Of a stretch of 64,000 nucleotides of DNA, positions 1 to 64,000 are shown in pieces. The translations under genes were made by a program, and so were the position numbers. The DNA lies in assembly GCF_007828955.1 (NCBI RefSeq), contig NZ_VIVR01000001.1, forward strand, positions 5,208,001 to 5,272,000, written 5' to 3'. How positions within the stretch are numbered: position 1 is the stretch's first letter; each line of letters starts with the position of its first letter. The notes under the pieces were generated by a model. That model was given only the letters and a program-made list of their open reading frames with translations, did no database searches and had not been told where the DNA came from. Source of the DNA: Kitasatospora atroaurantiaca (GTDB taxonomy: Bacteria > Actinomycetota > Actinomycetes > Streptomycetales > Streptomycetaceae).

Positions 1-992
1 TCGGCATCACCCACGAGGGCCGCTGGGCGCTGGTCAGCGACGAGCCCGCCCGGATGGGCATCACCGACGGCAAGCTGCCGGACGTGGCGCAGATCGCCGA
101 GTCCACCGAGGGCCAGGTCGCCCTCCCCGGCAGCCCCGGCAACCGCGAGGTCGTCTGGAACGAGCCCGGCGCCGCGCCCAAGGTGCTCGGCGAGGTCGAC
201 GTCGTCCTGCCGCTGCTGCACGGCCCCTGGGGCGAGGACGGCACGATTCAGGGCCTGCTGGAGCTCTCCGGCGTCCCGTACGTCGGCTCCGGCGTGCTGG
301 CCAGTGCGGTCGGCATGGACAAGGAGTTCACCAAGCGGATCCTCGAGTCGCACGGCATCGGCGTCGGCTCGTACACCGTGATCAAGCCGCGCGAGTGGGA
401 GACCGAGGCCGGTCGCGCCGCGGCCCGCGAGCGGATCGCCGGGCTCGGCCTGCCGGTGTTCGTCAAGCCGTGCCGGGCCGGTTCCAGCATCGGCATCAGC
501 AAGGTCAAGGATGTCGCCGACCTGGACGGCGCGATCGACGAGGCGCGTCGGCACGACCCCAAGGTGATCGTCGAGGCCGGTCTCGAGGGGCGCGAGATCG
601 AGTGCGCCGTGCTGGACTTCGAGGACGGTCCGCGCGCCAGCGTGCCGGCCGAGATCCTGGTCGGCGGCGGCTACGAGTTCTACGACTTCGAGGCCAAGTA
701 CATCGACTCCTCCGAGGTCCGGATCCCGGCCGAGCTGACGGACGGTGAGACCGCGGAGATCCGCCGCCAGGCCGTGGCCGCCTTCGAGGCACTCGGCTGC
801 GAGGGCCTGGCCCGGGTCGACTTCTTCCTGCTCACCGACGGCCGCTGGGTCGTCAACGAGATCAACACCATGCCCGGCTTCACCCCCATCTCCGCCTACC
901 CGAAGATGTGGGAGGCCACCGGCCTGCCGTACACCGAGCTGATCGACCGTCTGCTCCAGGCCGCCCTCCGCCGCTCCACCGGCCTCCGCTGA
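1..992 (+). CDS. ddl: D-alanine--D-alanine ligase, 5' truncated by window edge
   Basis: ATP-grasp ligase that joins two D-alanines for peptidoglycan precursor synthesis in the cytoplasm. The reading frame is open from base 3 (GITHEGRWAL...), so the start codon lies upstream of the window. Visible family motifs are LPLLHGPWGEDGTIQG (substrate region), the ATP-grasp lysine region VFVKPCRAGSSIGISKV and the metal-binding C-terminus ARVDFFLLTDGRWVVNEINTMPG. Roughly the last 330 residues are present. The gene converges on the DUF3515 gene, with a dispersed inverted repeat between them that probably ends transcription. Confidence 0.96.
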   Translation, partial: GITHEGRWALVSDEPARMGITDGKLPDVAQIAESTEGQVALPGSPGNREVVWNEPGAAPKVLGEVDVVLPLLHGPWGEDGTIQGLLELSGVPYVGSGVLASAVGMDKEFTKRILESHGIGVGSYTVIKPREWETEAGRAAARERIAGLGLPVFVKPCRAGSSIGISKVKDVADLDGAIDEARRHDPKVIVEAGLEGREIECAVLDFEDGPRASVPAEILVGGGYEFYDFEAKYIDSSEVRIPAELTDGETAEIRRQAVAAFEALGCEGLARVDFFLLTDGRWVVNEINTMPGFTPISAYPKMWEATGLPYTELIDRLLQAALRRSTGLR

Positions 993-1021
993 GGCCGACC
1001 GACCGCTGAGGGCGAACCACC

Positions 1022-1122
1022 AGGGGCGCGTGGGGGCACCTCCCGGCCGAAGGCTGGGGGAGAACTGCGCTGCCGACCGTGCACCTCCGTAGAGGGCTGA
1101 TCGCGCAGTTCCCCGCGCCCCC
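1022..1122. repeat. Dispersed intergenic inverted repeat, copy 1 (with nested insert)
   Basis: Arms of the family AGGGGCGCGGGGAACTGCGC appear at both ends. The left arm is interrupted by a nested segment of about 31 nt (1031-1061), and the right arm runs 1101-1122. Bases 1022-1070 are identical, in inverse orientation, to 49-nt stretches in the copies at 15654-15702 and 36335-36383. It lies between convergent genes (ddl and DUF3515), as a bidirectional terminator would. Confidence 0.85.
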
Positions 1123-1139
1123 GGTGGTTGCCCGGTTGC

Positions 1140-1646
1140 CTACAGTCCCGTAGGGATGGTGGCCTTGATGGCGTCGGTGAGCTCGCTGAGCGGGTCCGCG
1201 TAGTTGGGGTACGCGCCCTTGGGCACCGTCACCTCGACGTACGCCTTACGCAGCGTGGTGACGAAGCGGTACCCACCCGCGCCGTCCGAACTCATGCCCC
1301 ACTGAACGTCGTTGACCTCGGGCGCCCGCGAGAACGGGTCGTCGTCCAGGTAGCCGGGCCGGGCGATGCCGCAGCGCAGCACGGTACGGGGCGAGCTGCC
1401 CCAGGCCGCGGTGTACGGCGAGGCCGGTGACGGGTCCGTGCGGCGGTGTCCCAGGACGGCGTCGGGCAGCGCCTTGTCGAGCGCCTCGCAGTAGCCTGCC
1501 TCGGCCGCCTTCGGCTGCGGCGGGGCGACATCCCCGGGAACACTCCAGGCGCCGAGCAGCAGCGCCACGCCGCCCAGCAGGGCGACCGGCGGCGCGGCCC
1601 ACCGCACCGGGGCGGGCAGGGAACTCAGCTTGCGGAATGCGGACAC
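1140..1646 (-). CDS. DUF3515 domain-containing protein, membrane-anchored or secreted
   Basis: 168 residues. A short basic N-terminus is followed by one hydrophobic segment (about residues 15-35, APPVALLGGVALLLGAWSV), then an extracytoplasmic domain. That domain has two cysteines (in AGYCEAL and VLRCGIA) that could form a disulphide, and the motif VNDVQWGMSSDG. This matches the actinobacterial DUF3515 family, often found beside ddl and thiL in Streptomyces. Function is unknown; the ddl neighbourhood hints at the cell envelope but proves nothing. It is followed on the same strand by no close gene, and its 3' end faces repeat copy 1. Confidence 0.85.
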   Translation of the reverse strand: MSAFRKLSSLPAPVRWAAPPVALLGGVALLLGAWSVPGDVAPPQPKAAEAGYCEALDKALPDAVLGHRRTDPSPASPYTAAWGSSPRTVLRCGIARPGYLDDDPFSRAPEVNDVQWGMSSDGAGGYRFVTTLRKAYVEVTVPKGAYPNYADPLSELTDAIKATIPTGL

Positions 1647-1665
1647 CCGCCGATGGTAACGGGCC

Positions 1666-1899
1666 TTACAGGTGCACCACCGGACAGGTCAGAGTCCGGG
1701 TGATGCCCTCGACCTGCTGGACCTGAGCCACGACCAGGCGGCCGAGATCGTCCACGGTCTCGGCCTCCGCGCGCACGATCACGTCGTACGGCCCGGTGAC
1801 GTCCTCGGCCTGCAGGACGCCTTCGATCTTCGCGATGGACTGGGCCACTGCCGTGGCCTTGCCCACCTCGGTCTGGATCAGGATGTATGCCTGTACCAC
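1666..1899 (-). CDS. Stand-alone Lrp/AsnC ligand-binding (RAM) domain protein
   Basis: 77 residues. The whole protein is one AsnC-type ligand-binding fold (MVQAYILIQTEVGKATAVAQ..., GPYDVIVRAEAE, ending TRTLTCPVVHL) with no DNA-binding helix-turn-helix. Stand-alone RAM proteins form ring oligomers that bind amino acids and may modulate full-length Lrp regulators. The gene is 19 bp upstream of DUF3515 on the same strand, so the two may be co-transcribed. Ligand unknown. Confidence 0.88.
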   Translation of the reverse strand: MVQAYILIQTEVGKATAVAQSIAKIEGVLQAEDVTGPYDVIVRAEAETVDDLGRLVVAQVQQVEGITRTLTCPVVHL

Positions 1900-2112
1900 G
1901 GGGACCTCCAGGCGGCTGGGTTCGGAGATCGCCGCCGGGACGGCCCATGGGGGAGTGGTGGGGGTGGGCTGACCGGCAGTCTGATCACCACGCTACCGCG
2001 CGGCAGGGCCGGGAGGGGAGACCTCTGCAGGGCCCGAAGGCGTACGCTGCGCGCGGGGGCGCGCAGGCACGCCCGTGATTTCACCTGATGGACTTGATGG
2101 AGAGGACGGCAC

Positions 2113-3081
2113 ATGCAGGGGACCGTGGGCGAGCTCGGCGAGTTCGGACTCATCAGGGAGCTGACCGCCAGGCTGCCACTCACCCCGGCCGTCGAACTCG
2201 GCCCCGGTGACGACGCCGCCGTGGTCAAGGCCCCCGACGGCCGGGTGGTGGCCACCACCGACGTGCTGATCGAGGGCCGGCACTTCCGCCGGGACTGGTC
2301 CACCGCCTACGACGTCGGCCGCAAGTCCGCCGCCCAGAACCTCGCCGACGTCGCAGCCATGGGCGCCGTGCCGACCGCCATACTGCTCGGCCTGGTCGCC
2401 CCGGCCGACCTGCCCACCACCTGGGCCACCGAACTGATGGACGGGCTGCGCGACGAGTGCCAGGTCGCCGGGGCCACCGTGGTCGGCGGCGACGTGGTGC
2501 GCGGCGACACCATCACACTGGCGATCACGGCGCTCGGCGATCTGCAGGGGCGTGCCCCGGTGGTGCGCTCCGGCGCGCAGGTCGGCGACGTGGTCGCGGT
2601 GACCGGCTGGCTCGGCTGGTCGGCCGCCGGACTCACCGTGCTGTCCCGGGGGTTCCGCTCGCCGCGCGCCTTCGTCGAGGCGCACCGCCGTCCCGAGCCG
2701 CCGTACCACGCGGGCCCCGCGGGAGCCGACCTGGGCGCCACCTCGATGGTCGACGTGAGCGACGGCCTGGTGGCCGACCTCGGCCACGTCGCCAAGGCCA
2801 GCGGGGTCGACATCGACCTGCGCGCGGCCGACTTCGACGTCCCCGCGCAGATGGCCGACATCGGCCAGGCCGTCGGCGTCGACCCGCTCGTCTGGGTCCT
2901 GTCCGGCGGGGAGGACCACGCGATCGCGGCGACCTTCCCCAGCACCGTCCAGCTCCCCGCCCGCTGGCGCGTGGTCGGCGAGGTCGTGCGTACCGCGAGC
3001 GCGGCGCGAGGCGGTCAGGTCACCGTGGACGGAGCCCCCTGGGACCGGGTCGGAGGCTGGGACCACTTCGCGTCCGAGTGA
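2113..3081 (+). CDS. thiL: Thiamine-monophosphate kinase
   Basis: 322 residues, normal for ThiL. It phosphorylates thiamine monophosphate to thiamine diphosphate, the last step of cofactor synthesis. The AIR-synthase/PurM-like fold shows the Mg/ATP motif GPGDDAAVV near residues 32-40, then [11 protein letters not shown], and [12 protein letters not shown] in the C-terminal half. The ATG has a GGAGAGG ribosome site 8-10 nt upstream. It belongs with thiD in the same pathway, but here pfkA lies between the two. Confidence 0.95.
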
Positions 3082-3233
3082 CCTTGCAGGGGCGCGGGAA
3101 TGGGGCTTGCGAGGGTGACGGCGCGTAGTCTTGCGCTGTCGGTCCGGGCCGGTTTGTCCGGTCTGTCCGGCTGGTACGGATCCATCTACTCGGGGGCGGT
3201 CGCCCGCCCACGGAGCGGGAGAGCACAGCCACC

Positions 3234-4259
3234 ATGCGTATCGGCGTCCTGACGAGCGGCGGAGACTGCCCGGGCCTCAACGCGGTGATCCGCTCGGTCG
3301 TGCACCGCGGCACCGACGTCCACGGCGACGAGATCATCGGCATCGAGGACGGCTTCCTCGGCCTGATCGAAGGCCGCTCCCGCCCGGTCTCGCACGACGA
3401 CGTCACCGGTCTGCTCACCCTCGGCGGCACCATCCTCGGCTCGACCCGGGTCCAGCGCGAGCGGATCAACTGGGCGGTGGACCATGCCCCGACGCTGGCC
3501 GAGAACATCGGCATCGACGCCCTGATCGCGATCGGCGGCGAGGGCACGCTCGCCGCCGCCAAGATGTTCAGCGACGCCGGCCTGCCCGTGGTCGGCGTCC
3601 CGAAGACCATCGACAACGACATCGAGGCGACCGACGTCACCTTCGGCTTCGACACCGCCGTCCACGTCGCCACCGAGGCGATCGACCGGCTGAAGACCAC
3701 CGCCGAGTCCCACCAGCGGGTGATGGTGGTCGAGCTGATGGGCCGCCACACCGGCTGGATCACCCTGACCGCCGGGATGGCCGGCGGCGCGCACGGGATC
3801 CTGATCCCGGAGAAGCCCTTCGACATCGAGGCGGTCGCCCGGATGATCGAGGAGCGCTTCCGGCGCGGCAAGAAGTTCGCCATCATCGCCGTCGCCGAGG
3901 GCGCCACCCCGGCCCCGGGCACCCTTCGCTTCGACCACGGCACGGTCGACCAGTACGGCCACCAGATCTTCGGCGGCATCGGCAACCGGCTCGCCCACGA
4001 GCTCGAGAACCTGCTCGGCACCGAGGCCCGTCCGGTCATCCTCGGCCACACCCAGCGCGGCGGCACCCCCACGGCCCGGGACCGGGTGCTCGCCACCCGC
4101 TTCGGCTGGCACGCCGTGGAGGCCGTCCACAAGGGCGCCTTCGGCCACTTCACCGCGCTGCGCGGCACCGAGATCCTGCTGGTGCCCGTCGCGGACGCCG
4201 TCACCCGGCTGAAGACCGTCCCGCAGGACCGCTGGGTGGAATCGGAAGCCGTGCTGTGA
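3234..4259 (+). CDS. pfkA: 6-phosphofructokinase, actinobacterial ATP-type
   Basis: 341 residues; phosphorylates fructose 6-phosphate in glycolysis. Numbering matches E. coli PfkA in the key region: GGEGT at 101-105 and PKTIDND at 123-129, with catalytic Asp127. Gly104 is the residue seen in ATP-dependent enzymes (PPi enzymes usually have Asp), while Lys124 is PPi-like. This mixed Gly104/Lys124 pattern is known for actinomycete ATP-PFKs. The ribosome site GGGAGAG precedes the ATG. A TAGTCT -10-like box lies near 3126. The placement between thiL and thiD is unusual. Confidence 0.95.
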
Positions 4260-4270
4260 GCCGCGCCCGG

Positions 4271-4276
4271 TAGTTT
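4271..4276 (+). promoter_or_regulatory. Predicted -10 box of a leaderless thiD transcript
   Basis: TAGTTT ends 7 nt before a start point at 4283, one base before the thiD ATG, and no ribosome site is visible. No convincing -35 element is seen. Confidence 0.45.
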
Positions 4277-4283
4277 TGGCCCC

Positions 4284-5081
<798 letters not shown>

Positions 5082-5091
5082 AAAGCCGAAA

Positions 5092-5146
5092 ACCGTCGTG
5101 GGGCGGGGCTGTGACTCGCCCGCTCACAGCCCCGCCCCACGACGGT
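5092..5146. terminator. Bidirectional terminator between thiD and rpmB
   Basis: Perfect 23-bp inverted repeat (5092-5114 and 5124-5146) around a 9-nt loop, very GC-rich, in a convergent intergenic space. There is no T-run on either side, as is common for actinobacterial hairpin terminators. Confidence 0.85.
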
Positions 5147-5216
5147 GGAAAGACAGAAAGCCGATCCACCCGAGGGTGAATCGGCTAACTGGAGGACCGG
5201 CGTACCGGTCTGCGCG

Positions 5217-5402
5217 TCAGCGCGAGACCTTACCGGCCTTGATGCACGAGGTGCAGACGTTGAGCCGCTTCGGCGTCCGCCCGATCACAGCGCGTACCGT
5301 CTGAATGTTGGGGTTCCAACGACGGGGGGTACGGCGGTGCGAGTGGGAGATGCTGTTGCCGAAGCCCGGCCCCTTGCCGCAGACGTCGCAGTTGGCAGCC
5401 AC
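5217..5402 (-). CDS. rpmB: 50S ribosomal protein L28, zinc-binding type
   Basis: 61 residues. It has two CxxC pairs (Cys5/Cys8 and Cys50/Cys53), so it is the C+ zinc-ribbon form rather than the Zur-controlled cysteine-free paralogue. The start is taken as GTG at 5402 because GGAG lies 8 nt upstream; a GTG three codons earlier would overlap that site. An A/T-rich stretch near 5430 (minus strand TAAATG after TTGGTT) could hold its promoter in the 291-bp divergent space shared with the DAK gene. Confidence 0.95.
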
Positions 5403-5693
5403 AGGAGTCACTCCAAGACTTCAGATCATTTACGTTCGAAAACCCCGGCTGAACCAACGAACCACTCGCGTGGGCCGGACCGGATCAAGGGGTGAGCCTG
5501 GACTGTTCCAAGCAACCGGGAGAGCATACAACGCCGACTCCCGTTCAACGAAACTACCATGCCCGGGCCATTGATCACTTCGAGCAGGCCTCCTGCCAGC
5601 GGCGATCCCCATCCCGCCCCGATAACCTGCCAGCATCGCCCCTTGCCACCGCGTTCAGTTGCGTTCCTGTGGCGTTCATCCGGAGGAGACCTG

Positions 5694-7322
5694 GTGCTGG
5701 ACACGTTCGACGCTCCGACCGTCCGCACCTGGTGCAGGCTGGCCCTGACCGCCCTCGGCCAGGCCCGCGAGGAGATCGACGCGCTCAACGTGTACCCCGT
5801 ACCGGACGGCGACACCGGCACCAACCTCTACCTGACCGTGGAGTCCGCGGCCGTCGCCCTCGAGCGCTGCTTCACCGAGGACCCGGGAACCGACCTTGCC
5901 GCCGCGATGACCGCGATGGCCAGGGGAGCGCTGATCGGCGCCCGGGGCAACTCGGGCGTGATCCTGGCCCAGCTGCTCCGCGGCATGGCCGAGGTACTCG
6001 CCCAGGGAGGTGAGCCCGCCACCTTCCGCAAGGCGCTGCTGAGGGCCGCGGAATCCGCCTACCAGGCCGTCGCCGAGCCCGTCGAGGGGACTCTGCTGAC
6101 CGTCGCCGCCGAGGCCGCCAAGGCCGCCGCCCAGGGCACGGGAGGCCTCGCCGAGGCTGCCGACACCGCGTACCGGGCCGCCCTGCGGGCACTGCAGCAC
6201 ACCCCCGAGCAGCTCGACGTGCTGGCCGAGGCCGGGGTGGTGGACGCCGGCGGGCGAGGTCTGGTCGCCATCCTCGGCGCGCTCGCGGACGCGGTCTCCG
6301 GGCAGTCCCCGATGGGTCCGGTCGCCCTGCGCCAGGAACTCGGCCTGCCGGACCTCGGCGCCTTCCAGAGCTGCGAGGGCCACGAGCGGCCGCCGGGCCC
6401 CGGCCACCCGGCCTTCGAGGTGATCTACCTGCTGGACGCCCCCGACGACGCCCTGCCGAAGCTGAGGGGCAAGCTCGCCCTCCTCGGCGACTCCCTGGTG
6501 GTCGGCGGCGGCGACGGCCTGTGGAACGTCCACGTCCATGTGGACGACGCCGGAGCCGCCGTCGAGGCCGGGGTCGAGGCCGGGCGGCCCTACCAGATCC
6601 GGATCACCCACTTCGCCGAGGCGGCCGCCCGCGCCGGGGAGCCCGCGCAGGAGGCACGGGAGGGCAGGGCCGTGCTCAGCGTCGTCTCCGGCACCGGGCT
6701 CGCCGAACTCTGCGAGCAGGCCGGCGCCGCCGTTCTGCTCGCCGACCCGGACCGGCCCCCGGCCAGCGCCGAACTCGCCGAGGCCGTCCGGCGCTGCGCC
6801 GCCCACGAGGTGATCCTGCTGCTCAACGACCCCGAACTGCGGGCCGCCGCGGGCGCCGCCGCCGACCAGCTCCGCGAGGAGGGCGTACGCATCGCCGTAC
6901 TGCCCACCCGTTCGCCCATCCAGGGCCTCGCGGCGCTGGCCGTGCACGAGGGCTCGCGCCGCTTCGACGAGGACGTGGTCGCCATGACCTCCGCCGCCGG
7001 GGCCACCCGCTACGCCGAACTCGCCGTCGCCGAGGGGGAGTCCTGGACCATGGCCGGGGTCTGCCAGGCCGGGGACGTCCTCGGCCTGATCGACGGCGAC
7101 GTGGCCGTGATCGGCGCCGACCTCGCCGAGACCGGTGCCGTCGTCCTGTCCCGGATGCTCGCGGCCGGCGGCGAGCTGGTCACCCTGGTCCTGGGCGAGG
7201 GCGTACCCGCCCGGCTGGCCGAGCAGTTGGTCGCGCACGCCCGCAAGCAGCGCCCGGAGGTCGACACGGTGGTCTTCCAGGGCGGCCAGGAAGCGGCACC
7301 GCTGCTCATCGGGGTCGAGTGA
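5694..7322 (+). CDS. DAK2/DegV-like protein, FakA (YloV) family kinase
   Basis: 542 residues from the GTG at 5694, chosen for the strong GGAGGAG site 5-11 nt upstream. The N-terminal DhaL-type nucleotide domain (about 1-195) has NVYPVPDGDTGTNLYLT, the Asp-rich Mg-ATP motif, and GARGNSGVILAQLLRG. A middle domain (HPAFEVIYLLD...VGGGDGLWNVHVH) and a C-terminal DegV-like part follow. The Firmicute homologue FakA phosphorylates fatty acids bound to FakB for phospholipid synthesis; that role here is inference. No FakB is seen in the window. It precedes recG by 32 bp, as in other Streptomyces. Confidence 0.85.
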   Translation: MLDTFDAPTVRTWCRLALTALGQAREEIDALNVYPVPDGDTGTNLYLTVESAAVALERCFTEDPGTDLAAAMTAMARGALIGARGNSGVILAQLLRGMAEVLAQGGEPATFRKALLRAAESAYQAVAEPVEGTLLTVAAEAAKAAAQGTGGLAEAADTAYRAALRALQHTPEQLDVLAEAGVVDAGGRGLVAILGALADAVSGQSPMGPVALRQELGLPDLGAFQSCEGHERPPGPGHPAFEVIYLLDAPDDALPKLRGKLALLGDSLVVGGGDGLWNVHVHVDDAGAAVEAGVEAGRPYQIRITHFAEAAARAGEPAQEAREGRAVLSVVSGTGLAELCEQAGAAVLLADPDRPPASAELAEAVRRCAAHEVILLLNDPELRAAAGAAADQLREEGVRIAVLPTRSPIQGLAALAVHEGSRRFDEDVVAMTSAAGATRYAELAVAEGESWTMAGVCQAGDVLGLIDGDVAVIGADLAETGAVVLSRMLAAGGELVTLVLGEGVPARLAEQLVAHARKQRPEVDTVVFQGGQEAAPLLIGVE

Positions 7323-7354
7323 TTTGTCACCCGGGTGGTGTCCAATAGGTTCCG

Positions 7355-9556
7355 ATGGGCGCTCTCGATGAACCACTGACCAAGCTCGTCGGCGACCGCA
7401 CCGCGAAGGTGCTGGCCGACAGCCTCAAGCTGCGTACGGTCGGCGACCTGCTGCACCACTACCCCCGCCGGTACGTCGAACGCGGCCAGCTCACCAGCCT
7501 CGACGACCTCGAGGTCGACGAGCACGTCACGGTGCTCGCGCGGATCGAGAAGGTCACGCTGATCCCCTTCAAGGCGCGCAAGGGCGACCGTCTGGAGGTC
7601 GTGGTCACCGACGGCCGGGGCCGGCTCAGCCTGGTCTTCTTCAACCAGGGCTGGCGGCAGAAGGACCTCCGGCCGGGCGCCCAGGGGCTCTTCGCGGGCA
7701 AGGTCGGTCTCTTCAACCGCACCCGCCAGCTGGCCTCGCCGGACTACCAACTGCTGGACGAGGAGGCCGATTCGGGGGCCGCCCAGCAGTTCGCGGGCCG
7801 GCTCATCCCGGTCTACCCGGCCAGCGCCCAGATGCCCAGCTGGAAGCTGTCGATCTGCATCGAGACGGCGCTCACCAAGCACCTCGGCGACGTCGGCGAG
7901 CCGCTCCCCGAGGAGCTGCGCGAGAAGCACCGGCTGATCCCGCTGCCCGAGGCCCTCGAACTGATCCACCGCCCGCGCAGCCAGGCCGACCGCGAACTGG
8001 CCCAGAGCCGGCTGCGCTGGGACGAGGCCTTCGTCCTCCAGGTCGCCCTCGCACAGCGCCGCGCCGCCGACTCCGCCCTGCCCGCGGTTCCCCGCCCGTC
8101 CCGCCCCGGCGGTCTGCTCGAAGCCTTCGACGCCCGGCTGCCGTTCACCCTGACGGAGGGGCAACGGTCCGTCTCCGCCGAGATCTTCGCCGACCTGGCG
8201 ACCGCCCACCCGATGCACCGACTCCTCCAGGGCGAGGTCGGCAGCGGAAAGACGCTGGTCGCCCTGCGGGCGATGCTAACGGTCGTCGACGCGGGCGGGC
8301 AGGCCGTCCTGCTCGCGCCCACCGAGGTGCTGGCCCAGCAGCACCACCGCTCGATCGTCGAGATGATGGGGGACTTGGCCGAGGGCGGCATGCTCGGCGG
8401 CTCGGACATCGGGACGAAGGTCGTGCTGCTCACCGGTTCGATGGGCGTCCCGGTCCGGCGCCAGGCGCTGCTCGACATGGCCTGCGGCGACGCGGGCATC
8501 GCCATCGGCACCCATGCCCTGATCGAGGACAAGGTGCAGTTCCAGGACCTCGGACTGGTGGTGGTGGACGAGCAGCACCGCTTCGGCGTCGAGCAGCGCG
8601 ACGCGCTCCGGGCCAAGGGCGAGCAGCCGCCGCACCTCCTGGTGATGACCGCGACGCCGATCCCGCGGACCGTCGCGATGACCGTCTTCGGTGACCTGGA
8701 GACCTCGGTCCTCGACCAGCTCCCGGCGGGCCGCTCGCCGATCTCCAGCCATGTGGTGCCCGCCGTGGAGAAGCCCAACTTCCTTGCCCGCGCCTGGGAA
8801 CGGGTCCGCGAGGAGGTCGGCAAGGGCCACCAGGCGTACGTGGTCTGCCCCCGGATCGGCGACGAACCGGAGGAAGGGAAGAAGAAGCGCAAGGCGATGC
8901 CCGACGACCCCGAGGACCTGGGCGCGTCGAGTGACGACAGACGGCCCCCGCTGGCCGTCGTGGAGACCGCCGAGATGCTCACCAAGGGCCCGCTGGCCGG
9001 GCTTCGGGTGGAGATCCTGCACGGGCGGCTCACGCCCGACGCCAAGGACGACGTGATGAAGCGCTTCGCGGCGGGGGAGGTGGACGTGCTGGTCGCCACC
9101 ACCGTGATCGAGGTCGGCGTCAACGTCCCCAACTCCACCGTGATGGTCATCATGGACGCGGACCGCTTCGGCGTCTCCCAGTTGCACCAGCTGCGCGGCC
9201 GGGTCGGCCGGGGCAGCGCGCCCGGACTCTGCCTGCTGGTCAGCGACATGCCGGCCGGCAGCTCGGCCCGCGCCCGGCTGGACGCCGTCGCCGGGACATT
9301 GGACGGCTTCGAGCTCTCCCGGATCGACCTCGAACAGCGCCGCGAGGGCGACGTGCTCGGCCAGGCGCAGTCGGGCGTGAAGTCCTCGCTCAAGGTGCTC
9401 TCCGTCCTGGACGACGAGGAGGTGATCGCGACCGCCCGCGAGGAGGCCGCCCAGCTGGTCGCCGAGGACCCGGACCTCGCCCGGCACCCGGAGCTCAAGA
9501 CCGCCCTCGACAGCCTGCTCGACGAGGACCGCGCGGAGTACTTGGAGAAGGGCTGA
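7355..9556 (+). CDS. recG: ATP-dependent DNA helicase RecG
   Basis: 733 residues. Remodels stalled replication forks and Holliday junctions. An N-terminal wedge/OB domain is followed by the superfamily 2 motor: Walker A GEVGSGKT near residue 293, DEQHRFG (motif II) near 411, TATPIPRT (motif III), VATTVIEVGVNVPN and QLHQLRGRVGRG (motifs V/VI). An inserted lysine-rich loop (EEGKKKRKAMPDDPED, about 507-523) lies between helicase lobes and is typical of actinobacterial RecG. Spaced 32 bp after the DAK gene, so probably the same transcript. Confidence 0.96.
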   Translation: MGALDEPLTKLVGDRTAKVLADSLKLRTVGDLLHHYPRRYVERGQLTSLDDLEVDEHVTVLARIEKVTLIPFKARKGDRLEVVVTDGRGRLSLVFFNQGWRQKDLRPGAQGLFAGKVGLFNRTRQLASPDYQLLDEEADSGAAQQFAGRLIPVYPASAQMPSWKLSICIETALTKHLGDVGEPLPEELREKHRLIPLPEALELIHRPRSQADRELAQSRLRWDEAFVLQVALAQRRAADSALPAVPRPSRPGGLLEAFDARLPFTLTEGQRSVSAEIFADLATAHPMHRLLQGEVGSGKTLVALRAMLTVVDAGGQAVLLAPTEVLAQQHHRSIVEMMGDLAEGGMLGGSDIGTKVVLLTGSMGVPVRRQALLDMACGDAGIAIGTHALIEDKVQFQDLGLVVVDEQHRFGVEQRDALRAKGEQPPHLLVMTATPIPRTVAMTVFGDLETSVLDQLPAGRSPISSHVVPAVEKPNFLARAWERVREEVGKGHQAYVVCPRIGDEPEEGKKKRKAMPDDPEDLGASSDDRRPPLAVVETAEMLTKGPLAGLRVEILHGRLTPDAKDDVMKRFAAGEVDVLVATTVIEVGVNVPNSTVMVIMDADRFGVSQLHQLRGRVGRGSAPGLCLLVSDMPAGSSARARLDAVAGTLDGFELSRIDLEQRREGDVLGQAQSGVKSSLKVLSVLDDEEVIATAREEAAQLVAEDPDLARHPELKTALDSLLDEDRAEYLEKG

Positions 9557-9607
9557 CGATCCGTTAATTGTCAGTGCCCCACGAGAGAATGAAGGTGTTC
9601 AGGGCGC

Positions 9608-9644
9608 ACCCCCAAGGTGCGTTCCTGGCGCGACACTTGGGGGT
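9608..9644. promoter_or_regulatory. Hairpin immediately before the HTH gene start
   Basis: ACCCCCAAGGTG (9608-9619) pairs with CACTTGGGGGT (9634-9644) with one bulged base. The stem ends 6 nt before the ATG at 9651 and replaces any ribosome site. It could terminate recG transcription or mask the start of the next gene. Confidence 0.5.
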
Positions 9645-9650
9645 CCTGCC

Positions 9651-10160
9651 ATGGCATTTCGTCATCTCAACGAGCTCCCGCTCGGCGACAAGATCTTCCG
9701 GATCGAGCTCGCCAGCGAGGACGACCGCGAAATCACCCTCACCCTGACCGGCTGGCGCGAGGGTGCGGCCGCCAGCCCGCTCGCGTCCGGCAAGCTGCGG
9801 CTGCCGGTGGAGGACGTCGCCTCGCTGCGGATCGCGCTCAACCGCGCGCTGCGGGCGCTGGCGATCGTCGCCGACGTCTCCGAGCCCATTCCCGACCGCG
9901 ACGTGCTGCGCGAGCTCTACCCCGGACACGGCGCCCCCTGGGTGCCGCAGCACGAGGAGGAGCTGGTCCGGCGCTTCCACGAGAACGAGACCGTCGCCCG
10001 GATCGCCGCCCGCTTCGGCCGTACGCCCGACTCCGTCCGCACCAAGCTCCGCGAGCTGGGCCACGACCCGCGCCGCCCGGAGTACTGCCCGCCCGACGGC
10101 TGCCTCTCCTGGTCCCGCTACGCCTCCCCGGCCCTCCTGGGGGCAAGCCCCACCGAGTAA
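9651..10160 (+). CDS. Uncharacterised protein with C-terminal helix-turn-helix
   Basis: 169 residues; not recognised as a named family. The N-terminal half is a compact alpha/beta-like region (KIFRIELASEDDREITLTLTGW, then KLRLPVEDVASLRIALNRAL). After a short linker, residues about 103-140 (EEELVRRFHENETVARIA followed by ARFGRTPDSVRTKLRELG) read as a sigma-region-4/GcrA-like HTH. The tail has two cysteines (EYCPPDGCLSW). It sits between recG and rsmD, which are neighbours in S. coelicolor, and is followed by two dispersed repeats, so it looks like an accessory insertion. A DNA-binding role is inference. Confidence 0.7.
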   Translation: MAFRHLNELPLGDKIFRIELASEDDREITLTLTGWREGAAASPLASGKLRLPVEDVASLRIALNRALRALAIVADVSEPIPDRDVLRELYPGHGAPWVPQHEEELVRRFHENETVARIAARFGRTPDSVRTKLRELGHDPRRPEYCPPDGCLSWSRYASPALLGASPTE

Positions 10161-10175
10161 GGGATAACCACTGAA

Positions 10176-10247
10176 AGGGGCGCGGGGAACTGCGCTGCCG
10201 ACCATGCACCTCCGTAGAGGGTTGGTCGCGCAGTTCCCCGCGCCCCT
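10176..10247. repeat. Dispersed intergenic inverted repeat, copy 2
   Basis: Uninterrupted copy with arms AGGGGCGCGGGGAACTGCGC and its complement. The loop shares TGCACCTCCGTAGAGGG with copy 1 at 1022-1122. Lies 15 bp after the HTH gene. Confidence 0.85.
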
Positions 10248-10316
10248 GCCTGGCTCGCCGAAATCGCAGGGGCAGCTCCCGCAGGGCTCGGGGGGCATGC
10301 GCACTCGGGTAACCAC

Positions 10317-10391
10317 AGGGGCGCGGGGAACTGCGCGCAGCGGAAGGCTCCGGCCGGTCACCTTCCGCCTCGCGCAGTTCCCCGAGCCCCT
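10317..10391. repeat. Dispersed intergenic inverted repeat, copy 3
   Basis: Second copy in the same intergenic space, with a different loop that holds a nested GGAAGG/CCTTCC pair. The right arm has one change (GAGCCCC for GCGCCCC). It lies 62 bp before rsmD. Confidence 0.85.
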
Positions 10392-10452
10392 GTTTGGTTC
10401 GCCCTTACTGCAGGGATAGCTTGGTGGGCGCCCCACGAAAGGAAACCCCCGC

Positions 10453-11037
10453 ATGACCCGCGTGATCGCCGGGGCGGCCGGCGGCCGCCGCCTGGCCGTG
10501 CCGCCAGGCCGGACCACCCGCCCGACCTCCGACAAGGCGCGGGAGGCGATGTTCTCCACGCTGGAAGCCCTCCGCGGGACGATCCACGGGGCCCGGATGC
10601 TCGACCTCTTCGGCGGCTCCGGCGCCGTGGGCCTCGAGGCGCTCTCCCGGGGCGCCGCACACGTCCTGCTGGTCGAGTCGGACGCGAGTGCGGCCCGCAC
10701 CATCCGCGAGAACGTCCGCACGGTGAACCTGCCGGGCGTCGAGGTCCGGGCCGAGCGGGCCGAGCGGGTGATCGCCGGGCGAGCCCCCGAAACCCCGTAC
10801 GACCTGGTGTTTCTCGACCCGCCGTACGCCGTGACGGACGACGAGGTGCGGGAGATGCTGATCACACTCCTGGCCGGGGGCTGGATCACGGACGACGCAC
10901 TCGTCACCGTGGAACGCAGCACTCGAGGCGGCGAGTTCGGCTGGCCCGAGGGCTTCGAAGTGCTGCGCTCACGCCGGTACGGCGAGGGCACCCTCTGGTA
11001 CGGTCGCGCCGCCACCGAGGTTGATCAACACTCGTAG
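10453..11037 (+). CDS. rsmD: 16S rRNA (guanine(966)-N2)-methyltransferase
   Basis: 194 residues. Methylates G966 of 16S rRNA using S-adenosylmethionine. Motifs: N-terminal RVIAGAAGGRRLAVP, TRPTSDKAREAMFSTLE, SAM-binding LDLFGGSGAVGLEALSRGA (about 44-62) and the catalytic tetrapeptide DPPY (near residue 123). AAGGAAA lies about 10 nt before the ATG. Followed by coaD after 41 bp, the usual pairing. Confidence 0.95.
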   Translation: MTRVIAGAAGGRRLAVPPGRTTRPTSDKAREAMFSTLEALRGTIHGARMLDLFGGSGAVGLEALSRGAAHVLLVESDASAARTIRENVRTVNLPGVEVRAERAERVIAGRAPETPYDLVFLDPPYAVTDDEVREMLITLLAGGWITDDALVTVERSTRGGEFGWPEGFEVLRSRRYGEGTLWYGRAATEVDQHS

Positions 11038-11078
11038 CACCGCCGTAGCACCGCACACCCCACAAGGGAGTCCACGCC

Positions 11079-11564
11079 ATGCGCCGCGCCGTCTGTCCGG
11101 GGTCCTTCGACCCCATCACCAACGGCCACCTCGACATCATCGGGCGTGCGTCGAAGCTGTACGACGTCGTCCATGTCGCGGTGCTGATCAACAAGAACAA
11201 GCAGGGCATGTTCACCATCGAGGAGCGCATCCGGCTCATCGAGGAGACCACCGCCCAGTACGGCAACATCGAGGTCGAGTCGCACGCCGGCCTGCTGGTG
11301 GACTTCTGCCGGGACCGCGGCATCCCGGCGATCATCAAGGGCCTGCGCGCGGTCAGCGACTTCGACTACGAGCTCCAGATGGCCCAGATGAACCACGGAC
11401 TCACCGGTGTCGAGACGCTTTTCGTGCCGACCTCGCCGACGTACAGTTTCCTCTCCTCCAGTCTGGTCAAGGAGGTCGCCTCGTACGGCGGAGATGTCTC
11501 CCACCTGCTGCCCGAGCTGGTGAACCAGCGGCTGGTGGAGCGGATCGCCGAGCGCGGGGCGTAA
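11079..11564 (+). CDS. coaD: Pantetheine-phosphate adenylyltransferase
   Basis: 161 residues, full length. Transfers AMP to 4'-phosphopantetheine in coenzyme A synthesis. Nucleotidyltransferase motif PGSFDPITNGHLDII (TxGH) at residues 6-20 and the C-terminal ISSTxxR-like region SPTYSFLSSSLVKEVA. GGGAG lies upstream of the ATG. Probably co-transcribed with rsmD. Confidence 0.96.
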   Translation: MRRAVCPGSFDPITNGHLDIIGRASKLYDVVHVAVLINKNKQGMFTIEERIRLIEETTAQYGNIEVESHAGLLVDFCRDRGIPAIIKGLRAVSDFDYELQMAQMNHGLTGVETLFVPTSPTYSFLSSSLVKEVASYGGDVSHLLPELVNQRLVERIAERGA

Positions 11565-11744
11565 ACGGACACTTCCTGTCGAACTGTCACATCCTGTACC
11601 CCTCTCGGATGGCCGGACGGCCTCGGGCGTTGTGAGCTGTGGCCGCAGTGGCCGTACAGTCTGTAGTCCTGCCCGACGGCGATGCCGCGCCGCCGGGACT
11701 GCCTCCGCCGCACCTCGGCGGCACACGGAAAGACTGAAGCGCCC

Positions 11745-12908
11745 GTGGACGTGCAGAACAGACTCGACGCGATCGTCGCGGCGGTGGAGAACGCCCGCTC
11801 GATGCCCATGTCGGCGTCCTGCGTGGTGAACCGGGCCGAGCTGGTCGGCCTCCTCCAGGATCTCCGCGACGCCCTGCCCGCTGAACTCGCCCAGGCCCAG
11901 TCGGTGATGGCCGATCACGAGCAGGTGGTCGCCGACGCCCAGGCCCAGGCCGAGCAGATCATCCAGGGCGCGCACAGCGAGCGCGGTTCCCTGATCTCTG
12001 ACACCGAGGTCGTCCGCCGCGCCCAGGCGGAGGCCGACCGGATCCTCGCCGAGGCCCGCACCGAGGTGCAGACCAAGCGCGCCGAGGCCGACGACTACGT
12101 CGACAGCAAGCTGGCCAACTTCGAGGTCGTGCTCACCAAGACCCTCGGAGCGGTCGGCCGCGGCCGGCACAAGCTGCGCGGCGACGCGAGCGTCTTCGAG
12201 CAGGACCAGGACGGCCTCGCCGACGGCGAGGAGTTCCAGCCGCGCAGCACCCCGAGCCCCGAGGTCGACGAGTACGTCGATGTGAAGCTCGCCACCCTGG
12301 AGACGGTGCTCAGCAAGACCCTTGAGGCCGTCGGCAAGGGCCGCGACAAGCTCCTGGGCAAGGCCCCGATCGACGACCTGGGTGCCTACCTGGCCGCGGC
12401 CGACGAGGCTCAGCAGCTCAAGGACCGCGCCGAGGCCGTCGCCGCCGGTTTCGCCGACGAGGGCGAGGAGCAGCCCTGGTACCGGGCCGAGGTGCCGCAG
12501 CAGCAGAGCTGGCCCGAGCAGACCCCGGTCGCGGCCGGCTGGCAGGCCCCGGGCGAGGACCCCTACGCGGCCGCCGCCCAGTACCAGGGACAGCAGCCCG
12601 AGCAGTACGCCGAGGTGTACGCGGGCGGCTACGACCCGGCCGGGCAGCCGCAGACCGACCCGTACGGCAACCAGTACGGCTACCAGCAGGCGTACCAGGG
12701 CCAGGAGGCCCCGCTGCACGACCCGTACGGGGTCCCGCAGCAGTACGCCCAGCAGCAGCCCTACCAGGAGCAGCAGTACGACGCCTACGGCTACCCGCAG
12801 CAGCCGCAGCAGCCGCACGTGCCGCAGCAGGCCGGTCTGGACGAGACAAGCTTCTTCGACACCAGCATGATCGACATGACCCGCCTGCGGGAGCTCGGCG
12901 GGCGCTGA
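11745..12908 (+). CDS. DivIVA-like coiled-coil protein with internal duplication and Q/Y-rich tail
   Basis: 387 residues from the GTG at 11745 (VDVQNRLDAIVAAVENARSM). It corresponds to the Streptomyces cell-division-initiation-like protein found between coaD and DUF177. Residues about 60-115 are charged coiled coil. A segment of about 30 residues occurs twice (DDYVDSKLANFEVVLTKTL... and DEYVDVKLATLETVLSKTL..., each ending in VG.GR.KL.G). The last 130 residues are rich in Gln, Tyr, Gly and Pro, ending with a conserved-looking SFFDTSMIDMTRLREL. Its position suggests a scaffold or partner of cell-wall or division proteins; function unproven. Confidence 0.82.
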   Translation: MDVQNRLDAIVAAVENARSMPMSASCVVNRAELVGLLQDLRDALPAELAQAQSVMADHEQVVADAQAQAEQIIQGAHSERGSLISDTEVVRRAQAEADRILAEARTEVQTKRAEADDYVDSKLANFEVVLTKTLGAVGRGRHKLRGDASVFEQDQDGLADGEEFQPRSTPSPEVDEYVDVKLATLETVLSKTLEAVGKGRDKLLGKAPIDDLGAYLAAADEAQQLKDRAEAVAAGFADEGEEQPWYRAEVPQQQSWPEQTPVAAGWQAPGEDPYAAAAQYQGQQPEQYAEVYAGGYDPAGQPQTDPYGNQYGYQQAYQGQEAPLHDPYGVPQQYAQQQPYQEQQYDAYGYPQQPQQPHVPQQAGLDETSFFDTSMIDMTRLRELGGR

Positions 12909-13054
12909 GGGCGGCTGAAGTTGGGCCTGGCTGGACTCTCCGGTAGTCTGACCACTCCGGCCTGTTCAGCGCTGGGGCTGTCCGGCTGCCCGCTCGACAG
13001 CCAACGGCGCGGTGCCGCACATCGTACGAACCATTTCGCGCCACGCAGGGATGC

Positions 13055-13726
13055 GTGCCGCCATCAGGAAGTCAGGACACCTTGAACCGCCTCGACCACC
13101 GCGACCCGCTCGTGTTCGACACGCATGAGCTCGGCCGTCGCCCCGGTTCGATGCGAAAGGTGTCCAGGACCCTGGAGGCCCCCGCGGACCTCGGGATCAT
13201 CGACGTGATCGGCGTGCCGGAGAAGAGCGAGATCGAGCTGGAGCTCCGCCTGGAGTCCGTGGTCGAGGGCGTGCTCGTGACGGGCACCGCCGAGGTCCAC
13301 GTCGAGGGCGAGTGCGTACGCTGCCTGGAGCCCGTCGAGGACGACCTCGAGGTGGACTTCCAGGAGCTGTACTACTACCCGGAGTCCGACGAGCGTCACC
13401 GCGGCCGGACGGCCGGGGCCGAGGACCTCGACGAGGACTCCGAGGAAGAGACTTACCGCCTGGAGGGCGATTTCTTCGACCTCCAGCCGGTGCTGCGTGA
13501 CGCGGTGGTGCTCGCACTTCCGCTGCAGCCGGTGTGCCAGGAAGACTGCCTGGGCCTGTGCTCCGAGTGCGGAGCGCGCCTGAGCGACGACCCGACGCAC
13601 CACCACGACGCCGCTGACCCCAGGTGGGCGGCTCTGCAGGGACTCTCCGCCGCCCCCGGCGACGAGGGTGACGGAATCAAGAACAGCGGTACCCGTGAGG
13701 GTCTCGCCGAGAACCAGGAGAAGTAG
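13055..13726 (+). CDS. DUF177 (YceD) protein
   Basis: 223 residues with a GTG at 13055; a TTG at 13082 ([18 protein letters not shown]) is equally plausible, since family members begin close to this motif and AGGA lies before it. Contains [11 protein letters not shown] and [13 protein letters not shown], typical cysteine motifs of YceD. In many bacteria it is encoded directly before rpmF and is linked to 23S rRNA and L32 accumulation. Here rpmF begins 2 bp after the stop, so the two are surely co-transcribed. Confidence 0.92.
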
Positions 13727-13728
13727 CC

Positions 13729-13902
13729 GTGGCTGTTCCGAAGCGGAAGATGTCGCGCAGCAACACGCGCCACCGCCGTTCCAACTGGAAGGCCGTCGTT
13801 CCGGCCCTCGTGGCGTGCGACCGCTGCCACGAGCCGAAGCTGGGTCACATCGCGTGCCCGAGCTGCGGCACGTACAACCGTCGCCAGGTCCTCTCGGTCT
13901 GA
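13729..13902 (+). CDS. rpmF: 50S ribosomal protein L32, zinc-binding type
   Basis: 57 residues, starting with GTG ([20 protein letters not shown]). Cys30, Cys33, Cys43 and Cys46 form a complete zinc ribbon (CDRC...CPSC), so this is the C+ form. The start lies 2 bp after the DUF177 stop, and its ribosome site (AGGAGAAG) is inside that gene's end. rnc follows after 20 bp. Confidence 0.97.
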
Positions 13903-13922
13903 TCGGCAGGGTGTACGGATCG

Positions 13923-14699
13923 ATGTCGGAGAGCAACTCTTCCCGCAAGTCGGCTCCAGCCAACGGGGCCAAGGCCGGCGGGCCGGCTTCGACCGAATAC
14001 GACGTCCTGGAAGGGCGCCTCGGGTACGTACTCGAGCGCGCCCTTCTGGTGCGTGCTCTGACCCACCGCAGCTACGCCTACGAGAACGGCGGGCTGCCCA
14101 CCAATGAGCGCCTGGAGTTCCTCGGCGACTCGGTGCTGGGTCTGGTGGTGACCGACACCCTCTACCGCATCCACCCGGATGTCGCCGAGGGCACGCTCGC
14201 CAAGCTGCGCGCCGCGGTGGTGAACTCCCGCGCGCTCGCCGAGGTCGGCCGAGGCCTTGAGCTCGGCACCTTCATCCGGCTCGGCAAGGGTGAGGAGGGG
14301 ACCGGTGGCCGCGACAAGTCGTCGATCCTCGCCGACACCGTCGAGGCCGTGATCGGCGCCATCTACCTGGACCAGGGGCTGGACGCCGCCACCGAGTTCG
14401 TCCACCGCCTGTTCGACCCGCTGATCGAGGAGTCCTCGCAGCTGGGCGCCGGTCTGGACTGGAAGACCAGCCTCCAGGAGCTCACCGCCTCGGTGGGCAT
14501 CGGAGTGCCGGAGTACGTGGTCGCCGAGTCCGGCCCCGACCACGAGAAGACCTTCAACGCCGCGGCCCGGGTGGCCGGCGAGGACTTCGGGCACGGCAGT
14601 GGCCGCTCGAAGAAGGAAGCCGAGCAGAAGGCCGCGGAGAGCGCCTGGCGGGCGATCAAGGCCAAGTACGCCGACAACCTGCCCGGCTCGGCCGGCTGA
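13923..14699 (+). CDS. rnc: Ribonuclease III
   Basis: 258 residues. Cleaves double-stranded RNA in rRNA and mRNA maturation; in Streptomyces the homologue (AbsB) affects antibiotic production globally. The catalytic domain has the signature [17 protein letters not shown] (about 62-78) and [13 protein letters not shown] with the conserved Asp/Glu. The C-terminal dsRNA-binding domain is [14 protein letters not shown]... to [15 protein letters not shown] Ser/Ala/Gly-rich N-terminal tail of about 25 residues precedes it. It is in the DUF177–rpmF–rnc–mutM operon. Confidence 0.96.
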
Positions 14700-14707
14700 G
14701 GCCCGAC

Positions 14708-15568
14708 GTGCCGGAGCTTCCCGAGGTAGAGGTGGTCCGGCGCGGCCTGGCCCGCTGGGTCGCCGGCCGGACCGTCGCCGAGGTGCAGGTGCTGCACCCC
14801 CGCGCGGTTCGCCGCCAGCCCGGAGGCGCGGCGGACTTCGCCGCCCGGCTGACCGGCAGGACCCTCGGCGAGGCCCAGCGGCGCGGCAAGTACCTCTGGG
14901 TCCCGCTCGACTCCGGCTTCTCGATGGTCGGCCACCTCGGGATGAGCGGGCAGCTGCTCGTCCAGGACCCTTCGGTGCCCGACGAGACCCATCTGCGGGT
15001 CCGGCTCCGTTTCACCGACGGCGCGGGTGAGCTCCGCTTCGTCGACCAGCGGACCTTCGGCGGCCTGGCCGTCGAGGAGGCCGAGCCCGAGGACCCCGAG
15101 GCCACCCCGGTCTCCATCGCGCACATCGCCCGCGACCCGCTGGACCCGCGCTTCGACGACGCGGCCTTCATATCCTCGCTGCGGGCCAAGCGGACCACCG
15201 TCAAGCGGGCGCTCCTCGACCAGACCCTGATCAGCGGCGTCGGCAACATCTACGCCGACGAATCGCTCTGGCGTGCCAAGCTCCACCACGAGCGGCCCAC
15301 CGCGACGCTGACCCGTCCGCAGGCCGCGCTGCTGCTGCAGCACGCCCGCGAGGTGATGAGCGCCGCGCTCGCCGTCGGCGGCACCAGCTTCGACAGCCTC
15401 TACGTCAACGTGAACGGCGAGAGCGGCTACTTCTCCCGCGACCTGGACGCCTACGGCCGCGAGGGCGAACCCTGCCGCCGCTGCGGCACCCCGATCCGCC
15501 GGGTCGCCTGGATGAACCGCTCCAGCTACTTCTGCCCCCGCTGCCAGCGCGCGCCCCGCATCCGCTAG
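14708..15568 (+). CDS. mutM: Formamidopyrimidine-DNA glycosylase
   Basis: 286 residues. Removes 8-oxoguanine and FaPy lesions. The mature N-terminus begins Pro2-Glu3 ([14 protein letters not shown]), the catalytic proline and glutamate. The helix-two-turn-helix region reads [20 protein letters not shown]. The C-terminal zinc finger is [20 protein letters not shown] then FCPRC. GTG start 8 bp after rnc; last gene of the operon, facing repeat copy 4. Confidence 0.96.
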
Positions 15569-15597
15569 CCCTCCGCAGGCAGTCGGCCAGCCTTTTT

Positions 15598-15702
15598 AGA
15601 GGCGCGGGGAACTGCGCGAGTCCGGGAGAGTCGGCGCCGCACTCTTCCGTTTCGCGCAGTTCTCCCCCAGCCTTCGGCCGGGAGGTGCCCCCACGCGCCC
15701 CT
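15598..15702. repeat. Dispersed intergenic inverted repeat, copy 4 (with nested insert)
   Basis: The left arm is intact except for one base; the right arm carries the nested insert. Bases 15654-15702 are the exact reverse complement of 1022-1070. Lies between convergent mutM and the DMT-like gene. Confidence 0.85.
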
Positions 15703-15784
15703 GGGGTAGTGCATGGCCGGCCTGATACCCGAGAGTCGGCCGGCCGCTTGGCTCGTGCATGGCTGGGCGAGCGCCCGGATGGGG

Positions 15785-16744
15785 CTACCGGTGGGCCGGT
15801 TCGGGGACCTTGGGCTGGGCGCCGTGCTCCTCGATCTCCTCGGAGCCGAAGTAGGCCACACCGACCGCGCTGACCACCGCGAGCACGAAGCCGATCGCCG
15901 CCAGCCAGCCCAGCCCGGGCCGCGAGGAGTCGCCGAGCCACAGCACGCCCACCGCACCCGGCACGACCGTCTCGCCGACCACCAGCGCGGCCGTCGCGCC
16001 GTTCACCGAGCCGATCTGCAGGGCGACGGTGTGCAGGTACATCCCACCGAGGCCGCCGACCAGGATCGCGTAGAGCGCCGGGTCGCCGAGCAACTGCCCG
16101 AGCGAGAAGGGGTCGAGCCCGTTAAGGATCCGGACGCCGACGCCCAGCGCGCCGAAGCCGAGACCGGAGAGCAGACCGGCCACGATCGCCCCGCTCGCAC
16201 CCAGCCGTCGGACGATCAGGCTGCCGCCAGCGATCAGCACGACCGAGATGCCCAGCAGCCACCAGTGCACCGCCATCGCGACATGGTGCCCGCCCTCGGG
16301 CCCCGCGGCCACGGCGAGCATGATCAGCGCCGCGCACAGCACGGCGATCGAGGCCCACTCCGGCCGCTTGAGACGGATGCCGAGCAGCTTGATGCTGAGC
16401 ACGGCGGTGATCACCAGGTTGGCGCTGATGATGGTCTGGGAGAGGAAGAGCGGCAGCAGTCGCGCGGCCAGCGCGCCCAGCCCGAAGCCGATCAGATCGA
16501 GCACCGTACCGAGGATGAACTCCCAGGTCACAGCCGCCTTGGCGGTGGACGAGAGGCTCGGGCCGCCGTGCTCGGTGACACCTGCCGCACTGCCCCGGGC
16601 CGCCGCCTCCTCGCGGGCCGAGCGGCGGGAGCCGACGGCCTGCAGAACCGAGCCGGTGCCGTAGCAGGCGGACGCCGCGACGGCGGTGACGAGGCCGATG
16701 ATCACCAAGTGCTCCGATCGGATCTTGCGGTACAGGTCCGGCAA
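15785..16744 (-). CDS. DMT-superfamily-like integral membrane protein
   Basis: 319 residues with about nine hydrophobic helices visible, starting LVIIGLVTAVAASACYGTGS and ending LGWLAAIGFVLAVVSAVGVA. A cytosolic-like loop of about 35 residues rich in Arg/Glu/Ala follows helix 1. The two-fold pattern (ISANLVITAVLSIKLLGIRL; ALVVGETVVPGAVGVLWLGD) resembles EamA/DMT transporters and the actinobacterial DMT-like family of similar length. Substrate unknown. The C-terminus is acidic and soluble. Divergent from the gene at 16870. Confidence 0.78.
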   Translation of the reverse strand: MPDLYRKIRSEHLVIIGLVTAVAASACYGTGSVLQAVGSRRSAREEAAARGSAAGVTEHGGPSLSSTAKAAVTWEFILGTVLDLIGFGLGALAARLLPLFLSQTIISANLVITAVLSIKLLGIRLKRPEWASIAVLCAALIMLAVAAGPEGGHHVAMAVHWWLLGISVVLIAGGSLIVRRLGASGAIVAGLLSGLGFGALGVGVRILNGLDPFSLGQLLGDPALYAILVGGLGGMYLHTVALQIGSVNGATAALVVGETVVPGAVGVLWLGDSSRPGLGWLAAIGFVLAVVSAVGVAYFGSEEIEEHGAQPKVPEPAHR

Positions 16745-16856
16745 GCCTATGCCTCGGCGGTACGGGGGAGAGTCACCCGTCGGGAGGAGGTGAGGGGATT
16801 CCGATCGGCGGGGACCGTCCCGCCCGGGGGATGGTCCGTTCGGGGAGCGGGCCAGG

Positions 16857-16862
16857 TAGCGT
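16857..16862 (+). promoter_or_regulatory. Predicted -10 box, leaderless start of the gene at 16870
   Basis: TAGCGT ends at 16862, giving a predicted start point at 16869-16870, exactly the ATG. No ribosome site is present. Confidence 0.5.
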
Positions 16863-16869
16863 CTGTCCC

Positions 16870-18219
16870 ATGAGAACTGTTCTTCGCCGCTCCCCGGCGA
16901 CCGCGCTCGCTGCCCTGCTGGCGGCGCTGCTGGGACTGCTGCTCCTGCTGGCGCCCGCCGCCTCGGCCGCGGGTGGTGTCGACGAGGCCTCGGCGGCCCT
17001 GAAGCAGGGGCAGGTGTACGTCGACCCGGCGATGACCGGCCGGTTCTCGCAGGCCCAGGCGGCCGACCTGGCCGACAAGATCAAGAAGGCCGACAAGCCG
17101 ATCTTCGTTGCGGTGGTCCCGAGCAGCGAGCAGTACCCGGCCGCCACCGTCGCGCGGGACATCCGGACCAGGGTCGGCGTGGTCGGCGTCTACGCGATCT
17201 GGCGCGGTGAGGAGTTCAGGGCCTTCTCGGACCGGGCCGCCCTCCCGGTCTCCGCCGCGTCCAACCTCGCGGGCGCGGCCGCGCGCTCGCACCCGGGCGA
17301 CATCAACGGGACGGTCAACGACTTCGTCGGCCAGGCGGCCGGGCAGGTCAAGGGCCACGGCGTGTCCTCCGACGGCGGGAGCGGGGGCGGGGTCGGCGCA
17401 GCCGCGATCATCGTCCCGCTCGCCCTGCTGGCGCTGGCGGGCGGCGGTGTGTTCCTGCTGTTCCGCCGGGCGAAGAAGCGCAAGGAGGAGCAGCGCCGCG
17501 TCGAGCTCGCGCAGCTGCGTACGGTGGTCGACGAGGACATCACCGCCTTCGGCGAGGAGTTGGACCGGCTCGACTTCAGCCCCGGCGCTGCCGATGCGGA
17601 CGACGCCCAGCGGGCCGACTACACCCACGCGTTGGACTCCTACGAGCGGGCCAAGCAGACCATCGAGGCGGCGAAGCAGCCCGCGGACGTCACGGCGGTC
17701 ACCGAGGCGCTGGCCGACGGCCGGTTCGCACTGGCCACCCTGGCGGCCCGCCGCGAGAAGCAGCCACTGCCGGACCGGCGCCCGCCGTGCTTCTTCGACC
17801 CGCGCCACGGTCCGTCCACCCAGGACGCCGACTGGGCCCCGGCGGGCGGCGCCCAGCGCACCGTCCCGGTCTGCGCGGCGGACGCCGTCCGGCTGGCGAG
17901 CGGCCAGGAGCCGGACATCCGCACCGTCCAGACCGAGCACGGTCAGCAGCCTTACTGGAACGCGGGGCCGGCGTACAGCCCGTGGGCCGGCGGCTACTTC
18001 GGTTCGAGCCTGCTGCCCGGCCTGCTGGTGGGCACCATGCTCGGCTCGGTCATCGCCTCGCCCGGCTCGGCCTACGCGGCCGACTCGGGGAGTTACGACA
18101 ACGGCTACGAGGGCGGCGACGTCTCCGGAGGGGACTTCAACTCCTCCGACTTCGGCGGATTCGACGGTGGCGGTGGCGGCGACTTCGGTGGCGGCGGCGG
18201 AGACTTCGGCGGCTTCTGA
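16870..18219 (+). CDS. Membrane-anchored exported protein with TPM-like N-domain and Gly-rich tail
   Basis: 449 residues. A signal peptide is clear (basic start, then LAALLAALLGLLLLLAPAAS, cleaved after about residue 33). The extracytoplasmic domain (about 34-170) resembles TPM-type domains: LADKIKKADKPIFVAVVPSS, VGVYAIWRGEEFRAF. A second membrane segment lies at about 180-202 (AAAIIVPLALLALAGGGVFLLF), followed by a basic stop and a coiled-coil region. The tail is nearly all Gly, Asp and Phe, as in TPM_phosphatase relatives. Function unknown; an envelope role is inference. Confidence 0.75.
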   Translation: MRTVLRRSPATALAALLAALLGLLLLLAPAASAAGGVDEASAALKQGQVYVDPAMTGRFSQAQAADLADKIKKADKPIFVAVVPSSEQYPAATVARDIRTRVGVVGVYAIWRGEEFRAFSDRAALPVSAASNLAGAAARSHPGDINGTVNDFVGQAAGQVKGHGVSSDGGSGGGVGAAAIIVPLALLALAGGGVFLLFRRAKKRKEEQRRVELAQLRTVVDEDITAFGEELDRLDFSPGAADADDAQRADYTHALDSYERAKQTIEAAKQPADVTAVTEALADGRFALATLAARREKQPLPDRRPPCFFDPRHGPSTQDADWAPAGGAQRTVPVCAADAVRLASGQEPDIRTVQTEHGQQPYWNAGPAYSPWAGGYFGSSLLPGLLVGTMLGSVIASPGSAYAADSGSYDNGYEGGDVSGGDFNSSDFGGFDGGGGGDFGGGGGDFGGF

Positions 18220-18247
18220 CCGACCTGTACGAGTCGGGCCGACCACC

Positions 18248-18311
18248 AGGGGCGCGGGGAACTGCGCGAATTCGGAAGGCTCTTCCGTCTCGCGCAGTTC
18301 CCCGCGCCCCT
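18248..18311. repeat. Dispersed intergenic inverted repeat, copy 5 (shortest, perfect arms)
   Basis: 64 nt; the 22-nt arms pair perfectly, and a nested GGAAG/CTTCC pair sits in the loop. Lies between convergent genes (16870 gene and the MFS gene). The best example of the family consensus. Confidence 0.9.
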
Positions 18312-18363
18312 GTTCTGGCTGGCGCTGTGCCTACTGGCGGAGCCTCTAAGCAGTGGGTTGCCC

Positions 18364-19785
18364 TCAGCGCAGGCCGCCGCCGCGCTGCGCGCGAGCCAGC
18401 ACCAACCCCGCCCCGGTGGCCAGCAGGGTCGCGGCGATCACCACCGCCCAGCCGTGCCGGAAGGCGTCGAGCGCTGCGCCGGCCGTCCGCGGGGTCCCGA
18501 GGACGCTGACCACCACGGCCACCCCGATCACCGCCCCGATCTGGCGGCTCATGGTGGTCACGGCCGAGCCGGTGGCGAAACGGGTGGGCGGCAGAGCGGC
18601 GGCCGCCGCGCCGATCAGGGTGGGCAGCGTGAGGCCGACGCCCGCGCCGGTGAGCAGCATCCCGGGCAGGAGTTCGGCGGCGTACGCGGGCGTGGTGCCG
18701 ATGGTGGCGGCCCAGCACCCGATCCCGGCGGCGAAGCAGAGGGTGCCGAGGGCGGCGGTGCGGCCGGCGCCGAGCCGCTGGACGAGCCGACCGCTCGCCA
18801 TCGTGATCGGCGGCACCAGCAGGGGGCCGGGTGCGATCGCGAGACCGGTGCGCAGCGCCGAGTAGCCCCAGATCTGCTGGCACCAGAGCACCGAGGTCAG
18901 CAGCATCCCGGCGAACGCCACGGTGAAGAGCAGTGCGGCGGCGTTGGCGGCGGCGAAGGTAGGCACCCGTAGCAGCGGCAGCTCGACGATCGGCGCGGGG
19001 TGGCGGGCGGAGCGGTACAGGAAGCAGCCGGTCAGCACGGCCGAGGCCAGTAGGCTTCCGGCCACCCGGCCCGATCCCCAGCCCCAGGCGTCGGCCTTGA
19101 CCAGCCCGACGGCCAGGGCCGCGACCGCCGCGGTGAGCAGTGCGGCGCCGAGCAGGTCCGGCAGCGGGCCGGCCTCCACGGTGCGCGGGCGCGGCAGGAC
19201 ACGGAGCCCGGCGGCGAAGGCGGCGACGCCGACCGGGACGTTGGCCAGGAAGACCCACCGCCAGTCCGCCTCGACCAGCAGCCCGCCGAGCACCGGCCCG
19301 AGCCCGGCGGCGATCCCGCCGATCGAGGCCCAGGCCCGGACGGCGCCGGGGCGTCGGGCGGGCGCGGTGGCGTCCAGCAGCAGTGCCAGCGAGGTGGGCA
19401 TCAGCAGGGCCGCGCCCGTTGCCTGGAGCACGCGAGCGGCGACCAGCCAGCCGACGCCCGGGGCGAGTGCGCAGAGCACGGACGCGAGGGTGAATACCGC
19501 GAGCCCGGTCAGGAATCCGCCCCGGTGGCCCACCCGGTCGGCCAGCCGTCCGGCGGCCACCAGCAGCGCGGCGAAGACGATCGCGTAGCCGTTGAGCACC
19601 CAGGAGAGCGAGGCGAGGCTGCTGCCCGCGTAGTGCTCACCCATGGCGGGCAGCGCGACGTTCACGATGAACAGGTCGAGGTTGGAGACGAAGACCGCGG
19701 CGGCCACCACCAGGAGGACCGCGCGGGGGAGGCGAGGGGGGTCGGCCTGCTCGGTCAGTGAGTTTGGATTTCCAACTGTCTTCAT
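18364..19785 (-). CDS. MFS transporter, DHA2 (EmrB/QacA) drug-efflux family
   Basis: 473 residues, consistent with 14 transmembrane helices. The first helix has the DHA2 motif LDLFIVNVALPAMGEH. Motif A-like GRLADRVGHRGGFLTGL and motif C-like IGGIAAGLGPVLGGLLVE follow. Likely a proton-driven exporter of drugs or small metabolites. It diverges from an HxlR-type regulator only 60 bp away, with two related operator-like repeats around its start, suggesting local repression and induction. Substrate unknown. Confidence 0.9.
   Translation of the reverse strand: MKTVGNPNSLTEQADPPRLPRAVLLVVAAAVFVSNLDLFIVNVALPAMGEHYAGSSLASLSWVLNGYAIVFAALLVAAGRLADRVGHRGGFLTGLAVFTLASVLCALAPGVGWLVAARVLQATGAALLMPTSLALLLDATAPARRPGAVRAWASIGGIAAGLGPVLGGLLVEADWRWVFLANVPVGVAAFAAGLRVLPRPRTVEAGPLPDLLGAALLTAAVAALAVGLVKADAWGWGSGRVAGSLLASAVLTGCFLYRSARHPAPIVELPLLRVPTFAAANAAALLFTVAFAGMLLTSVLWCQQIWGYSALRTGLAIAPGPLLVPPITMASGRLVQRLGAGRTAALGTLCFAAGIGCWAATIGTTPAYAAELLPGMLLTGAGVGLTLPTLIGAAAAALPPTRFATGSAVTTMSRQIGAVIGVAVVVSVLGTPRTAGAALDAFRHGWAVVIAATLLATGAGLVLARAQRGGGLR
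19761..19777. promoter_or_regulatory. Operator-like repeat A in the MFS gene start
   Basis: AGTTTGGATTTCCAACT has dyad symmetry (AGTT..../....AACT) and covers codons 3-9 of the MFS gene. It matches repeat B at 12 of 17 positions. Confidence 0.4.
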
Positions 19786-19808
19786 GCCGCAGCACGGTAG
19801 TGCGGGTC

Positions 19809-19825
19809 AGTTTGATTTCGCAACC
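19809..19825. promoter_or_regulatory. Operator-like repeat B between MFS and HxlR genes
   Basis: AGTTTGATTTCGCAACC, same AGTTTG-N6/7-CAAC pattern as repeat A, 48 bp away. It sits just upstream of TATGGC (19829-19834), a possible -10 box for the regulator gene. Confidence 0.4.
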
Positions 19826-19845
19826 CTCTATGGCAGGCTGGTGCC

Positions 19846-20334
19846 GTGACCTCGCACGCCACCGTCGGCATCCCCGGCCGCCCATGCTCGATCGCCGCCG
19901 CGCTGCAGATCCTCGGCGAGAAATGGGCCCTGCTCGCGGTGCGGGAGCTCTTCTACGGCAACCACCGCTTCGAGCGGATCGTCCAGAACACCGGCGCGCC
20001 TCGTGATCGCCTCACCGCGCGGCTGCGCGCACTGGAAGAGGCGGGCGTGGTCGAGCGCCGGCCGTACAGCGAGCGTCCGCTGCGCTACGAGTACCACCTC
20101 ACCGAGGCCGGCCGGGATCTGGCGCCCGTCACCCAGGCGTTGCTCGCCTGGGGGGACCGCTGGCTGCTCCCCGACCACCCGGTCACCGTGAACCACGCCC
20201 CCACCGGCCATGAGCCGCATCCGCTCGACGCCGCCTGGACCTGCCGCACCTGCGGTCAGGAGGCCGCCACCCGCGAGCTCTCCCTGCAGATCAACGCCCC
20301 GGGATGGGACCGCCAGGGCCCGACCGCCGATTGA
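19846..20334 (+). CDS. HxlR-family winged-helix transcriptional regulator
   Basis: 162 residues. The HxlR core occupies residues 8-105: CSIAAALQILGEKWALLAVRE, then HRFERIVQNTGAPRDRLTAR and a wing ending YEYHLTEAGRDL. A C-terminal extension has a CxxC pair (WTCRTCGQEA), possibly metal- or redox-sensing. Cys13 in the first helix is the position used as a redox sensor in some HxlR proteins. Divergent from the MFS pump, which it probably regulates. The GTG start has a leader of about five bases. Confidence 0.88.
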   Translation: MTSHATVGIPGRPCSIAAALQILGEKWALLAVRELFYGNHRFERIVQNTGAPRDRLTARLRALEEAGVVERRPYSERPLRYEYHLTEAGRDLAPVTQALLAWGDRWLLPDHPVTVNHAPTGHEPHPLDAAWTCRTCGQEAATRELSLQINAPGWDRQGPTAD

Positions 20335-20434
20335 ACGGGTCGTAGACGCCTTGGAAGCTCTGCCCAGGAGGCGGCCGATCGATCATGATCGCCTCTGTGG
20401 TCGGCCGGCTGCCTCACCTGCCCGGCGGACGTCC

Positions 20435-21193
20435 TCAGAAGCCGAAGTCCTGCGTCCACCACGGCCCGCCCGTGCCCTCGTGCACGCCGACGCCGAGCTT
20501 GGTGTAGTGGCAGTTGAGGATGTTGGCCCGGTGGCCGGGGCTGTTCATCCAGGCGGCCATGACCTCCTCGGGGGTGCGCTGGCCGCGGGCGATGTTCTCG
20601 CCGCCCAGGTAGCCGATGGATGCGGTCTTGGCGCGGTCCCAGGGGGTGCGGCCGTCGGGGTCGGTGTGGCTGAAGAAGTCACGCGCCGCCATGTCGTCGC
20701 TGAACGCGGTGGCCAGTGTGTCCAGGCGCGGGTCCGCGGCGAGGGGCGCGCAGCCGGCTTTCGCGCGCTCCTGATTGACGAGGGCCAGCACGGCCGCCGC
20801 CTGCGTCGCCTTGCGGACGGCGGGCCGTACCGTCGCGACGGTGGAGGCGACGGCCGACGGCGTGGCCGTCGCCAGCGGGCTGCGGGTCTCGCCCCGGTCG
20901 GCCGCCACCGGCGAGGGCGCGGTGCGTACCGGCGTGGGCGAAGCCGCCGGGGAGGAGGTCTCGCGGCGTACGGGCTGCGGGGCCGAGGTGGTGTCGGCCG
21001 CGGTGGCCGGTGAGAGCTGGGGGAGCGGTCCGTCCGCGATCACCGTGGGCTGCGAGGACGTCGGCGATAAGGGGAGCGCCTTCAGCACCACCCCGCCCGC
21101 TCCGGCGGCCAGCGCCGTGCAGCACAGGGCCAGCGCACCGCCCGTCCGGCGCCGTACAGAGCCCGCCCGCTGCCTCGCCGCGTGTCGACCCAT
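20435..21193 (-). CDS. Secreted CAP-domain (SCP/PR1-like) protein
   Basis: 252 residues from ATG 21193 ([20 protein letters not shown]). A twin-arginine-free but strongly basic N-terminus precedes a hydrophobic stretch ([18 protein letters not shown]), so export or anchoring is likely. A Ser/Thr/Pro/Ala linker of about 90 residues follows, then a CAP domain: [77 protein letters not shown]. Conserved histidines and the disulphide cysteines of bacterial CAP proteins are present. Role outside the cell unknown. Convergent with the HxlR gene. Confidence 0.88.
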
Positions 21194-21296
21194 CGCTACC
21201 GCGCCCCCTCCGAGCCCGAGCCCGCCTGGTGCTGTTGCGCAAGGACTGTACGGCAATCGCACCGGGCCAGTAGGGAAAGCGTCGAGGAGCGCCCAC

Positions 21297-21302
21297 TATC
21301 GT
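21297..21302 (+). promoter_or_regulatory. Predicted -10 box, leaderless acyP
   Basis: TATCGT ends at 21302; a start point 7 nt on falls exactly on the acyP ATG at 21309. No ribosome site is seen. Confidence 0.5.
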
Positions 21303-21308
21303 CGACCC

Positions 21309-21602
21309 ATGCACGGTCACGACAGCACCCAACCCGTACGCGTCACCGCCTGGGTCCGCGGCCGCGTCCAGGAGGTGGGTTTCCGCTGGTGGACGCGGGC
21401 CCGCGCGCTGGAGATAGGTCTGACCGGCTATACGAGCAACCTCGGCGACGGCCGGGTCCAGGTGGTCGCCGAGGGCCTGCACGCCGACTGCGAACAGCTG
21501 CTCGCCCTGCTGCGCGGCCCGGGCACTCCCGGCGTCGTCACCGGTGTCACCGAGATCTGGAGCGCCACCGGCGACGGCTACGAGAGCTTCGCGATCCGCT
21601 GA
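21309..21602 (+). CDS. acyP: Acylphosphatase
   Basis: 97 residues, family length. Hydrolyses acyl phosphates. The active-site loop [18 protein letters not shown] contains the catalytic arginine, and the catalytic asparagine is in [19 protein letters not shown]. In Streptomyces acyP precedes smc, as here, with the small coiled-coil gene between. Confidence 0.94.
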
Positions 21603-21987
21603 TCGGCTGGGCCTGACAGGCCTCGGGCAACTGCCGGTGTCGTACGGTTGCCTTCTGGGCAGACTCGTGGTTGACTCCGCAGCGAGCAGTGATCCATCTG
21701 ACTCGACGGCCCGCCCGGCCCATGGTGTGTCCATCCCGCCATGCAGGTGACAGGCGCGCGGTAGCGTGCGGTGATCGTGTTGACCCGTACCGTCTTTGGT
21801 GAGACGCTGAAAGCCCGCGCACCAATCTGCGTTCTCCCGGCAGGGTCATGTCGTCGTGGGCCCAGCTCACAACGGCTGTCCCGTAGTGCCCAGTCGGCAC
21901 TTCCGGCCCGTCGACGGGTGCGTACACCCCTTCCCCCTAGACCCATACCGCACCGGTTCGGTCACTCAGCGTGGAGGACCATTCATC
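21603..21987. other. Intergenic, acyP to small coiled-coil gene
   Basis: 385 bp without a credible gene; open frames on both strands lack the third-position GC bias of their neighbours. The base composition is lower in GC. TTGACC at 21780-21785 could be a -35 element, but the matching -10 (GACGCT) is weak. A GGAGG site at 21973-21977 serves the next gene. Confidence 0.6.
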
Positions 21988-22191
21988 ATGGCAAAGGCGC
22001 TTCTCGGGTACGTCGGCGGCCCCGACCCGCGAATGCTTTCCGAGATGCGACGGCTTCAGCAGCGCGTCCAGGACCTGGAGTCCGAGCTCAGCCGGATGCA
22101 GGCCGAGAACGACGCTCTCACCGCTGTCGCTGACGAGCACTCGCTGCTCAGCAGCATCGAGATGGATCAGCGGGAGCCCGCACTCACCTGA
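21988..22191 (+). CDS. Small conserved coiled-coil protein
   Basis: 67 residues, ATG at 21988 with GGAGG 10 nt upstream. Residues 15-50 (RMLSEMRRLQQRVQDLESEL and onwards) form a clear heptad coiled coil with leucines in register. The first residues MAKALLGYVGGPDPR and the acidic end look conserved-type rather than random. I know of small proteins like this next to smc in streptomycetes but no function. It could help oligomerise or bind SMC; this is speculation. Confidence 0.7.
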   Translation: MAKALLGYVGGPDPRMLSEMRRLQQRVQDLESELSRMQAENDALTAVADEHSLLSSIEMDQREPALT

Positions 22192-22417
22192 TCCGGACCC
22201 GATCCTCGTAGATCGACGCTGCTGCGCACTGAAGCTTTCCGTAGGGTCGCAGCTTCCGAGGGACGCCCAGCGTGGCGTCCCTTCGTCGTGTCCGAGACCC
22301 TTTGCAGTTGAGGCTGCCCTTCCTCCGGCGTGGTCAAACCGCCGCCTGACGGCTCCTTGTACGCGTGGCCGGTTAGAGTCGGCCGACGGGAGACGCCGAG
22401 GCCAGGAGGACGGGCGC

Positions 22418-25400
22418 GTGCATCTGAAGAGTCTGACGCTGCGCGGGTTCAAGTCCTTCGCCTCCGCCACCACCCTGCGCTTCGAGCCGGGCATCACCTG
22501 CGTGGTCGGGCCGAACGGCTCCGGCAAGTCCAACGTCGTCGACGCGCTCTCCTGGGTGATGGGGGAGCAGGGTGCCAAGTCGCTGCGCGGCGGCAAGATG
22601 GAGGACGTCATCTTCGCCGGGACGAGCGGCCGCGCGCCGCTCGGCCGGGCCGAGGTCAGCCTCACCATCGACAACTCCGACGGCGCGCTGCCCATCGACT
22701 ACGCCGAGGTGACCATCACCCGGACGATGTTCCGCAACGGCGGCAGCGAGTACGCCCTCAACGGGGACACCTGCCGGCTGCTCGACATCCAGGAGCTGCT
22801 CTCCGACTCCGGCATCGGCCGCGAGATGCACGTGATCGTCGGCCAGGGGCAGCTCGACTCGGTGCTGCAGGCCGACCCGATGGGGCGGCGTGCCTTCATC
22901 GAGGAGGCTGCGGGCGTCCTCAAGCACCGCAAGCGCAAGGAGAAGGCGCTGCGGAAGCTGGACGCGATGCAGGCCAACCTCAACCGCGTCCAGGACCTGG
23001 TGGCCGAACTCCGCCGCCAGCTCGGCCCGCTCGGCCGCCAGGCCAAGATCGCCCGCCGGGCCGCCGGCATCCAGGCCGACCTGCGCGACGCCCGGCTGCG
23101 GCTGCTCGCCGACGACCTGCTCACCCTGCGCCGGGCCGTCGAGGCCGAGGTCGCCGACGAGCTCGCGCTACGGCTGCGCCGCTCCACCGTCGAGCAGGAG
23201 CTGGCCAAGGCCCAGCAGCGCGAGGCCGTACTGGAGGCCCAGGTGCAGCAGCTCGGGCCACGGCTGGAGGCGGTACGGCAGACCTGGTACCAGCTGTCGG
23301 CCCTTGTCGAGCGGACCAGGGGCACGATCGGCCTCGCCGAGGCGAGGGTGCGGCACGCGCTCGGTGGTCTGCAGGGGGACGAGCGCCGCGGGCGCGACCC
23401 CGAGGAGCTGGAGCGGGAGGCGGAGCGGGTCCGCGAGGAGGAGGCCGCGCTGGCCGAGGCACTGGAGGAGGCGCAGTACGCGCTGGCCGAGGCCGTCGAG
23501 CAGCGGGCCGAGCTGGAGCGGGAGCTGACCCAGGAAGAGGGGCGGCTCAAGGCGGCGGCCCGGGCCATCGCGGACCGGCGCGAGGGCCTGGCCCGGCTGC
23601 AGGGGCAGGCCGCCGCGGCCAGGTCCAGGACGTCGAGCGCCCAGGCCGAGATCGGGCGGCTGGCCGAGGCCCGGGACGAGGCGCTGCTGCGGGCCGAGGC
23701 CGCACAGCAGGAGTACCAGCAGCTCCAGGACCAGGTGGACGGCCTGGAAGCCGGTGACGAGGAGGTGGACGCGGCCCACGAGCAGGCCCGTGCGGCGCTC
23801 GCCGAGGCGGAGCGTTCGCTGGCCGCCGTTCGCGACACGCTGGGCGCGGCCGAGCGGGAGCGGGCCGGGCTGACCGCCCGTCATGAGGCACTGGCGCTCG
23901 GGCTGCGTCGTAAGGACGGCAGCGGCGCGCTGCTCGCGGCGGGCGACCGCCTCGCCGGGCTGCTCGGCCCGGCGGCGCAGCTGCTGCGAGTCACGCCGGG
24001 GCACGAGGTGGCGTTGGCCGCGGCATTGGGCGCGGCTGCGGACGCCGTCGCCGTGGACGGTGTGGACACCGCCGCGCAGGCCCTGCGGATGCTCCGTAAG
24101 GAGGACGCCGGGCGCGCGGCCTTGCTGATCGCGGGCGCGGCCGCTCCGCCCGCCGACCGGGGGGACGGGCTGCTCTGGGCGGCCGCTCTGGTGGACGGGC
24201 CGGCCGAGCTGATGCCGGCCGTGGGCGCGCTGCTGGCCCGGACCGTGGTGGTCGCCGGACTCGACGAGGCGCAGCAACTGCTTGCCCAGCGGCCTGAGTT
24301 GGTGGCCGTGACGGCCGAGGGCGACCTGCTCGGCAGCGGGTTCGCACAGGGCGGCTCGGCGGGGGCGCCGAGCCTGCTGGAGACCCAGGCGGCGGTGGCC
24401 GAGGCGGCCGCCGGGATCGAGCAACTGGACGGGCGCTGCGAACAGTTGGCGCAGGAGCTGGAGTCGGTGACGGCACGCCGGCGCGAGCTGGCCGCCGGGG
24501 TCGAGCAGCTGGCGGTGCGCCGGCGGCAGGCCGAGAAGGAGCGCGCGCAGACCGCCGGTGCGCTCGGCCGCCTCGGGGGCCAGGCCAGGGCGGCGGCGGG
24601 CGAGGCCGAGCGGCTCACGGCGGCGGCCGCCAAGGCGGAGGACGGGCTGGCCCAAGCCCTCCAGGCGGCAGAGGAGTTGGCGGAGCGGCTGGCCGTGGCA
24701 GAGGAGCTGGCCGAGTCGGGCGAGGACGAGCCGGACGGTGAGCGGCGTGACCAGCTGGCCGCCGCCTCGGCCCAGGCCAGGCAGGCCGAGATGGAGGCCA
24801 GGCTCTCGGTGCGTACGCACGAGGAGCGGGTCCGCGGCCTGGCCGGGCGGGCGGACCAGCTCGACCGCGCCGCGCGGGCCGAGCGCGAGGCCCGGGCCCG
24901 GGCGGCGGAGCGCCGGGAGCGAGCCCGGCACGACGCCGAGGTGGCGACCGCGGTCGCCGGCGGGGCCCGGCAGCTGCTGTCCTGCCTGGAGATCTCGCTC
25001 GCCCGCGCGGACGCCGAGCGCACCGAGGCCGAGCAGACCCGCGCCGAACGCGAGACCGAGCTGCGGGCCGGCCGCGAGCACGGCCGCGAACTCAAGGCCG
25101 AGCTGGACAGGCTGGTCGACGCGGGCCATCGCGACGAGGTGCTGCGGGCGGAGAAGCGGCTGCGGATCGAGCAGCTGGAGGCCAAGGCGCTGGAGGAGTT
25201 CGGCATCGAGGGCGAGGAACTGCTCGCCTCGTACGGACCCGACCAGCTCGTCCCGCCCGGGGTGCCCGAGGAAGGACAGGAGCCGGGTGAGGCCACGCCC
25301 TACGTCCGGGCCGAGCAGGAGAAGCGGCTGCGGGCTGCCGAGAAGGCGTACCAGCAGCTCGGCAAGGTGAACCCGCTGGCGCTGGAGGAGTTCGCGGCGC

Positions 25401-25999
25401 TGGAGGAGCGGCACCAGTTCCTGGGGGAGCAGCTCGACGACCTCAAGAAGAGCCGGCGCGACCTGATGGAGATCGTTCGCGATGTGGACACCCGGGTCGA
25501 GCAGCTGTTCACCTCGGCGTACCACGACACGGCGGCGCAGTTCGAGGGAGTGTTCTCGCGGCTCTTCCCGGGCGGGGAGGGGCGGCTGGTCCTGACCGAC
25601 CCGGAGAACATGCTGACCACCGGGGTCGAGGTGGAGGCCAGGCCGCCGGGCAAGAAGGTCAAGCGGCTCTCGCTGCTGTCCGGCGGCGAGCGCTCGCTCA
25701 CGGCGGTGGCGCTGCTGGTCTCGATCTTCAAGGCCCGGCCGAGCCCGTTCTATGTGATGGACGAGGTCGAGGCGGCGCTGGACGAGACCAACCTGCGCCG
25801 GCTGATCGGCATCATGGAGGAGCTGCGGGAGAGCTCCCAGCTGATCGTGATCACCCACCAGAAGCTGACCATGGAGTCGGCCGACGCGCTGTACGGCGTC
25901 ACCATGAAGGGCGACGGCATCTCCCAGGTGATCAGCCAGCGGCTGCGCGAGGACAACCTGTTGCCGAGGCAGCAGCGAAAAGCGGTCCAGCCCGGCTGA
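22418..25999 (+). CDS. smc: Chromosome partition protein SMC
   Basis: 1193 residues from the GTG at 22418, which has AGGAGGA 7 nt upstream. Head: Walker A GPNGSGKSN (31-39) and Q-loop region; ABC signature LSGGERSL near residue 1086 and Walker B YVMDEVEAALD near 1111. Two long coiled coils rich in Glu, Ala, Arg and Leu flank a hinge at about 505-670 (GLLGPAAQLLRVTPGHEVAL...). SMC compacts and resolves chromosomes during sporulation with ScpA/ScpB, which are not in the window. ftsY follows after 38 bp. Confidence 0.97.
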   Translation: MHLKSLTLRGFKSFASATTLRFEPGITCVVGPNGSGKSNVVDALSWVMGEQGAKSLRGGKMEDVIFAGTSGRAPLGRAEVSLTIDNSDGALPIDYAEVTITRTMFRNGGSEYALNGDTCRLLDIQELLSDSGIGREMHVIVGQGQLDSVLQADPMGRRAFIEEAAGVLKHRKRKEKALRKLDAMQANLNRVQDLVAELRRQLGPLGRQAKIARRAAGIQADLRDARLRLLADDLLTLRRAVEAEVADELALRLRRSTVEQELAKAQQREAVLEAQVQQLGPRLEAVRQTWYQLSALVERTRGTIGLAEARVRHALGGLQGDERRGRDPEELEREAERVREEEAALAEALEEAQYALAEAVEQRAELERELTQEEGRLKAAARAIADRREGLARLQGQAAAARSRTSSAQAEIGRLAEARDEALLRAEAAQQEYQQLQDQVDGLEAGDEEVDAAHEQARAALAEAERSLAAVRDTLGAAERERAGLTARHEALALGLRRKDGSGALLAAGDRLAGLLGPAAQLLRVTPGHEVALAAALGAAADAVAVDGVDTAAQALRMLRKEDAGRAALLIAGAAAPPADRGDGLLWAAALVDGPAELMPAVGALLARTVVVAGLDEAQQLLAQRPELVAVTAEGDLLGSGFAQGGSAGAPSLLETQAAVAEAAAGIEQLDGRCEQLAQELESVTARRRELAAGVEQLAVRRRQAEKERAQTAGALGRLGGQARAAAGEAERLTAAAAKAEDGLAQALQAAEELAERLAVAEELAESGEDEPDGERRDQLAAASAQARQAEMEARLSVRTHEERVRGLAGRADQLDRAARAEREARARAAERRERARHDAEVATAVAGGARQLLSCLEISLARADAERTEAEQTRAERETELRAGREHGRELKAELDRLVDAGHRDEVLRAEKRLRIEQLEAKALEEFGIEGEELLASYGPDQLVPPGVPEEGQEPGEATPYVRAEQEKRLRAAEKAYQQLGKVNPLALEEFAALEERHQFLGEQLDDLKKSRRDLMEIVRDVDTRVEQLFTSAYHDTAAQFEGVFSRLFPGGEGRLVLTDPENMLTTGVEVEARPPGKKVKRLSLLSGGERSLTAVALLVSIFKARPSPFYVMDEVEAALDETNLRRLIGIMEELRESSQLIVITHQKLTMESADALYGVTMKGDGISQVISQRLREDNLLPRQQRKAVQPG

Positions 26000-26037
26000 C
26001 CCCGGATGGCGGCCGGGTCACGGATACTGGACGGGTT

Positions 26038-27210
26038 ATGGAATACGTGATCCTTGCCGTAGTCATCGCCGTGGTCGCCATCGGCGCGATCGCGAGCCTC
26101 GTCGTCACCGGCAGACGACGTAAGACACTGCCCCCGAAGTCGCCCGGCGCCGTCATCGCGCCGCCGACCCCGCGCGAGCCCCAGGTCGGCGAGGAAGCCG
26201 CCGAGCCGACCGAGGAGCCCGTCCAGACCATCGAGGAGGTGGAGCTTCCCACCGTCGCGGAGGAGGCCCCGGCCCTCGAGGTACCCGAGCCCACCGCAGG
26301 CCGGCTGGTCCGCCTGCGCTCCCGGCTCTCCCGCTCGCAGAACTCGCTCGGCAAGGGGCTGCTCACGCTGCTCTCGCGCGAGCGGCTCGACGAGGACACC
26401 TGGGAGGAGATCGAGGAGATCCTGCTCACCGCCGACGTCGGCGTGGCGCCCACCCAGGAGCTGGTCGAGAACCTGCGCACCCGGGTGAAGGTGCTCGGCA
26501 CCCGCACCCCGGAGGAGCTGCGCGGCCTGCTGCGCGAGGAACTGATCGCCCTGATCGGCGCGGACGCGGACCGTACGCTGCACGCCACCAAGCACGAGGA
26601 GGGCCCCGCGGTCGTCCTGGTGGTCGGCGTGAACGGCGTGGGCAAGACCACGACCACCGGCAAGCTGGCCCGGGTCCTGGTCGCCGACGGCCGCCGGGTG
26701 GTGCTCGGCGCGGCCGACACCTTCCGGGCCGCCGCCGCCGACCAGCTGCAGACCTGGGGCGAGCGGGTCGGTGCGCACACCGTCCGCGGGCCCGAGGCCG
26801 GCGACCCGGCCTCGGTCGCGTTCGACGCGGTCAAGGAGGGCATCGCCGAGGGCGTCGACACCGTACTGATCGACACCGCGGGCCGGCTGCACACCAAGAC
26901 CGGTCTGATGGACGAGCTCGGCAAGGTCAAGCGGGTCGTCGAGAAGCACGGACCGGTCGACGAGGTGCTGCTCGTGCTGGACGCCACCACCGGCCAGAAC
27001 GGCCTGGTTCAGGCGCGGGTCTTCGCCGAGGTGGTCGACATCACCGGCATCGTGCTGACCAAGCTGGACGGCACTGCCAAGGGCGGCATCGTGGTCGCCG
27101 TGCAGCGCGAGCTGGGGGTTCCGGTCAAGCTGATCGGGCTCGGCGAGGGCGCGGACGACCTGGCGCCGTTCGAGCCGGGCGCGTTCGTGGACGCGCTGAT
27201 CGGCGACTGA
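26038..27210 (+). CDS. ftsY: Signal recognition particle receptor FtsY
   Basis: 390 residues. An N-terminal membrane helix (MEYVILAVVIAVVAIGAIAS) is followed by an acidic/proline linker (about 35-90), then the NG GTPase domain: G1 GVNGVGKTTTTGKLAR near 197, DTAGRLHTKTGLMDEL, and TKLDGTAKGG. Docks ribosome-SRP complexes at the membrane; its partner Ffh is encoded at 34674. No clear ribosome site; GATACT at 26023-26028 would give a nearly leaderless transcript. Confidence 0.97.
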   Translation: MEYVILAVVIAVVAIGAIASLVVTGRRRKTLPPKSPGAVIAPPTPREPQVGEEAAEPTEEPVQTIEEVELPTVAEEAPALEVPEPTAGRLVRLRSRLSRSQNSLGKGLLTLLSRERLDEDTWEEIEEILLTADVGVAPTQELVENLRTRVKVLGTRTPEELRGLLREELIALIGADADRTLHATKHEEGPAVVLVVGVNGVGKTTTTGKLARVLVADGRRVVLGAADTFRAAAADQLQTWGERVGAHTVRGPEAGDPASVAFDAVKEGIAEGVDTVLIDTAGRLHTKTGLMDELGKVKRVVEKHGPVDEVLLVLDATTGQNGLVQARVFAEVVDITGIVLTKLDGTAKGGIVVAVQRELGVPVKLIGLGEGADDLAPFEPGAFVDALIGD

Positions 27211-27255
27211 CCGGGGCAACCCAAAGGGCAACCCGACAGACACGGGCAACCCAAG

Positions 27256-27327
27256 AGGGGCGCGGGGAACTGCGCGACCAGGGCACGACGTAGGTGCACG
27301 GTTGCGCGCGCATTTCCCCGCGCCCCT
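27256..27327. repeat. Dispersed intergenic inverted repeat, copy 6
   Basis: The left arm matches consensus; the right arm is altered (GCGCATTTCCCCGCGCCCCT). Lies between convergent ftsY and the prim-pol gene. Confidence 0.8.
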
Positions 27328-27360
27328 TCTGTGGTTGCCCCTACTTGTTGGGCAGCCCGG

Positions 27361-28023
27361 TCAGGACGCCAGCTCCGCGCTGCGCTCGCGGCTGCGGTGG
27401 CAGGCGTACGCCAGGGTGCCCAGCAGCAGCCGGGCCTCCGGCGGGCAGCCCGCGCTCTCCCGGCAGGGGCGCCGCAACCAGCGGACCGGCCCCAGACCGC
27501 CGAGCACCGTGGGCGGAGCCGCCACATAGCTGCCCTCGCCGTGGCAGGCCAGGTCGAGCGCGGCGTCGTCCCAGCCCATCCGGTAGAGCAGCTCGGGCAG
27601 CCGCTGCGCCGTTCCGGCCGCCACGAAGAAGAGCAGCCGTCCGGTCGGCAGGGCCATCACCGGGCCGACCTGGGTGCCCATCCGCTCCAGCCGGACCAGT
27701 GCCTGCAGGCCGGGCTGCGCCGGGACGTCCAGCACGTCGAAGGCGCGGCCGGTCGGCAGCAGTACCGGAGCATCCGCGGCCCAGTGCTCACGCAGCTGGG
27801 GAGCAGAGGTGCCGACGCCGGACTCCGGTCCGACCTCGGTGTGCAGACCGGGGGCGGCGCAGTGCACCGCCGCGCAGTCGCACAGCCCGTCCGCAGGGGT
27901 GCGGCCGGAGCCGGCGGCCACCGACCAGCCCCAGCGGCCGGTGTACTCAGCGGCCGCCTGGAACGCGGTGCCGCGGGTACGGCGTCGCGCACCGAAGCGG
28001 AGATCGCCGAAGAGGTTGTCCAT
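27361..28023 (-). CDS. Bifunctional DNA primase/polymerase N-terminal domain protein
   Basis: 220 residues, ATG at 28023 (MDNLFGDLRFGARRRTRGTA). It resembles the prim-pol N-domain proteins encoded next to nsdA in Streptomyces: an N-terminal RRRTRGTAFQAAAEYTGRWG and a later VLDVPAQPGLQALVRLERMG. The catalytic acidic residues of true prim-pols (DxD) are not obvious, so activity is doubtful; cysteines are frequent (CDCAAVHCAAPG). Single-domain, without a helicase module. Divergent from the region upstream of nsdA. Confidence 0.7.
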   Translation of the reverse strand: MDNLFGDLRFGARRRTRGTAFQAAAEYTGRWGWSVAAGSGRTPADGLCDCAAVHCAAPGLHTEVGPESGVGTSAPQLREHWAADAPVLLPTGRAFDVLDVPAQPGLQALVRLERMGTQVGPVMALPTGRLLFFVAAGTAQRLPELLYRMGWDDAALDLACHGEGSYVAAPPTVLGGLGPVRWLRRPCRESAGCPPEARLLLGTLAYACHRSRERSAELAS

Positions 28024-28442
28024 GCCTCCCCCAACAGGTTCGGATTGCCGGTGGTTACGGGACTGTGACAGTGCGTCGATTGTCCGACGAGGAGCACGGT
28101 GTGCGTTGGCGGCGCGCAGTGGGTGGCGCACTCCGATTCGGGTGGCGCGGGCCAGGAGTCGCCTTGCACCGGCGCCTCGGATGCCGGATCGTCGGTGCTG
28201 CACTGGGTGCCTCCGTCTCCTTCGGGGCCGGCAAGGCCCGTGCCTTCGAAGCGAATTGGGCGTTGGGCAGTGAGGTCCGGGCCGACGGCCCGGTGCCTCG
28301 TCCGAGCTGGGCCGACTACCAGTGAAGCGCGGGTGAAGGCCGATGAGTTCACTCGTAGGGGTGGCGAAAGGTGGCGTTTCCCCGGTGATGCTCCCCCGGA
28401 TGGCGGAAAGGGCGTTACGTTCGGCACACGGAGCGCAGCACA

Positions 28443-28460
28443 CCGTCCGCAATTGGACGG
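28443..28460. promoter_or_regulatory. Palindrome upstream of nsdA
   Basis: CCGTCC-GCAATT-GGACGG, 6-bp perfect arms around an AT-rich centre, 128 bp before the nsdA ATG. Operator-like; the binding protein is unknown. Confidence 0.4.
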
Positions 28461-28479
28461 AAGCACAATGGGCATTCAC

Positions 28480-28508
28480 CACAGGGCACGTTCGGTAGGA
28501 GCCCTGTG
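28480..28508. promoter_or_regulatory. Inverted repeat upstream of nsdA
   Basis: CACAGGGC (28480-28487) and GCCCTGTG (28501-28508) are perfect 8-bp arms with a 13-nt loop. Either an operator or a leader hairpin. Confidence 0.4.
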
Positions 28509-28587
28509 CCTTCGGGCATGACGAGCGGTATCGAGTCATTACAAGCGGGGCCTCGTGGGCGGGGCCGGGCGGGATGGGGACGTTCCC

Positions 28588-30042
28588 ATGGCAGAGAAGC
28601 AACCCAATGAGAAGCTGACGTCCTGGTTCGGCCGCAGCGGCTGGTCCAAGGGCGAGCTGGCCCGCCAGGTGAACCGTCGGGCCCGCCAGATCGGCGCCCA
28701 CCATGTCAGCACCGACACCTCGCGGGTGCGCCGCTGGCTGGACGGCGAACAGCCGCGCGAGCCGATCCCGAAGATCATGTCGGAGCTGTTCTCCGAGAGA
28801 TTCGGTTCCGTGGTCTCGATCGAGGATCTGGGTCTGCGCACGATCGTCCCGGTGAGCACCGTCGGCGGCGGGGTGGACCTGCCCTGGAGCGCCCCGCAGA
28901 CCGTCCAGCTGATCAGCGAGTACTCGCGCAGCGACCTGATGCTCAACCGCCGTGGCTTCCTGGGCACTTCACTCGCCCTGACGGCCGGTGCCGCGCTGAT
29001 CGAGCCGATGCAGCGCTGGCTCAGCCCCGGCCCGAACGGCACGCCCACCCCGATCCTCACCGCCGCCAACGGCGGGGAGCCCTTCACCGGCCGGCTCTCC
29101 GAGCCCGAGCTCCAACTGCTGGAGCAGACCACGGTGATGTTCCGTCAGTGGGACGCGCAGAACGGCGGCGGCCTGCGCCGCAAGGCCGTCGTCGGCCAGC
29201 TGCACGAGGTCACCGACCTGCTCCAGGAGACCTACCCCGAGCACACCACCAAGCGGCTCTTCCGGCTCACCGCCGAACTCGCCCACCTGGCGGGCTGGAT
29301 GTCGTACGACGTCGGCATGCACCCCAGCGCGCAGAAGTACTACGTGCTCGCGCTGCACGCCGCCAAGGAAGCGGGGGACCGGCCGTTCGGCGCGCTGATC
29401 CTCACCGACATGAGCCGCCAGATGATCCACCTCAACCGCGGCGAGGACGCCCTGGAGCTGATCCACCTCGCCCAGTACGGCGCCCGGGACACCGCCACCC
29501 CGCGCCAGCAGGCCCTGCTGTACGCGATGGAGGCGCGCGCGTACTCCACCATCGGCGAGGTCAACCGCTGCGCCCGGGCGGCCAGGCTGGCCGAGGACAC
29601 CTTCAGCGACTGCCGTCCCGGCGACAACGACCCGGACTGGCTGAAGTTCTTCTCCGAGGCCGAGCTCAATGCCGAGAACGCGCACTCGTACCGCGATCTC
29701 GCGTACCACTCCAGCCGCAGCCCGCTGTACGCCTCGATGGCGGCGCCGGTGATGGAACGCGCGGTCGACCTGTTCCGGCAGGACTCGGACCATGTCCGCT
29801 CCTACGCCTTCAACCTGATCGGCATGGCCAGCGTCCACCTGCTGCAGAACGAGCCGGAGCAGGCCGCGGTGATGGCCGAGCAGGCCGTGGACATCGCCAC
29901 CAAGGTGCGCTCGGAGCGGCTGAACACCCGGGTGCGGAAGACCTCGGCGGCGGCCTCGCGCAGCTTCAAGGACGTGGCCGAGGTCAGCCGGCTCGCCGAA
30001 CGAGTGGTGCAGGACATTCCGGAGTTCGCCCCTACGGGGTGA
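28588..30042 (+). CDS. nsdA: NsdA, negative regulator of differentiation (TPR-like)
   Basis: 484 residues from ATG 28588; an in-frame GTG at 28555 is possible. N-terminus MAEKQPNEKLTSWFGRSGWS followed by an HTH-like segment with RRWLDGEQPREPIPKIMSEL. A hydrophobic stretch (GFLGTSLALTAGAALIEP, about 124-141) precedes helical TPR-like repeats over the remaining 330 residues. In S. coelicolor, loss of nsdA raises actinorhodin output and sporulation, so it is known as a repressor of development. The long upstream region suggests complex control. Confidence 0.93.
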   Translation: MAEKQPNEKLTSWFGRSGWSKGELARQVNRRARQIGAHHVSTDTSRVRRWLDGEQPREPIPKIMSELFSERFGSVVSIEDLGLRTIVPVSTVGGGVDLPWSAPQTVQLISEYSRSDLMLNRRGFLGTSLALTAGAALIEPMQRWLSPGPNGTPTPILTAANGGEPFTGRLSEPELQLLEQTTVMFRQWDAQNGGGLRRKAVVGQLHEVTDLLQETYPEHTTKRLFRLTAELAHLAGWMSYDVGMHPSAQKYYVLALHAAKEAGDRPFGALILTDMSRQMIHLNRGEDALELIHLAQYGARDTATPRQQALLYAMEARAYSTIGEVNRCARAARLAEDTFSDCRPGDNDPDWLKFFSEAELNAENAHSYRDLAYHSSRSPLYASMAAPVMERAVDLFRQDSDHVRSYAFNLIGMASVHLLQNEPEQAAVMAEQAVDIATKVRSERLNTRVRKTSAAASRSFKDVAEVSRLAERVVQDIPEFAPTG

Positions 30043-30078
30043 TTCCGCGCTGAATTTCGGCCATCGCCGACCCCTGCT

Positions 30079-30155
30079 CCGACCGTGGAGCCCCGCCAAG
30101 GCTTGCATCCTTCGGGCTCCCCCGGCCCCGCAACCCGGTGGGGCTCCACGGTCGG
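30079..30155. terminator. Long-arm hairpin after nsdA
   Basis: 19-nt arms (30079-30097 and 30137-30155) with one mismatch, separated by a 39-nt loop. Each arm contains GACCGTGGAGCCCC or its complement. Likely the nsdA terminator. Confidence 0.6.
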
Positions 30156-30235
30156 TGATCGTCCGCGCACTCCTCGTACTGTGCGGCCGTACGGTAACCC
30201 ATCCCTGTCATGGCGCGGCCGGAGTTCACGTCGTC

Positions 30236-30271
30236 GTAACGACTCCGTCAACCCTGTCACGGCGGCGAAAC
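30236..30271 (+). promoter_or_regulatory. GlnR-type operator upstream of amtB
   Basis: GTCAC-N6-GAAAC at 30256-30271 is an exact match to one GlnR half (gTnAC-n6-GaAAc). A second a-site-like GTAAC begins at 30236, 20 bp upstream (the ideal is 22), followed by GTCAA after six bases. GlnR activates amtB–glnK–glnD in Streptomyces during nitrogen limitation. The site is 119 bp before the amtB ATG. Confidence 0.65.
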
Positions 30272-30389
30272 ATCGAGCCGCATCGGCCGAAATCAGCCTT
30301 CGGCACTCTCCTCTACATCGCCGACACCCCAGGTGGCACGGGACAGGGATCCTGCGGGTGGAGCGGCTTTCATTCACGAGGAGACGCCG

Positions 30390-32053
<1,664 letters not shown>

Positions 32054-32074
32054 CATTCAGCACAACCGTCCAAT

Positions 32075-32111
32075 GGCGGACCTGCGACCGGCTTCCGGTC
32101 GCAGGTCCGCC
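32075..32111. terminator. Perfect hairpin between glnB and glnD
   Basis: 17-bp perfect arms (32075-32091 and 32095-32111) with a CTT loop, 21 bp after the glnB stop. An outer GTCC/GGAC pair could extend it across a bulge. No T-run. It probably stabilises the amtB–glnB message or lowers read-through to glnD. Confidence 0.7.
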
Positions 32112-32164
32112 GGACGCGTATCCGGAGCACTCGTAGGACTCGTACGACGGACGGGGAATCAGAA

Positions 32165-34585
32165 GTGACAACCACCGCCAACCCCTCCGACTACTCCGCT
32201 GCCAGAGCCCGGCTGCTCGCCGAACCCGGCCGAGGCGGTGCCCAGCGCCGAGCGGCCCTGGCCAGGCTGGCGGACGGCTGGCTCACCGAGCTGTTCACCA
32301 CGGCCGGCGCACCGCCCGGGACGGCCCTGGTCGCGGTCGGCGGCTTCGGACGCGGCGAGCTCTCACCGCGCAGTGACCTCGACGTGGTGCTGCTGCACGA
32401 GGGCCCGATCGACGGTGAGCTGCCCGAACGGATCTGGTACCCCGTCTGGGACGGCGGTGTCGCCCTGGACCACTCCGTACGCACCCTCTCCGAGGCCCGG
32501 GCGGTGGCCGCCGAGGACCTCAAGGCCCAGCTCGGCCTGCTCGACGCCCGCCACATCGCCGGGGACCCGGCGCTGACCGCCTCGCTCCGCTCCGCGGTAC
32601 TCGCCGACTGGCGGGCCACCGCGACCAAGCGGCTGCCGGAGCTCCACCAGCTCTGCCTCGAACGCGCCGAGCGGCACGGCGAGTTGTCCTTCCTGCTGGA
32701 GCCGGACCTGAAGGAGGCCAGGGGCGGGCTGCGCGACGTGGTCGCGCTCAACGCGATCGCCGCGACCTGGCTCGCCGACGCCCCCCGGGACGGCCTGGAC
32801 GCCGCCGCCGCGCGCCTCAGCGACGTCCGCGACGCGCTGCACCTCACCACCGGCCGGGCCACCGAACGGCTCGGCCTGCACGACCAGGACCAGGTCGCCG
32901 CCCACCTCGGAGTGCTGGACGCCGACACCCTGCTGCGCCAGGTGTACGAGGCCGCCCGCACCATCAGCTACGCCGGTGACGTGACCTGGCGGGCCGTCGA
33001 ACGCGTCCTCGCCTCCCGGAGCAACCGCGGCCGGCGGGTCTCGCGCCTCGCTTTCCCGTTCAGCGGTGTCGGGCGCGGCGCGGGGGCGGTGGCGCGCGGT
33101 GCCGTGGAGCGCCGGCCGCTCGCCGAGGGCGTGGTCGAGCAGGACGGCGAGGCCGTCCTCGCCCAGGGCGCCCGCCCCGCGCAGGACCCGGTGCTGCCGC
33201 TGCGGGCCGCCGCCGCGGCGGCGCAGGCGGGCCTCACCGTCTCGTACGCCACCGTGCGTCGGCTGGCCGCCGAGACCAAGGCGCTGCCGGTGCCGTGGCC
33301 GGACGAGGCGCGCGAACAGCTGATCACCCTGCTGGGCGCGGGGGAGGCCTGCATCCCGGTCTGGGAGGCGCTGGAGGCCGAGGGCCTGATCACCCGCCTG
33401 CTGCCCGACTGGGAGCGGGTCCGCTGCCGCCCGCAGCGCAACGCCGTGCACACCTGGACGGTCGACCGGCACCTGGTCGAGACGGCGGTCAAGGCGGCGG
33501 CCATGACCCGCCGGGTGGCCCGGCCCGACCTGCTGCTGGTCGCCGCGCTGCTGCACGACCTCGGAAAGGGCTGGCCCGGGGACCACTCGGAGGCGGGCGA
33601 GGTGATCGTCCGGGACGTGGCCGTCCGGATGGGCTTCGACAAGACCGACACCGAGACCCTGGCCCTGCTGGTACGCCACCACCTGACCCTCGTCGACACC
33701 GCGACCCGCCGTGACCCGGACGACCCGGCGACCGTCGATCTGATCACCAAGGTGGTCGGCACCCTGCCCCACCTGGAGCTGCTGCACGCCCTCACCGAGG
33801 CCGACGCCACCGCGACCGGCCCCGCGGCCTGGAGCAGCTGGCGGGCCTCGCTGGTGGACGGGCTGGCCGCCCGGGTGGCCGCGCAGCTCGCGGGCGGAAG
33901 CTCCTTCCCGGCGGACGCCGACCCGACCGCGGAGGAGGAGCGGCTGGCGGTGGAGGCCGCCCGTACCGGGGGCCCGGCGCTCTCCCTGCTGGCCCAGTCG
34001 CACCAGGACGCGTTCAGCACCGAGCCGATGGGCGTCGAACTCACCCTGGCCGTCCCGGACCAGCCGGGTCTGCTCGGCACCGTGGCCGGGGTGCTCGCCC
34101 TGCACCGGCTGACGGTCCGGATGGCGAGCCTGCGGGAACTCGACCCGGTCGGGGCCGGGCCCGTACTGCTGCTCTCCTGGACGGTCGCCGCCGAGTACGG
34201 CGAGCTGCCCGAGGCGGCCAGACTCCGGGCCGACCTGCGCCGCGCCCTGGACGGTTCGCTGGACGTGGCGCGCAAGCTCGCGGAGCGGGATGCCGCCGCG
34301 CCGCGCCGCCGGGGCATCGCCACACCGCCGCCGGTGGTCACGGTGGCCCAGGGCGCGTCCTCCAGCGCCACCATCCTGGAAGTGCGTGCCCACGACGCCC
34401 CCGGTCTGCTCCACCGGATCGGCCGCGCACTGGACGCGGCGGGTGTCCGGGTCCGTACCGCGCACGTCAGCACGCTCGGCGCGGACGCGGTCGACGCCTT
34501 CTACGTCACCGACGCGGCCGGGCGGCCGCTCGGTGCCGAGCACGCCCGGGACGTGGCGACGGCGGTGCAGACGGCACTTGGGTGA
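32165..34585 (+). CDS. glnD: PII nucleotidylyltransferase GlnD
   Basis: 806 residues, GTG start. Nucleotidyltransferase core VAVGGFGRGELSPRSDLDVV (about 57-76) with the G-S and DxD residues; HD domain LLVAALLHDLGKGWPGDHSE near 458; two C-terminal ACT domains (ELTLAVPDQPGLLGTVAGVL and EVRAHDAPGLLHRIGRALDA) that sense glutamine. In Streptomyces the enzyme adenylylates rather than uridylylates GlnK; this is family knowledge. Third gene of the nitrogen operon after a strong hairpin. Confidence 0.96.
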   Translation: MTTTANPSDYSAARARLLAEPGRGGAQRRAALARLADGWLTELFTTAGAPPGTALVAVGGFGRGELSPRSDLDVVLLHEGPIDGELPERIWYPVWDGGVALDHSVRTLSEARAVAAEDLKAQLGLLDARHIAGDPALTASLRSAVLADWRATATKRLPELHQLCLERAERHGELSFLLEPDLKEARGGLRDVVALNAIAATWLADAPRDGLDAAAARLSDVRDALHLTTGRATERLGLHDQDQVAAHLGVLDADTLLRQVYEAARTISYAGDVTWRAVERVLASRSNRGRRVSRLAFPFSGVGRGAGAVARGAVERRPLAEGVVEQDGEAVLAQGARPAQDPVLPLRAAAAAAQAGLTVSYATVRRLAAETKALPVPWPDEAREQLITLLGAGEACIPVWEALEAEGLITRLLPDWERVRCRPQRNAVHTWTVDRHLVETAVKAAAMTRRVARPDLLLVAALLHDLGKGWPGDHSEAGEVIVRDVAVRMGFDKTDTETLALLVRHHLTLVDTATRRDPDDPATVDLITKVVGTLPHLELLHALTEADATATGPAAWSSWRASLVDGLAARVAAQLAGGSSFPADADPTAEEERLAVEAARTGGPALSLLAQSHQDAFSTEPMGVELTLAVPDQPGLLGTVAGVLALHRLTVRMASLRELDPVGAGPVLLLSWTVAAEYGELPEAARLRADLRRALDGSLDVARKLAERDAAAPRRRGIATPPPVVTVAQGASSSATILEVRAHDAPGLLHRIGRALDAAGVRVRTAHVSTLGADAVDAFYVTDAAGRPLGAEHARDVATAVQTALG

Positions 34586-34673
34586 GCCCGGGTGGAGACC
34601 GTACCTGGGGCGGCCGGATACCCTGGGGGCGACGACCGTACTCATACCGATGCCGCAAGGGACCCGCGACGAC

Positions 34674-36239
34674 GTGTTCGACACTCTTTCCGATCGCCTC
34701 GCAGCGACGTTCAAGAACCTCCGGGGCAAGGGCCGCCTCAGTGAGGCGGACATCGACGCCACCACTCGCGAGATCCGGATCGCCCTGCTCGAAGCGGATG
34801 TCGCGCTGCCGGTGGTGCGGGCCTTCATCAAGCAGGTCAAGGACCGGGCGCTGACCGCCGAGGTCTCCGGCGCGCTGAACCCGGCGCAGCAGATCATCAA
34901 GATCGTCAACGAGGAGCTCATCAACATCCTCGGTGGCGAGACCCGCCGGGTGCGGTTTGCCAAGACCGGCCCGACGGTGATCATGCTCGCGGGTCTCCAG
35001 GGTGCCGGTAAGACCACCCTCGCGGGCAAGCTCGGCCACTGGCTGAAGGCGCAGAAGCACACCCCGCTGCTGGTCGCGTGCGACCTCCAGCGCCCCAACG
35101 CCGTCAACCAGCTCGAGGTGGTCGCCGAGCGGGCGGGCGTCGCGATCTACGCCCCCGAGCGGGGCAACGGCTCCGGCGACCCGGTCAAGGTCGCGCGCGA
35201 CTCGATCGAGTACGCCAAGCAGAAGCAGTACGACATCGTCATCGTCGACACCGCCGGCCGCCTCGGCATCGACGCCGAGATGATGCAGCAGGCCGCCGAC
35301 ATCCGGGCCGAGATCAACCCGGACGAGGTCCTCTTCGTCGTCGACGCCATGGTCGGCCAGGACGCGGTCACCACCGCGCAGGCCTTCCTCGACGGTGTCG
35401 ACTTCACCGGCGTGGTGCTGTCCAAGCTGGACGGCGACGCCCGCGGTGGTGCGGCGCTGTCGGTCGCGCACGTCACCGGCCGCCAGATCATGTTCGCCTC
35501 GAACGGCGAGAAGGTCGACGACTTCGACGCCTTCCACCCCGACCGGATGGCCTCGCGCATCCTCGGCATGGGCGACATGCTCAGCCTGATCGAGAAGGCC
35601 GAGCAGACCTTCTCGCAGGCCGAGGCCGAGAAGATGGCCGCCAAGCTCCAGGGCGGCGGCAAGGACTTCACGCTCGACGACTTCCTGGCGCAGCTGGAGC
35701 AGGTCCGCAAGATGGGCTCGATCTCCAAGCTGCTGGGGATGCTGCCCGGCATGGGCCAGATCCGCGAGCAGATCAACAGCATCGACGACAGGGACGTCGA
35801 CCGTGTCGGCGCCATCATCAAGTCGATGACCCCGGCCGAGCGGACCGACCCGAAGATCATCAACGGCTCGCGCCGCCTGCGTATCGCCAAGGGTTCCGGC
35901 GTGGGCGTCGGCGAGGTCAACAACCTGGTCGAGCGGTTCTTCGAGGCCCGCAAGATGATGTCCGCGATGGCCTCCGGCAAGGGCATTCCCGGCATGCCGG
36001 GGATCCCGGGCATGGGCGGTGGCGGCAAGAAGTCCGCCAAGAAGGCCCCGGCCGCCAAGGGCAAGCGGAAGAGCGGCAACCCGCTGAAGCGGGCTCAGGA
36101 GGAGCAGGCGGCGGCGGCCCGCAAGGCGCTCGGCCCGGCCGCGGCGCAGCCGCCGGCCCAGGGCGGCGCCTTCGGCATCGGCGCGGGCAAGGGCCCGGCC
36201 GACTTCGAGCTCCCCAAGGAGTTCAAGGACCTGCTCTGA
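34674..36239 (+). CDS. ffh: Signal recognition particle protein Ffh
   Basis: 521 residues from the GTG at 34674 (VFDTLSDRLAATFKNLRGKG), where family members start, with AAGGGA 11 nt upstream; an ATG at 34650 would add eight residues. NG domain: AGLQGAGKTTLAGKLG near 105-120, DTAGRLGIDAEMM, SKLDGDARGGAAL. The Met-rich M domain (about 300-450: MGSISKLLGMLPGMG, FFEARKMMSAMASGKG) binds 4.5S RNA and signal peptides. A Gly/Pro/Ala/Lys tail ends the protein. The 4.5S RNA gene is not in the window. Confidence 0.97.
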   Translation: MFDTLSDRLAATFKNLRGKGRLSEADIDATTREIRIALLEADVALPVVRAFIKQVKDRALTAEVSGALNPAQQIIKIVNEELINILGGETRRVRFAKTGPTVIMLAGLQGAGKTTLAGKLGHWLKAQKHTPLLVACDLQRPNAVNQLEVVAERAGVAIYAPERGNGSGDPVKVARDSIEYAKQKQYDIVIVDTAGRLGIDAEMMQQAADIRAEINPDEVLFVVDAMVGQDAVTTAQAFLDGVDFTGVVLSKLDGDARGGAALSVAHVTGRQIMFASNGEKVDDFDAFHPDRMASRILGMGDMLSLIEKAEQTFSQAEAEKMAAKLQGGGKDFTLDDFLAQLEQVRKMGSISKLLGMLPGMGQIREQINSIDDRDVDRVGAIIKSMTPAERTDPKIINGSRRLRIAKGSGVGVGEVNNLVERFFEARKMMSAMASGKGIPGMPGIPGMGGGGKKSAKKAPAAKGKRKSGNPLKRAQEEQAAAARKALGPAAAQPPAQGGAFGIGAGKGPADFELPKEFKDLL

Positions 36240-36278
36240 GGTTGCCCGGCGGGCAACCGATCGGGACCGGTTGACCAC

Positions 36279-36383
36279 GGGGGCGCGGGGAACTGCGCGA
36301 AGCGGTAGGGCACAGGTCGTTGCCTTCCGATCTCGCGCAGTTCTCCCCCAGCCTTCGGCCGGGAGGTGCCCCCACGCGCCCCT
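36279..36383. repeat. Dispersed intergenic inverted repeat, copy 7 (with nested insert)
   Basis: The left arm is near-consensus, the right arm is interrupted. Bases 36335-36383 equal 15654-15702 exactly. Follows ffh by 39 bp. Confidence 0.85.
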
Positions 36384-36431
36384 TTCCGTAGCTGATCGAC
36401 TGCGTCCCCGGAGATGGCCGATGATGGACGG

Positions 36432-36956
36432 ATGCGAGTGACGATCAGGGCACCGAGGCCCTCAGACGCGGTCCCGTACGCCGAGGCGGTGCGGCGGTCC
36501 GCCGAGCACATCGGCCGGTGGAACCCCGTCGAGCCGGACGGTCTGCAGGACCTGCTGGACCGTCAGGGGCCGGGGCTGCGCACCTTCCTGATCGTTGACG
36601 CGGCGACCGGCGGCCTGGTCGGCAAGTGCAATGTGGCCAACATCGTGATGGGCCGGTTCTGCAACGGTGCGCTCGGCTACGACTCGTACCTGCCCTTCGC
36701 CGGGACCGGGCGGATGACGGAGGGCATGCGGCTGGTGGTGGAGCGCTGCTTCGCGCCGCAGGAGAAGGGCGGTCTGGGCCTGCACCGGCTTGAGATCAAC
36801 GTGCAGCCGGACAACGAGCGCTCGATCGCCCTGGCCAGGCGCCTCGGCTTCCGGCACGAGGGGTTCACCCCGCGGATGCTCTTCCTGGACGGGGCCTGGC
36901 GGGACCACGAGCGCTTCGCCCTCACCGCCGAGGAGTGGCCGCCAACCGGGAGGTAG
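36432..36956 (+). CDS. GNAT acetyltransferase, RimJ/RimL-like
   Basis: 174 residues from ATG 36432; an ATG at 36414 is alternative but has GGAG directly against it. Typical RimJ features: N-terminal IRAPRPSDAVPYAEAVRRS, the acetyl-CoA region LPFAGTGRMTEGMRLVVERC, then LHRLEINVQPDNERSIALAR and RRLGFRHEGFTPRMLFLDG. Likely acetylates the N-terminus of a protein or a small amine. Accessory position between ffh and a methyltransferase. Confidence 0.85.
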   Translation: MRVTIRAPRPSDAVPYAEAVRRSAEHIGRWNPVEPDGLQDLLDRQGPGLRTFLIVDAATGGLVGKCNVANIVMGRFCNGALGYDSYLPFAGTGRMTEGMRLVVERCFAPQEKGGLGLHRLEINVQPDNERSIALARRLGFRHEGFTPRMLFLDGAWRDHERFALTAEEWPPTGR

Positions 36957-37072
36957 AGGCTCCGCCTGTAGGTGGGCAGATGCTCTTAGCCGTGCGGCAT
37001 GACCGGCGCCGCCGTGACGCCGAGCGGCGGGGATCCCTCGACGGGGGCACGACCCGGCGTGACGGGCGGGCA

Positions 37073-37101
37073 GGGGGCGCAGTCATCCGATCTGCGCCCC
37101 C
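37073..37101. terminator. Hairpin between GNAT and methyltransferase genes
   Basis: GGGGGCGCAG (37073-37082) and CTGCGCCCCC (37092-37101) pair perfectly around a 9-nt loop, in a convergent space. Bidirectional terminator. Confidence 0.75.
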
Positions 37102-37125
37102 CGCCATGTCCGTCGCTCGGCGGGA

Positions 37126-37944
37126 TCAGCGCGGCTGCTCGGCCACCACGTAGCGGAACAGGTTGACCATCCGCACCGAGGCGTCCGGCCGGACGTACGG
37201 GTGCAGTGCCTCCTCCAACTCCTTGGCCACCAGAGCGGGCCCGGAGTCCTCGATCGCCGCCTCGTACAGCCCGGTGGAGAGCATCCCGCGCACCGCGCTC
37301 TCCAGATCGGCGTAGGCGAACGGGCAGTTCACCCGTCCGCTGCCCGCCGGTCGCAGGCCGGCGCCGGTCAGCAGCGCCTCCAGCGCACCCGGCGCGCTCA
37401 GTGCGAAGGGGTCGTACCTGGGCGTCCGGGCCGCGCGGCGGCGCGCCACATCCAGTACGGAGGCACTGTCGCAGCGCTCCGGCGGGCCCCAGGTGGCCAG
37501 CACCACGTGCCCGCCCTGCAGGGTCATCCGGGCCGCGTCCGCGACCAGCCGGGCCGGATCGGCGGTGCACTGCAGCTGCTCGAAAACCGTGACCAGCGAA
37601 TGGGCCGTGCGAGGGACGGCGGCGGCCGACCGCTCCCGGTGGCCGTCACCTCCGACGCGCAGCCGCCGCCCCTGCGCCAGCTCCCGGAGCTCGGTCTCCG
37701 GCTCGAGTCCGGCCACCTCCGCGCCGCGCTCCGCGGCGAGCAGCAGGGCCAGCCCCGACCGGCAGCCGAGGCCGAGCAGACTCGTCGCCGGGCCGACCTC
37801 CAGGCGCTCGTACACGGCCTCGTAGAGCGGTACGAGCATCCGTTCCTGGATCTCCGCCCAGTCGCGCGCCCGGCCGCGCGCACCCGCGCCGCCGTGGGCG
37901 CGTGGTCGCTGCGCGGTCGTGCCGGTCACCTGCGCTGAAGCCAT
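37126..37944 (-). CDS. Class I SAM-dependent methyltransferase-like protein
   Basis: 272 residues. After a disordered Ala/Gly/Arg-rich start, residues about 28-50 (DWAEIQERMLVPLYEAVYER) lead into motif I SLLGLGCRSGLALLLAAERG and the acidic LEPE that would hold the ribose. VTVFEQLQCTAD and GGHVVLATWG fit motifs II and III. The Cys in motif I (GLGCRSG) departs from the GxGxG pattern but is common in the UbiE-like group. Substrate unknown. Upstream lies a 211-bp divergent space shared with proS. Confidence 0.8.
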   Translation of the reverse strand: MASAQVTGTTAQRPRAHGGAGARGRARDWAEIQERMLVPLYEAVYERLEVGPATSLLGLGCRSGLALLLAAERGAEVAGLEPETELRELAQGRRLRVGGDGHRERSAAAVPRTAHSLVTVFEQLQCTADPARLVADAARMTLQGGHVVLATWGPPERCDSASVLDVARRRAARTPRYDPFALSAPGALEALLTGAGLRPAGSGRVNCPFAYADLESAVRGMLSTGLYEAAIEDSGPALVAKELEEALHPYVRPDASVRMVNLFRYVVAEQPR

Positions 37945-38142
37945 CGCGGCCTCCCATCCGGTTCTCTGGATCGCTGCCTGTGCCTCCCCCCGAAGTCCCG
38001 CCCCGCTTCCAGCGAACAGCGGCTGAGCCCCGGCGTCCAGAGGGGTGCACGGTGGTATCCGCGCGCGGCGGGCGTGCGCCCCCGTGCCCGCGCCTCGTGC
38101 CCGCGCCGCGAAACGGATTCACAGTCCGGGCTCGACTCCCCG

Positions 38143-38148
38143 TACCAT
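38143..38148 (+). promoter_or_regulatory. Predicted -10 box, leaderless proS
   Basis: TACCAT ends at 38148; a start 7 nt on is at 38155, one base before the proS ATG. A -35-like TTCACA lies 19 bp further upstream. No ribosome site. Confidence 0.45.
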
Positions 38149-38155
38149 CTGCCCC

Positions 38156-39568
38156 ATGGCTAAGGCACCCGTGCTCACTCCCCAGGCGGACGACTTCCCG
38201 CGCTGGTACCAGGACCTCATCAACAAGGCCGAGCTGGCCGACAACGGTCCGGTGCGCGGCACCATGGTCATCCGACCGTACGGCTACGGCCTGTGGGAGC
38301 GGATGCAGCAGGAGATGGACGCCCGGATCAAGCGGACCGGCGCCCAGAACGCGTACTTCCCGATGTTCATCCCGCAGTCGTACCTGACCAAGGAAGCCGA
38401 GCACGTGGAGGGCTTCGCCCCCGAGCTCGCGGTGGTCACGCACGGCGGCGGCAAGGAGCTCGAGGAGCCGGTCGTGGTCCGGCCGACCTCCGAGACGATC
38501 ATCAACGAGTACTTCTCCAAGTGGGTGCAGAGCCACCGCGACCTGCCCCTGCTGATCAACCAGTGGGCCAACGTGGTCCGCTGGGAGCTGCGCCCGCGCG
38601 TCTTCCTGCGCACCACCGAGTTCCTCTGGCAGGAGGGCCACACCGCCCACGCCACGTACGAGGACGCTCGTGACTACGCCTCGATGATCCACACGGACGT
38701 CTACGGCGACTTCATGACCAACATCCTGGGCATCGACGTGGTGCTCGGCCGCAAGACCGCCAAGGAGCGCTTCGCCGGCGCCATCAACACCCTCACGCTC
38801 GAGGCGATGATGGGCGACGGCAAGGCGCTGCAGATGGGCACCAGCCACGAGCTGGGCCAGAACTTCGCCAAGGCGTTCAACACCACCTACCAGCTGCAGG
38901 GCGCCGAGCGCGAGTACGTCTGGCAGACCTCCTGGGGTGTCTCGACCCGTATGGTCGGCGGCCTGATCATGTCGCACGGTGACGACAACGGTCTGCGGGT
39001 CCCGCCGCGGCTGGCCGCCGTGCAGGCCGTGGTTCTCGCCATCAAGGGTGATGACGCGGTGATCGCCAAGGTCCGCGAGATCGGCGCGCAGCTGGAGGCC
39101 GCCGGTGTCAGGGTCGTGGTGGACGACCGCACCGACACCCCGTTCGGCCGCCGCGCGGTCGACTGGGAGCTCAAGGGCGTACCGCTGCGCATCGAGGTCG
39201 GTCCGCGCGACCTGGAGAACGGCACCGCGATGCTGGCCCGCCGGATCCCCGGTGGCAAGGAGCCGGTGGCGATCGACGGACTGGCCGCGCTGCTGCCCGG
39301 GATCCTGGAGGAGGACCAGGCACTGCTGCTCCGCCAGTCCCGCGAGCGCCGCGAGGCCCGCACGGTCGACGTCAAGAACATCGACGAGGCAGTCGAGGCC
39401 GCCGCGACCGGATGGGGCCGGATCTCCTGGGCCGACCTCGGCGCGGAGGGCGAGGCCAAGCTGGCCGAGCAGGGCGTGTCGGTCCGCTGCATCGTCGCGG
39501 CGGACGGTTCGGTGCCGCTGACGGATGATCAGGAAGGCAATATCGCAATCGTCGCCCGGGCGTACTGA
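38156..39568 (+). CDS. proS: Prolyl-tRNA synthetase, short (type 3-like) form
   Basis: 470 residues, much shorter than the usual bacterial ProRS of about 570 with its INS editing domain. Motif 1 and surroundings (GTMVIRPYGYGLWERMQQEM), TETIINEYFSKWVQSHRDLP, motif 2 (NVVRWELRPRVFLRTTEFLW) and motif 3-like GVSTRMVGGLIMSHGDDNGL are present, then an anticodon domain and a C-terminal domain ending in AY as in archaeal/eukaryotic-type enzymes. Likely charges tRNA-Pro, either as the only enzyme or as a second, perhaps drug-resistant, copy. Apparently leaderless. Confidence 0.93.
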   Translation: MAKAPVLTPQADDFPRWYQDLINKAELADNGPVRGTMVIRPYGYGLWERMQQEMDARIKRTGAQNAYFPMFIPQSYLTKEAEHVEGFAPELAVVTHGGGKELEEPVVVRPTSETIINEYFSKWVQSHRDLPLLINQWANVVRWELRPRVFLRTTEFLWQEGHTAHATYEDARDYASMIHTDVYGDFMTNILGIDVVLGRKTAKERFAGAINTLTLEAMMGDGKALQMGTSHELGQNFAKAFNTTYQLQGAEREYVWQTSWGVSTRMVGGLIMSHGDDNGLRVPPRLAAVQAVVLAIKGDDAVIAKVREIGAQLEAAGVRVVVDDRTDTPFGRRAVDWELKGVPLRIEVGPRDLENGTAMLARRIPGGKEPVAIDGLAALLPGILEEDQALLLRQSRERREARTVDVKNIDEAVEAAATGWGRISWADLGAEGEAKLAEQGVSVRCIVAADGSVPLTDDQEGNIAIVARAY

Positions 39569-39641
39569 GATCGGACCCGAGATCCGACCCGGGATCCGCC
39601 CCGAGATCGGACCTGCCGAGATCGGACGTACTGAGATCGGC
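39562..39641. repeat. Degenerate direct repeats overlapping the proS stop
   Basis: Six copies of a 9-10-nt unit like GAGATCGGA start near 39567, 39580, 39591, 39602, 39618 and 39632. GTACTGAGATCGG occurs twice (39562 and 39629), the first covering the proS stop codon. Confidence 0.6.
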
Positions 39642-40002
39642 CGCCCGAGTCGCTCTACTGAGCGTTTTTAGGCCGATTGTTCTACTGGTTGCCGACTGTC
39701 TGGTGAGACTACTGACCAGTCAACTGCCGGTCCTGCTGAACTAGCGGTACGGTATACGGCCCGTGGCCCTGTCAATTTCTGACGCGGTCGCGGGCCGTTC
39801 GCCTTGGGGCGGCACCGAGTCCCGGGGACATAGCCGAGAGCCCCGGCGAGATCCGCTGGGTCCAGAGTTGCAGGGGGTTGGTCTTGCGTCAGATCCGAAC
39901 AGCGCAATTCGCGCACGGTAGTGCATTCCTGAGAGTTCGCTGGGAATTCCCGGCAAACGGGAACTCGCGGAACATCGGCTCTCACTCCATCGTTGGCATA
40001 GC
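39569..40002. other. Intergenic, proS to the SprT-like gene
   Basis: 434 bp without a credible gene. The first 80 bp are direct repeats, then the terminator at 39651-39669. The remainder is less GC-rich than the window average and should hold the promoter of the 40003 gene. No tRNA fold was found by eye. Confidence 0.6.
39651..39669 (+). terminator. Intrinsic terminator after proS
   Basis: CGCTC-TACT-GAGCG followed at once by TTTTT (39665-39669). The stem is only 5 bp, but the T-run is rare in this GC-rich DNA. Confidence 0.6.
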
Positions 40003-40581
40003 GTGAGCACGACACAGCCCCTCGTCCTCGCGGCCGAACTGGCCGCCGCCTGGAGCGACATCCAGGCCCATCACCAGGATCTCCCCGACCTTGCCTCGCC
40101 CGAGGCACTGATCGGTGAGTCCTCCTCGGCCTGTGGCACGCGGCTCGGTTTCGAGCGGCTGCTGCACGAGGCCGCCCACGGCCTGGCCGCCGCGCGAGAC
40201 ATCCGGGACACCTCGCGGGCCGGGCGCTACCACAACAGGCGCTTCCTGCTGCTCGCCTCCGAGATCGGGCTGGCCCACCCGGTCGAGCCGCATGCAAGTA
40301 GCGGCTTCTCCCAGGTGACCATGCTCACGGAGACGCAGGAGCGGTACGCCATCACCATCGAGAGGCTGGACCGCGCACTCGGTGCGCACCAGCTGGCCGT
40401 CGCCGGCGAGGGCGCGCACCGTGCCTTCCGCGGGCCGGCCGCCCGGCACGGTTCCTCCGGGGGCGGTGTCCGGGTCAAGGCAGTGTGCGGCTGCGGTCGC
40501 AACGTCCGGGTGGTGCCTTCGGTGCTCGCTCAGGCGTCGATCGTCTGCGGCGCCTGCCAGCAGCCGTTCAGGATTGCCTGA
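40003..40581 (+). CDS. SprT-like putative zinc metallopeptidase with C-terminal zinc ribbon
   Basis: 192 residues, GTG start. HEAAH at residues 55-59 is an HExxH zinc-protease motif, followed by DTSRAGRYHNRRFLLLASEIGL; His77 in YHN fits the third zinc ligand of SprT-like proteins. After a variable middle, Cys162/Cys164 and Cys182/Cys185 form a zinc ribbon (VCGCGRNVRV...IVCGACQQPF). Such proteins are common in actinomycete chromosomes and mobile elements, without known substrates. Proteolytic activity is inferred from motifs only. Confidence 0.72.
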   Translation: MSTTQPLVLAAELAAAWSDIQAHHQDLPDLASPEALIGESSSACGTRLGFERLLHEAAHGLAAARDIRDTSRAGRYHNRRFLLLASEIGLAHPVEPHASSGFSQVTMLTETQERYAITIERLDRALGAHQLAVAGEGAHRAFRGPAARHGSSGGGVRVKAVCGCGRNVRVVPSVLAQASIVCGACQQPFRIA

Positions 40582-40974
40582 CCTGCTGGATTGCCTGACC
40601 TGGCGGGTCCACCACACCCGGTGGTCCGCCTGACCTGCTGGATCGCCTGATCGTCTGATCGGCCGGATTGCCTGGTTCGTCGCCAGGCGGTTGTCCGGCT
40701 CAGCTGTAGCTCGGCTCAACCGAGGGCGGGGGCCCTCGGTCGGGCCGACCGGCACCATGCCGCCCGGTGCATCCCCGGCGCATCCCCGGTGCGCTCCCGG
40801 CGGCCTCGGTCCGGGCGTCCTGCCGAGGTGTGGCAGAATGGACAGCTGAGTACTCGGCAGCCGAGCAGGACCCCTCTCTCCTACGGCTGGCGTGTCCCTT
40901 GAACGGCCGACCCCGCAACCCCACGCGGTGGCAGCGGCCGCTCACCCACGTCAACACCAGGAGAATCCACTCCC
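40582..40974. other. Intergenic, SprT-like gene to rpsP
   Basis: 393 bp. It holds two near-identical 23-nt direct repeats (40576-40598 and 40628-40650, one mismatch) around a hairpin at 40602-40630, and further on the rpsP promoter region; CAGAAT near 40835 is a candidate -10. A tight palindrome CTCGGCAGCCGAG lies in the leader. No gene seen. Confidence 0.6.
40602..40630. terminator. Hairpin after the SprT-like gene
   Basis: GGCGG..CCACC-ACACCC-GGTGG.CCGCC, a two-part stem 20 bp after the stop codon. No T-run. Confidence 0.5.
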
Positions 40975-41406
40975 GTGGCAGTCAAGATCAAGCTCAAGCG
41001 TCTCGGCAAGATTCGCTCCCCGCACTACCGCATCGTCGTTGCCGACTCGCGCACCAAGCGTGACGGTCGCGCCATCGAGGAGATCGGCATCTACCAGCCG
41101 ACCTACAACCCCTCGAAGATCGAGGTCGACACCGACCGCGCCCAGTACTGGCTGTCCGTCGGCGCCCAGCCGACCGAGCCGGTCCTCGCCATCCTCAAGC
41201 TGACCGGTGACTGGCAGAAGTTCAAGGGCCTGCCGGCTCCGGAGCCGCTGAAGGTCGCCGAGCCGAAGGTCACCGACTTCAGCCACCTCTTCGCCAAGGC
41301 CGTCGCCGGCTTCGAGGACAGCACCACCGGTGTTGCCATCACCCCGAAGGCCAAGAAGTCGGACAAGGCCGAGGCTGACGCCGAGGCCGCTTCCACCGAG
41401 GCCTGA
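40975..41406 (+). CDS. rpsP: 30S ribosomal protein S16
   Basis: 143 residues, GTG start with AGGAG upstream. Core [20 protein letters not shown] and [14 protein letters not shown] are typical. A C-terminal extension (about 95-143) rich in Lys, Ala and Glu is usual for actinobacteria. First gene of the rpsP–khpA–rimM–trmD–rplS cluster. Confidence 0.98.
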
Positions 41407-41408
41407 TC

Positions 41409-41648
41409 ATGATCGAGGAAGCCCTCGACCACCTGGTGAAGGGCATCGTCGAGCACCCCGACGAGGTGCAGGTGCGCTCGCGCAACCTGCGACGGGGTAA
41501 CACCATCGAGGTGCGGGTGCACCCCGATGACCTCGGCAAGGTGATCGGCCGGGGCGGCCGGACCGCGCGCGCTCTGCGCACCGTGGTCGGCGCGCTCGGC
41601 GGTCGCAACGTCCGGGTCGACCTGGTCGATGTGGACAGCATTCGCTGA
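41409..41648 (+). CDS. khpA: KH-domain RNA-binding protein KhpA
   Basis: 79 residues; a single KH domain with the GRGGRTARALR loop (GxxG) near residue 46. Starts 2 bp after the rpsP stop. KhpA binds many RNAs in Gram-positive bacteria, usually with KhpB. A strong intrinsic terminator follows it. Confidence 0.95.
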   Translation: MIEEALDHLVKGIVEHPDEVQVRSRNLRRGNTIEVRVHPDDLGKVIGRGGRTARALRTVVGALGGRNVRVDLVDVDSIR

Positions 41649-41668
41649 CGCACAGTCGTCAGGCTTGG

Positions 41669-41706
41669 GGCCGGTCGGGACGTTTGTCGTCCCGACCGGC
41701 CTTTTT
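41669..41706 (+). terminator. Intrinsic terminator inside the rpsP–trmD cluster
   Basis: 14-bp perfect stem GGCCGGTCGGGACG / CGTCCCGACCGGCC (41669-41682 and 41688-41701) with a 5-nt loop, then TTTTT. It lies between khpA and rimM, so it should limit read-through to rimM–trmD–rplS. Confidence 0.9.
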
Positions 41707-41747
41707 CTCGTTCCGGTACAGCACCAGACTTCAGGAGAGCGATCACC

Positions 41748-42422
41748 GTGCAGCTCGTCGTCGGCAAAATCGGCCGCGCCCACGGCATCAAGGGGGACGT
41801 CAGCGTCGAGGTCCGCACCGACGAGCCGGAGCTCCGGCTCGGCCCGGGGGCGGTGCTGTTCACCGACCCGGCCTCGGCCGGACCGTTGACCGTCGAGTCG
41901 GGCAAGGTGCACAGCGGCCGACTGCTGCTGCGCTTCGCCGGGGTCAAGGACCGTAACGGGGCCGAGGCCCTGCGCGGGACGATCCTGATCGCCGAGGTCG
42001 ACCCGGAGGAGCGGCCGGACGATCCGGACGAGTACTACGACCACCAGCTGATCGGCCTGGACGTGGTGCTGCTCGACGGCACTCCGGTCGGCGAGCTGGC
42101 CGAGGTCGTCCACCTGCCGTACCAGGACCTGCTGAACGTCAGGCGGGCCGACGGTACTGAGGTGCTGGTGCCCTTCGTCGAGCGGATCGTGCCGACCATC
42201 GACCTGGAGAACCAGCGCGCCGTCATCGACCCGCCGCCCGGGCTGATCGACCCCGAGCAGGCTGTGGTGGTGCGCAGCGACGACGACGAGTCCTCGGCCG
42301 ACGAGTCCTCGGACGACGAGTCTTCGGACGGTGCGACTTCGGACGGTGCGACTTCGGGTGGCGAGGCTTCCGGCGGTGCGGCTACGGGCGAGCGGGCTTC
42401 GGACGGCGAGGCCGACGCGTGA
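41748..42422 (+). CDS. rimM: Ribosome maturation factor RimM
   Basis: 224 residues, GTG start with AGGAGAG upstream. N-terminal RimM fold ([20 protein letters not shown]) and PRC-barrel domain ([40 protein letters not shown]). Helps mature the 3' domain of 16S rRNA and binds S19. Residues about 178-224 are an added low-complexity tail of Asp, Glu, Ser, Gly and Ala with imperfect repeats. The stop overlaps the trmD start (GTGA). Confidence 0.95.
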
Positions 42423-43246
42423 GTGAGATGCGGATCGACGTCGTCACGATCTTCCCCGAGTACCTGGAGCCGCTGAACGTCTCCCTGGTGGGCAAGGCCC
42501 GGGCTCGCGGCCAGCTCGACGTCCACCTGCACGACCTGCGCAGCTGGACGACCGATGTGCACCGTACGGTCGACGACACCCCGTACGGTGGCGGCCCCGG
42601 CATGGTGATGAAGCCGGAGCCGTGGGGGGCCGCGCTGGACGCCGTGCTCGCCCAGGGGCCGGAGGGCTCGGTGCCGACGCTGGTCGTCCCCACCCCGAGC
42701 GGCCGCCCTTTCACCCAGGAACTCGCGCAGGAACTGGCCGAGCAGCCCTGGCTGGCCTTCGCCCCCGCGCGGTACGAGGGCATCGACCGGCGGGTGATCG
42801 AGGAGGCGGCAACCCGGATGCCCGTGGTCGAGGCTTCCATCGGCGACTACGTCCTGGCCGGCGGTGAGGTCGCCGTGCTGGTGATGGTCGAGGCGATCGC
42901 GCGACTGCTCCCGGGCGTGCTCGGCAACGCCGAGTCCCACCGAGACGACTCCTTCGCCCCCGGGGCCATGGCCGATCTGCTGGAGGGCCCCGTCTACACC
43001 AAGCCGGCCGAGTGGCGTGGGCGGGAGGTGCCGGAGGTGCTGCTCAGCGGCCATCACGGCAAGATCGCCCGCTGGCGGCGCGAGCAGGCCTTCGCCCGCA
43101 CTCTGGCGAACCGCCCCGATCTGGTCGAACGCTGGCAGATCGGAGCCTTCGACAAGAAGGACCGAGAGGCCCTCAGCATCCTCGGCCTGATGTGGGACGA
43201 GGAGCTCGGCCGATTTCGGCGTCCGGCCGATGCTGTGGAAGAATAG
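42419..43246 (+). CDS. trmD: tRNA (guanine(37)-N1)-methyltransferase
   Basis: 275 residues; the GTG overlaps the rimM stop, and an ATG at 42428 ([13 protein letters not shown]) is the alternative. SPOUT trefoil-knot motifs: [31 protein letters not shown] and [20 protein letters not shown]. Modifies G37 next to the anticodon to prevent frameshifting. rplS follows after 153 bp. Confidence 0.97.
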
Positions 43247-43399
43247 GCGACTGTTGTCTGCCGCTGGGCTCCTCCCGTAGAAGTCAGTGGACCGGTGCCC
43301 CCGCCACGGGGGGATCACCGCCAACCGAAGCGGCCCGCAGCACACCCCATTGTGACGAACTTCCGTGGGCGGCCCGTGGCGCCTGCGATGGAGAGCATC

Positions 43400-43750
43400 A
43401 TGAGCAACAAGCTCGCTGCTGTCGACGCGGCTTCGCTGCGCACCGACGTTCCGGCCTTCCGCGCCGGTGACACCCTGAAGGTTCACGTCCGGGTCATCGA
43501 GGGCAACCGCTCCCGTGTCCAGGTCTTCCAGGGCGTCGTCATCCGTCGCCACGGCGCCGGCATCGGTGAGACCTTCACCGTCCGCAAGGTCAGCTTCAAC
43601 GTCGGCGTGGAGCGCACCTTCCCGGTGCACACCCCGGTCGTCGAGAAGATCGAGGTCGTCACCCGCGGTGCGGTCCGCCGCGCCAAGCTGTACTACCTGC
43701 GTGACCTTCGTGGCAAGGCCGCGAAGATCAAGGAGAAGCGCGACCGCTGA
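43400..43750 (+). CDS. rplS: 50S ribosomal protein L19
   Basis: 116 residues from ATG 43400 ([20 protein letters not shown]), preceded by GGAGAG at 6 nt; an ATG at 43388 would overlap that site. Signature region [20 protein letters not shown] and [20 protein letters not shown]. The 153-bp gap after trmD suggests its own promoter too. Confidence 0.97.
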
Positions 43751-43757
43751 TCCACTG

Positions 43758-43778
43758 ACCCCCGGCGCTGTCGGGGGT
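43758..43778 (+). terminator. Hairpin after rplS
   Basis: ACCCCCG (43758-43764) pairs with CGGGGGT (43772-43778) around a 7-nt loop, 7 bp after the stop and 49 bp before sipW. Separates the ribosomal operon from the signal peptidases. Confidence 0.7.
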
Positions 43779-43827
43779 TCAGTACGCTCGGACCGGGCTG
43801 GGCGCCTTCGGGATAAGCTCAGCCCCA

Positions 43828-44655
43828 ATGAGCACGCACGAGCCACTCGCGGACCGCGACGAGAGTCCTGCACCTTCGGGTGCGGACTCGCCGTCGCGGT
43901 CCGCGGTCGTGTCTGCGGCCTCTGCCGCTCCCGAAGCCTCTGCCGCGCCTGCTGTGCCTGCCGCGCCTGCCGTGCCTGCGCAGGAACGTTCGGGCTGGTT
44001 CTCACGGGACCTCCTTCTGGTCGCGGGCGTGTGCCTCCTGGCGCTGCTGCTGGTGAACGCCTTCGTCGCCAGACCTTTCGCCGTACCGTCCGCCTCGATG
44101 GAGAACACCCTGCGCCCGGGGGACCGGCTGGTGGTGAACCAGCTCGCGTACGACTTCGGCGGACACGCCGAGCGCGGGGACGTGGTGGTCTTCGACGGGA
44201 CGGGCTCCTTCCTCCCGTATGCCTCCGAGTCCTCCGGCGCGCAGCGTTTCGTGGCCGGCCTCGGACTGGCCTCGAGCGGTGACACGGTCTATGTGAAGCG
44301 CGTGATCGGGATCGGCGGCGACCGGGTGACCTGCTGCGGCTCGGACGGGCGGATCAAGGTCAACGGCGTGCCGCTGGAGGAGTCGGACTACCTCTCCCCG
44401 GGTGACGCTCCCTCCCAGGTGCCCTTCGATGTCGTGGTGCCGGCCGGGAAGCTGTGGGTGATGGGGGACCACCGGAGCGACTCCCGGGACTCGCGGGATC
44501 ACCTCGGGCAGCCGGGCGGCGGCTTCGTGCCCGAGTCCAAGGTGATCGGTCGTGCGGACTGGGTGGTCTTCCCGTTCGGACGGTGGACGTCGTTGGACCG
44601 CCCCGCAGGCTTCGCCGCGCTAGGGGGGACTGGTGGTCATGGGGACCAGAGGTAG
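43828..44655 (+). CDS. sipW: Type I signal peptidase (SipW-like)
   Basis: 275 residues. An Ala/Pro/Ser-rich cytoplasmic start (1-55) precedes one membrane helix (DLLLVAGVCLLALLLVNAFV). Catalytic Ser90 lies in PSASM and Lys157 in YVKRVIG; GDHRSDSRDS and the box E region are present. Removes signal peptides outside the membrane. First of four adjacent paralogues, matching the S. lividans sipW–X–Y–Z cluster; the symbol follows gene order. The last 23 bp overlap sipX. Confidence 0.93.
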   Translation: MSTHEPLADRDESPAPSGADSPSRSAVVSAASAAPEASAAPAVPAAPAVPAQERSGWFSRDLLLVAGVCLLALLLVNAFVARPFAVPSASMENTLRPGDRLVVNQLAYDFGGHAERGDVVVFDGTGSFLPYASESSGAQRFVAGLGLASSGDTVYVKRVIGIGGDRVTCCGSDGRIKVNGVPLEESDYLSPGDAPSQVPFDVVVPAGKLWVMGDHRSDSRDSRDHLGQPGGGFVPESKVIGRADWVVFPFGRWTSLDRPAGFAALGGTGGHGDQR

Positions 44656-45619
44656 GGGTCGGTCGGCCGAGCCCATCGGCGCGGATCCCGCCCTGTCGAC
44701 ACCTACCGTCGCCAGGGGACGCGCCGAGCGGCGGAGGACGGCACGACGTGCCGCGCGTCGTCGGCGGCGCTCCCTGGTTCGTGAACTGCCGCTGATCGCC
44801 GTGGTCGCGCTCCTGATCGCTCTGCTGTTGAAGACGTTCATGGTGCAGGTCTTCGTCATCCCTTCCGGCTCGATGGAACAGACCATCGAGATCGGCGACC
44901 GGGTCCTGGTCGACAAGCTCACCCCGTGGTTCGGGAGCGAGCCGGCCCGCGGTGAGGTGGTGGTCTTCAAGGACCCCGGGGGATGGTTGGAAGCGGACCA
45001 CAAGCCCTCCTCGGACGGGCCGGTGCTGCACGGGGTGAAGCAGGTCTTCTCGTACGTCGGGCTGCTGCCCTCGGAGAACGAGCAGGATCTGATCAAGCGG
45101 GTGATCGGCGTTCCCGGGGACACGGTCGAGTGCTGCGACGCCCAGGGGCGGCTGCATGTCAACGGCACCGCCCTGGACGAGCCCTATCTCGCGCCGGGCA
45201 ACGCGCCTTCGAAGCAGCCCTTCAAGGTCACGGTGCCCGCCGGGCGCCTCTGGGTGATGGGGGACCACCGCGAGGTCTCCGCGGACTCCCGCTACCACAT
45301 GGGGAATCCGGGCGGAGGCACCATTCCCATGGAGAACGTGGTCGGGCGCGCGTTCGTGATCGCGTGGCCGATGCAGCGGGTGAGTCAACTCGACGTCCCT
45401 TCCTCCCTCTCCTCGCTGCCCGTCCTGTCGCCGCCTGCCCAGGCGGCGGCCACCGGAGCGGGCGGCGTACGAGCGCGCGCCGTCGAAGGTGTGCCTGAAT
45501 CGATCGGGTCGAACCCGGATCCCACGGAACCTCCACTCGTTATGGGTGTGTTGGGCGTCATTCCGCGCATTGTGCGGTCGAGGCGGTCGATGGCTCGGCG
45601 CGAACCGCCCGCCGGTTGA
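44633..45619 (+). CDS. sipX: Type I signal peptidase (SipX-like)
   Basis: 328 residues from GTG 44633 (ATG 44639 possible). A very basic stretch ([20 protein letters not shown]) precedes the membrane helix. Catalytic Ser80 (IPSGSM) and Lys155 (DLIKRVIG) are present, as is GDHREVSADSRYH. A C-terminal hydrophobic segment (PLVMGVLGVIPRIV) may be a second anchor, as described for SipX. Translationally coupled to sipW. Confidence 0.93.
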   Translation: MVMGTRGRGRSAEPIGADPALSTPTVARGRAERRRTARRAARRRRRSLVRELPLIAVVALLIALLLKTFMVQVFVIPSGSMEQTIEIGDRVLVDKLTPWFGSEPARGEVVVFKDPGGWLEADHKPSSDGPVLHGVKQVFSYVGLLPSENEQDLIKRVIGVPGDTVECCDAQGRLHVNGTALDEPYLAPGNAPSKQPFKVTVPAGRLWVMGDHREVSADSRYHMGNPGGGTIPMENVVGRAFVIAWPMQRVSQLDVPSSLSSLPVLSPPAQAAATGAGGVRARAVEGVPESIGSNPDPTEPPLVMGVLGVIPRIVRSRRSMARREPPAG

Positions 45620-45848
45620 TCGCCTGGTGTGCAGTGTGGGAGCACGGGCGTGACGCCCGGGAGTGATAGAGAAGTGCTGGAGTGCTCGGTGTACGGTCCG
45701 CTTGCCTCCGGAGGCTGTGCTGGTGTCAGGAGTGCCCGTGACGGGCAGGCCTGAGGCGGGTTGACGGTCGGTCACAGAGCGTGGTGCCCGCTGTGCGGCA
45801 CTGGTGAGCGCGGACGCGCAGGCGTCCGCACAGCAGGGAGGAGATGTT

Positions 45849-46850
45849 GTGGGGGATCTGGTGATCGGCGCCCGCTCAGGAGGTCCTGAGCCCGAGGGCG
45901 TCGGCAGCCGCATGATCCGGTCCACCGAGTCCGCACAGCCGTTGGAGCCTGTCGACGACGGGACGGCTGCCCAGGCGGCCGGCGGTTCTGATGGCGGGCC
46001 CGGTCGACTGGGCGGTTCTGACGGCATGGACGGCTCGACGGACCAGTCCGCGGACGAGGCGTCGGAGGGAACGGGAGGAAGTTCCAGCAGGGCGCCGAAG
46101 CAGCGTTCGTTCTGGAAGGAACTGCCGATCCTGATCGGCATTGCGCTGATCCTGGCTCTGGTGATCAAGACCTTCTTCGTCCAGGCGTTCTCCATTCCGT
46201 CGGGGTCGATGCAGAACACTCTGCAGATCGGCGACCGGGTGCTGGTGGACAAGCTCACGCCGTGGTTCGGCGCGGAGCCTGAGCGCGGCGAGGTCGTGGT
46301 CTTCCACGACCCCGGAGGCTGGCTGAACGACGAGCCGACCCAGCAGAGCAACAACTCCTTCGTCCGGGGCCTGCAGAACGTCCTCAGCTTCATCGGGCTG
46401 ATGCCGTCGGCCAATGAGAAAGACCTGATCAAGCGCGTCATCGCGGTCGGCGGCGACACCGTCGAGTGCCAGGGCAGCGGGCCGGTCAAGGTGAACGGCG
46501 TCGCGCTGAACGAGCCGTACATCTTCCCCGGCGCCGTTCCCTGCGGGGACAAGCCCTTCGGCCCGGTGAAGGTGCCGGACGGTCGGATCTGGGTGATGGG
46601 CGACCACCGAAACGACTCGCTGGACTCCCGCTTCCACCAAGACCAGCCGGGTGGCGGCACGGTGCCGGTCGACAACGTGATCGGCCGGGCCTTCGTCGTC
46701 GCGTGGCCGATCAGCAACTGGGCGACTCTGCCCGTGCCCAGCACCTTCGACCAGAAGGGCCTGGCCTCGGCCGTGCTGCCGTTCGCGCCGGCTGCCGGGG
46801 CGGCGGCCGCGGTGCCGGCGGTGTGGTGGCTCCGGCGGTATCGCCGCTGA
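45849..46850 (+). CDS. sipY: Type I signal peptidase (SipY-like)
   Basis: 333 residues from GTG 45849, which has GGGAGGAG 5-6 nt upstream; a GTG at 45804 is in frame but lacks a ribosome site. Acidic Gly/Ser-rich cytoplasmic tail (1-88), membrane helix ELPILIGIALILALVIKTFF, catalytic Ser120 (IPSGSM) and Lys195 (DLIKRVIA). Ends with a hydrophobic stretch and RRYRR. In S. lividans SipY is the main peptidase. A 229-bp gap before it suggests its own promoter. Confidence 0.93.
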   Translation: MGDLVIGARSGGPEPEGVGSRMIRSTESAQPLEPVDDGTAAQAAGGSDGGPGRLGGSDGMDGSTDQSADEASEGTGGSSSRAPKQRSFWKELPILIGIALILALVIKTFFVQAFSIPSGSMQNTLQIGDRVLVDKLTPWFGAEPERGEVVVFHDPGGWLNDEPTQQSNNSFVRGLQNVLSFIGLMPSANEKDLIKRVIAVGGDTVECQGSGPVKVNGVALNEPYIFPGAVPCGDKPFGPVKVPDGRIWVMGDHRNDSLDSRFHQDQPGGGTVPVDNVIGRAFVVAWPISNWATLPVPSTFDQKGLASAVLPFAPAAGAAAAVPAVWWLRRYRR

Positions 46851-46995
46851 CAGCGCCCTGGTCTGCTGTCGGGTCTTGCGCGGGCCGTGGTACCGGCGAG
46901 TAATCTGCTCGCACGTGCCACGGCCCGTCGGCCTTTCCGATCCTGCCGCGGCGTACCCGTGCGGAGCGCGGGTCGACCAGGAAGGGACGGTGCCG

Positions 46996-47745
46996 ATGAG
47001 CGGTGTAGTGGAGCGGACGGCTCCTGCGCCGAGTGCGGCGAAGGCCCGCCGAAGCATGGCGTCGATCGTGCAGGGCGTGGCGATCGCGCTCGGCTTCGTG
47101 ATGCTCGTCGGTGGGTTCGGGGTGATCGCGACCGGCTACCGGCCGTTCCTGATCCCGACCGCCTCGATGTCCCCGACGCTGGAGTCGGGGGACACCGTGC
47201 TGGCGCGCAAGGTGGACGGCGGCTCCGTCGGCCGCGGCGACATCGTGGTCTTCCGCGAGCCGCTCTGGGGCGGTGCGGTGATGGTCAAGCGGGTCGTCGC
47301 GGTCGGCGGGGACACCGTGGCCTGCTGCGACGCCCAGCATCGCCTGCTGGTGAACGGCACGCCGATAGACGAGCCGTACCTGCCGCAGCAGATGACGTCG
47401 GGAGCGGGCTTCACCACGACAGTGCCGGCCGGGCGGTTGTTCCTGCTCGGTGACTTCCGGGACAACTCGCTGGACTCCCGGTCCCACCTCGACGTCGCGA
47501 GTGGCACCATCGCGGCCTCGGACGTGACGGGGCGAGTCGAAGGCACGGTCTGGCCGTTCGACCGGATGAGTGCGAGCGAGCGTACGGTGGCCTTCGACAG
47601 GCTCGGCGGGGCGGTGGCGTCCCGACCAGGCCTCCTTGAGCCCGCGGCGTACGTCATGGTGGGCGGCGCAGCGCTGATCGTGCTGGCGTCGGCGGCCGGC
47701 GGTGTGGTCTCGCTCGGCCGGCGGGCCAGGCGGCGGAGCGGCTGA
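46996..47745 (+). CDS. sipZ: Type I signal peptidase (SipZ-like)
   Basis: 249 residues, the most divergent of the four. Membrane helix at 22-46, catalytic Ser57 (TASM, with Thr55 for the usual Ser) and Lys98 (MVKRVVA). GDFRDNSLDSR replaces GDHR.DS. A C-terminal membrane helix (AAYVMVGGAALIVLASAAGG) ends in a basic tail. GGAAGGG precedes the ATG. Confidence 0.92.
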   Translation: MSGVVERTAPAPSAAKARRSMASIVQGVAIALGFVMLVGGFGVIATGYRPFLIPTASMSPTLESGDTVLARKVDGGSVGRGDIVVFREPLWGGAVMVKRVVAVGGDTVACCDAQHRLLVNGTPIDEPYLPQQMTSGAGFTTTVPAGRLFLLGDFRDNSLDSRSHLDVASGTIAASDVTGRVEGTVWPFDRMSASERTVAFDRLGGAVASRPGLLEPAAYVMVGGAALIVLASAAGGVVSLGRRARRRSG

Positions 47746-47791
47746 GCAGGCCGGACGGCTGGACCGGACGGGCCACGCGGAGGTGACGGGC

Positions 47792-48301
47792 ATGGCGGTC
47801 GAGCGGCGGCGGGCGGCTCGTGTCCTCCTCCTGGACTCGGAGGACCGGTTGCTCCTCTTCCGGGGTGTGGACCCGGCGGTACCGGGGGTGACCTGGTGGA
47901 TCACCCCCGGCGGCGGGCTCGAACCCGGCGAGGAGGCGCGCGACGCCGCGCTGCGGGAGCTGGCCGAGGAGACCGGGCTGGCAGAGGTCGAGCTGGGCCC
48001 GGTGGTGGCATACGACACGGTGTCCTTCTCCTTTCGGGGGCAGCGGTACGAGCAGGACCAGTGGTTTCTTCAGGCCCGCACCCGCGAGACCGAGCCGGAC
48101 GTCTCGGGGTGTGCCGGCGAGGAACACGCTCAGCTGCTTACCGCTCGCTGGTGGACGGTGGCGGAACTGCGGGCCACCGAGGAGACGGTGTACCCGATCG
48201 GCCTGGCGGAGTTGGTGGAGCGCTTGCTGGCGGACGGCCCGCCAGTCCCGGCGGTAAGGCTCTCCGGGCGGGCGCTGTGGTCCACAATGGGTTGGACGTG
48301 A
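47792..48301 (+). CDS. NUDIX hydrolase
   Basis: 169 residues, ATG at 47792 with GGAG 9 nt upstream; GTG 47783 is in frame. The complete Nudix box GGGLEPGEEARDAALRELAEETGL supplies the metal-binding glutamates in fewer steps than any alternative reading. WWITPGGGLE and QWFLQARTRE resemble ADP-ribose or nucleotide hydrolases, but the substrate cannot be told. 46 bp after sipZ, and 20 bp before DUF2469, so probably an operon. Confidence 0.9.
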   Translation: MAVERRRAARVLLLDSEDRLLLFRGVDPAVPGVTWWITPGGGLEPGEEARDAALRELAEETGLAEVELGPVVAYDTVSFSFRGQRYEQDQWFLQARTRETEPDVSGCAGEEHAQLLTARWWTVAELRATEETVYPIGLAELVERLLADGPPVPAVRLSGRALWSTMGWT

Positions 48302-48321
48302 CGAGTTGAGGGGACGCCTGA

Positions 48322-48648
48322 ATGAGTGCCGAAGACCTCGAGAAGTACGAGACCGAGATGGAGCTCAAGCTCTATCGGGAGTACCGGGACGTCGTCGGCC
48401 TGTTCAAGTACGTGATCGAGACCGAACGACGCTTCTATCTCACGAATGACTACGAGTTGCAGGTGCACTCGGTCCAGGGGGAGGTCTTCTTCGAGGTGTC
48501 GATGGCGGATGCCTGGGTCTGGGACATGTACCGGCCGGCCCGGTTCGTCCGCAAGGTGCGGGTTCTGACCTTCAAGGACGTCAATATCGAAGAGCTCGCG
48601 AAGAGCGATCTGGAGCTGCCGTCCGACGACGCGTCCTTCGGTAGCTGA
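48322..48648 (+). CDS. DUF2469 protein
   Basis: 108 residues, strongly conserved family of actinobacteria (MSAEDLEKYETEMELKLYRE, YVIETERRFYLTNDYELQVH, DAWVWDMYRPARFVRKVRVL). It is regularly found between signal peptidase or rnhB and yraN. Function unknown. GAGGGGA lies upstream of the ATG. The DnaA-box pair lies 88 bp downstream. Confidence 0.94.
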   Translation: MSAEDLEKYETEMELKLYREYRDVVGLFKYVIETERRFYLTNDYELQVHSVQGEVFFEVSMADAWVWDMYRPARFVRKVRVLTFKDVNIEELAKSDLELPSDDASFGS

Positions 48649-48735
48649 CGGCGCCCTTCGGCACCTGACAGTGGTCCGACGCTCGGCGCAATGTCCAGAG
48701 CCGGGCCCGATTCTCACCCCTGTGGGTGAGGAAAG

Positions 48736-48761
48736 TTATCCACACCCCCTGGTTATCCACA
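48736..48761 (+). promoter_or_regulatory. DnaA-box pair upstream of yraN
   Basis: Two perfect TTATCCACA boxes (48736-48744 and 48753-48761) in direct orientation with an 8-bp spacer. A 7-bp inverted repeat CTCACCC-CTGT-GGGTGAG lies just before (48713-48730). Not oriC: no dnaA/dnaN or box cluster is near. Confidence 0.8.
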
Positions 48762-48827
48762 GGAATTCAGAACTCTCTGGCCCGATATGGGCCCATGCGG
48801 CAGCCTCCCGGCACGGAGGTGATTGCC

Positions 48828-49298
48828 GTGCAGAGTTCCAACAACGGCCTGGGCCGCTACGGCGAAGAGGTGGCTGCCCGGTGGCTTGCCGCGGGCGGGC
48901 TGAGGATCCTGGAGCGCAACTGGCGTTGCGCGGAGGGAGAGCTCGACATCGTCGCACTGGACGGCGACACGCTCGCCGTCTGTGAGGTGAAGACCCGCTC
49001 CGAACGCGGGTTCCAGCAGCCCAGTGAGGGCATCGACCGGACCAAGGCCGCGCGGCTACGGCATCTTGCCGAGCGCTGGCTGGGCGAGCGATGGCCAGTC
49101 CACTTCGCGAGGCTCGCCCAGGCGGCCGAGTCCGGGCCGTGCGGTGAGGACAACGAAGCCGCCCCAACCCGCGAGGGCGTGCCGAAGACCTTGCCGCCAC
49201 CGCCGACGCCACCCGGTGGCGTACGGATCGACCTGGTCGCGGTGGTCAACCGCATCAAGGGCGCCGCTCAGGTGGAACATCTCCGAGGGGCGGTCTGA
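48828..49298 (+). CDS. UPF0102 / YraN family nuclease-like protein
   Basis: 156 residues from GTG 48828, selected because GGAGGT lies 7 nt upstream. The restriction-endonuclease-like core has LGRYGEEVAARWLAAGGLRI, EGELDIVALDGDTLAVCEVK (ExDIV...EVK active site) and a C-terminal RIDLVAVV. A proline-rich insert (about 105-140) precedes the last strand. Role unproven, perhaps DNA processing with comM and dprA. The stop is 1 bp before comM. Confidence 0.9.
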   Translation: MQSSNNGLGRYGEEVAARWLAAGGLRILERNWRCAEGELDIVALDGDTLAVCEVKTRSERGFQQPSEGIDRTKAARLRHLAERWLGERWPVHFARLAQAAESGPCGEDNEAAPTREGVPKTLPPPPTPPGGVRIDLVAVVNRIKGAAQVEHLRGAV

Positions 49299-49299
49299 G

Positions 49300-50901
49300 A
49301 TGGCCTTCGCCCGAACGTGTTCCGTCGCCCTGATCGGCGTGGACGGTGTGGTGGTCGAGGTCCAGGCCGACCTCGAACCCGGTGTGGCGGCCTTCGCCCT
49401 GGTCGGCCTCCCCGACAAGGCGCTCTCCGAAGCCCGCGACCGCGTTCGCGCGGCCGTGGTGAACAGCGGGGAGAGCTGGCCGCAGCGGAAGCTGACCGTC
49501 GGTCTCAGCCCGGCCTCGGTGCCCAAGAGCGGCAGCGGTTTCGACCTGGCGGTCGCCTGTGCGGTGCTGGCCGCGGCAGAGCGGCTCGAGCCGGCGTCCA
49601 TCGCGGAGCTGCTGATCATCGGCGAGCTGGGCCTGGACGGCCGGGTCCGGCCGGTACGCGGGGTGCTGCCGTCCGTCCTCGCGGCCGCGGACGCGGGATA
49701 CCGGCAGATCGTCGTCGCCGAACAGACCGCTGCCGAGGCCGCCCTCGTCCCCGGGGTCTCCGTGCTCGGCATCCGCAGCCTGCGCCAGCTGATCGCGGTA
49801 CTCACCGGGGCGCCAGTGCCGGACGAGGCGCCCGAGCCGATGGCCGGGCGCCGAGATCCCTCGATGGCGGGGCTGATGCTGCCCGGGGCAGCAGTCCGGG
49901 GGCTCTCGGGGGAGAAGGCCGCCCAGCTCGACCTGGCGGACGTCGCGGGTCAGTACGAGGCCCGGCGCGCCCTGGAGATCGCGGCCGCGGGCGGACACCA
50001 CCTCTATCTGAAGGGTCCACCGGGCGCCGGCAAGACCATGCTGGCCGAGCGGCTCCCCGCACTGCTGCCGCCGCTGACCCAGGCCGAGGCGCTGGAGGTC
50101 ACGGCCGTCCACTCGGTCGCCGGGCTGCTACCCACCGACCGACCGCTGATCGACAGCCCGCCCTACTACGCGCCGCACCACTCGACCACCATGCCCGCGA
50201 TCGTCGGCGGTGGCAGCGGCCTGCCCAGGCCCGGCGTGGTGTCGCTGGCCCACCGAGGTGTGCTGTTCCTGGACGAGGCCCCGGAGTTTCCCGTCCGCGT
50301 CCTCGACGCGCTGCGTCAGCCCCTCGAGTCGGGCGAGGTGACGATCGCGCGCTCGGCAGGCTCCCTTCGGCTTCCGGCCCGCTTCCAACTCTGTCTCGCG
50401 GCGAATCCGTGCCCGTGCGGCCGCCACTCCGTGAGAGGGGAGGGCTGCGAGTGCACACCCGCGATGGTGAACCGCTACCAGGCGAGGCTGTCGGGCCCGC
50501 TGCTGGACCGCGTCGACCTGCGGGTCCAGGTGGCACCGGTGACCCGGGCCGAACTGATGGAGCGCGACAGCTCGACCGAGAGCACCGAGACGGTGGCCGC
50601 CAGGGTGCGCGCGGCCCGCGAGCGGGCGGCAGCCCGGCTGGCCGACACCCCGTGGCGGACCAACGCGGAGGTCCCGGGTCACTCCCTGCGTACCCGTTGG
50701 CGGCTGGCGCCCGGAGCGCTGACCGACGCCGAGCGCGAGCTGGAGCGCGGCCTGCTCACCGCGAGAGGGCTCGACCGGGTGCTCAGGGTCGCATGGACGG
50801 TCGCCGACCTCGCCGACCGCGCCCACCCCACCAGGCTCGACGTCCGGACAGCGCTGGTCCTGCGCACGGGCGTCAGCGCGGCCTTCCCACGGCGGACCTG
50901 A
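49300..50901 (+). CDS. comM: YifB/ComM family Mg-chelatase-like AAA+ ATPase
   Basis: 533 residues. N-terminal ARTCSVALIGVDGVVVEVQA with the LonC-like fold, Walker A GPPGAGKT near 239, Walker B VLFLDEAPEF, and the zinc motif NPCPCGRHSVRGEGCECTPA. ComM in Vibrio and Acinetobacter is a hexameric helicase that extends heteroduplex in natural transformation; in Streptomyces its job is unknown. One base after yraN and followed by dprA: a DNA-uptake-like trio. Confidence 0.93.
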   Translation: MAFARTCSVALIGVDGVVVEVQADLEPGVAAFALVGLPDKALSEARDRVRAAVVNSGESWPQRKLTVGLSPASVPKSGSGFDLAVACAVLAAAERLEPASIAELLIIGELGLDGRVRPVRGVLPSVLAAADAGYRQIVVAEQTAAEAALVPGVSVLGIRSLRQLIAVLTGAPVPDEAPEPMAGRRDPSMAGLMLPGAAVRGLSGEKAAQLDLADVAGQYEARRALEIAAAGGHHLYLKGPPGAGKTMLAERLPALLPPLTQAEALEVTAVHSVAGLLPTDRPLIDSPPYYAPHHSTTMPAIVGGGSGLPRPGVVSLAHRGVLFLDEAPEFPVRVLDALRQPLESGEVTIARSAGSLRLPARFQLCLAANPCPCGRHSVRGEGCECTPAMVNRYQARLSGPLLDRVDLRVQVAPVTRAELMERDSSTESTETVAARVRAARERAAARLADTPWRTNAEVPGHSLRTRWRLAPGALTDAERELERGLLTARGLDRVLRVAWTVADLADRAHPTRLDVRTALVLRTGVSAAFPRRT

Positions 50902-51000
50902 TGAGTCACCCGTACGAAGACCCGGACGCCGACCTCGGTGGCGAGTCCTGACCCCTGCCCTGCAGCCGATCTGCCGTCGCCCATGGAGGAAGAGGAACAG

Positions 51001-52185
51001 GTGAACCGCTCCCAGACCGCCGCACCCGACAGCCACGCTGCCGACACCGCAGAGCCCACATCCGCCGAGCCCGAACGGCGCGCCCGGGCGGCCCTCACCC
51101 GCCTGGTCGAGCCCGGCGACGCGGTGATCGGGCGATGGCTCACCCGGGTGAGCGCCGCCACCCTGATCGAGGCCATCCGCGAGCGCACGGTGCCCGGCTA
51201 CCTCGACCTGGACGACGCCAGGCTCGCCGGCTACCGGGCCAGGCTTCCCGACGCCAACCCCGACGTCGACCTGGAACGGGTACGTAGCCGTGGTGGCCGG
51301 TTCATCATTCCGGGCGATACCGAGTGGCCGTCTCAGCTCGACGACCTCGGTGACGGTCGGCCGATCGGACTATGGGTCCGAGGCACCGGCTCGCTGCGTC
51401 TGCTGGCGCTGCGCTCGGTCGCCGTGGTGGGCGCCCGCGCCTGTACCGCCTATGGCGCACACGTCGCCGGCGAACTCGCCGCGCAGCTGGCCGAACGGGG
51501 GTGGGTGGTCGTCTCCGGGGCGGCGTACGGGATCGACGCGGCCGCTCACCGGGGCGCGCTCGCGGTCGGCGGCACCACTCTCGGCGTACTCGCGTGCGGG
51601 GTGGACGTGGCCTACCCGCAGGGCAACTCCGAGCTGATCTCCCGCATCGCCGAGCAGGGCCTGCTGCTCAGCGAGTTGCCGCCGGGGGAGCACCCCAACC
51701 GCTTCCGCTTCGTGCTCCGCAACCGTGTCATCGCAGCGCTCACCCGGGGCACGGTCGTGGTCGAGGCGGCGCTGCGCAGCGGGGCGCTCAGCACCGCACG
51801 CCGCGCCCGGGATCTCAACCGGCACACGATGGGGGTGGCGGGCCCGGTGACGTCGGAGCTCTCCGCAGGTGTGCACGCCCTGATCCGCAGCGGCGGGGCG
51901 ACGCTGGTCACCGACGCCGCAGAGATCGGGGAGCTGATCGGTGCCATCGGGGACGACCTGGCGCCACGCCGCTCAGGTCCCGTGCTGCCCAGGGACTTGC
52001 TGGAGCCGGCGATCGCCCGGGTGCTTGAGGCGGTGCCGGCGACCGCCGACGGGGCACCCATCGAACGCCTGGTGCGACGGTCCGGGCTGCCGCCGGACGA
52101 AGTCCTCCAGCGGCTCTACGAGTTGGGCTCGCTCGGCTTCGTCGAGAGGTGCGGGGCGCATTGGCGGCTGGTACGGGGAGCCTGA
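51001..52185 (+). CDS. dprA: DNA-processing protein DprA
   Basis: 394 residues from GTG 51001 (VNRSQTAAPD), with AGAGGA nearby; starts at 50938 or 50983 are possible. Rossmann-fold core: SVAVVGARACTAYGAHVAGE, VVSGAAYGIDAAAHRGAL, LACGVDVAYPQGNSEL, LSELPPGEHPNRFRFVLRNR. A C-terminal winged helix (IERLVRRSGLPPDEVLQRLY) follows. Loads RecA on single-stranded DNA in transformable bacteria. Roughly 45 low-complexity residues precede the core. Confidence 0.95.
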   Translation: MNRSQTAAPDSHAADTAEPTSAEPERRARAALTRLVEPGDAVIGRWLTRVSAATLIEAIRERTVPGYLDLDDARLAGYRARLPDANPDVDLERVRSRGGRFIIPGDTEWPSQLDDLGDGRPIGLWVRGTGSLRLLALRSVAVVGARACTAYGAHVAGELAAQLAERGWVVVSGAAYGIDAAAHRGALAVGGTTLGVLACGVDVAYPQGNSELISRIAEQGLLLSELPPGEHPNRFRFVLRNRVIAALTRGTVVVEAALRSGALSTARRARDLNRHTMGVAGPVTSELSAGVHALIRSGGATLVTDAAEIGELIGAIGDDLAPRRSGPVLPRDLLEPAIARVLEAVPATADGAPIERLVRRSGLPPDEVLQRLYELGSLGFVERCGAHWRLVRGA

Positions 52186-52344
52186 CACCCGCCGCGGGTG
52201 GCGTGCCCGGCTCGACGCGCCGGGTACGCCACCGGATCGAGGGACGCCCGAGTGGCGGTAGCGCACTGCAGCGAGTCGGTCACGCTACGCTCGCAGTGGC
52301 TTCCCTATCAGCACATGACTCGGCAGAACGGCGCAGACCAACGT

Positions 52345-53379
52345 ATGCCCACACACATTCCCGGACACAGAGTGACCGGTGGCGTCCGGTCCTCGGGAGG
52401 GCCAGGGGCCGAGGCGCGGCCCGCCGCCGATCTCCAGCCGAAGGCGCCAGGGGTGAGGGGACTGGCACGGCAGGGCGGCCGGTCTGCAGCCCTCGGCGGC
52501 AAGGAGGACGGTCCGGCCCCGGTCGGCGCCCGCCCGCCTGCGGCGCGGCGGGAGGCGGCCGCGGCGACACCCGCCGCTGACGGCCGGGTGCCCGCCGCCG
52601 ACACTCCTGTGTCCGCTGAGCGATCCGCCCTGGAATCCCTCTGGCGCTCCTACAAGGAGACCGGGGACGCCCGATTGCGCGATCAACTGATCCTGCACTA
52701 CTCGCCACTGGTCAAATACGTGGCCGGACGGGTGGGAGTAGGGCTCCCCGCCAACGTGGAACAGGCAGATTTCGTCTCATCCGGGATCTTCGGCCTGATC
52801 GATGCGATCGAGAAGTTCGACATCGACCGCGCCATCAAGTTCGAGACCTACGCCATCAGCCGGATCCGCGGCGCGATCATCGACGAGCTCCGCGCCCTCG
52901 ACTGGATCCCACGATCGGTCCGGCAGAAGGCCAAGGCGGTCGAGCGCACGTACGCCACCCTGGAGGCCCGGCTGCGCCGCACGCCGCACGAGCCCGAGGT
53001 GGCGGCGGAGATGGGCATCGCGATCGAGGATCTGCACGCCATCTTCAGCCAGCTCTCGCTCGCCAACGTGGTGGCACTCGACGAACTGCTGCACCCGGTG
53101 GGGGAGAGCGGCGACCGGTTGAGCCTGATGGACACTCTGGAGGACACCGGCGCCGACAACCCGGTCGAGATCGCCGAGGACCGGGAACTGCGTCGGCTGC
53201 TGGCCACGGCCGTCAACACTCTGCCAGAGCGGGAGAAGACCGTGGTGACCCTCTACTACTACGAGGGCCTCACGCTCGCCGAGATCGGGCAGGTTCTCGG
53301 TGTCACCGAGAGCAGGGTCAGCCAGATCCACACCAAGTCGGTCCTTCAACTCCGGGCCAAGCTCTCCGACATTCGCTGA
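52345..53379 (+). CDS. whiG: Sporulation sigma factor WhiG
   Basis: 344 residues from ATG 52345. FliA-type sigma factor that starts aerial hyphae on sporulation by driving whiH and whiI. Region 2: [60 protein letters not shown]; region 4: [20 protein letters not shown] then [20 protein letters not shown]. About 90 Ala/Gly/Pro/Arg-rich residues precede region 2, roughly 65 more than in the 280-residue S. coelicolor protein. No strong ribosome site; 159 bp after dprA. Confidence 0.95.
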
Positions 53380-53421
53380 GGACTCCGGCCGGGACTCCGG
53401 CGCGCTCCGTACAGTAGGAGG

Positions 53422-54015
53422 GTGCCGAAGATCAGAGCGGCCACGGTGGCCGAGCATCGTCAGCTGCAGCGCGCAGCGCTCCTGGATGCTGCCCGCGGCC
53501 TGCTCACCGAGGGCGGTATAGAGGCCCTGACGTTCCCCGCCCTCGCGGCAAGGACCGGCCTCGCGCGCTCCTCGGTGTACGAGTACTTCCGCTCACGTGC
53601 CGCTGTGGTCGAAGAGCTGTGCGCCGTGGACTTTCCGCTCTGGGCGGCGGAGATCGAGGCTGGCATGGCTGCCTGCGACAGCCCACAGGCACAGGTGGAG
53701 GCCTACGTACGAGGCCAGCTCGTGCTGGCCGGTGATCCTCGGCACCGTGCCGTCGCGGCCGTCTCGGTACTGGAGCTCGACCAGCCGGCGCGGGAGCGGA
53801 TTCGCTCCGCGCACACTGCGCTCGTCACCATCGTGGTGCAGGCGTTGCGGGAACTCGGGCACGAGCGGCCCCGGTTGGCGGCCGCACTGCTGCAGGGCGT
53901 CGTGGAGGCGGCCGTCCGCCAGACCGAGCACGGCACGGCCGACGAGGCCAGGGTCGTGGCGGACGCAGCCGTCGCACTCGCCCTGCACGGGCTCGGAGCC
54001 GACGGCCCGGCCTGA
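53422..54015 (+). CDS. TetR-family transcriptional regulator
   Basis: 197 residues, GTG start. N-terminal HTH: LLDAARGLLTEGGIEALTFP then ALAARTGLARSSVYEYFRSR. The C-terminal helical domain is generic, so the ligand is unknown. Located after whiG. Its last 313 bp are overlapped on the opposite strand by the M23 reading frame. Confidence 0.88.
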   Translation: MPKIRAATVAEHRQLQRAALLDAARGLLTEGGIEALTFPALAARTGLARSSVYEYFRSRAAVVEELCAVDFPLWAAEIEAGMAACDSPQAQVEAYVRGQLVLAGDPRHRAVAAVSVLELDQPARERIRSAHTALVTIVVQALRELGHERPRLAAALLQGVVEAAVRQTEHGTADEARVVADAAVALALHGLGADGPA

Positions 54016-54659
54016 CCGCCCGCCTGACCGCCCGCCCGGCTCGGCCAAGGGCCCGGCCCTCGGCCCGGCGAGGTCCGGGCCACCGCCTGACCGTTGCCGT
54101 TCAGCGGCAGTAGCCGGGCCTGTCCGACACCCAGCAGTGCCAGCGGGTCGAGATACCGCTGCCCACGCAGCAGCCCCCAGTGCAGACAGCCGGTCGTGCA
54201 GTGCCCGGATCCGGTGGTGACCTCGCCGATCTGCTCCCCGGCTGCCACCGAGGTACCGGTAGGGAGCTTCCCCGACACCGGGAGATAGGTCGTCCGCAGC
54301 GGCGGGTTCCCCGAGCCCGGGTGAGTCACCGTCACCACGGGACGGCCGGCGACCATGCCCGAGAAGGACACCACCCCCGGCGCGGCGGCCCGTACGGCCA
54401 TGCCCTCCGAGGCTGCAAGGTCCACTCCGCGATGCCCGGCAGCCCAGCGGACGGCCGGTGCGTCGAACCGATCCAGAAGCCCCGATCGCCCGCCCGCCGG
54501 CCAGGCCCGCCCGGCCCCGGCCCCAAGCCCAACAGCTCCACCGCCGGCACCCCGTGCTGCATGAGCGAACGGCTGAGGCAGGCCGATCAGCAACACCACG
54601 GCCAGCAGCAGCGCGAGCAGCAAGGCCTTACGTCGTTGGTCGGGCGCAGGCGGCGGCAT
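53703..54659 (-). CDS. Secreted M23/LytM-domain protein with unusual antisense C-terminal extension
   Basis: 318 residues from ATG 54659, giving a standard signal peptide (MPPPAPDQRRKALLLALLLA..., cleavage near AHA-A35); an ATG at 54713 would add 18. LytM domain at about 65-177: His76 and Asp80 (HxxxD zinc ligands) and His160. The HxH motif reads Cys158-Leu-His160, so the catalytic first histidine is missing; Cys154 and Cys158 may pair. The domain ends near 54130, but no stop occurs until 53703, so some 140 residues run antisense through tetR. Confidence 0.75.
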   Translation of the reverse strand: MPPPAPDQRRKALLLALLLAVVLLIGLPQPFAHAARGAGGGAVGLGAGAGRAWPAGGRSGLLDRFDAPAVRWAAGHRGVDLAASEGMAVRAAAPGVVSFSGMVAGRPVVTVTHPGSGNPPLRTTYLPVSGKLPTGTSVAAGEQIGEVTTGSGHCTTGCLHWGLLRGQRYLDPLALLGVGQARLLPLNGNGQAVARTSPGRGPGPWPSRAGGQAGGQAGPSAPSPCRASATAASATTLASSAVPCSVWRTAASTTPCSSAAANRGRSCPSSRNACTTMVTSAVCAERIRSRAGWSSSSTETAATARCRGSPASTSWPRT

Positions 54660-54765
54660 CCCCGCGCGCGAGCAGAGCGAGGGATTGGACAGCAGAGTCA
54701 GCTGAGTCGGCATGCCGAGCAGGGTCCCGGTACGCCGCCGACGCGGCCAGGCCCCCCATGATTTC

Positions 54766-54791
54766 TGTGGACAACCCCGGCCTGTGGAAAA
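54766..54791 (-). promoter_or_regulatory. DnaA-box pair upstream of the M23 gene
   Basis: Read on the minus strand: TTTTCCACA, 8-bp spacer, TTGTCCACA. Same 9-8-9 arrangement and gene-ward orientation as the pair at 48736-48761. The downstream box is the Streptomyces consensus; the other has one change. Confidence 0.7.
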
Positions 54792-54942
54792 CCCGCCTCC
54801 CTCACACGAGTGAACCCGGGCCGACCCCCACCCCGCCAAAGCCTCGCCCCAGCCCCGCCCCAGCCCCGCCGGGCGCACCCGCAGGCGCCCCCGACGAGCC
54901 GAAGTCGCTCGGCGCTCGGCGCTTCCCGTACACTTCACACGC

Positions 54943-54960
54943 GACCCGGTCTGCCGGGTC
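54943..54960 (+). promoter_or_regulatory. Hairpin in the predicted rpsB leader
   Basis: GACCCGG-TCTG-CCGGGTC, perfect 7-bp stem 9 bp after the TACACT box. Possible S2 autoregulatory element or transcript stabiliser. Confidence 0.4.
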
Positions 54961-55205
54961 GACTTCGCACGCCCCGCCACCGGTGGGAAGGCCGAGGCCG
55001 GAAACGGCTCCGAACCACCCCCGCCCGGTGCGAGTGCCGCTCGGTCCACCGAGCCTGCCGCGGTTCCGACCGCCCAGGCCGAGGTGGCTCGGCACGTTCG
55101 GGGCGTCAGGCGTGGCGGTCACCCCGACCGGCACGGACAAAACCGAGCCTGACCTGGCAGCAGCCGAAACGCAGCGGCCAGGCGCAATACCTGAGGAGCA
55201 CGGCT

Positions 55206-56084
55206 ATGGCCGTCGTCACGATGCGGGAGCTGCTGGAGAGCGGCGTCCACTTCGGTCACCAGACCCGTCGTTGGAACCCGAAGATGAAGCGCTTCATCTT
55301 CACGGAGCGCAACGGCATCTACATCATCGACCTCCTGCAGTCGCTGAACTACATCGACCGCGCCTTCGAGTTCGTCAAGGAGACCGTTGCCCACGGCGGC
55401 AGCGTCCTCTTCGTCGGCACCAAGAAGCAGGCCCAGGAGGCCATCGCCGAGCAGGCCACCCGCGTGGGCATGCCCTACGTGAACCAGCGCTGGCTCGGCG
55501 GCATGCTGACCAACTTCTCGACCGTCTACAAGCGTCTGCAGCGCCTCAAGGAGCTGGGCGAGCTCGACTTCACGGATGTCGCCGGTTCCGGCCTCACCAA
55601 GAAGGAGCTCCTGGTCCTCCAGCGCGAGCACGACAAGCTGGAGAAGACCCTCGGCGGTATCCGCGACATGCAGCGCGTGCCCAGCGCTGTCTGGATCGTG
55701 GACACCAAGAAGGAGCACATCGCGGTCGGTGAGGCCCGGAAGCTCAACATCCCGGTCGTCGCCATCCTCGACACCAACTGCGACCCCGACGAGGTCGACT
55801 ACAAGATCCCGGGCAACGACGACGCGATCCGCTCCGTCACGCTGCTGACCCGCGTGATCGCCGACGCCGTCGCCGAGGGCCTCAAGGCCCGCGCCGGTGT
55901 CGCCAAGGGCGACGCCAAGGCCGAGCCGGGTGCCGACCAGCCGCTGGCCGACTGGGAGAAGGACATCCTCGAGGGCGAGAAGAAGGCCGAGGAGGCCCCG
56001 GCCGCCGAGGCTGCTGCCGAGGCTCCCGCCGCCGAGGCCGAGGCTGCTGTCGAGGCGCCGGCCGCCGAGGCCGAGCAGGCCTGA
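55206..56084 (+). CDS. rpsB: 30S ribosomal protein S2
   Basis: 292 residues; core typical ([53 protein letters not shown]). The last 45 residues are an Ala/Glu/Pro repeat tail, normal for actinobacteria but long here. GAGGAG lies 7 nt before the ATG. Confidence 0.98.
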
Positions 56085-56096
56085 CGTACCTAGGGC

Positions 56097-56135
56097 GAGG
56101 GGCACCCGCCGGTACGACACCGGTAGGTGCCCCTC
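56097..56135 (+). terminator. rpsB–tsf attenuator hairpin
   Basis: GAGGGGCACC (56097-56106) pairs with GGTGCCCCTC (56126-56135); an inner CCGGT/ACCGG stem sits in the loop. A terminator/attenuator is described between rpsB and tsf in Streptomyces, which sets S2 above EF-Ts. Confidence 0.8.
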
Positions 56136-56214
56136 TCTCCCGTGCCAGGGCTGAACCAGCAGCCCGCGGCACAACCCCACGCAGACACGCGAGACGCGAG
56201 AAGAGATTCACACC

Positions 56215-57054
56215 ATGGCGAACTTCACCGCCGCGGACGTCAAGAAGCTCCGTGAGCTCACCGGCGCCGGCATGATGGACTGCAAGAAGGCGCTTGACGA
56301 GGCCGAGGGCGACGTCCAGAAGGCCGTCGAGCTGCTCCGCATCAAGGGCCAGAAGGGCGTTGCCAAGCGCGAGGGCCGTGACGCCTCCAACGGCGCCGTT
56401 GCCTCGCTCATCGCCGAGGACGGCAAGTCCGGCGTCCTGGTCGAGCTGAACTGCGAGACCGACTTCGTCGCCAAGGGTGGCAAGTTCGTCGAGGTCGCCA
56501 ACGCGATCGCCGCCCACGTCGCCGCCACCTCCCCGGCCGACCTCGAGGCCGCGCTGGCCTCCGAGATCGCCGCCGGCCAGACCGTCCAGCAGTTCGTGGA
56601 CGAGGCCAACGCGACCCTGGGCGAGAAGATCGTCTTCCGTCGCTTCGCCCAGTTCGACAACGACGGCTTCGTCGGCGTCTACATGCACAAGTCCGACCCG
56701 GACCTCCCGCCGACCATCGGTGTTCTGGTCGAGCTGGACAAGGCCAACGCTGAGGTTGCCAAGGACGTCGCGCAGCACATCGCCGCCTTCGCGCCGAAGT
56801 ACCTGTCCCGCGAGGACATCCCGGCCGAGGACCTCGAGAACGAGCGCCGCGTCGCCGAGGCCACCGCTCGCGAGGAGGGCAAGCCCGAGGCTGCCCTGCC
56901 GAAGATCGTCGAGGGTCGCGTCACCGGCTTCGTCAAGGAGAACTCCGTTCTGGAGCAGGCCTTCGCGAAGGACAACAAGAAGACCGTCGCCAAGGTGCTC
57001 GAGGAGAACGGCGTCGCCCTCAAGCGCTTCGCCCGCTTCCGCGTCGGCGCCTGA
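56215..57054 (+). CDS. tsf: Elongation factor Ts
   Basis: 279 residues. Nucleotide-exchange factor for EF-Tu. N-terminal UBA-like domain (VKKLRELTGAGMMDCKKALD), TDFVAKG core signature (LNCETDFVAKGGKFVEVANA) and ending in VALKRFARFRVGA. AGAAGAG precedes the ATG. Confidence 0.98.
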   Translation: MANFTAADVKKLRELTGAGMMDCKKALDEAEGDVQKAVELLRIKGQKGVAKREGRDASNGAVASLIAEDGKSGVLVELNCETDFVAKGGKFVEVANAIAAHVAATSPADLEAALASEIAAGQTVQQFVDEANATLGEKIVFRRFAQFDNDGFVGVYMHKSDPDLPPTIGVLVELDKANAEVAKDVAQHIAAFAPKYLSREDIPAEDLENERRVAEATAREEGKPEAALPKIVEGRVTGFVKENSVLEQAFAKDNKKTVAKVLEENGVALKRFARFRVGA

Positions 57055-57178
57055 GCATCGTTCCACCGCGCTTCCCGCCTAAGGTAGGAATCGCCAGGCC
57101 CCCCACCAGGGCGGCCAGGAACGCGCCGATCGGGCTCATCCAGCGCCACTCTGTCAAAGGGCGGGCCACGTCGGCACC

Positions 57179-57307
57179 ATGAACGACGAGGAGGCCATTG
57201 CCGTGCAGGACACCGTACCGGTTCCCGCGGCAGTGGCCTCCTCGCGTGTACGCGCAGGACTGGGTCCCCGGCACACTCGGCCGGGAGCCGGCCCTGTGAA
57301 CCAGTAG
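57179..57307 (+). CDS. Possible 42-residue leader ORF before pyrH
   Basis: ATG 57179 to TAG 57307, immediately followed by the in-frame-independent start region of pyrH. No ribosome site is clear. Codon third positions are GC-rich. Residues 3-26 are encoded inside the 17-bp inverted repeat. Could be a leader peptide or chance. Confidence 0.3.
   Translation: MNDEEAIAVQDTVPVPAAVASSRVRAGLGPRHTRPGAGPVNQ
57187..57254 (+). promoter_or_regulatory. Inverted repeat in the tsf–pyrH leader
   Basis: 17-nt arms (57187-57203 and 57238-57254) pair with a single G·U, separated by 34 nt. It lies 72 bp before the pyrH ATG and has no T-run. Candidate attenuator or RNA switch controlling UMP kinase. Confidence 0.5.
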
Positions 57308-57325
57308 GTGGAGAAGGAGAAGTCC

Positions 57326-58081
57326 ATGAAGGAGACGCAGGAGACCGCGCAGGACGGCACACGCCGTCGCGTTCTGCTCAAGCTGTCCGGTGAGGCGTTC
57401 GCCGGTGGCGGTGGCCTCGGCGTCGACCCGGACGTCGTGCACAAGATCGCCCGTGAGATCGCCACGGTGGTCCGTGAGGGCACCGAGGTCGCGGTGGTCA
57501 TCGGCGGTGGCAACTTCTTCCGCGGCGCCGAGCTCCAGGTGCGCGGCATGGACCGAGCCCGCTCCGACTACATGGGCATGCTCGGCACGGTCATGAACTG
57601 TCTGGCGCTGCAGGACTTCCTGATCAAGGAAGGCATCGAGACCCGGGTCCAGACCGCCATCACCATGGGCCAGGTCGCCGAGCCGTACCTGCCGCTGCGT
57701 GCCGTCCGGCACCTGGAGAAGGGCCGCGTGGTCATCTTCGGTGCAGGTATGGGCATGCCGTACTTCTCCACCGACACCACCGCGGTTCAGCGCGCCCTGG
57801 AGATCCACGCCGAGGTGCTGCTGATGGGCAAGAACGGCGTGGACGGGGTGTACGACTCGGACCCCCGGACCAACCCCGAGGCGGTCAAGTTCGACTCGCT
57901 CGACTACACCGAGGTCATCTCGCGCGATCTCAAGGTGGCCGACCTGACCGCGATCACGCTGTGCAAGGACAACGGCCTGCCGATCCTGGTCTTCGAGCTG
58001 CTGGCCGAGGGCAATATCGCCCGCGCGGTGAAGAGTGAGAAGATCGGCACACTCATCAGCCAGGATTCCGCCCGGGCCTGA
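57326..58081 (+). CDS. pyrH: UMP kinase
   Basis: 251 residues from ATG 57326, with AGGAGA 5 nt upstream; a GTG at 57308 is in frame. Amino-acid-kinase fold: [80 protein letters not shown]. Makes UDP in pyrimidine synthesis. 271-bp gap after tsf with marked structure. Confidence 0.97.
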
Positions 58082-58082
58082 G

Positions 58083-58165
58083 CAGCAGTCAGCCATGGCA
58101 GCAGTAAGGCGTGACAGAAGTCAGAGCCGTGGCAGAAGTCAGCCGTGCAGCAATCAGCCGTCCGG
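58083..58165. repeat. Degenerate tandem repeats between pyrH and frr
   Basis: About five 15-18-nt units around CAGMAGTCAGCCGTGG (M is A or C), beginning directly after the pyrH stop. They fill most of the 131-bp gap. Confidence 0.6.
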
Positions 58166-58212
58166 GGCACCGGTACGGGACTACAGCAGATGAACCGGAC
58201 AGGGAGCACACA

Positions 58213-58770
58213 GTGATCGAAGAGACTCTCCTCGAGGCCGAGGAGAAGATGGAGAAGGCCGTCGCGGTCGCCAAGGACGACTTCGCCGCCATCCGCACCG
58301 GCCGCGCGCACCCGGCGATGTTCGCCAAGATCGTCGCGGACTACTACGGCGCCCTGACGCCGATCAACCAGCTCGCCTCGTTCTCGGTGCCGGAGCCGCG
58401 CATGGCGCTCGTCACCCCGTTCGACAAGACCGCCCTGAAGAACATCGAGACCGCGATCCGCGACTCGGACCTGGGCGTCAACCCGTCGAACGACGGCTCC
58501 GTCATCCGAGTGGTGCTTCCTCAGCTGACCGAGGAGCGTCGCCGCGAGTACATCAAGCAGGCCCGCGGCAAGGGCGAGGACGCCAAGGTCTCGATCCGCT
58601 CGATCCGTCGTAAGGCCAAGGACGCCATCGACAAGCTGGTGAAGGACAAGGAGATCGGCGAGGACGACGGCCGCCGCGGCGAGAAGGAGCTCGACGACAC
58701 CACGGCCCGGTACGTGGCCCAGATCGACGAGCTGCTGAAGCACAAGGAAGCCGAGCTGCTCGAGGTCTGA
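58213..58770 (+). CDS. frr: Ribosome recycling factor
   Basis: 185 residues from GTG 58213 ([20 protein letters not shown]), AGGGAG 7 nt upstream; this is the usual length. Core [12 protein letters not shown]-like region reads [20 protein letters not shown], with [20 protein letters not shown]. Splits post-termination ribosomes with EF-G. Stop overlaps cdsA start (TGATG). Confidence 0.97.
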
Positions 58771-59963
58771 TGAACGACGCCCCTGACGCCCCTGGCCTCC
58801 GGGGCAGAGCTCAGCACAGCACCACGCAGCACAGCACCACGCAGCACAGCACCACGCAGCACAGCACCACGCAGCACAGCACCATTCAGCACAGCACCAC
58901 TCAGCAGAACAGCACCCAGCACGACACCTCGGCGCCTGCTGCTGCGGGTGACCCCGGACTCCGCACGAGCCGGCACCGAACGGGTCACTCGCAGCAGCCA
59001 CCGGTGTACCGAGGGGGCACCACGGCACAGACTCAGATCATGCCGGCTGCCCAGGACACCCCGCCCGACCAGCACGGGCAGTACCCCGCAACGCCGTCCG
59101 CCTCAGGGCAGGAGACACCCGTGGCCCAGCCCGACCAGCAGCCCCGCAAGCAACGCGGCGGCCGCAACCTGCAGGCCGCGATAGGGGTCGGCGTAGGCCT
59201 CGGAGCGGTGATCGTCGCCTCGCTGTTCGTGGTGAAGGTCCTGTTCCTGGTCGTGGTGGCGGCGGCCGTGTCGGTCGGCGTCTGGGAGCTCGGCAGCCGG
59301 CTGACCGAGCGCAAGGAGATCAGGTTTCCGCTGGTCCCGCTGGTCGCCGGCGGCCTGGCCATGCTCGCGTCCGGCTACTGGGCCGGTCCGCAGTGGGCCG
59401 CCGCGGCGCTGGCCCTGACCGGGCTCGCGGTGATGGTCTGGCGGATGGGGGAGCCGCCGGAGAACTACCTGCGTGACATAACGGCCGGTATCTTCACCGC
59501 GTTCTACGTGCCGTTCCTGGCCACCTTCGTGGCACTGATGCTGGCGGCGGACGACGGTCCGCGGCGGATCCTGCTCTTCCTGATCGTCACCATCTGCAGT
59601 GACACCGGCGCGTACGCCGTCGGCTACAAGTTCGGGAAGAACAAGCTGGCCCCGACGATCAGCCCTGGCAAGACCCGCGAGGGCCTGGCCGGCGGCATCG
59701 GGCTGTCGATGCTGGCGGGTGCGCTCCTCATGGAGTACGTCATCGATGACGGCACCTGGTGGCAGGGCCTGATCCTGGGCGGTTGCGCGGCCGTCACCGC
59801 GACTCTCGGGGATCTCGCCGAGTCGATGATCAAGCGCGATCTCGGCATCAAGGACATGGGGACGCTGCTGCCCGGCCACGGCGGCATCATGGACCGGCTG
59901 GACTCGCTCCTGCCGACCGCCCCCGTGGTCTGGCTGCTGCTGACGGCCTTCGTCGGCAGCTGA
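58770..59963 (+). CDS. cdsA: Phosphatidate cytidylyltransferase with repeat-bearing N-terminal extension
   Basis: 397 residues. Makes CDP-diacylglycerol for phospholipids in the membrane. About eight hydrophobic helices start at residue 132. The CDS signature IKRDLGIKDMGTLLPGHGG followed by MDRLDS is intact. The first 130 residues are hydrophilic: five-residue QHSTT repeats at 15-44, then a Gln/Pro/Ala-rich part. The extension should be cytoplasmic and disordered. Coupled to frr by a 1-bp overlap. Confidence 0.95.
   Translation: MNDAPDAPGLRGRAQHSTTQHSTTQHSTTQHSTTQHSTIQHSTTQQNSTQHDTSAPAAAGDPGLRTSRHRTGHSQQPPVYRGGTTAQTQIMPAAQDTPPDQHGQYPATPSASGQETPVAQPDQQPRKQRGGRNLQAAIGVGVGLGAVIVASLFVVKVLFLVVVAAAVSVGVWELGSRLTERKEIRFPLVPLVAGGLAMLASGYWAGPQWAAAALALTGLAVMVWRMGEPPENYLRDITAGIFTAFYVPFLATFVALMLAADDGPRRILLFLIVTICSDTGAYAVGYKFGKNKLAPTISPGKTREGLAGGIGLSMLAGALLMEYVIDDGTWWQGLILGGCAAVTATLGDLAESMIKRDLGIKDMGTLLPGHGGIMDRLDSLLPTAPVVWLLLTAFVGS
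58812..58901 (+). repeat. 15-bp minisatellite coding QHSTT repeats in cdsA
   Basis: Six units of CAGCACAGCACCACG, the last two with single changes, followed by decayed units to about 58925. Keeps the reading frame. Copy number is likely to vary between strains. Confidence 0.92.
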
Positions 59964-59985
59964 GCAGCCCCGTTCCACCGCAGGC

Positions 59986-60008
59986 CCCCGGGCGTTCGAC
60001 GCCCGGGG
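59986..60008 (+). terminator. Terminator after cdsA
   Basis: CCCCGGGCG-TTCGA-CGCCCGGGG, 9-bp perfect stem 23 bp after the cdsA stop. Probably ends the tsf–pyrH–frr–cdsA transcript before rlmN. Confidence 0.75.
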
Positions 60009-60053
60009 CTTCCGCGTCAGGACGCTTCCGCCATCTGCGACACTGGAACAACC

Positions 60054-61154
60054 ATGCCTGCACCCGGAGAACTGACCTTTGTCGCGCCGCGCGGCGCCAA
60101 GCCCCCGCGACACCTTGCCGACCTCAGCCCCGCCGAGCGCAAGGAGGCCGTCGCCGAGCTGGGCGAGCAGCCGTTCCGCGCCAAGCAGCTGTCGAACCAC
60201 TACTTCGGCCGGATGTCGAACGACCCGAGCCAGTGGACGGACATCCCGGCCGCCAGCCGCGAGAAGCTGACCGAGGCGCTGCTGCCCGAGCTGATGTCGG
60301 TGGTCCGGCACGTCTCGTGCGACGACGACACGACCCGCAAGACGCTCTGGAAGCTCTTCGACGGCACGCTGGTCGAGTCCGTGCTGATGCGTTATCCGGA
60401 CCGGGTCACCATGTGCATCAGTTCGCAGGCGGGCTGCGGCATGAACTGCCCGTTCTGCGCCACCGGCCAGGCGGGGCTCACCCGTAACCTCTCCACCGCC
60501 GAGATCGTCGAGCAGATCGGTGCGGGGATGCGCGCGCTGCGGTCGGGGGAGATCCCCGGCGGCGAGGCGCGGCTGTCCAACGTCGTCTTCATGGGCATGG
60601 GCGAGCCGCTCGCCAACTTCAACCGGGTGCTGGCCGCGATCCGCCGCCTCACCGACCCGGCCCCGGACGGCTTCGGCATGTCGCAGCGCGGCATCACCGT
60701 CTCCACCGTCGGCCTGGTCCCGGCGATGAACCGTCTGGCCGACGAGGAGCTGAGCGTCCGCCTGGCGCTCTCCCTGCACGCTCCCGACGACGAGCTGCGC
60801 GACGAGCTCGTCCCGGTGAACACCCGCTGGAAGGTCGCCGAGGTCCTCGACGCGGCGTGGAACTACGCGGAGAAGTCCGGCCGCCGGATCTCCATCGAGT
60901 ACGCGCTGATCAAGGACATCAACGACCAGGCCTGGCGCGCCGACCTGCTCGGCCGCCTGATCAAGAACCACCGGGTGCACGTCAATCTGATCCCGCTGAA
61001 CCCGACCCCGGGCTCCAAGTGGACGGCCTCCCGCCCGGAGGACGAGCGGGAGTTCGTCCGCCGCCTGCAGGCCCACGGCGTGCCGACCACCGTCCGCGAC
61101 ACCCGCGGCCAGGAGATCGACGGCGCCTGCGGCCAGCTCGCGGCAGCGGGCTAG
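60054..61154 (+). CDS. rlmN: 23S rRNA (adenine(2503)-C2)-methyltransferase
   Basis: 366 residues. Radical-SAM enzyme with CxxxCxxC at Cys128, Cys132 and Cys135 ([17 protein letters not shown]) and the second catalytic cysteine at about Cys359 (DGACGQ). It methylates A2503 of 23S rRNA and A37 of some tRNAs. The gene's 3' end meets repeat copy 8. Confidence 0.96.
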
Positions 61155-61179
61155 GCACCGCACAGCCAGGCAACCCATC

Positions 61180-61267
61180 AGGGGCGCGGGGCCCTGCTTG
61201 ATCAACTGCGTGCGCGACCTCGGCACGACGCACGTGCATGGTTGATCGCGCAGTTCCCCGCGCCCCT
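61180..61267. repeat. Dispersed intergenic inverted repeat, copy 8
   Basis: The left arm is partly changed (GGGGCCCTGCTTGATCAACT), the right arm is consensus. A GATCAAC/GTTGATC pair extends the stem. Between convergent rlmN and the permease gene. Confidence 0.8.
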
Positions 61268-61286
61268 GAAGCGGTTCCCGCAAGGG

Positions 61287-62435
61287 TTACCGCATCGCGC
61301 CCGCGCCCAGGGCGGCCGTCAGGCCGCCGGTCACCAGCAGGACGGTGCCGGCCGCGCCGGTCCGCAGCAGGGCGGCCCCGAACAGCAGCCGCGGTGCGGC
61401 TCCGAGCTGTAGCAGCGCGGCGGTGACGCCCCGCCGGGAGCTGCGGACCTCGGCCGCCCGGGTGATCGTGGCGGCGATCGCGCAGCCGATGATCAGCGCA
61501 CCCTCGACGGCCGGCAGTGCCTCGGCCGTTCCCGGCTTGTCGGCCCAGTAGCGCACGGCTGTGAGCACCGCCGCCAGGGTCAGCGCCAGAACGGCCAGCG
61601 GTGTGCCGAGCCGTCCGGCCTCGGCCGTCAGGCCGCGTCCGGCCAGCAACCGCAGCGGGGCGGGCCGCCCGAGGGCGAGCAGCCGGCCGGTCCAGGCCAG
61701 CAGTGGTGCGGTAAGGAATGCCAGCCCGAGTGCGGCGAAGGTCCAGCCGGTCAGCGCTGCGGTGCTGGTGGCCCCGAGCCGGGCCGGCAGGTCGACGGGC
61801 CGGCCGTCCTGGGCCGCACCGGGGCGCAGCCCGTACAGCTCCAGGGCGATGCCGACGAGGACGAGTCCGGTGGGCACGGCGAGCCGCAGGGGGCCGAATC
61901 CGGCGCGCGGGGGCTGGCCGGCACGGCCGGGCAGCGCCTCGGAGACCGGGACGGCGGCGCCGGCCGAGAGCCCGGCCACCAGCGGCACCAGGGTCAACAG
62001 CGTGACGGGGGCGGCAGCCGGCAGCGGGACTCCCATGCCGAGCTCGGGGGCGAGCGAGGCGTCGGCGATGTTGTTGCGCAGCACCAGGAAGAGCAGCAGG
62101 GTCAGCGCACTGCCGACGATGCAGGCGAGCGCGATCTCCCCGGCGATCAGAGCCCTGATCCTGGTCGGACCGGCCCCGGCGGCGGTGAGTCCGGTGATCC
62201 GCTCGGGGTGTGCCGCGGGTACCGCCCGGGCGGCGACGGCGGAGAGCCAGGCGACGGCGGCGAGCGGCGGCAGACACCAGAGCAGCCGGATCAGCGAGGC
62301 CCCGGCCGGTTCGGTGAGCGCCCGTCCGAGTGCGCGGAGCAGGAATCCGGCGACCACGGCGGCGGCGGTCGCGGTGAGCAGCCAGCGGCCGAGGTCGGCG
62401 ACCCGGTAGCCCCTGGCCAGACGGAGATAGAGCAC
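61287..62435 (-). CDS. FtsX/permease-like membrane protein of an ABC pair
   Basis: 382 residues from GTG 62435, with GGGAG 5 nt upstream. The frame is open further back through the ATPase gene but lacks a start signal there. Eight or more hydrophobic segments (e.g. LLTLVPLVAGLSAGAAVPVS, LAVLALTLAAVLTAVRYWAD). The middle, AAHPERITGLTAAGAGPTRI, is like the coupling region of FtsX-type permeases. Two similar halves suggest one fused permease. Twelve bases after the ATPase gene; substrate unknown. Confidence 0.75.
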   Translation of the reverse strand: MLYLRLARGYRVADLGRWLLTATAAAVVAGFLLRALGRALTEPAGASLIRLLWCLPPLAAVAWLSAVAARAVPAAHPERITGLTAAGAGPTRIRALIAGEIALACIVGSALTLLLFLVLRNNIADASLAPELGMGVPLPAAAPVTLLTLVPLVAGLSAGAAVPVSEALPGRAGQPPRAGFGPLRLAVPTGLVLVGIALELYGLRPGAAQDGRPVDLPARLGATSTAALTGWTFAALGLAFLTAPLLAWTGRLLALGRPAPLRLLAGRGLTAEAGRLGTPLAVLALTLAAVLTAVRYWADKPGTAEALPAVEGALIIGCAIAATITRAAEVRSSRRGVTAALLQLGAAPRLLFGAALLRTGAAGTVLLVTGGLTAALGAGAMR

Positions 62436-62446
62436 CGATCTCCCTC

Positions 62447-63193
62447 TCAGCGGCCGGCGACGGCGTTGACGGCCGTAGCGGCGGTGCCGTGCAGAACCGG
62501 TGCGATCGGGCCGACGAGCCTCCCGTCGACCAGGGACACCGTGCGGTCCGCGTAGCGGGCGAGTTCCGGGTCGTGGGTCGCCAGCACCAGGGTGAGCTGG
62601 TGCGAGCGGGCGGCGCTGGCCAGTATCCGCAGCACCTGGTCCTGGGCCTCCCGGTGAAGGGGAGCGGTCGGGTCGTCGGCGAAGACCACGGGCGGCAGCG
62701 GCGCGAGCGCGCGGGCCACCGCGATCCGCTGCCGCTGACTCTGGACCAGTTCGGCGGGCCGGCGGGTGGCGCACTCGGACACGTCGAGGCGCTCCAGCCA
62801 CTCGGCGGCGGCGGAGTAGGCGGCCTTGTGCCCGGCTCCGGCCAGCAGGAGGGGGAGGGCGACGTTCTCCCGGGCCGTCAGTTCCGGTACCAGGTGCGGC
62901 TCGGAGCCGACGAAGCCGAAGCGGTCCCGGCGCAGCCGCTCGCGTCCGGCCCGGCTCAGGGTGTGCACGGGCGAGCTGTTGAACCAGACCTCTCCCTCGT
63001 CCACCGGCAGCAGTGCGGAGAGACAGCCGAGCAGGGTGCTCTTGCCGGAGCCGCGCGGGCCGGTGATGGCGAGCACCTCGCCGTCCCGTACACCGAGGGA
63101 GACGCCGCGCAGGGCGGGAGTGCCGTGGTGGGACTTGACGATCCCTCGGGCCCACAGCACGTCGTTGTCAGGCGGGGCCGACATGAGTTCCAT
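62447..63193 (-). CDS. ABC transporter ATP-binding-like protein with degenerate motifs
   Basis: 248 residues. Overall layout of MacB/LolD-type ATPases. Walker A GPRGSGKST (45-53) and the H-loop His207 are intact. But the Q-loop Gln is Ser97 (FVGSEPH), the signature is LVQSQ (149-153) in place of LSGGQ, the Walker B catalytic Glu is Asp174, and the D-loop is APLH. It may bind but barely hydrolyse ATP. Alternative start at ATG 63184. Confidence 0.85.
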   Translation of the reverse strand: MELMSAPPDNDVLWARGIVKSHHGTPALRGVSLGVRDGEVLAITGPRGSGKSTLLGCLSALLPVDEGEVWFNSSPVHTLSRAGRERLRRDRFGFVGSEPHLVPELTARENVALPLLLAGAGHKAAYSAAAEWLERLDVSECATRRPAELVQSQRQRIAVARALAPLPPVVFADDPTAPLHREAQDQVLRILASAARSHQLTLVLATHDPELARYADRTVSLVDGRLVGPIAPVLHGTAATAVNAVAGR

Positions 63194-63310
63194 CCTGGTG
63201 CGTACGGGGATATGACAGTCGTCAGATTAGAACGACAGGGCCGTATCGAGGTTGCGGCACACTGGCCCATCCGGGGGCAAAATCCCGCGAATCCGGCGTG
63301 TTGGGAGCAG

Positions 63311-63368
63311 AAAAACACCGCAGGGCGGTCCCGGAACTCCCCTGTGAGGGGCCGGGACCGCCCTGCGG
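63311..63368 (-). terminator. Intrinsic terminator of the aminotransferase gene
   Basis: Perfect 17-bp arms (63318-63334 and 63352-63368) with an inner CCCCT/AGGGG stem; on the minus strand the stem is followed by GTGTTTTTC. Lies 19 bp after the stop at 63388. Confidence 0.9.
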
Positions 63369-63387
63369 CGGAGGGTGGGACGGAACG

Positions 63388-64000
63388 TCAGAGCTTCGCC
63401 CACGCGTCGGTGAGGCTGGTCCGCAGGATCTGCTCGATCTCGTCGAAGGTCGACTGGTTCGAGATCAGCGGCGGGGCCAGCTGGACGACCGGGTCGCCAC
63501 GGTCGTCGGCGCGGCAGTACAGGCCGTTGTCGAAGAGCGCCTTCGACAGGAAGCCGTAGAGCACGCGCTCGACCTCGTCGTCGTTGAACGACTCCTTGGT
63601 GACCTTGTCCTTCACGAGCTCGATGCCGTAGAAGAACCCGTTGCCGCGGACGTCGCCGACGATCGGCAGGTCGCGCAGCTTGTTCAGGGTGCCCAGGAAC
63701 GCGGCCTCGTTGTCGAGGACGTGCTGGTTGAGGCCCTCGCGCTCGAAGATGTCGAGGTTGGCCAGCGCCACCGCGGAGGAGACCGGGTGGCCACCGAAGG
63801 TGTAGCCGTGCAGGAAGGTGTTGTCACCCTTGTAGAACGGCTCCGCCAGGCGGTCCGAGATGATCGTGGCACCGATCGGGGAGTAGCCCGAGGTCATGCC
63901 CTTGGCGCAGGTGATCATGTCGGGCTGGTAGCCGAACTTGTCGGCGCCGAACATGGTGCCCAGGCGGCCGAAGGCGCAGATGACCTCGTCCGAGACCAGC
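63388..64000 (-). CDS. Class III (PLP) aminotransferase, 5' part outside window
   Basis: Only the C-terminal 204 residues are present; the start lies beyond base 64000. Reading begins LVSDEVICAFGRLGTMFGAD, with the PLP lysine in ITCAKGMTSGYSPIG, then GGHPVSSAVALANLDIFERE. The VGDVRGNGFFYGIELV and QLAPPLISNQSTFDEIEQIL segments resemble omega-amino-acid:pyruvate or putrescine-type aminotransferases. Exact substrate cannot be judged from this part. Confidence 0.92.
   Translation of the reverse strand, partial: LVSDEVICAFGRLGTMFGADKFGYQPDMITCAKGMTSGYSPIGATIISDRLAEPFYKGDNTFLHGYTFGGHPVSSAVALANLDIFEREGLNQHVLDNEAAFLGTLNKLRDLPIVGDVRGNGFFYGIELVKDKVTKESFNDDEVERVLYGFLSKALFDNGLYCRADDRGDPVVQLAPPLISNQSTFDEIEQILRTSLTDAWAKL

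Follow-up and report, generated by a model that had tools for sequence, protein, structure and literature searches.

A conserved ABC ATPase with degenerate motifs and its FtsX-superfamily permease in Kitasatospora atroaurantiaca and related Streptomycetaceae

What can an ABC ATPase do for the permease encoded beside it once its motifs for ATP hydrolysis are gone? This question is raised by a gene pair in the Kitasatospora atroaurantiaca genome, found in a stretch of 64,000 nucleotides (contig NZ_VIVR01000001.1, positions 5,208,001 to 5,272,000), which we refer to as the window (Table 1).

Table 1. Positions of the gene pair and of the features compared with it (window coordinates, unless a locus with an L number is given)
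Feature	Position	Strand	Basis or remark
Degenerate ABC ATPase (NBD), 248 aa	62447..63193	minus	Frame, profile and orthologue comparisons
FtsX-superfamily permease, 382 aa, GTG start	61287..62435	minus	About nine long helices, no extracellular domain
Hairpin and U-tract after the upstream aminotransferase gene, terminator-like	63310..63370	minus	-55.7 kcal/mol, z -6.5
Palindromic stretch between the convergent permease and rlmN	61175..61270 (ends approximate)		Holds one copy of a genome-wide repeat
Repeat copy in the palindromic stretch	61246..61265
Other 11 repeat places	1101, 10178, 10226, 10319, 10370, 15600, 18250, 18290, 27258, 27306, 36281
Lrp/AsnC-type regulator beside the aminotransferase, right of the window	L245 5780-6541	minus
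PucR gene	L245 10732-12516
Canonical ABC pair of G163	L323 3896-5910

The ATPase and its permease

All four degenerate motifs reported in the original prediction for the nucleotide-binding domain (NBD) are correct, as are their residue numbers. Ser97 is found where a canonical NBD has the Q-loop Gln, 149-LVQSQ-153 replaces LSGGQ, Asp174 takes the place of the catalytic Glu, and the D-loop reads 177-APLH-180. The set of residues for hydrolysis (Q-loop Gln, LSGGQ, catalytic Glu, D-loop Asp) is thus absent. The H-loop is intact, with His207 present. Walker A (GPRGSGKST), also described as intact, does retain Lys51 but contains a Ser47 to Arg change that had been overlooked. The best NCBIfam models for the protein are LolD (2.5e-47, 161 bits) and YbbA (1.4e-44), although none of the 25 models listed is matched above its curated cut-off, and PDB profile matches to YbbA, LolD, and MacB place it in the LolD/MacB/FtsE group of NBDs. 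The two top PDB profile rows are two-domain Rv1281c chains, with single domains scoring lower. The AlphaFold model of the ATPase is of low confidence (pLDDT 52).

The permease gene starts 11 nucleotides past the ATPase stop. A 622-aa frame spanning both genes represents a frame extension, as GTG is found at the aligned permease start in 44 of 47 loci. The protein had been called a large permease, a description that does not hold when its 382 aa are compared with the 741-aa permease beside the nearest canonical paralogue. AlphaFold modeling from a 28-row alignment gave a best model with pLDDT 83 and pTM 0.82 (the other four had pLDDT 62-75). This model contains nine long helices and a short helix (residues 77-85) inserted between the second and third, which appears to sit at the coupling-helix place of FtsX-type permeases; the coupling-helix region is kept. 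No extracellular domain is found in the model, the candidate sites being loops of about 13 residues (42-54) and of 6 residues (300-305); other loops have about 20 residues. A Foldseek search with the model returned no match below E 0.001 (best BceB, E 0.083). In VIA-align 2, the model aligned with BceB (8s5g, Z 19.5, 361 residues, rmsd 5.5) and YbbP (9ge7, Z 17.1), its residues 1-166 with Mycobacterium tuberculosis FtsX (8idb, Z 13.5), and the first row outside the BceB/YbbP/FtsX group had Z 6.8. By its predicted structure, the permease has the FtsX fold. Its sequence matches Pfam FtsX weakly (14.8 bits, cut-off 25.5), contains no importer-permease Pfam match, and gave no match as a profile in a PDB sequence search. 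In profile comparisons, residues 63-273 align with 212-412 of the paralogue's permease, and residues 2-359 with 36-377 of the permease of a canonical pair from another family (G163, see below).

We compared the pair to known systems of this group. The permease model aligns over its full length with BceB, for which PMC11466899 describes ten transmembrane helices and one large extracellular domain; our model, in contrast, has about nine long helices and lacks such a domain, the NBD lacks hydrolysis motifs, and no BceRS-type genes were identified among the neighbors scanned. The NBD scores best with the LolD and YbbA models and the permease model aligns with YbbP, as in LolCDE/MacB/YbbAP systems, but the NBD has lost its motifs and the YbbP chain has about 800 residues. 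FtsE/X-like signaling without transport had also been considered. FtsE carries LSGGE, the Q-loop Gln, and the catalytic Glu and acts through its ATPase activity, and FtsX has an extracellular domain, about 100 residues long, by which it binds its enzymes (PMC11627006). What stands of this proposal is the permease fold in the FtsX superfamily, with the first half of the protein aligning with FtsX, and the shared notion that an ABC complex may signal instead of transporting. The ATPase, however, lacks the FtsE motifs and scores far below the cut-off of the FtsE equivalog model (129 bits versus 264.85), and with no extracellular domain in the permease the pair is unlikely to act on an enzyme outside the cell in the manner of FtsEX. 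FtsEX thus serves as an analogy for an ABC complex without transport and not as a family assignment.

Conservation and origin of the motif loss

We analyzed 130 ATPase orthologues from 16 genera, 70 from Kitasatospora and 60 from 15 other genera (the latter out of 87 family-search matches), with all rows retained in the motif count, including the frameshifted L068 and the odd L206. Neither the Q-loop Gln nor the SGG of the signature occurs in any of the 130, and the D-loop Asp is found once, with His at its place in 123. The catalytic Glu174 is present in 52 (48 of them among the 60 non-Kitasatospora proteins) and Asp in 77, one row being unreadable due to a frameshift. Walker A Lys51 is kept in 128/130 and Walker B Asp173 in 129/130. 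The H-loop His is found in 100, namely in 69/70 Kitasatospora and 31/60 other orthologues. All four noted positions are changed in 66/70 Kitasatospora proteins and in 11/60 others; the remaining 53 have three of them changed.

Residue 47 of Walker A is Ser in 31/31 canonical relatives and Arg in 124/130 orthologues, and Arg47 and His180 are jointly present in 118/130. The D-loop Asp of one NBD meets the Walker A of the other NBD, and the two changes may thus be linked. The A-loop position is His in 105/130 orthologues and Phe in the canonical loci L216 and L323. The letters replacing LSGGQ differ among orthologues; the Q-R stretch that follows is near-fixed (Gln155 in 129/130, Arg156 in 130/130). 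Among 84 positions conserved to at least 93% in the 31 canonical relatives, which were chosen by hand from a 44-row tree, 53 are kept (in at least 85% of the 130) and 31 are changed, the catalytic and cross-dimer set being among the latter, and 12 new near-invariant positions have appeared in the orthologues. Kept in the 130 is also the segment LVPELTxxENVALPL, which faces the permease in the type VII (MacB/LolD/FtsX) group.

All 130 ATPase frames have at least 220 aa, and two look odd: L068 is frameshifted near residue 165, and L206 deviates at Walker A in a genome that is 76% complete. The permease frame is closed and at least 330 aa long in 121/130 loci. Three of the other nine lie at contig ends, L074 is open over 385 aa, and five (L075, L076, L077, L178, L206) are split or short, by decay or sequencing error. 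Permease length varies: most Kitasatospora frames have 370-389 aa, those of L181, L195, L200, L204, and L211 in genus g10 have 470-664 aa, and in named Streptomyces (L113, L119, L120, L122) the additional residues form a variable mid-protein insert.

As a control, we compared 30 of at least 55 ABC matches in the K. atroaurantiaca genome, including the window's ATPase. The 29 next-best loci represent 28 distinct genes, L225 and L226 covering the same one, and 27 of the 29 have the canonical residue at all of Gln97, Gly151, Glu174, Asp180, and His207. Gln97, Glu174, and Lys51 are found in 29/29, and Gly151, Asp180, and His207 each in 28/29; the two deviating loci are L239, with Gln in place of the His, and L240, with GVG and Asn. 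The nearest paralogue, L216, which adjoins the 741-aa permease, is canonical, and the four changes occur together only in the window's ATPase among the same-genome loci examined. These findings together indicate that the motif loss is inherited rather than local, being shared by 130 orthologues while other ABC loci of the same genome are canonical. Canonical orthologues, which would have pointed to decay in the K. atroaurantiaca genome alone, were not found across the 16 genera, and such decay is ruled out.

A canonical counterpart is present in another Streptomycetales family. In genome G163, an ABC pair lies beside rlmN and cdsA (L259/L323), with ATPase motifs FVFQFG, MSAGQ, DEPTGALD, and THD. 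Unlike in the window's ATPase, the Gln, DEPTGALD, and the His are intact, and the permease is longer (450 versus 382 aa, with a longer C-terminus). No aminotransferase was found in the 8 kb examined around it. The pair, the canonical one at the rlmN place being known from this one genome, represents a natural before-state for the motif loss. In the trees, the signature-less sequences, a group assigned by hand on this feature, are monophyletic, and the G163 protein is their sister (support 100/97 with 44 rows, 99/97 in a 22-row tree); with the five motif segments removed, support is 96/79, just under the tool's mark of 95/80. The sequences fit one signature loss after the G163 lineage had split off. 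In three genomes of family f3 (L322, L324, L325), SGG and the H-loop His are missing from every ATPase at the matching place (3/3), the Q-loop Gln is kept in all three and the D-loop Asp in L322 only, and the frame that follows the ATPase has just 207-220 aa. The losses were thus stepwise, which fits Gln, Asp, Glu, and His having been lost later than the signature or separately from it.

The ATPase is found as one copy each in 115/121 family genomes (E<=1e-60), which excludes a chance reading of a poor frame, and the permease in 70/70 Kitasatospora genomes. The permease profile detects 45/45 genomes sampled from the family (K. atroaurantiaca itself and 44 from genus g10), 0/15 genomes from other families of Streptomycetales, and 0/7 genomes of genera g2 and g5. 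In five of these seven (L317-L321), an ATPase lies beside rlmN and cdsA, and the membrane frame after it (417-442 aa) is too different for the profile to match; these ATPases lack Gln, SGG, the D-loop Asp, and the H-loop His, with Glu present. An ATPase of this type also lies close to a contig end in a further g2/g5 genome, G104 (L260), and G086, a g2/g5 genome of the family, showed canonical relatives only. In a class sample, 22/148 genomes match the ATPase at E<=1e-52, a threshold at which more distant degenerate forms would be missed: the own genome, ten of the family, and eleven of other families, from which all 13 matches examined are canonical.

Median pairwise dN/dS in Kitasatospora is 0.11 for rlmN, 0.21 for an aminotransferase fragment, 0.31 for the ATPase, and 0.56 for the permease, values to be read as relative, since they were calculated by the Nei-Gojobori method without codon-bias correction for a high-GC genome, from non-independent pairs with dS 0.05-0.8 only (excluding L068 and L075-L078, and for the permease also L074). 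The permease is thus weakly constrained. Apart from five permease and two ATPase frames that appear damaged, the family does not show the disrupted frames and neutral evolution of a pseudogene. The pair is real and conserved and, as had been argued from its open frame, not a pseudogene.

Gene neighborhood

To the right of the pair lie an aminotransferase (PRK06541 model), an Lrp/AsnC-type regulator, an aldehyde dehydrogenase, a second aminotransferase, a PotD-like gene, a PucR regulator, an aminobutyraldehyde dehydrogenase, and PotD-, PotA-, and PotB-like genes. The original prediction holds where it argued against a pseudogene, but its statement that the pair lies beside no recognized cluster does not: the flank is of polyamine/ethanolamine type. 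This cluster holds two regulators, the Lrp/AsnC-type protein and PucR. All nine loci L317-L325 adjoin rlmN and cdsA, and six also show an aminotransferase in the stretch examined. An aminotransferase is near the ATPase in 51/60 non-Kitasatospora loci and rlmN within the stretch examined in only 11/60; in those named Streptomyces loci that show rlmN, it is several kb off. Conservation is thus good on the aminotransferase side, and additional genes have come in on the rlmN side in Streptomyces.

The terminator-like hairpin that follows the upstream aminotransferase gene makes the pair probably its own transcription unit. A promoter scan, of sigma-70 type only, found nothing. The palindromic stretch between the permease and rlmN is a possible two-way terminator. 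The 20-base repeat within it is found at 12 places of the window when up to 2 mismatches are allowed (0.01 expected). As a 21-mer with at most 1 mismatch it has 377 copies genome-wide, the reversed control having 0. Many of the listed copies form facing pairs whose starts are about 40-140 bases apart. The repeat may be terminator-like or a mobile palindromic repeat.

In PMC8998196, sco5654 of Streptomyces coelicolor is listed under polyamine uptake, the promoter of the operon including it is bound by EpuRI in gel shifts, and sco5655 (aminotransferase) and sco5657 (aldehyde dehydrogenase) are nearby. By this published gene order, as opposed to sequence, sco5654 is probably the counterpart of our locus. 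PMC8998196 is the one paper found to name sco5654; in the literature searched, which included few subscription papers, we recognized no description of this ABC family and found no experiment on it. The position of the pair and the published EpuRI gel shift point to a possible link to polyamine or ethanolamine metabolism.

Possible roles of a pair without hydrolysis motifs

Conservation of the pair despite the lost hydrolysis parts suggests a job other than pumping. We consider it probable that this is a vertically inherited type VII (MacB/LolD/FtsX) pair whose NBD is an ATP-binding pseudo-ATPase, with a regulatory or structural role together with the permease. The retained cis pocket, with the P-loop Lys and the Walker B Asp, would allow ATP to bind. 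LSGGQ and the D-loop Asp, which act across the NBD dimer, and the Q-loop Gln, which senses the γ-phosphate, are lost, and often the catalytic Glu or the H-loop His as well, so that normal sandwich-dimer hydrolysis would not be expected. Without hydrolysis there would be no power stroke and no pumping, and the nucleotide-occupied NBD may serve a small membrane protein without extracellular domain as its cap or sensor. More speculatively, the pair could regulate membrane traffic or gene expression tied to the neighboring polyamine/ethanolamine-type genes. A wider reading, to which we would give even chances, is that of an order-wide actinobacterial family in which the sole NBD of the pair lost the signature a single time and other catalytic parts stepwise, and which in Streptomycetaceae was kept with Arg47 and His180 as a near-core pseudo-transporter, exerting binding-only control over a small membrane protein.

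Could the ATPase still work, with Arg47, His180, and the conserved Q-R stretch substituting for LSGGQ and the D-loop? The near-fixed state of these residues and of Lys51 and Asp173 would be consistent with this, as would Glu174 in 52 orthologues. The Q-loop Gln, SGG, and D-loop Asp are jointly missing, however, the letters replacing LSGGQ vary, and the H-loop His is missing in 29/60 non-Kitasatospora proteins, and we thus regard a working enzyme as unlikely. Degeneracy of a single site has precedents among ABC proteins, and the degenerate NBD might pair with a canonical NBD encoded elsewhere, such as the closest paralogue, to form an asymmetric dimer with one working site. Fused NBDs with a single degenerate site are discussed in PMC11466899. 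We consider such a dimer likewise unlikely, as no second NBD is seen next to the pair in the window and the paralogue, L216, sits with a permease of its own.

Slow decay of a relic on its way out could account for the permease dN/dS, the five split or short permease frames, the drifting H-loop, and the short frames after the ATPase in the three f3 genomes. Yet nearly every sampled family genome has one copy, the ATPase has a dN/dS of 0.31, just two of 130 ATPases are visibly odd, and 12 positions have become near-invariant, which makes a relic quite improbable. Least probable is a polyamine importer, as printed for sco5654 (PMC8998196). Adjacent PotD/A/B-like genes and aminotransferases and the EpuRI gel shift on the sco5654 operon promoter speak for it; against it, the permease model is BceB/FtsX-like, with neither an importer-type permease nor a PotA-type NBD found in the pair, LolD is the best-scoring model for the NBD and exceeds PotA by a wide margin, and the same cluster contains separate PotA- and PotB-like genes.

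Most known degenerate ABC sites belong to asymmetric pairs, in which they are one of the two. In the gene pair described here, the only NBD is degenerate at any site that it could form with itself, and this across a family of model antibiotic producers. The polyamine-uptake suggestion printed for sco5654, the probable S. coelicolor counterpart, is called into question by our findings. With a canonical relative beside the same neighbor gene in a sister lineage, the role of an ABC complex without hydrolysis becomes directly testable.
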